From positions 1-20,021 of the IMG/VR virus record IMGVR_UViG_3300017613_000216: a stretch of 20,021 nucleotides of DNA; one strand, written 5' to 3'. Positions within the stretch are counted from its first letter, which is position 1; every line of letters starts with the position of its first letter. The notes beneath the pieces were generated by a model that saw nothing but the letters and a program-made list of their open reading frames with translations, ran no database searches and was not told where the DNA came from. Positions 1-20,021 of the stretch are shown piece by piece. The stretch comes from a virus. The translations under genes and the position numbers were made by a program.

Positions 1-147
1 GAATTACTTGAGGACATCAAAAGTATTATTGAGGGAGGACATTACTCACCGGGAGAGACACCGGAGGACGAGAACTTCTTAGTACTTGAGGAGTCAGATG
101 CGGAAGGAATTCTTACGGACATTAATTTTTATTTCAAGAACCCATAA
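1..147 (+). CDS. C-terminal end of an unrecognised acidic protein (partial, cut by window edge)
   Basis: Frame 1 is open from the first base to a TAA at 145-147 and gives 48 residues ending in YFKNP. The visible part is acidic (many Glu and Asp) with no Cys and no membrane segment. I do not recognise the family. It lies just upstream of a promoter-like sequence and the replication operon, where T7-like phages keep small early genes. The start and most of the protein are outside the window, so function cannot be judged. Confidence 0.6.
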   Translation, partial: ELLEDIKSIIEGGHYSPGETPEDENFLVLEESDAEGILTDINFYFKNP

Positions 148-154
148 AAACTTC

Positions 155-183
155 TTGACATTGTTCTTAAGATCACATAAGAT
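155..183 (+). promoter_or_regulatory. sigma70-type promoter candidate ahead of the replication operon
   Basis: A perfect TTGACA at 155-160 is followed by a 17-nt spacer and TAAGAT at 178-183, which keeps the three best-conserved -10 positions (TA...T). It sits in a 92-nt noncoding gap, 56 nt before the SSB start, and would drive the whole plus-strand cluster. It points to host RNA polymerase transcribing this block. Seen: box sequence and spacing. Inferred: activity. Confidence 0.6.
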
Positions 184-239
184 ACTACTTAGAAGACAAG
201 TTAATTTAAAACCTTTAAACATTCATAGGAGAATGTAGA

Positions 240-620
240 ATGAGTAAAGTAGCAACAGGTATCGCAGCTTTTGTAAACCTTACGGAAACTGAGACCTATA
301 ACGGCAAAGATACAGGAGCCTACACTGTCACCCTTACCTTGGATGATGATGAGGCAAAGAAGCTTGAGAAGATGGGAGTAAACCTTAAGGAGTACAAGAA
401 TCAAAAGCAGCGTAAGTTCAAGACCACTTATGATAACTTCACTGTTGTTGATGTTAACGACGACATTGTATCTAAGAATATCCCTTATGGTTCTAAGGTA
501 CGTGTTCTTTGGAAAGATGGTGACAAACACCCACAATTTGGAACACCTACCTATCTCCAAAAGATTCGTGTTCTTGAGTACTCTGAGAATGAGATGGACG
601 ACATTCCTTCGGAGTTCTAA
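240..620 (+). CDS. Single-stranded DNA-binding protein (T7 gp2.5 role, short form)
   Basis: This 126-aa protein is predicted to coat single-stranded DNA at the replication fork. It is rich in alternating beta-strand sequence, with the segment GAYTVTLTLDDDEAKKLEKM near residue 35 and an IPYGSKVRVLW strand near 87-97. That pattern is typical of the short OB-fold SSBs of marine T7-like phages. T7 gp2.5 is much longer (232 aa), so this is a minimal version. The C-terminus is acidic and ends in Glu-Phe, as the gp2.5 tail ends in Phe, which in T7 contacts the polymerase. The start is fixed by AGGAGA at 227-232, 7 nt before the ATG. It is the first gene after the promoter at 155-183 and lies directly upstream of the primase-helicase, the usual T7-like order. 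Confidence 0.8.
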   Translation: MSKVATGIAAFVNLTETETYNGKDTGAYTVTLTLDDDEAKKLEKMGVNLKEYKNQKQRKFKTTYDNFTVVDVNDDIVSKNIPYGSKVRVLWKDGDKHPQFGTPTYLQKIRVLEYSENEMDDIPSEF

Positions 621-705
621 AGTAACTTAAGAAGTCCCTAAGGGGTGCATTAATGTTGCATGAGTCGGTAGCGAGGCGTTTGGGAAGGCCGATGGTTTTT
701 ATTGT
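621..705 (+). promoter_or_regulatory. SSB-helicase intergenic region; possible weak attenuator or RNA structure
   Basis: This 85-nt gap is the second largest in the window. It holds a CTTAAG word (626-631), GTCCCTAAGGG (634-644), a CATTAATG palindrome flanked by TGCA repeats, and then a GC-rich stretch (about 661-693) where TCGG at 664-667 could pair with CCGA near 689-692. A TTTTTATT run follows. The stem is only 4-5 bp, so a terminator is doubtful, but partial attenuation would lower helicase relative to SSB. No clear Shine-Dalgarno site precedes the ATG at 706. Confidence 0.25.
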
Positions 706-2358
706 ATGGAAGTGGATGTGAAAATGGGTGAGTTAATTAAGAAGACTGCCTGTCCTAAGTGTCGAGAGAAGGGACAGGATAACTCAGGTAATAACTTAGC
801 AGTCTACACTGACGGAGAGTACTGCTACAGTTGTCATTATTCCTCTGGAGAGGGACAAAAGAACAACGTAAGAGACAAGCTCTTAAGTAGGAATGGAAGG
901 AAGTTCGAGATGACTGGTGTAGCTGGAGCAATTAAGGATCGTAAGATTTCTCAAGCAATTGTTGAGAAGTTCGGTGTGACTATTGAGAAGCATGAGGACA
1001 TCATTACCAAACACCATTACCCATATTACGATGTGGATACTGGAGAAGCTGTAGGTACTAAGATTCGTATGGGTGTCAACAAGGACTTCAGAACCACTGG
1101 TACTTTTGAGAACACTGGTCTCTTTGGACAGAACGTCTGGAGAGAAGGTGGTAAGTTCATTACTGTTACAGAAGGTGAGGCAGATGCACTTGCAGTAGCT
1201 GAAATGTTTGATGGTCGTTGGCCCGTAGTCTCCATTAAGAGAGGCAGTGGGTCGGCTGAGAAGGACATTAAAGAATCCTTGGAATGGCTTGAGACATTTG
1301 AAAACATCGTCCTGTGCTTTGACTCTGATGCTCCCGGTAAGAAGGCAGTCGAGGCAGTACTTCCATTGTTCTCTCATGGGAAGGTTAAAGTAGTTAGTCT
1401 GCCCATGAAGGATGCCGGAGACATGCTTAAGAACTCCAGAGTTAAGGAGTTTGTGGATTGCTGGTGGTCTGCTAAGGCATATCGTCCGGTAGATGTAGTC
1501 TCCTTATCTGATGAGTCATGTTGGGATGCCTTTGTCAAGAGGGGTACTGAAGAAATCACACCTTTCCCTGAGGCATACGGTAAGCTTAATGCCATGATGA
1601 ATGGTGGTGTAGCGGCCGGAGAGGTTACTGTGATTGGTGCTTTGACTTCAGTAGGTAAATCAACTATGGTCTATAACCTACTCTATGGTATGGCTACTGA
1701 AGGGAATAAGAAGATCGGTGCAGTCTTCCTTGAGAGTGACAAGGGAGAGACTGTAGAGAAGGTTGTCAGTCTACACTCAGGTGAGAACATATCGTTAATT
1801 CCTGCAGATGAACGTGACAACTCCCTCTATAAGGAGTATTATAAGGACTTCGTTAAGGACGACAAGGTACATATCTTGGATCACTTAGGTTCCTCCGATT
1901 CTGATGAACTCTTCATGAAGATGAGGTTCATGGTTAAAGGTTTAGATTGTGACATTATTATCCTTGATCCTCTTCAGGCTGCAGTAATGTCCAATGACAA
2001 CGGAGTAATTGATGAGTTCATGGATCGTTGTCTTAAGCTTGCTAAGGAAACTGGAGTAGGTATTATCATCGTGAGCCACATGAGAAAACCACAGGCTAAG
2101 GATGCTCATGATGTAAACGAATACGACATGAAGGGGTCCGGAAGCATTAATCAGATTGCCTTTAACACAATACTCCTAAGCAGGGACAAGATGTCCGAAG
2201 ATGAGTACACAAGGAACTGTACTAAGGTGCAGCTTGTGAAGTGCCGAAGGACTGGACGAACTGGTCTTGCTGGTTGGATGTACTATGAAAATGAAACAAG
2301 CCGTATGATTGCTGGACAACCCCCGGAGATTGAGGCAGTAGAAAATGAGGAGTTCTAA
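706..2358 (+). CDS. DNA primase-helicase (T7 gp4-like)
   Basis: This 550-aa bifunctional enzyme makes RNA primers and unwinds DNA as a DnaB-type ring at the fork. It has an N-terminal zinc ribbon with Cys16, Cys19, Cys40 and Cys43, then a TOPRIM fold with EGE at 156-158 and DSD at 206-208. The RecA-type helicase domain has a Walker A P-loop (TSVGKST, Lys318), a Walker B ending at Asp421 (IIILDP) and the VSHMRKP and GSGSINQ motifs. Its length matches T7 gp4 (566 aa). The C-terminus is acidic and ends Glu-Glu-Phe, like the T7 gp4 tail that docks on polymerase. The start is uncertain: ATG 706 lacks a ribosome site, while the in-frame ATG at 724 has a weak GGAAG upstream and keeps every domain. 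The TAATG junction couples it to the HNH gene. Confidence 0.95.
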   Translation: MEVDVKMGELIKKTACPKCREKGQDNSGNNLAVYTDGEYCYSCHYSSGEGQKNNVRDKLLSRNGRKFEMTGVAGAIKDRKISQAIVEKFGVTIEKHEDIITKHHYPYYDVDTGEAVGTKIRMGVNKDFRTTGTFENTGLFGQNVWREGGKFITVTEGEADALAVAEMFDGRWPVVSIKRGSGSAEKDIKESLEWLETFENIVLCFDSDAPGKKAVEAVLPLFSHGKVKVVSLPMKDAGDMLKNSRVKEFVDCWWSAKAYRPVDVVSLSDESCWDAFVKRGTEEITPFPEAYGKLNAMMNGGVAAGEVTVIGALTSVGKSTMVYNLLYGMATEGNKKIGAVFLESDKGETVEKVVSLHSGENISLIPADERDNSLYKEYYKDFVKDDKVHILDHLGSSDSDELFMKMRFMVKGLDCDIIILDPLQAAVMSNDNGVIDEFMDRCLKLAKETGVGIIIVSHMRKPQAKDAHDVNEYDMKGSGSINQIAFNTILLSRDKMSEDEYTRNCTKVQLVKCRRTGRTGLAGWMYYENETSRMIAGQPPEIEAVENEEF

Positions 2359-2771
2359 TGAGTAGCGACATTAAAAGATTACGAAGGTCTCTGTATCTTA
2401 AGCAGGAACATAATTACATTTGTGAGGTATGTATGGAGGAGTACCCTGAAGAAGTCCTTGAGTTCCACCACCCTGATCCTAATGAGAAAGAGTTAGGACT
2501 TAAGGCAAGTAACTGGACTAAGAAAAACTTAAAGAATGTTCTTGACGAAGCAGATAAATGTAATGTATTATGTTCTAATTGCCATAGGTTGGAGCATGTA
2601 GCCATAAAGAAAGGTGAGAGTATATTAAATGACGAAGAAACTTATCTGCGATATAGAAACCACCGCTTTACCGATACGGAAGGATTCAAAAGTCTGGATG
2701 GTAGGGACGTTGGATTTGGAGACACAAACAATAAACAACTTCTGTTACCCTTGGAACCCCCAGAAGATTAA
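2358..2771 (+). CDS. HNH endonuclease
   Basis: This 137-aa protein has a zinc-bound HNH (beta-beta-alpha metal) nuclease fold. Cys22-Cys25 and Cys72-Cys75 form the zinc site, and EFHH (His37, His38) plus NCHRLEH (His76, His80) supply the nuclease core. The domain is finished by about residue 85. The remaining 47 residues are charged and low in recognisable motifs, and their codons overlap the DNA polymerase start out of frame by 143 nt. The start is ATG 2358, sharing one base with the helicase TAA, with GAGGAG 5 nt away. Small HNH genes beside replication genes are common in T7-like phages and often act as free-standing homing nucleases. A role in host DNA breakdown is equally possible, and the target is unknown. 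Confidence 0.85.
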   Translation: MSSDIKRLRRSLYLKQEHNYICEVCMEEYPEEVLEFHHPDPNEKELGLKASNWTKKNLKNVLDEADKCNVLCSNCHRLEHVAIKKGESILNDEETYLRYRNHRFTDTEGFKSLDGRDVGFGDTNNKQLLLPLEPPED

Positions 2772-4380
2772 GGAACTCAAAGAGCTTCTTAATTCTTACG
2801 ATGAAATAATAGGCCACAACTTCATTAGATTTGATGCGCCTACTCTTAAGAAGCTCTTGGGTGTGACTGTAGAACCTAAGAAGATTGTGGACACTTTAGT
2901 ATTGTCTAAACTCTATCACCCTAACTTAGAAGGAGGACATTCTCTAGGTTCTTGGGGTGAGAGACTTAACTTTCCAAAAGGAGATTATAATGATTGGTCT
3001 AAGCTTACAGAAGAGATGGTCAAGTACTGCGAACAGGACTTACGTGTTACAGGTAAGACCTACGAAGTACTTAAGAACCGCCTACAAGAGTTTGGTGAAG
3101 TTTCTCAAGTAGATGAACACAAAACTCTACAGGTGATACATAGGCAAATTGAACATGGTTGGTTACTTGATCAGAAGAGGGCCTATGGTTTACTTGCGGA
3201 ACTTAAAGAGAAACAAATGGAACTGGAGGATAAGGTTCATGAAGTCTTCAAACCACTCCCTAAATTTCTTAGGAAGATTACACCGGAGAAGAGAAAAGAG
3301 AGTGAAGTTTTTAAAAAAGGCGGTCTTAAGTTTCTCGGTGATGATTGGACTACTGTGGTGGGTGTATTTTCTAGGGTAGAGTTTCCTGAGTTCAACTTAG
3401 GAAGTCGTCAACAAATAGGGAAGTATCTTCAGTACTTCGGATGGAAACCTAAGGAGTTTACAGACAAAGGTCAGCCTAAGGTGGACGAGGAGGTACTTAA
3501 GAAGGTCCAAGGAATACCTGAAGCTTCTCTTATTGCTGAGTATCTTTTGATTGTCAAAAGGGTTGCTCAGGTCAGATCTTGGGTAGAGAAAGTAGAGGAA
3601 GATGGTAGAGTTCATGGTTCAGTTGATACGATTGGTGCAGTTACTAATAGGATGACACACTCCGGTCCCAATATGGCCCAAGTCCCTGCGGTCTACAGCC
3701 CTTATGGGAAGGAATGTAGGAGTTGTTGGGTAGTCCCTAATGGTTACAAGTTAGTTGGTTGTGACGCTGCAGGACTAGAACTTAGAATGTTGGCACACTA
3801 TATGAATGATGAGGAGTACACAAATGAAATCCTTAACGGAGACATCCACACAGCAAATCAACTTGCCGCTGGACTTGCAACTAGAGATTCTGCGAAGACT
3901 TTTATATACGCTTTCCTCTACGGAGCAGGAGATGCTAAGATCGGAAGTATTGTTGGAGGGTCTGCTAAAGCAGGAGCCAATCTTAAAAAGAAGTTTCTTG
4001 AGAACACACCAAGTCTTGCTGATCTTAGGGAACGAGTTGAGAAGTCATGTGCCAGAGGGTATCTTAAGGGACTGGACGGGAGAAAGTTAATCATAAGATC
4101 ACCTCATGCAGCCCTTAATACTCTTCTTCAGTCTGCTGGTGCTATTGTCATGAAAAAGGCATTGACACTTTTAGATGAGTATGCTACTATATGGAAACTA
4201 GATTATCACTTCGTCGGTAATATTCATGATGAAGTACAAGTAGAAGTTAGAGAAGACCAAGCAGATAAGTTCGGATACCTTGCAGTTGAATGTATTAAGG
4301 CAGCAGGGGTAGAGTTAAACATGAGATGTCCTTTGGATGCCGACTATAAAGTAGGTGATACATGGGCAGACACACATTAA
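2629..4380 (+). CDS. Family A DNA polymerase with 3'-5' exonuclease (T7 gp5-like)
   Basis: This 583-aa protein is the replicative polymerase. Exonuclease motifs are DIE (Asp8, Glu10), NFIRFD (Asp69) and YCEQD (Asp137). Polymerase motif A is GCDAAGLELR (Asp379). Motif B is RDSAKTFIYAFLYG (Arg419, Lys423, Tyr427). Motif C is IHDE (Asp534). Tyr427 aligns with T7 Tyr526, the residue known to allow dideoxynucleotide use, where E. coli Pol I has Phe762. The run from GRVHGSV to the C-terminus follows T7 gp5 closely, including LDGRK and SPHAALNTLLQSAGA. It is about 120 residues shorter than T7 gp5 (704 aa), partly because the thumb insertion that holds thioredoxin in T7 is short here (about residues 209-253). 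The start has AAGGTGAG 10 nt upstream and lies inside the HNH gene. Confidence 0.97.
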   Translation: MTKKLICDIETTALPIRKDSKVWMVGTLDLETQTINNFCYPWNPQKIKELKELLNSYDEIIGHNFIRFDAPTLKKLLGVTVEPKKIVDTLVLSKLYHPNLEGGHSLGSWGERLNFPKGDYNDWSKLTEEMVKYCEQDLRVTGKTYEVLKNRLQEFGEVSQVDEHKTLQVIHRQIEHGWLLDQKRAYGLLAELKEKQMELEDKVHEVFKPLPKFLRKITPEKRKESEVFKKGGLKFLGDDWTTVVGVFSRVEFPEFNLGSRQQIGKYLQYFGWKPKEFTDKGQPKVDEEVLKKVQGIPEASLIAEYLLIVKRVAQVRSWVEKVEEDGRVHGSVDTIGAVTNRMTHSGPNMAQVPAVYSPYGKECRSCWVVPNGYKLVGCDAAGLELRMLAHYMNDEEYTNEILNGDIHTANQLAAGLATRDSAKTFIYAFLYGAGDAKIGSIVGGSAKAGANLKKKFLENTPSLADLRERVEKSCARGYLKGLDGRKLIIRSPHAALNTLLQSAGAIVMKKALTLLDEYATIWKLDYHFVGNIHDEVQVEVREDQADKFGYLAVECIKAAGVELNMRCPLDADYKVGDTWADTH

Positions 4381-4401
4381 ACACTTAAGGAGTGCTTAAG
4401 A

Positions 4402-4599
4402 ATGTTAACACCTGAAGAACTAGAAGAAGAACAAGACACACGCTGTATTTTAGCTGATGATGGTTACTATTACACGATTCAGAGAGCCATGAGAGATGAT
4501 TGCTTTGTATCGGACACTATCCGCTGTAGAAATTCTGTGTTAATAACAGGTGAAAGTATTAGAGCTTTAAGAGGAGATATAGATGCAGAAGAAACCTAA
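4402..4599 (+). CDS. Small acidic protein of unknown function
   Basis: This 65-aa protein is not recognised. It is acidic at the N-terminus (ELEEEQD), with Cys14, Cys34 and Cys42, no membrane segment and no known motif. It begins 21 nt after the polymerase stop, with AAGGAG 9 nt before the ATG, and overlaps the exonuclease gene by 17 nt. The placement and good ribosome site argue that it is translated. T7-like phages often hold small accessory proteins between polymerase and exonuclease genes, which is the only context for a role. Confidence 0.7.
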   Translation: MLTPEELEEEQDTRCILADDGYYYTIQRAMRDDCFVSDTIRCRNSVLITGESIRALRGDIDAEET

Positions 4600-5482
4600 G
4601 AAGACTTTAGACACCTTAGTTGGTGATGTTTATAATTTAATGAAGAACCGTAACGTTGCTGAAGGTGTAGATGTTCATAAGGAGATTGAACATTTCGGTG
4701 AGGCAATGAAGGACATCATGAAGAAAGAGTTCCTTCCGAACAACGGTTACTCCTCAAGAGGAAACTTACGACTCTCCTCAATTGGTAAACCTGATCGTCA
4801 ACAATGGTACTCACAACGGAAGTTTGGAGGAGAGAAGATTCAACCACACACCTACATCAAGTTCATGTATGGTCACATGGTTGAGGAATTAGTCCTTGCT
4901 TTGGTACGTATGGCGGGACATGAAGTTACTGATGAACAGAAACAATGTGAAGTTGGCGGTGTCAAGGGACATATGGATTGTAAGATTGACGGTACTGTTG
5001 TCGATGTTAAGTCCACCAGTTCTTTTGGAATGAAGAAGTTCAAAGATGGTACCTTGGCAGCTTCAGATGCCTTCGGTTATGTGGATCAGATCAAAGCATA
5101 TGCTCATTCAGAAGGTGAAACAAATTGGGCTTGGTTAGCAATGGATAAATCAAATGGTACATTAGCAGTCCTTAAGTACGACCTGAAGGACACTAAACAC
5201 CCTATGTATCCTTTCTATTCTCAGGACATTGAGGAGAGAGTGGAGCATGTAAAAAAGTCCGTAGAGCTTCCAGACCCACCGGAGTATTGTTCTTCTCCGA
5301 TTGCAGATGGCAAGTCAGGAAACTTAAAGCTGTCCTCACAATGCGGCTACTGTCAATACAAAAAACATTGTTACCCAGACTTAAGGGCCTTCGCCTACTC
5401 TACTGGTCCTAAGTTTTTAACACACGTAGCTAAAGAACCTAACGTACCAGAGATTGATTTAACAGAAAACAAGGAGTTCTAA
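4583..5482 (+). CDS. PD-(D/E)XK exonuclease with C-terminal Cys cluster (T7 gp6 position)
   Basis: This 299-aa protein is predicted to degrade DNA as a RecB/Cas4-type nuclease, probably in the role of T7 gp6 exonuclease, whose map position it occupies. The core is GHMD (Asp132) followed by VVDVKS (Asp141, Lys143), a helix with YVDQIKAY (Gln169), and an upstream GHMVEE (Glu101/102). The C-terminal pattern Cys254-x2-Cys257-x5-Cys263, with Cys236 before it, resembles the iron-sulfur staple of Cas4 and AddB nucleases. Cluster binding is inference. The last residues are acidic and end Glu-Phe, as in SSB and helicase of this phage. GAGGAG 6 nt before ATG 4583 sets the start, inside the previous gene. 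Confidence 0.85.
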   Translation: MQKKPKKTLDTLVGDVYNLMKNRNVAEGVDVHKEIEHFGEAMKDIMKKEFLPNNGYSSRGNLRLSSIGKPDRQQWYSQRKFGGEKIQPHTYIKFMYGHMVEELVLALVRMAGHEVTDEQKQCEVGGVKGHMDCKIDGTVVDVKSTSSFGMKKFKDGTLAASDAFGYVDQIKAYAHSEGETNWAWLAMDKSNGTLAVLKYDLKDTKHPMYPFYSQDIEERVEHVKKSVELPDPPEYCSSPIADGKSGNLKLSSQCGYCQYKKHCYPDLRAFAYSTGPKFLTHVAKEPNVPEIDLTENKEF

Positions 5483-5485
5483 AGA

Positions 5486-5677
5486 ATGATTAAACTTGAG
5501 ATCGTATCCACACCTAAACCACACCGTTTCAAGGAACAAGTGGAGGGTTACTTAAACGACGGTTGGGTCATGAGCGGCACCCCTTTCATCTCCGATATTG
5601 GTGTCATAACTGTGGCACTAACTAAAGAAACTAAAACAGTCCCTAAGAAGGCTTCCAATGCCAAAGTACAGGAATAA
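5486..5677 (+). CDS. DUF1737-like small protein
   Basis: This 63-aa protein has the pattern EQVEGYLNDGWVMSGTPF, followed by a strand ending in VALTK. That is the hallmark of the short DUF1737 family (strand, helix, G-W-x-x-x-G-x-P, strand). Function of the family is unknown. The last 15 residues are Lys-rich and probably disordered. AAGGAG (5471-5476) lies within the final codons of the exonuclease gene, 9 nt before this ATG, so expression is tied to it. The gene overlaps endonuclease I by 20 nt. Confidence 0.75.
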   Translation: MIKLEIVSTPKPHRFKEQVEGYLNDGWVMSGTPFISDIGVITVALTKETKTVPKKASNAKVQE

Positions 5678-6014
5678 ATTTGAAGAGGAAATTGCAGGGG
5701 TCTTAGGTGACTCCTGCAGCTATGAGGACGCTAAAGTTCCCTACATAGTCAAGAAGAACTACATTCCTGATTTCATTTCTAAAGAAGTCCCTAAGATTTA
5801 CTTTGAAGCCAAAGGTTACTTCAGGGTAGGAGACACACAGAAGTACAAAGCTATTAGGGATAGTCTTAAGAAAGATGAGGAGCTTGTGTTTATTCTTTAT
5901 AATCCCGAGAAGAAACTAAGGAAGGGAGCTAAGATGACAATGGCCCAATGGTGTGATAAAGAAGGCTTAAGATGGTTTACTAAGGAGGATTGTAAAAATG
6001 CCCTTGACATTTGA
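5658..6014 (+). CDS. Endonuclease I, Holliday-junction resolvase (T7 gp3-like)
   Basis: This 118-aa enzyme should cut branched DNA (four-way junctions) to clear replication and packaging intermediates and help break down host DNA. It carries the T7 endonuclease I signature in order: a Glu near the N-terminus (Glu9, matching T7 Glu20), KVPY, PDF (Asp38, matching Asp55), YFEAKG (Glu50 and Lys52, matching Glu65 and Lys67), and the late KLRKGAKMTMAQWCDKEGL segment. All four catalytic residues are present. It is a little shorter than T7 gp3 (149 aa), lacking the N-terminal extension that swaps between subunits in T7. In T7 this gene precedes primase and polymerase; here it follows the exonuclease. 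AAGAAGG lies 6 nt before the ATG. Confidence 0.9.
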   Translation: MPKYRNKFEEEIAGVLGDSCSYEDAKVPYIVKKNYIPDFISKEVPKIYFEAKGYFRVGDTQKYKAIRDSLKKDEELVFILYNPEKKLRKGAKMTMAQWCDKEGLRWFTKEDCKNALDI

Positions 6015-6192
6015 TAGGTTTCTTGTTAGACTGTCTTTATTAACTGATGCAACAACTCTTTGTGACATACTTGATATTGATTCTGAAGATATTATTGAGA
6101 GGTTTGATGATTTGATTAGGGACAGAGAAGAAGAACTAAGAGAAATATTTGATATTGACACAGGGACTGAGGAGTATTATAATGATGAATGA
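5998..6192 (+). CDS. Small acidic protein of unknown function
   Basis: This 64-aa protein is not assigned to a family. It is strongly acidic and helical, with the phrase LCDILDIDSEDIIERFDDLI, of a kind seen in short conserved proteins of marine T7-like phages. The ribosome site is one of the strongest in the window (AAGGAGG, 9 nt before ATG). The gene overlaps the end of endonuclease I by 17 nt and the next gene by 11 nt, so it belongs to the same coupled set. It could be a protein-protein adaptor or inhibitor of a host enzyme, but nothing in the sequence proves that. Confidence 0.75.
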   Translation: MPLTFDRFLVRLSLLTDATTLCDILDIDSEDIIERFDDLIRDREEELREIFDIDTGTEEYYNDE

Positions 6193-6394
6193 TGACATGC
6201 AGATGATGGTGATCCCAGAGTTTGACCCTTTAGCTGAACGTGCTAAGGCAGTGGCTGAACTCTTGTCTTGTGACTACGCAGGGGATACTCAAGAATCTTT
6301 GGTTAATGAAGCAGCTAAGATTTTAATTGAGTCCATGAGACCTCCTAAAGAAGAACACCGTGAGCATGACATGTCCAATGTAACAATGATGTAG
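6182..6394 (+). CDS. Small protein of unknown function
   Basis: This 70-aa protein starts with MMNDDMQMM and has a helical middle (AERAKAVAELLSCDYAG) and a Met-rich end. I do not recognise it. The frame is open from an ATG at 6149, but the start at 6182 (or 6185) is preferred because GAGGAG at 6169-6174 sits 7 nt upstream and the earlier ATG has no ribosome site. It overlaps the acidic 64-aa gene by 11 nt. The next gene starts within 50 nt. Confidence 0.65.
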   Translation: MMNDDMQMMVIPEFDPLAERAKAVAELLSCDYAGDTQESLVNEAAKILIESMRPPKEEHREHDMSNVTMM

Positions 6395-6438
6395 CTCTAA
6401 TGCAGTCCCTAAGAACCCCTTGTAAAGGATGTAAGATA

Positions 6439-6846
6439 ATGAAACAACAATCAAGAGAAGTTAAAGTAGGCAAGTTTATTGATGCTATGCAACAGAGAGA
6501 AGGGGACTTAAGAGGACAACTTATGTTATGTTCTGAACTTCTTAGGGAGGAACATGAGGAGGTTCAGAAGGAGTTAGGGGCAATGCAAATGGATTTAATC
6601 AGAGGGGTATCTCCTGATCTTGAGAGTTTCCAAAGGCTTCTTAAGGAACTTGTCGATCTTCAGTATGTCCTAAGTTTTACTGTGGATTTAGGTGGTTATA
6701 CAGTTGTGTTTGATGAAGCCTTCAATAGAATTCACCTTAGTAATCTGAGTAAGCTTGATGACAATGGAGAGCCTGTGAAGAACTCCTATGGTAAAGTAAT
6801 CAAAGGGCCTAACTATGTCCCTGCAGACTTGAGTGATTTAATCTAA
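6439..6846 (+). CDS. MazG-like / phosphoribosyl-ATP pyrophosphohydrolase-like nucleotide pyrophosphatase
   Basis: This 135-aa protein has the all-alpha NTP pyrophosphohydrolase signature: EEHEE (residues 37-41, EExxE) and ELVD (Glu70, Asp73, ExxD), which bind magnesium and the nucleotide triphosphate. The following FNRIHLSNLSKLDDNG and KGPNY segments are typical of phage forms of this family. Such enzymes hydrolyse NTPs or dNTPs to monophosphates, for pool cleansing or, in some phages, to alter alarmone levels. The substrate here is unknown. The frame is open from ATG 6400, but AAGGAT 9 nt before ATG 6439 favours the latter. It sits just before the RNR, consistent with a nucleotide-metabolism block, and ends in a TAATG overlap with the next ORF. 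Confidence 0.85.
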   Translation: MKQQSREVKVGKFIDAMQQREGDLRGQLMLCSELLREEHEEVQKELGAMQMDLIRGVSPDLESFQRLLKELVDLQYVLSFTVDLGGYTVVFDEAFNRIHLSNLSKLDDNGEPVKNSYGKVIKGPNYVPADLSDLI

Positions 6847-6998
6847 TGACAGACAAGGACTTCATGTTACACGTACCATTAATTATTAGGATGATGAAGA
6901 ACTCCAGTACTCCATTGGAAATTCTTAAGGATTTCATTAATTTAACTGAAGAGCAAAGAGAAACAGTAACGAGAATGTATGAGGTATATAAGATATGA
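6846..6998 (+). CDS. 50-aa ORF wedged between MazG-like and RNR genes
   Basis: ATG 6846 shares one base with the MazG-like stop (TAATG), and the ORF runs 50 codons to a TGA at 6996-6998 that overlaps the RNR start (ATGA). The product begins MTDKDFMLH, contains IIRMMKNSSTPLEILKDFI and ends with a charged helix (LTEEQRETVTRMYEVY). This helix-turn-helix-like pattern of two or three helices is seen, but no family is recognised. The exact fit into the gap, with coupled starts at both ends, is the main reason to accept it. No strong ribosome site is present, so it probably depends on reinitiation. Confidence 0.7.
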   Translation: MTDKDFMLHVPLIIRMMKNSSTPLEILKDFINLTEEQRETVTRMYEVYKI

Positions 6999-8728
6999 CT
7001 GAGGTAATGAACTATGGACCTAAACTGGTTGCAGCACAACAAATACAGAAGGAAAAGCATCGCGGCCCTAACGAGTCTTTCCATGAGAGTAAGTGTAGGG
7101 TTGCTGGTACTCTATGTGACGATGAGAGTCACCGCCAAGCAATTAAAGAGATACTTCTTGATCAACGGTTCCTTGAAGCTGGAAGAGTACAGGCGACTGT
7201 TGGTCTTGAGAAGGATACAACTCCATACAATTGCTTCGTCAGTGGTACCATCGAAGACAGCATGGACAGCATCATGGACAGGGCTAAAGAAGCTGCTGAG
7301 ACAATGAGGAAAGGTGGAGGTATTGGTTATGACTTTAGCAACATTCGTCCTAGTGGTGATCGTATTGTTTCTTTGGGTAGTACTGCTAGTGGACCTTTAT
7401 CCTTTATGGAAATCTTCGATGCTGTTTGTAACACTATCGTGTCTGCTGGTCATCGTAGAGGTGCACAAATGGGGGTACTCAGAGTTGACCATCCAGACAT
7501 TGAGTTGTTTATCAGAGCAAAGCAGAATGAAGGTAAACTAAAGAACTTCAACTTGTCCGTTGGTATTACTGATGAGTTCATGGAGTGTGTCAAAGCAGAT
7601 ACATCATTTGATCTCAAGTTTGAAGGTAAGATTTACAAGACTGTACGTGCAGTAGACTTATGGGATGAGATCATGAGATCAACATGGGACTGGGCTGAAC
7701 CCGGTGTGTTGTTCATTGATCAGTTAAATAGGATGAATAATCTGTGGTACTGTGAGGACATTGCAGCAACCAACCCCTGTGCTGAACAACCTCTACCACC
7801 CAATGGTGCTTGTTTGTTAGGTTCTTTTAACTTGACTAAGTACGTCACAAGAGTTATATTGGATGATCATGGTAAGACATGGAGACATGAGTTTGACTTC
7901 GAACAGTTCAAACACGACATACCACACATCGTAAGGATGATTGACAATGTTATTGACTACGCCACATATCCGTTACCTGCCCAAGAACACGAAGCTAAGT
8001 CTAAACGTAGAATGGGACTCGGAATTACAGGCTTGGCGAACACTGGCGAGGCTTGTGCCGGATCATATGGGACCAAGAACTTTATTGAGTTTACCGAGCG
8101 TGTACTCACTATCCTACGTGACACCGCCTATCGAACCTCAGTAGCTCTTGCAGTGGAGAAGGGTGCTTTCCCTGAGTTCACTAAGGACTACTTAAGCAGT
8201 GCCTTTGTATTAACTTTACCAGAGGACATTCAAGAGGACATAGCAACTCATGGAATACGTAACAGTCACCTCCTATCTATTGCTCCCTGTGGCACTATCT
8301 CTTTCTGTGCTGATAACATTAGCAGTGGAATTGAGCCTGTATTCAGTCACACTACTGATAGAATTATTCAGACCCCTGAAGGACCAACAACAGTCAGAGT
8401 CAGTGATTACGGACATAGGGTGTTTGGTGTTGAGGGTGCCACTGCTGATAGTCTTTCTGTGGCTGATCATCTGGGTGTCCTTACAACCACTCAAAGGTAT
8501 ATTGATTCTGCTGTGAGTAAGACACTCAACGTTGGTGATGATGTTACCTTCAAGGAGTTCAAGGAGATTTACATGACTGCATGGCAGGAAGGAGCAAAGG
8601 GTTGCACCACATTCAGAGTATCAGGTAAACGCTTTGGCATTATGCACAAGGTAGTTGATGAACCTGCTGAGACTGAAGGTGCTGCTTGTTACTATGATCC
8701 TGAGACTGGTAAGAAGGAATGTGAATGA
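6995..8728 (+). CDS. nrdJ: Class II (adenosylcobalamin-dependent) ribonucleotide reductase
   Basis: This 577-aa enzyme reduces ribonucleotides to deoxyribonucleotides for phage DNA synthesis. It needs vitamin B12 and works without a second subunit. Landmarks are Cys80 (YNCFVS) and Cys273 (GACLLGS), the redox pair; the finger loop NPCAEQPLP with Asn260, Cys262 (thiyl radical) and Glu264; GGGIGYDFSNIRPSGD near 105-120; RRMGLGITGLANTGEA; and APCGTISFCADNISSGIEP (Cys432). There is no N-terminal ATP-cone, so it is a compact form. The C-terminus has Cys residues (GAACYYDP...ECE) that may relay electrons. No NrdB gene is nearby, supporting class II. It is coupled to neighbours by ATGA overlaps at both ends. 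B12-dependent RNR is known from SIO1-like roseophages and other marine phages. Confidence 0.93.
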   Translation: MTEVMNYGPKLVAAQQIQKEKHRGPNESFHESKCRVAGTLCDDESHRQAIKEILLDQRFLEAGRVQATVGLEKDTTPYNCFVSGTIEDSMDSIMDRAKEAAETMRKGGGIGYDFSNIRPSGDRIVSLGSTASGPLSFMEIFDAVCNTIVSAGHRRGAQMGVLRVDHPDIELFIRAKQNEGKLKNFNLSVGITDEFMECVKADTSFDLKFEGKIYKTVRAVDLWDEIMRSTWDWAEPGVLFIDQLNRMNNLWYCEDIAATNPCAEQPLPPNGACLLGSFNLTKYVTRVILDDHGKTWRHEFDFEQFKHDIPHIVRMIDNVIDYATYPLPAQEHEAKSKRRMGLGITGLANTGEACAGSYGTKNFIEFTERVLTILRDTAYRTSVALAVEKGAFPEFTKDYLSSAFVLTLPEDIQEDIATHGIRNSHLLSIAPCGTISFCADNISSGIEPVFSHTTDRIIQTPEGPTTVRVSDYGHRVFGVEGATADSLSVADHLGVLTTTQRYIDSAVSKTLNVGDDVTFKEFKEIYMTAWQEGAKGCTTFRVSGKRFGIMHKVVDEPAETEGAACYYDPETGKKECE

Positions 8729-9108
8729 TGAGCTACAGTGAACAGATGATTGACTCAAAAGCAGCCCTAGAACAAATGTATGAATACCGTGATGGAGATA
8801 GACGAATGAAACCAGTAATGCCTTCAGAAGACCCAAATCGTATTGACATGGTTAAGGTACTACAGGAGGGACTTTATGAGAAGGGGAAGAAGACTCCCTT
8901 AGACGTACAGGAAGGAGGTGATCACTACAAGAAGATGGGTATCCAACCTGTGGAGTACATCCATGCCAATGACTTAGGCTACTGTGAAGGTAACATCGTG
9001 AAGTACATCACCAGACACAGGATGAAAGGTGGTGCTGAAGACATCCGTAAGGTAATCCACTATGCACAACTCATGTTACAACTAGAGTATGAAATGGAGA
9101 CAGAATGA
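8725..9108 (+). CDS. DUF3310 protein (phage nucleotide-kinase-labelled family)
   Basis: This 127-aa protein carries the DUF3310 core at residues 62-120: QEGGDHY, a PVEYIHANDLGYCEGNIVKYI helix and the RHRMKGGAEDIRKVIHYAQLM segment. The family is widespread in phages and often labelled nucleotide kinase-like without direct proof, so the biochemical role is uncertain. The first 60 residues are a charged extension outside the domain. It begins in an ATGATG overlapping the RNR stop. The second ATG (8728) has slightly better spacing from AAGGAA. Its place after the RNR fits a role in nucleotide metabolism or replication. Confidence 0.85.
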   Translation: MMSYSEQMIDSKAALEQMYEYRDGDRRMKPVMPSEDPNRIDMVKVLQEGLYEKGKKTPLDVQEGGDHYKKMGIQPVEYIHANDLGYCEGNIVKYITRHRMKGGAEDIRKVIHYAQLMLQLEYEMETE

Positions 9109-9311
9109 TGAGTGGTAAAGAAGGAATATTCATAGGAATTATGTTGTTTCTTTTAGGCGTAGCAATGGCTCTTACTGTAGGAATCTTAAGCAGTCCTGAA
9201 GAAAAGGTAACTGAGTACAAAGTAAACAAATGTGTCATTGAATCACCAGCACAGGTGCCTGACATATTGAACAGATGTACTGCTGCTGTGTGGATGGAGG
9301 AGAACAAATGA
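9105..9311 (+). CDS. Small single-pass membrane protein, unknown function
   Basis: This 68-aa protein has one clear hydrophobic helix at about residues 8-28 (IFIGIMLFLLGVAMALTVGIL), followed by a 40-residue polar tail with Cys43 and Cys58. A Lys at position 5 before the helix suggests the N-terminus stays in the cytoplasm and the tail faces the periplasm, where two Cys could form a disulfide. It may be a membrane-targeting host-takeover factor or a lysis accessory (pinholin- or i-spanin-like), but it lies in the early arm, away from lysozyme, so lysis is doubtful. The ATGATG start overlaps DUF3310 by 4 nt. Confidence 0.7.
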   Translation: MMSGKEGIFIGIMLFLLGVAMALTVGILSSPEEKVTEYKVNKCVIESPAQVPDILNRCTAAVWMEENK

Positions 9312-9490
9312 TTAGTTTAAGTGAAGATGAATGGGCCCTGTGTGAAGAACATCAGGCATACATGAAGGACAAAAAAACACCCCCACGTAGTCTACATATG
9401 AGATACATGGAGGTGATGACTAAGCTATACTGTGGTATGGTCTTAAGTGGCGATGTATGCAGTGATCCCAAAGATGATGATGAAGGTTAA
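9308..9490 (+). CDS. 60-aa hypothetical protein, last gene of the early arm
   Basis: The frame is open from an ATG at 9275, but GGAGGAG at 9296-9302, 5 nt before ATG 9308, and the ATGA overlap with the membrane-peptide gene make 9308 the likely start. The product (MISLSEDEWALCEEHQAYM..., ending in an acidic DPKDDDEG tail) has no family I recognise. It has three Cys residues, at positions 12, 42 and 51. It ends 2 bp from the stop of the converging holin gene. Confidence 0.7.
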   Translation: MISLSEDEWALCEEHQAYMKDKKTPPRSLHMRYMEVMTKLYCGMVLSGDVCSDPKDDDEG

Positions 9491-9492
9491 CA

Positions 9493-9885
9493 TTACTTTC
9501 CTCCTCTTATCTTCTGTATCCCTTTGATGACACTCTTGACACCAAAGCTGGCAGCAACAATGACACTTAAGAGGTACCAGTATTCAGTAGGTACCTCAGT
9601 GTCTATCACAACGAAGGCTTCCTTCATTCTCACGATTAACATAGGGACATCGAAGAGGACACCAACAAACAGGATGACAAAAGGAGAGGTGAAGATCAAC
9701 GTTAGGTACTCATCTTTCCATGATTCACCTGAGTTCTTCGCCTGTTCCATGTCCCATTCCTGCTCACCTGAGATGTGCTTAAGTTTCCTCTCATGCTCTG
9801 CCTTCTTAATCTCACCTTTGTTCTTCAGGTAGGTTTCACCTATTCCGAAGATGCCTGATATGATTGGGCCTATAAATGGTATCAT
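9493..9885 (-). CDS. Holin (gene-transfer-agent 3-TM holin type)
   Basis: This 130-aa protein probably makes the inner-membrane lesion that releases lysozyme at lysis. It has an N-terminal hydrophobic or amphipathic segment (FIGPIISGIFGIG), a charged helix, the phrase ESWKDEYLTLIFTSPFVILF leading into a membrane helix (about 61-84), and another helix (about 102-121). The W-K/R-D-E motif just before the first strong helix is typical of the GTA_holin_3TM family and of holins in related marine podoviruses. A strong AAGGAGG precedes the ATG, and the start overlaps the stop of the upstream 738-aa gene by 4 nt (ATGA). It is the last gene of the late cassette, about 9.4 kb from the lysozyme. Confidence 0.75.
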   Translation of the reverse strand: MIPFIGPIISGIFGIGETYLKNKGEIKKAEHERKLKHISGEQEWDMEQAKNSGESWKDEYLTLIFTSPFVILFVGVLFDVPMLIVRMKEAFVVIDTEVPTEYWYLLSVIVAASFGVKSVIKGIQKIRGGK

Positions 9886-12098
9886 CTTAGTTCCTCCTTA
9901 GTGTTTTCTTTATCAAACATCCCTAACCCTGCTTTACTAGCTCTAAAGGACATCTGTGCATTATCTCCTGTTGTAGCAGTAAACTTAGAGTCCTTCAAAG
10001 CTCTTTTATGATATGCCCATACAGGCTCATCTTTTAAAGGCTTCACACCTGTAAGTTTTTCAATGGATTCTCTGGAGGCTTTATCGGCATCTACTGTTGA
10101 AGATTTAGCGTAATGCGAAGGTTTCCATTTGACTTCCTTCATTCTGGTTTCAGTAGCGTGAAGGTCTACATTGTTCTGCTTTAAACTGGTTTTTGCCTTA
10201 GCTGTGTCTCTTTGTGCTCTAAGAAGCTTTTTCTTAATAACTGCTCTCTCATCCTTACCTTTAGTTTGCTTAAGTTGCTCCTTAAGCATCTTGACCCTTG
10301 CTTCTTTCTTACCTTTAAAAGTACTTATGTTGTCCCTTTGTGTCTTGAGCGTAGCCACTGCCTCTACATCAGTAGATAAAGGGTTCCCTTTGAAGTTTAC
10401 TTCTTGAAGAGGAACTGCTGTAAATACTTTAGTGTTTCCTGCATCAATATCAAAGATGTCATGAACATCCATAGCTCCTACACGAAACTGTCCTTTATTT
10501 ACATCTAAAGCAGTTACTGTAGGGAGACCTCCTAAAGCTTTGTCTTCACTACCGTGTGCTTGCTGAAACCATATATTTCCTTTTGGTTCTTGAATATCTT
10601 TAACATTGCTATTAGAGACAACATTATATTCATCGTCTTTAATTGAAGATAAGAGAGGTCTCTTTCTAGTAAATTCTAACTTAGCGTACTTCTTAATGTT
10701 CTTAGGGACTGGTTTATTAACTATAGGTGTTGTTACTACGTCTTCCCATATCTCAAGAAGTTTCTTTTCATCAACAGTTTTTAATTCATTAGGTTTAACC
10801 CTAGCTTTAAGAATGCCTGACATTGTAGGGAGAAGACTGACTTTTTTCTCTCCTTCCTCTATGACTTCTTTAGCTTTAGCGATAGGACCGTCACGCCATC
10901 TTTTAGAGGTAGTTCCTTGTTTTGAATGTTGAAGGTAGGAGTCGTACTTACGTGCTATCTTCTTTATCTCATTAGAAGACAGATGTGAAAAAACTTGAGC
11001 AATCTCAACGCCCATTTGAGGTGTTACGTCTGTATGCTTAGTTCCGTTAAGTTTATTCCATTCAGCGACATAACCTTTTCTGGTTTTATCAGAGAACAAA
11101 AACTTATTAACAAGAGGCCCTATGGTTTTCCTTCCTGTAAGTTCTAAACCAATTGTCTCAGCGTTAGGGTTCTTAACATAACCAGTAGTTCTTTGTTTAG
11201 GGTTAATATCTCCTAAACCTTCTAAATTAGCAATCATACGTGCTCTAAAGGCATCATCACCCTCAACATTACCAAAGAAAGCATCTTCTACTTGTTTCCT
11301 TTCTACAGGGTTTCTCCAGTCCTTATTGACCTCAAGATAGTTCTTCTCAATAAAATCACCTGCTTTTAAACCCTTAGGGATACTATCAATACCTCCTTTT
11401 TCAAAACCTGAGTTCATAAGAATGGCTGTATTAGCTGCTCCCGTGTTATCTGATTTTGAGACATCAGGAGATGTTATTTCCTTTACCTTATGAGAACCAA
11501 TCCCTAAAGCATTTCTTTTGGCATTCCTAGTTCCTACAACAGAATCTAAAGCGGTGTCCTTCATAGCTGCTGTGAATTGAGCTAATGTCGAAGGTATTTG
11601 TAAAGCAGGGTTACCGTAGAAACTACCACTATTTTCATGTTTCCTTCCTGTTATTTTCTCTTTCCCTTTATCTAAAGCTTTCCCGAAGTATGCACCATCT
11701 ACTTTAGTGTCTGTGTTGGCTGCTGTTCTTGTGACAAGGTTTTTAACGCTTTTAGCACCAAACATACCAGTCCCTAAGTTCCCTACAGCCCCTAAGAAAT
11801 CAGCAGTTCTAGGGTATTCTTTAGCAGCAGCCATAGCATCTCTTACGATGTCCGAAGAGGCTACTCCTTTCTCTACATCAGCAAAATACTTCTGCATTGC
11901 CTCAGGGAGAAGAGGGAAAGTAGCCTCAGCAGCAGCCTGTAAAGGGTAACCTGTGATGTCTCCTAGAGCAGCAGGTATTTGTCCTGCAGCAAAGAGACCT
12001 AACTCAGGGGCAGTTGTAGGGCCTTTTCTGTACTCATCTGTTTTTTTAAGGACTTTCTTCCATCTACCTTCTAATTGCTCACTTAAGCTCTCACTCAT
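9882..12098 (-). CDS. Large internal virion / DNA-ejection protein candidate (738 aa)
   Basis: This 738-aa protein is not recognised by motif. The N-terminal 130 residues contain hydrophobic Gly/Ala-rich helices (LFAAGQIPAALGDITGYPL and FLGAVGNLGTGMFGA). Residues about 575-655 form a strongly charged Lys-rich coiled coil. A conserved-looking segment NIWFQQAHGSEDKALGG lies near residue 510. It is the last large gene of the tail/ejection cassette, the place of T7 gp16, but is far shorter than gp16 (1318 aa) and I see no lytic transglycosylase motif. GGAGG 9 nt before ATG 12098 lies within the end of the preceding gene, giving an 8-nt overlap. Role as an ejected virion protein is inferred from position, size and composition. 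Confidence 0.7.
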   Translation of the reverse strand: MSESLSEQLEGRWKKVLKKTDEYRKGPTTAPELGLFAAGQIPAALGDITGYPLQAAAEATFPLLPEAMQKYFADVEKGVASSDIVRDAMAAAKEYPRTADFLGAVGNLGTGMFGAKSVKNLVTRTAANTDTKVDGAYFGKALDKGKEKITGRKHENSGSFYGNPALQIPSTLAQFTAAMKDTALDSVVGTRNAKRNALGIGSHKVKEITSPDVSKSDNTGAANTAILMNSGFEKGGIDSIPKGLKAGDFIEKNYLEVNKDWRNPVERKQVEDAFFGNVEGDDAFRARMIANLEGLGDINPKQRTTGYVKNPNAETIGLELTGRKTIGPLVNKFLFSDKTRKGYVAEWNKLNGTKHTDVTPQMGVEIAQVFSHLSSNEIKKIARKYDSYLQHSKQGTTSKRWRDGPIAKAKEVIEEGEKKVSLLPTMSGILKARVKPNELKTVDEKKLLEIWEDVVTTPIVNKPVPKNIKKYAKLEFTRKRPLLSSIKDDEYNVVSNSNVKDIQEPKGNIWFQQAHGSEDKALGGLPTVTALDVNKGQFRVGAMDVHDIFDIDAGNTKVFTAVPLQEVNFKGNPLSTDVEAVATLKTQRDNISTFKGKKEARVKMLKEQLKQTKGKDERAVIKKKLLRAQRDTAKAKTSLKQNNVDLHATETRMKEVKWKPSHYAKSSTVDADKASRESIEKLTGVKPLKDEPVWAYHKRALKDSKFTATTGDNAQMSFRASKAGLGMFDKENTKEELR

Positions 12099-14169
12099 TC
12101 TCAGAAGCCTCCATTGTTAGGTAATTAACAAAACGATCAATCATTTCCTCATCTAAATCTGTGTCAATAAAATCATTAAGAATGACAGAGACCTTAGAGG
12201 CGTACTCTTTCTTAGTCAATCGTTCAGGATTAATCTTCTCAAGTTGTAATAGTTTGTTCACTCTCTTAGGATTGAGAGAAGCCTTAGCAATTAACATAGG
12301 GCCTAAAAACACCGTAGCACCTACACCTAAGGAACCTACGGCTGCGTTAGATACTACACCTCCTGTTGCAATTGCAGCACCTACACCTGTCAAAGCCCCA
12401 AATTCTTTAGACCTTGCCCATAAAGTAGCTAACCCAGACTCAGGTTTATTCATGGCGTGTCTTAAGAGGTTCACTGTCTTTTTATAGTTAGTGAAGTCCT
12501 TCCCCATGATTGCCTTAATACGTCTACTTTCGTTAACGTCTGAAAGTGAATTAGTTAGTCTTTTAACAGTTCCTTTAGAAAACTCTCCTGAAGTGATGTC
12601 GGTTATTGCTTCATTTAAATATGAACCTTTAACGGCTGCTAAGGCATCATCAGCAGTTTTAAAATGAAGGTCTTTTAATCTTTCGGGGTTGTTCTTTGCT
12701 ATCCGTTTATAGGCTGTTCTAATACCTACCATAGCTGCCCTTACTTGATCAGCATTCCCTTCTCTTAAGAACATCTCACCTAAGTCACTATAGGATTCAT
12801 TTTTAGCATTGAGGACATATTTGTTTGTTATCTTAGGGAAAAGAGCATTTCTAGTTTTACCGTACTGAGAACGTATACTTAGGAACTCTTTAGTTATCTT
12901 CCCATCCTTACTCATCTTCTGGATAGTATCCAACACATTCTCTTTTAAAGCACTAAGTTGAGCTAAACCAGCTTTAGAAATTACTGAGTTATCTTTAGAC
13001 TTAGCTGAAGTAGTTCCTTTAATTAGTTCATCTAATTGTCTATAGAAAGAGAAAGGATAGTTTCCAGAAGCTACTGCATTGTCCCCTAAACGTTCACTTA
13101 AGGTCTTAATTATATTTACAACATCATTATCTAAGATAACATTACCAAGTTCATCTACAGCCTCTATCTTATGTCCTTTACCTTGCTTCATGAAGTTAGT
13201 TAAAGTGTCCTTAAGAGGTTGTATCTCCACTGAGTCCTTAGAGGCTTTTTCACCTAAGTCCTTCATTCCTTTACTAAAGACTTCTCCAGCTACTTCTTTA
13301 CCCATCTCAAGAGCTTCCCACCACCTATGACCGATAGAAGTAGAGGAAAGTTTAGGGGTTGTATTAGCAATTTCTTCAAAAGTTTGCTGAACAGAAGCAA
13401 CAATCGTGTTAAACTGTTTCTTATAGACATTTTGAGAAAAAATACCAGTACGTCCTAAGTTTTCCCTAAGAAGTGTTTTCTTATCTGTAATACCACTTTG
13501 GAAGGGAGAGAGGCTTGTACCAGCTTCCTGAGCAGCTAATTGTGCTTGTGCAGTAGCCTCATCAGTCCCATAATCTGCTGCTTGTTTACCTTTGGAAGAA
13601 GCTAAACGTCTAACGGCTTCATCAGGGGACACCCCTTTCCTAATGTTTGCTGCTGCCCATCCCATCTTAGCTAGTTTACCGAGACCTAATGTAGCGACAT
13701 CAAAACCTAAAGAGATAGCGGCTTCCTGAGCAGCCTTCATGTAGTCAAATTCTTCACCTTCCTCAAGGCCAAAACCATAGTCAGCTACAGAACCTCCCAT
13801 ACCTCCTAATATACCACCAACAATAGCAGCACCGGGAATAGGCGTTAAGGCACCAGCAGCGGCACCAGCAGCAGCACCGCCCATACTGAATTTACTCTTG
13901 TCAAAAGCTTCTGGAATATCTTCAGTGACAAACTTAGGGACATCTTCAGTGAAGAAATTCCCTACATCCTCACCACTAATTTTATAGCCTCCACTAGCAC
14001 TTCCACCTTCCTCCTGAGGTGGTTCTTGAGGAGGTGTATTTACTTGAATACTCTGGGCGTACTCCAACACAGCTTTGTCAAACTCTGCTTTAGACATGCC
14101 TTTAGGAGCAGTTAAAACTCTCGGTTCATCTTCACCGGGGACTTGAATAGAAGCTGTTAATTCCGTCAT
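12091..14169 (-). CDS. Internal virion / ejection protein candidate with glycine-zipper segment (692 aa)
   Basis: This 692-aa protein has no recognised enzymatic motif. The N-terminal 60 residues (GEDEPRVLTAPKGMSKAEFDKAVLEY, then a Pro/Glu-rich linker) look like a small folded domain and tether. Residues 96-131 are a Gly/Ala-rich hydrophobic stretch (GGAAAGAAAGALTP then GGILGGMGG) resembling a glycine zipper able to enter membranes. The middle is mostly helical and charged, and another Gly/Val-rich hydrophobic segment lies near 600-635. Such features fit proteins ejected with phage DNA to form a channel across the envelope, in the position of T7 gp15. The start ATG overlaps the upstream stop by 4 nt and lacks a strong ribosome site, implying translational coupling. 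Confidence 0.7.
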   Translation of the reverse strand: MTELTASIQVPGEDEPRVLTAPKGMSKAEFDKAVLEYAQSIQVNTPPQEPPQEEGGSASGGYKISGEDVGNFFTEDVPKFVTEDIPEAFDKSKFSMGGAAAGAAAGALTPIPGAAIVGGILGGMGGSVADYGFGLEEGEEFDYMKAAQEAAISLGFDVATLGLGKLAKMGWAAANIRKGVSPDEAVRRLASSKGKQAADYGTDEATAQAQLAAQEAGTSLSPFQSGITDKKTLLRENLGRTGIFSQNVYKKQFNTIVASVQQTFEEIANTTPKLSSTSIGHRWWEALEMGKEVAGEVFSKGMKDLGEKASKDSVEIQPLKDTLTNFMKQGKGHKIEAVDELGNVILDNDVVNIIKTLSERLGDNAVASGNYPFSFYRQLDELIKGTTSAKSKDNSVISKAGLAQLSALKENVLDTIQKMSKDGKITKEFLSIRSQYGKTRNALFPKITNKYVLNAKNESYSDLGEMFLREGNADQVRAAMVGIRTAYKRIAKNNPERLKDLHFKTADDALAAVKGSYLNEAITDITSGEFSKGTVKRLTNSLSDVNESRRIKAIMGKDFTNYKKTVNLLRHAMNKPESGLATLWARSKEFGALTGVGAAIATGGVVSNAAVGSLGVGATVFLGPMLIAKASLNPKRVNKLLQLEKINPERLTKKEYASKVSVILNDFIDTDLDEEMIDRFVNYLTMEASENE

Positions 14170-15407
14170 TTAATTACAATCCCATTAGGTAGAGTTATTA
14201 CCTTCTTACCGTTCTCTAGTTGCTCCTTGTACTCTTCCCATCCTTTATTACGGAATTTCTCATAACCTGCTCTAGTTGCTCCAATAGACGGGTCTGAGAT
14301 CATCTGTCCTGTCCTGTCTGAGATGCGTTTTAAAGTGTTCACAGCATTCTCAAGAAGTCTTACGTTAACATCTTTAGACTGTCTAAGACCTGCTAAAGCA
14401 GCCTCAAGGTACTTACGTTCCTCATTTGTAGGATTACGACCAAACAAAGCAAGTTGTTCTGTTAACCATTTAGAAGTGAGAGCATTAAACTCACCAACAT
14501 CTGCTGGAGTTTTACCAAAGAAGTCAAGAAAGCCTTGTTTGATTTGTGTAGTTAAACCACCAGTTTTAAGACCTTTAGCTAACTCAAGTGCTCTATTGGC
14601 TCCTCTTAAGCTTTCCATAGCTTTAAAGCCTTCGGAAACCATAACTGATCTTTCTTCATTCCACTTAGCGGCGTCAATTTCCCCTGTACGTCCTTTAGAA
14701 GTCATTCCTTTAGAATCAGTAGGAATAGGCTCACCACCTGTTTCTCTATTGTGTTCTGGAGAACCTAAAAGAGGTACAATATTCTCCACACTTTTCCCAT
14801 CAGGTGAGGTGTATGTTAGGACTTGATACGTACCATTCTTGTCCTTAAAAGTACCTGACTCGAAGACATCTCCACCGGGGTTTTTCTTTTTCCATTCAAA
14901 TTTCTCTCTAGCTAAATTAGTAGAGGCTTCTTTAGCCTTAGTAGTTTTTCCTGAAGCCGTAACTTTAGCGGAAGCAATATCCATCTCCCTTTCATTTTGA
15001 GCATCCTTAAGGAACTGTCGAGCTTCGTTAGGATACCCACGTTGCATAAGCAGTGCATAGCCAGTTCTCATCTCTTCTTGAGAAATCCCTGAGCCATCTG
15101 AGGTAAACTTACCAATTTCCTCTAGAATGAACTTCTTGTCTGCTTCCATCTTACGTGCTTTAGTCAGGCGAGGGTCTTCAGCAAACTCAGCACCCATCTT
15201 ATTCCCAAGACCTCTAAAGCCCATACTCAAGGCTTCATTACCTTGCTGACGTGCCTTAGCCGCCATAGCTGCTTGGAAACCACCACCTGCTTGAGACACG
15301 TTCATCATTGACTGACGAACACGGGCATCTCTCTCCTGTCCCATAAGGTTTCTAATATCTCCCAAAGAAGCTCCTTGGAATAACCCTTGTGTTATATTAT
15401 TAGCCAT
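14166..15407 (-). CDS. Internal virion / ejection protein candidate (413 aa)
   Basis: This 413-aa protein starts MANNITQGLFQGASLGD and is mainly helical, with Gln/Ala/Met-rich and charged stretches (residues 20-160). A short beta-like insert follows (GTFKDKNGTYQVLTYTSPDG, about 195-215), then a helical C-terminal half. The family is not recognised by name. Proteins of this kind, with similar start and composition, are common in the tail modules of marine podoviruses. Its order after the gp14-like and Gly/Ser-rich genes suggests a virion-internal role. AAGGAAA lies 9 nt before the ATG. A 27-nt T-rich gap separates it from the upstream gene. Confidence 0.65.
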   Translation of the reverse strand: MANNITQGLFQGASLGDIRNLMGQERDARVRQSMMNVSQAGGGFQAAMAAKARQQGNEALSMGFRGLGNKMGAEFAEDPRLTKARKMEADKKFILEEIGKFTSDGSGISQEEMRTGYALLMQRGYPNEARQFLKDAQNEREMDIASAKVTASGKTTKAKEASTNLAREKFEWKKKNPGGDVFESGTFKDKNGTYQVLTYTSPDGKSVENIVPLLGSPEHNRETGGEPIPTDSKGMTSKGRTGEIDAAKWNEERSVMVSEGFKAMESLRGANRALELAKGLKTGGLTTQIKQGFLDFFGKTPADVGEFNALTSKWLTEQLALFGRNPTNEERKYLEAALAGLRQSKDVNVRLLENAVNTLKRISDRTGQMISDPSIGATRAGYEKFRNKGWEEYKEQLENGKKVITLPNGIVIK

Positions 15408-15434
15408 TATCTTTGTTTCCTTTTAAGTTTTTCT

Positions 15435-16238
15435 TTAGCCAGCATAGCCTGAATTTTCACTAGCATCATCCCGACTTCCAACACCTTCCATGCTTGAGGA
15501 ATCTGGGCCACCCATAGAAGTACCTCCACCACTGTAAGGATCAACAGCACCACCTCGGCCCCATCCGTCAGCAACAGCACCTAATGCTCTTGCATTCTCT
15601 ATTTCAGCACGTCTAGCTTGTTCAATAGCGGCTGCACTTAAAGAATTGATACCCATCCCTCTTTTTTCAGCATATCCTAATCTACCACCTTTTTGTCCTA
15701 ATGTCCCATCTCCGCTTGTGAAGGCTCTTTCATTACCAAATAAACCATCCCACCCTTCAGAAAACTCAGTACCTAAAGCACTCATAACATCTCCAAAAGT
15801 CCCCCAACCGGGAGACTCTTCCGAATACTGACTAGCTGTGTTAAAAGCAGCCCCAAGATTCCCTAGAAGCCCCCAACCGGGAGGAGCTACAGTAGACAAT
15901 AAATTAACACCTGTCTCTAAACCTACGGCTCTTTCAAGAGAGTTCTCTGAAGCGATTCCTTGTAACGCACCAGACACTTCCGACACTTCTGATTTTAAAC
16001 CATCAAATAAACCTTGAGCACCGTTTAAAAGATCACTGAAACTTCCCGGTTCTCCTTGAGGAACACCAAAGTTATCTCCGGCATCCCTACCGCCTCTTAT
16101 GTTCCCTCTATAATAAGGGTTAACTTGAGGGACATAAGGAGAAGAATAAGGAGTAGTAGAAGTGTCCTGAGCAACTCCTTGAGTTAATAACCAAGTTGAG
16201 AGCCAATCAGGAAGTGAGTCATTCAAAAGACCAGCCAT
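15435..16238 (-). CDS. Gly/Ser-rich virion-associated protein of unknown function (267 aa)
   Basis: The product begins MAGLLNDSLPDWLSTWLLTQ, a likely amphipathic Trp-containing helix. It continues with long Gly/Ser/Tyr-rich low-complexity stretches (PYSSPYVPQVNPYYRG near the start and GGAVDPYSGGGTSMGG near the end) around a helical middle. No family is recognised. The open frame extends back to an ATG at 16280, but AGGTG 8 nt before the ATG at 16236-16238 and the 4-nt spacing from the preceding stop favour the shorter form. Its place between gp14-like and larger internal proteins suggests a virion component or assembly factor. Confidence 0.65.
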   Translation of the reverse strand: MAGLLNDSLPDWLSTWLLTQGVAQDTSTTPYSSPYVPQVNPYYRGNIRGGRDAGDNFGVPQGEPGSFSDLLNGAQGLFDGLKSEVSEVSGALQGIASENSLERAVGLETGVNLLSTVAPPGWGLLGNLGAAFNTASQYSEESPGWGTFGDVMSALGTEFSEGWDGLFGNERAFTSGDGTLGQKGGRLGYAEKRGMGINSLSAAAIEQARRAEIENARALGAVADGWGRGGAVDPYSGGGTSMGGPDSSSMEGVGSRDDASENSGYAG

Positions 16239-16242
16239 ATTG

Positions 16243-17013
16243 TTACACCTGTTTTTGTGGTTGTTGCATGAAGAGACCACCTAATTGATTCATAGCATGT
16301 CCCATGTTACTTCCGTAAGCTGCCTGAACATTAGCAAGATTAGAAGCTGCTCCTGTTCTTGCCTGAAGACCTGCCCTTGCTTGTGCTCCTAAATCAGCAC
16401 CTAAACCTCTACCAAGATTAGCTTGTTGCATTGGGATATTAAGAAGTCCTGTAGCAGTAGCCATGTCCCCAGACTCTCTACCTAAGAGATTGTCAATAAG
16501 AGATTGTGCTTGAGTGAAGGCTTGGGTTTGTCGCTGTGTCTGAGCTTGTCCCAAGGCAGTCTCAAGAGCCTCTGTCTGTCTTGCTCCTCCAGTAGTCCCT
16601 AATCTTCCCTGAGCCATTTGTCTTGTCTCATTAGCAAGCCTAAGTCTCTCTTCTTCAGGAGCAGCTAAGGCTTGCTGTTGTTGATAAAATTTATCTTGAG
16701 CAGCAAAAGGATCACCAGAGTACTGTCCTAGTTGTTCACCCCACATACCTGAACGAGTAAGAGCACCTTGATAAATACTCTGAAGTTCTGGAGACAACTC
16801 AAGGAGTGCTGTATGAGAGTCAGGGTCAAACCCTGCAGTACCTCCTAAACTACCTACACCCCAAGGCTCTGCAGCAGCAAGGGATTGAGTAGTTGCATTC
16901 TGAATAGCTGCAGCCTGTTGTTGTGCTGCTTGAGTAGCTGCTTTAGCATTACTTCTAGAACCTAAGTAGCTTAGACCTGCACCAATAATAGGTGTCCAAT
17001 CACCAAATAACAT
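16243..17013 (-). CDS. Small internal virion protein (T7 gp14-like)
   Basis: This 256-aa protein has the build of a gp14-type ejection protein. A short hydrophobic N-terminus (LFGDWTPIIGAGLSYLG) is followed by an Ala/Gln-rich helix (KAATQAAQQQAAAIQNA) and then long Ala/Gln/Arg helices to the end (RQTEALETALGQAQTQRQTQ). In T7, gp14 leaves the capsid first and forms part of the envelope-spanning channel. Gene order after the tail-tube genes is the same as in T7 (11, 12, then internal proteins). AGGAGA 8 nt before the ATG sets the start. Assignment rests on composition and position rather than a specific motif. Confidence 0.7.
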   Translation of the reverse strand: MLFGDWTPIIGAGLSYLGSRSNAKAATQAAQQQAAAIQNATTQSLAAAEPWGVGSLGGTAGFDPDSHTALLELSPELQSIYQGALTRSGMWGEQLGQYSGDPFAAQDKFYQQQQALAAPEEERLRLANETRQMAQGRLGTTGGARQTEALETALGQAQTQRQTQAFTQAQSLIDNLLGRESGDMATATGLLNIPMQQANLGRGLGADLGAQARAGLQARTGAASNLANVQAAYGSNMGHAMNQLGGLFMQQPQKQV

Positions 17014-17026
17014 TCTTTTATTCTCC

Positions 17027-17046
17027 TATTTTACCTTATTTTACCT
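17027..17046. repeat. Tandem 10-bp duplication at the gp12-like stop codon
   Basis: TATTTTACCT occurs twice head to tail (17027-17036 and 17037-17046). Read on the minus strand, the first copy met encodes the last residues of the gp12-like protein and the second supplies the TAA. The repeat also abuts the ribosome site of the next gene. It looks like a small slippage duplication. Confidence 0.7.
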
Positions 17047-18674
17047 TGCTTTGTCAAGAGCGTTGTGTTAACTAAACTAGAATAATTACCCTTGACTTCA
17101 GTGGTCATAGCTAATTTAATTACTTTACCAGTTCTTCCTAAAGGTACTTTGTATTCCTTTGGTCCTGCCACAGGAGCATAAGTAGCAACTCCATATAAAG
17201 AAGTAGTTCCTCCGTAGATAAAGGAAGTCCCTGTCCCTGTTAATGTGAACGTCTTTTTATAAGGGGAAGCTAGTTGATAATCTTTATAGACAGAAGTAGT
17301 TACATTAGAACCCTTACCACCCACTACAGTAAAGATACCATTCTTTACAATCTTAGTTACCGTGGGGTTCCCTAAATCCAACCAAGGAGACTCAACAGTA
17401 TAATTGTATTGAGTGTTTGTGTAGGACCAACAAGTGGATGTTTCCCATGTGTTATTAGCAGTTTCACAAAGAGCCTCTGAACCATATGAACCAGTTACAT
17501 CAGAAATACTTACGTCATAATAACCATCATATTCTCCTATGGAGTCCTCAAGCCCTAAATAAAGTTTACCATCTAGAGTACCTACACCACACAAAGGAGC
17601 ACTATCAAAAGAAAACGTAGTTATTCTTGGGACGGTAATGTTCATTGCATTTGCAAAGTCAAAGACATATGCCATATCATCATCAGGGATAAAGGTAATC
17701 ACAAGTCCTTCTTCCTGATAATAAGTTGTCTTGATGTTGTTAAGGTCTTTTATCGAAAGAGTCCTTGACAGTTCGTTACGTACTGCTATAGACAATGTAT
17801 CTATAGGAGCTAATCCATCACTCTCTGTTACCCTTGAGAGGGACATAAGACCAGTGTAGGATAGAAAGAGAAGCTGTGAGGAGACATAAACAATATTGTC
17901 TCTCCCTGCAAGACCCACGCCCTTTATGAGTTCCTCAAGAGCCATTGTATCTGGGTCTGATGCACCGTTGTAAATAGCAATATTATTCTTACCAAAGATC
18001 ACAAGCTTGTCCATAATGGAACCAAGACCTACAATCTCATCATTTCCCCATACAGTCTTTAAATCAATTACACCAGCAACACCACCAGTTAAGGCTTCAC
18101 CAATTAAGTTATCTGAGTAGTAAACTACACCTACGTCTTCAGAGACACCTCCGAACCACATACGTCCGAAGTCACCTATGGCACAACTAGGGTCAAAAGT
18201 AGTTACCCCTGAAGGAGCAGCATAAGTCCCTAAGTCGTCTATGTCAGACCAAGAAGTACCATCATAATTAATGGGCATATGTCCTGTCTGAACACCCCAG
18301 AACTCATTATTAAAGTTAACCCACTGCCAGTTAGAATCTGTAATTGTCTGAGGAGTCCCTGAGAAGCTTTGAGTAGTGAGAGAGTTAGGAACTGTAGAAG
18401 TGTCTAGTTCTACAATAGTTGCTCCAGAACCCCCAAAGTATTCCGTAGTGGTGTCACTTTTAATGAACTCCCCTACGGACTTCACAGGGGAAGCTACAGT
18501 TTTACTTATTTGTTTCCTGCCTTTTCTTGAGGCAATCCTACCTTCATAATCATAGACAATATTCACAGCATCAGTAAACCACTCGACACCTAAAGTGGAG
18601 TCCTGAATTTGTGTGTTAAGTCCTTTAGAACCAAAGCCCGAAAGAACGAGTGGTTGTTGGGGTTTAACTGGCAT
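17031..18674 (-). CDS. Tail tube / stabilisation protein (T7 gp12-like tail tubular protein B position)
   Basis: This 547-aa protein is beta-rich throughout and starts MPVKPQQPLVLSGFGSKGLN. The early phrase WFTDAVNIVYDYEGRIASRKGRK (about 30-52) is typical of phage tail nozzle and stabilisation proteins related to T7 gp12 and P22 gp10, where a strand-rich propeller follows. Repeated Gly/Asp turns (DRNGIAIYNGASDPD-like strands near 240) fit that fold. It is shorter than T7 gp12 (794 aa). It follows the gp11-like gene with an 11-nt overlap, as the T7 11-12 pair adjoin. The Shine-Dalgarno site is weak, suggesting coupling. A virion role in the tail tip is well supported by position and N-terminal motif. 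Confidence 0.8.
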   Translation of the reverse strand: MPVKPQQPLVLSGFGSKGLNTQIQDSTLGVEWFTDAVNIVYDYEGRIASRKGRKQISKTVASPVKSVGEFIKSDTTTEYFGGSGATIVELDTSTVPNSLTTQSFSGTPQTITDSNWQWVNFNNEFWGVQTGHMPINYDGTSWSDIDDLGTYAAPSGVTTFDPSCAIGDFGRMWFGGVSEDVGVVYYSDNLIGEALTGGVAGVIDLKTVWGNDEIVGLGSIMDKLVIFGKNNIAIYNGASDPDTMALEELIKGVGLAGRDNIVYVSSQLLFLSYTGLMSLSRVTESDGLAPIDTLSIAVRNELSRTLSIKDLNNIKTTYYQEEGLVITFIPDDDMAYVFDFANAMNITVPRITTFSFDSAPLCGVGTLDGKLYLGLEDSIGEYDGYYDVSISDVTGSYGSEALCETANNTWETSTCWSYTNTQYNYTVESPWLDLGNPTVTKIVKNGIFTVVGGKGSNVTTSVYKDYQLASPYKKTFTLTGTGTSFIYGGTTSLYGVATYAPVAGPKEYKVPLGRTGKVIKLAMTTEVKGNYSSLVNTTLLTKQGKIR

Positions 18675-19317
18675 TCCAAGTGGTCTCGTTTACTGTTCTG
18701 ATTTCATCTTGAGTGATGGCATCAGTAAGTGCATTACTAAATCTCTGAGCAGCCACATCACTAACTGTCCCACCTTCTTCACCTCGTTCAGCCACTGCCA
18801 GAGCATAGGCCCCTAAAACAACTAAATTAGAAGGTACAGAGACTTCATCATCATAATTAGTCAAGTCTTCCTGAGGCTGTACTGCATGAACCTTAATGTC
18901 ATAAGCAGCATCAGGAGTAGGGTAAAAGGAGATAGTGTTCCCCTTAAGTCTAAAGTATTGTGGACTGGAGTTTGTAGAAGTCCCTACATAAGTGTATCTA
19001 TAGAAAGCCTCATCAGAGATTTGTTTAAGAGTAGAATCATTAGTGTTGTCCATGACCTGCATGATTCTTGAGCGGGACGTAAGATTGTCCATAGTGTACT
19101 CAATTGTCCCTGCTACAGTAGTGACTGTCTCAATGTCTCGGAGAACACCCCAGTTCCATGAGTCCTCTACTACTTCTTTTGTTTCATTGACAAGTTCACC
19201 AATTAACTTATGATAATCATCTACATTATCGTTGTCATTAATCTCCCCTGACCAATCTATAGCAGTGGCCTCTCTCATCCTTAAGAGTACTTTATTGATA
19301 ATCTTTTTAAATGTCAT
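18664..19317 (-). CDS. Tail tubular protein A-like adaptor (T7 gp11-like)
   Basis: This 217-aa protein (T7 gp11 is 196 aa) is predicted to form the ring joining portal to tail nozzle. The N-terminus MTFKKIINKVLLRMREA is the helical start usual for this family. The phrase SWNWGVLRDIETVTTVAGTIEYTM (near 53-76), the SFYPTPDAAYDIKVHAVQPQEDL strand region (about 130-152) and the C-terminal helix with ALAVAERGEEGG are also characteristic. AAGGGA lies 8 nt before the ATG. It overlaps the lysozyme stop by 4 nt upstream and the gp12-like start by 11 nt downstream. Confidence 0.85.
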   Translation of the reverse strand: MTFKKIINKVLLRMREATAIDWSGEINDNDNVDDYHKLIGELVNETKEVVEDSWNWGVLRDIETVTTVAGTIEYTMDNLTSRSRIMQVMDNTNDSTLKQISDEAFYRYTYVGTSTNSSPQYFRLKGNTISFYPTPDAAYDIKVHAVQPQEDLTNYDDEVSVPSNLVVLGAYALAVAERGEEGGTVSDVAAQRFSNALTDAITQDEIRTVNETTWNAS

Positions 19318-19742
19318 CTATCTGTCCCTTCTCTGAACAAAGCAGTAACTCTAGCTGCTCTGTTTGGGGTTTGTCTTGCCCATTTTGAGTCAAGAGCTTC
19401 ATCAGCCGCATGGTCATAATTACCTTCCTCAAGAGCCATAAGCATTAGATGGAATTTCTTAAGAGTACTTAAGCCTAATTGAAAACACATATTAGCTAAG
19501 GCTCTTTGACATGGGTCAGGAAGGTTTCTCCACCAAGGGAAGGAGGAGTTCAATTCACTAATTACCCTGCCTATGTCATTCTGAAGAAGGTACTTAATCT
19601 CGCTTTGGGATAACCCAAGACCACCTTCCTCGTCTATGTTTCTACCTACACCAATTGTTGTCTTCCCCATAGAACATTGATAGGCGTGTGTACGTACACC
19701 TTCATCTCTAAATAAGTCTGCTGATAGTTGATCTATGTTCAT
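19314..19742 (-). CDS. Endolysin, T4-type lysozyme (glycoside hydrolase family 24)
   Basis: This 142-aa muramidase should cut the peptidoglycan glycan chain at lysis. The catalytic region reads LFRDEG (Glu14, matching T4 Glu11), then AYQCSMGKTTIGVGRN, where Thr29 matches T4 Thr26. The T4 Asp20 position is Cys23. Later segments WWRNLPDPCQRALANMCFQLG and ARQTPNRAARVTALFREG match the C-terminal lobe (WRNL...NMAFQLG...W...TPNRA). There is no signal peptide or membrane anchor, so it needs a holin. It is placed inside the tail module rather than beside the holin gene, with 4-nt overlaps on both sides, so it may be produced with virion proteins. Confidence 0.92.
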   Translation of the reverse strand: MNIDQLSADLFRDEGVRTHAYQCSMGKTTIGVGRNIDEEGGLGLSQSEIKYLLQNDIGRVISELNSSFPWWRNLPDPCQRALANMCFQLGLSTLKKFHLMLMALEEGNYDHAADEALDSKWARQTPNRAARVTALFREGTDR

Positions 19743-19963
19743 GTTACTTCTATAGTCCTAACTTCTGAATGTACTTTAGTTGAATCTCTAGTGACTCTTA
19801 TGACTTCAAACAACCTTGTCTCTGGTTTATTAACTGTTCTACTTCGGACTTCTCTAGCTACATTTACAATTCTATCTGGATTAGGAGGTACAATTATTTC
19901 TCTAGTCCATGAGGTTAACCATGAAGTTAACCATGAAGTTCCCCAGGAAGCATTAACAGCCAT
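19739..19963 (-). CDS. Small protein with Trp tetrapeptide repeat, unknown function
   Basis: This 74-aa protein opens with MAVNASWGTSWLTSWLTSW, where Trp recurs every four residues (7, 11, 15, 19) as (G/L)-T-S-W. The rest is Arg/Val-rich, with a strand-like pattern (RIVNVAREVRSRTV, RLFEVIRVTRD). No family is recognised. The repeat is written with 12-bp units in the DNA. The start lies 3 nt after the stop of an upstream gene and has only a weak purine run upstream. It overlaps the lysozyme start by 4 nt. Its place among tail genes suggests a small virion or assembly protein, but this is inference. Confidence 0.65.
   Translation of the reverse strand: MAVNASWGTSWLTSWLTSWTREIIVPPNPDRIVNVAREVRSRTVNKPETRLFEVIRVTRDSTKVHSEVRTIEVT
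19902..19949. repeat. 12-bp tandem repeat (two exact units, two degenerate)
   Basis: GTTAACCATGAA occurs at 19914-19925 and again at 19926-19937. Degenerate units lie on either side (19902-19913 and 19938-19949). On the minus strand the unit encodes the L-T-S-W repeats of the small protein. Confidence 0.8.
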
Positions 19964-19966
19964 CTG

Positions 19967-20021
19967 TTATGGCCCCCACTCGTTTCCGGTTGAGCCTGTG
20001 CCTGTCACGGTCACGTCATTA
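19967..20021 (-). CDS. C-terminal end of an unknown late protein (partial, cut by window edge)
   Basis: On the minus strand a frame is open from the window edge to a TAA at 19967-19969, giving NDVTVTGTGSTGNEWGP. The alternating Val-Thr-Gly composition resembles beta-rich C-termini common in marine phage virion proteins. The family cannot be told from 17 residues. It lies 3 nt upstream of the Trp-repeat gene in the same operon. Confidence 0.5.
   Translation of the reverse strand, partial: NDVTVTGTGSTGNEWGP

Follow-up and report, generated by a model that had tools for sequence, protein, structure and literature searches.

The T7 replisome is a textbook model and, to our knowledge, the polymerase residues that receive the final hydrophobic residue of its protein tails are not settled. 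The T7 proteins of interest end in DEDGDF (gp2.5), SNDTDF (gp4) and, for the gp6 exonuclease, LWRP. Four residues, K587, K589, R590 and R591, we take to be the T7 front basic patch. Two sites on the T7 polymerase bind the helicase tails, this front basic patch and a second one located at the thioredoxin-binding domain (PMC12593628, PMC5997990), and the key basic residues, the same four, are at the 575–590 hairpin (PMC13384260). An acidic C-terminal segment for protein contacts is also known from the SSB of Enterobacter phage Enc34 (PF10991), and from bacterial and phage SSBs (PMC5686142).

How does the window, the whole 20,021-base stretch of DNA analysed here, compare? It holds the replication module of a podovirus-like marine phage and, as in T7, SSB and helicase alike have acidic tails that end in Phe. 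A Cas4-type exonuclease in the same module also ends in Glu-Phe, and all three ends are written with the same 10 bp. The explanation preferred here, with a probability of roughly 80%, is that the SSB and helicase tails are of T7 type and selected as protein, that the end of the exonuclease is fast-evolving and written by a ribosome site, and that the 10-bp word results from preferred codons. The SSB and helicase tails, acidic with a hydrophobic last residue, would then be selected at the protein level and, by analogy with T7, would link SSB and helicase alike to the replicative polymerase. The exonuclease tail would be a disordered, fast-evolving end, its Lys-Glu coming from AAGGAG and its Phe, present in no close relative, being a probable lineage-specific change. 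The 10-bp word would be the same two residues in preferred codons followed by TAA, with ribosome sites overlapping two of the three copies.

The replication genes

240–620, + strand: SSB gene, gp2.5-like (phrog_112, E 9e-5); acidic tail ENEMDDIPSEF encoded at 585–617
706–2358, + strand: primase-helicase gene (phrog_239, E 1.6e-156; DnaB_C and Toprim domains); acidic tail ending IEAVENEEF
2349–2352, + strand: GGAG within the helicase tail codons, 5 nt upstream of the HNH start codon (from the sequence)
2358–2771, + strand: HNH endonuclease gene (phrog_3106, E 1.4e-20); start overlaps the helicase stop (ATG 2358–2360)
2629–4380, + strand: family A DNA polymerase gene (PF00476, E 9e-46); candidate partner of the tails
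3247–3393, + strand: polymerase residues 207–255, a basic loop in the place of the T7 thioredoxin-binding domain (alignment with T7 gp5)
3940–4056, + strand: polymerase residues 438–476, candidate dock; conserved positions changing with Leu tails are I438, T460, R467 and R476
4583–5482, + strand: Cas4-domain (PD-D/EXK) exonuclease gene (phrog_1990, E 6e-41); tail PEIDLTENKEF, apparently lineage-specific
5471–5476, + strand: AAGGAG ribosome site of the next gene (from the sequence), encoding the Lys-Glu of the exonuclease tail
5486–5677, + strand: small conserved ORF (ORF5486) using the AAGGAG site; 57 distinct relatives; weak DUF1737 match (PF08410, E 0.002, below cut-off)
5658–6014: endonuclease I
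6995–8728: ribonucleotide reductase

The SSB assignment, with a possible OB-fold domain of gp2.5 type, comes from the phrog_112 match, which spans 58 residues. In the primase-helicase a profile search places Toprim and DnaB-type helicase domains within one chain, as in proteins of T7 gp4 type; its start may alternatively be the ATG at 724. The polymerase ends in ..WADTH with no acidic Phe tail, its last residue being H in all 159 of 159 relatives, and its predicted model has a mean pLDDT of 86, with the loop at 207–255 of low confidence (57–76). For the exonuclease, D132, D141 and K143, and likewise C236, C254, C257 and C263, are invariant among 26 sequences; its predicted fold matches Cas4 and lambda exonuclease (E about 2e-4 to 3e-3), and residues 296–299 have pLDDT below 50. 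One small ORF lies between the polymerase and exonuclease genes, and the larger ORFs beyond about 9.5 kb are on the opposite strand.

The tails of SSB and helicase

The last ten residues carry a net charge of −4 in SSB, −5 in the helicase and −3 in the exonuclease, whose tail is therefore the least acidic of the three. Relatives were collected by protein-anchored IMG/VR scans and one genome scan, which gave several hundred loci, and a further scan added Bacteroidota-type phages. Within the window's own group, the last residue of SSB is F in 122 and L in 12 of 134 distinct sequences, with three changes on the tree, and that of the helicase is F in 134, L in 13 and E in one of 148, again with three changes. 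When the two are paired, SSB first, 116 phages are F/F, 14 are L/L, and there is one apparent F/I exception, L324, where the helicase is frame-shifted and its true end is GEDF. The L/L phages are subclade A (L210–L222, L229 and L251–L260). With the tails removed, their SSB and helicase group in trees beside those of F-tailed phages, and so the ends were changed in place. The earlier proposal that SSB and primase-helicase have T7-like acidic tails is thus supported, with the hydrophobic end conserved and a joint F-to-L change in one subclade; judged by alignment and trees, the two tails are real, conserved and T7-like.

A second Leu-tailed set, here set B, comprises Bacteroidota-type phages grouped around L239, with SSB homology found by profile (E 4e-5). 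It is mixed: there are L/L phages, ten phages with SSB ending ..EL and helicase ending ..IPF, and a few other combinations. That SSB and helicase share their last residue in every phage without exception was considered and rejected, as the Bacteroidota-type set includes L/F (12), F/L (2), L/I (2) and others; the claim made here is no more than a strong association. Most isolates are F/F, and CRP-13, RHEph21, S28-C10, S35-C6 and KM23-C739 are among those that are not.

Polymerase changes that accompany Leu tails

If tails change, does anything in the polymerase change with them? A scan was made of the 218 columns in which the polymerases of 142 F-tailed relatives are conserved, and subclade A differs at just four: I438L and T460L (each 16/16), R467T/K and R476K/Q (each 15/16). 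Set B is changed at 27 of the 218, and the four A columns are all included (hypergeometric P 2e-4); at 438 and 460 its replacements are the same as A's in all 24. By comparison, in 63 F-tailed control subclades 29% of the changed columns are common to B, and positions 438, 467 and 476 are unchanged in the 14 of these subclades with most changes. Counted among phages with both genes, Leu at 438 and 460 is present in 48 of 49 whose SSB ends in L versus 8 of 129 whose SSB ends in F, and both arginines (467 and 476) are still present in 108 phages of the F set but in none of the L set, counts which include relatives by descent and so are not of independent events. The match of tail with segment has its exceptions, L340, HTVC115P, L262 and L502.

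The four positions align with T7 gp5 I537 (I438), T559 (T460), R566 (R467) and R590 (R476). From the T7 structure we take 438–476 to lie in the fingers. The simplest reading of the joint changes is that this segment contributes to a putative dock for the two tails. By analogy with T7 we infer that the tails bind the polymerase and, from the pattern of substitution, that residues 438–476, changed along with the tails, are part of the dock. A more specific form of this is put forward tentatively, at somewhat less than even odds: the fingers stretch would read the residue in which the SSB and helicase tails end, with I-T-R-R becoming L-L-K/T-K/Q when Phe becomes Leu, by convergence or by segment exchange, as a co-evolving tail-dock specificity code.

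The main rival to the dock reading is recombination of segment 438–476 for other reasons: the coupled change of tail and segment would reflect common descent or an exchange unrelated to docking. A tree of residues 420–484 alone does place A with B, as it would for a recombined segment; L340 and HTVC115P combine F/F tails with partly Leu-type segments, and the ten Bacteroidota-group phages with ..EL and ..IPF ends have a Leu-type segment. However, the polymerase tree built without 420–484 puts A with the F-tailed phages, as do the tail-less SSB and helicase, helicase, exonuclease and endonuclease I, when scanned in this way, gave no comparable joint changes, and the four positions are within 39 residues, adjoining a T7 front-patch position. 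This rival has not quite an even chance of being right. The link between tail and polymerase is correlative, with exceptions, but directly testable, and it is the more interesting result: with natural Phe/Leu tail variants and only a few matching polymerase changes, there is a direct route to testing the dock by swaps.

The end of the exonuclease

The first-pass annotation had the exonuclease as a third client of a single polymerase dock, recruited to the fork via its Glu-Phe end. This was not borne out when the C-termini of relatives were aligned. On a tree of 146 distinct exonucleases the last residue is any of 17 and has changed at least 57 times, and the window's KEF is the end of none of 156 relatives. 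The nearest exonucleases, 68–74% identical, end in NKQ, ITL, NKR, NAV, NGI and the like, all lacking the window's Phe. IMG/VR scans yielded no exonuclease closer than 74% to the window's, nor did a degenerate pattern for its tail match anything in IMG/VR, and the contigs nearest by ribonucleotide reductase (L345–L348, up to 84%) had no exonuclease match. In the L/L phages the exonuclease ends in T, N or F, so that it does not follow the other two tails from F to L. The codons of its Lys-Glu double as AAGGAG, the ribosome site from which the next gene is served. Where AAGGAG is kept in place in relatives, the ends are otherwise, LKEV (L065, L068), LKEVS (L048, L055), EIRL (L017) and IKEFK (L194); ends such as KEV, KEVS and KEFK beside a kept ribosome site are just the case that, on the first-pass annotation's own terms, would refute recruitment by a shared tail.

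There is nevertheless an excess of hydrophobic ends in the family. Terminal F is present in nine separate exonuclease clades where 3.3 would be expected (nominal P 0.006), and terminal [DE]F in three where 0.33 would be (nominal P 0.005). Expectations were taken from 1,583 other gene ends in the same loci and, origins of terminal F by parsimony being ambiguous, uniform clades were counted instead. As Ile (P 0.0004) and Leu (P 0.03) ends are over-represented too, the excess of F may be a general hydrophobic bias. By eye, several of the F ends overlap the coding sequence of the next gene or occupy a conserved hydrophobic position.

That the exonuclease is a third client is, all told, unlikely. 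Its tail is free and, by prediction, disordered, the family has gained a [DE]F end about three times (in the window, in L309 and in L352/L353), and L309 has acidic F-ending tails on SSB, helicase and exonuclease, all of which would suit such recruitment; but a tail that is not conserved, whose Lys-Glu is accounted for by a ribosome site, whose family is equally enriched in other hydrophobic ends, and which has no parallel on the T7 exonuclease, argues otherwise. A genuine nuclease tail may exist in some lineages. For the window's own exonuclease tail the best reading is a lineage-specific end, written in part by the ribosome site. Ribosome sites can give rise to peptide ends that resemble functional tails, a caution for the reading of motifs in single genomes.

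The shared 10-bp word

The identity of 10 bp at three gene ends is as the first-pass annotation had it: GGAGTTCTAA is at 611–620, 2349–2358 and 5473–5482 and nowhere else on either strand of the 20,021 bases, three copies versus 0.09 expected from shuffles. Each closes a gene, SSB (..PSEF), primase-helicase (..NEEF) and exonuclease (..NKEF). Random sequence does not account for three copies, but once a protein ends in Glu-Phe most of the word is set: the window writes Glu-Phe as GAG-TTC in 13 of 26 pairs and uses TAA for 13 of 23 stops. The naive independent odds of all three Glu-Phe ends being written as this word are about 2e-5. Its leading G closes the codon TCG in SSB, GAG in the helicase and AAG in the exonuclease; in the latter two copies it belongs to GGAG ribosome sites, 5 nt from the HNH start and 9 nt from the ORF5486 start, spacings that make the proposed role of GGAG at two of the three copies a reasonable one. 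Downstream of the SSB copy the next start codon is about 85 nt off. The further suggestion that the tail codons are doubly constrained stands in part: overlap of tail codons with a ribosome site is real at the helicase and exonuclease ends, but at the latter it accounts for the Lys-Glu and is no evidence of selection for the tail.

In relatives the exact word is at 3 of 123 SSB gene ends, 19 of 164 helicase ends and none of 156 exonuclease ends, and the helicase EF-stop is written by 11 different 9-mers. Many combinations of codons and stops spell the same SSB and helicase ends in relatives, and selection appears to be on the peptide. From these alignments, relatives do not keep the identity of the 10 bp, which can be explained without a cause at the DNA level; SSB and helicase do keep their peptide ends. 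A regulatory RNA in the gap from SSB to helicase was also considered and rejected, as the gap matches no Rfam family and the downstream fold is unremarkable (z-score 0.24). That selection acts on the word as DNA, which might serve to couple translation or as some regulatory signal, with the shared peptide end a by-product, is very improbable and already largely refuted, since, for all the rarity of three identical 10-mers and the ribosome sites overlapping two of them, synonymous codons and other stops commonly replace the word in relatives while the peptide end stays, and the SSB copy has neither a nearby start codon nor the Rfam match or unusual fold of a signal.

Comparison with known systems

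The window adds a member to the T7-type tail system, one in which natural Phe/Leu variation makes the docking site testable. Is the dock the same as that of T7? The docking site of which the first-pass annotation speaks carries over from T7 at most in part: the counterpart of R590 is kept as R476, but the window's polymerase is without the 575–590 hairpin with W579, K587 and K589. Its loop in the place of the thioredoxin-binding domain is 46 residues versus about 75 in T7, yet has 11 K/R. The exonuclease also differs, being Cas4-type rather than gp6-type. The window's SSB resembles that of Enc34 in its acidic C-terminal segment, though its match to PF10991 (Pfam) falls short of the curated cut-off. 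Exonucleases of Roseobacter phage SIO1 type (phrog_1990) share both family and operon place with the window's; unlike the window, these phages have exonucleases that end in EVDVE and helicases that end in ..LKSYEG, without the acidic Phe tail. The Pelagibacter phages HTVC115P and HTVC104P have the same order of SSB, primase-helicase, polymerase and exonuclease. Their exonucleases, about 41% and 35% identical to the window's, end in IIEK and TPAS respectively, and their SSB and helicase tails, NEEF and EDKF in HTVC115P, IKEF and SSDF in HTVC104P, end in F as in the window.

Exonuclease tails in relatives

Among the relatives fetched from IMG/VR, L309 has an acidic tail with a terminal Phe on all three proteins, the SSB ending ..VPEDF, the helicase ..VVDEF and the exonuclease ..VPDEF. 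The L352/L353 exonuclease ends ..PDEF, and these loci, together with L309, are the best natural test cases for a tail on the nuclease. In another relative, L324, the helicase reading frame (2062-3691) is interrupted in the contig and present as two overlapping pieces, probably through a sequencing error.

Other features of the window

The ribonucleotide reductase (window 6995-8728) is up to 84% identical to those of L345-L348, yet the window exonuclease has no match in those contigs, which are fragments, hinting at mosaic exchange of modules. Two short words are in excess throughout the window, both within genes and intergenically: CTTAAG has 40 copies against 9.4 expected, and GTCCCTAAG has 8 against 0.21. 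Codon-pair preference or a signal may be the cause.

Divergent SSB and helicase ends

In L262 the SSB ends ..TTLAF and the helicase ..GLAFE, LAF being common to both with one further residue behind it in the helicase. In L450-L475, IMG/VR loci of the Bacteroidota-type group, the SSB has ..AEL or ..VEL at its C-terminus, whereas the primase-helicase finishes in ..IPF. This helicase end resembles the bacterial SSB tip and suggests that the helicase may bind a different partner or one from the host.
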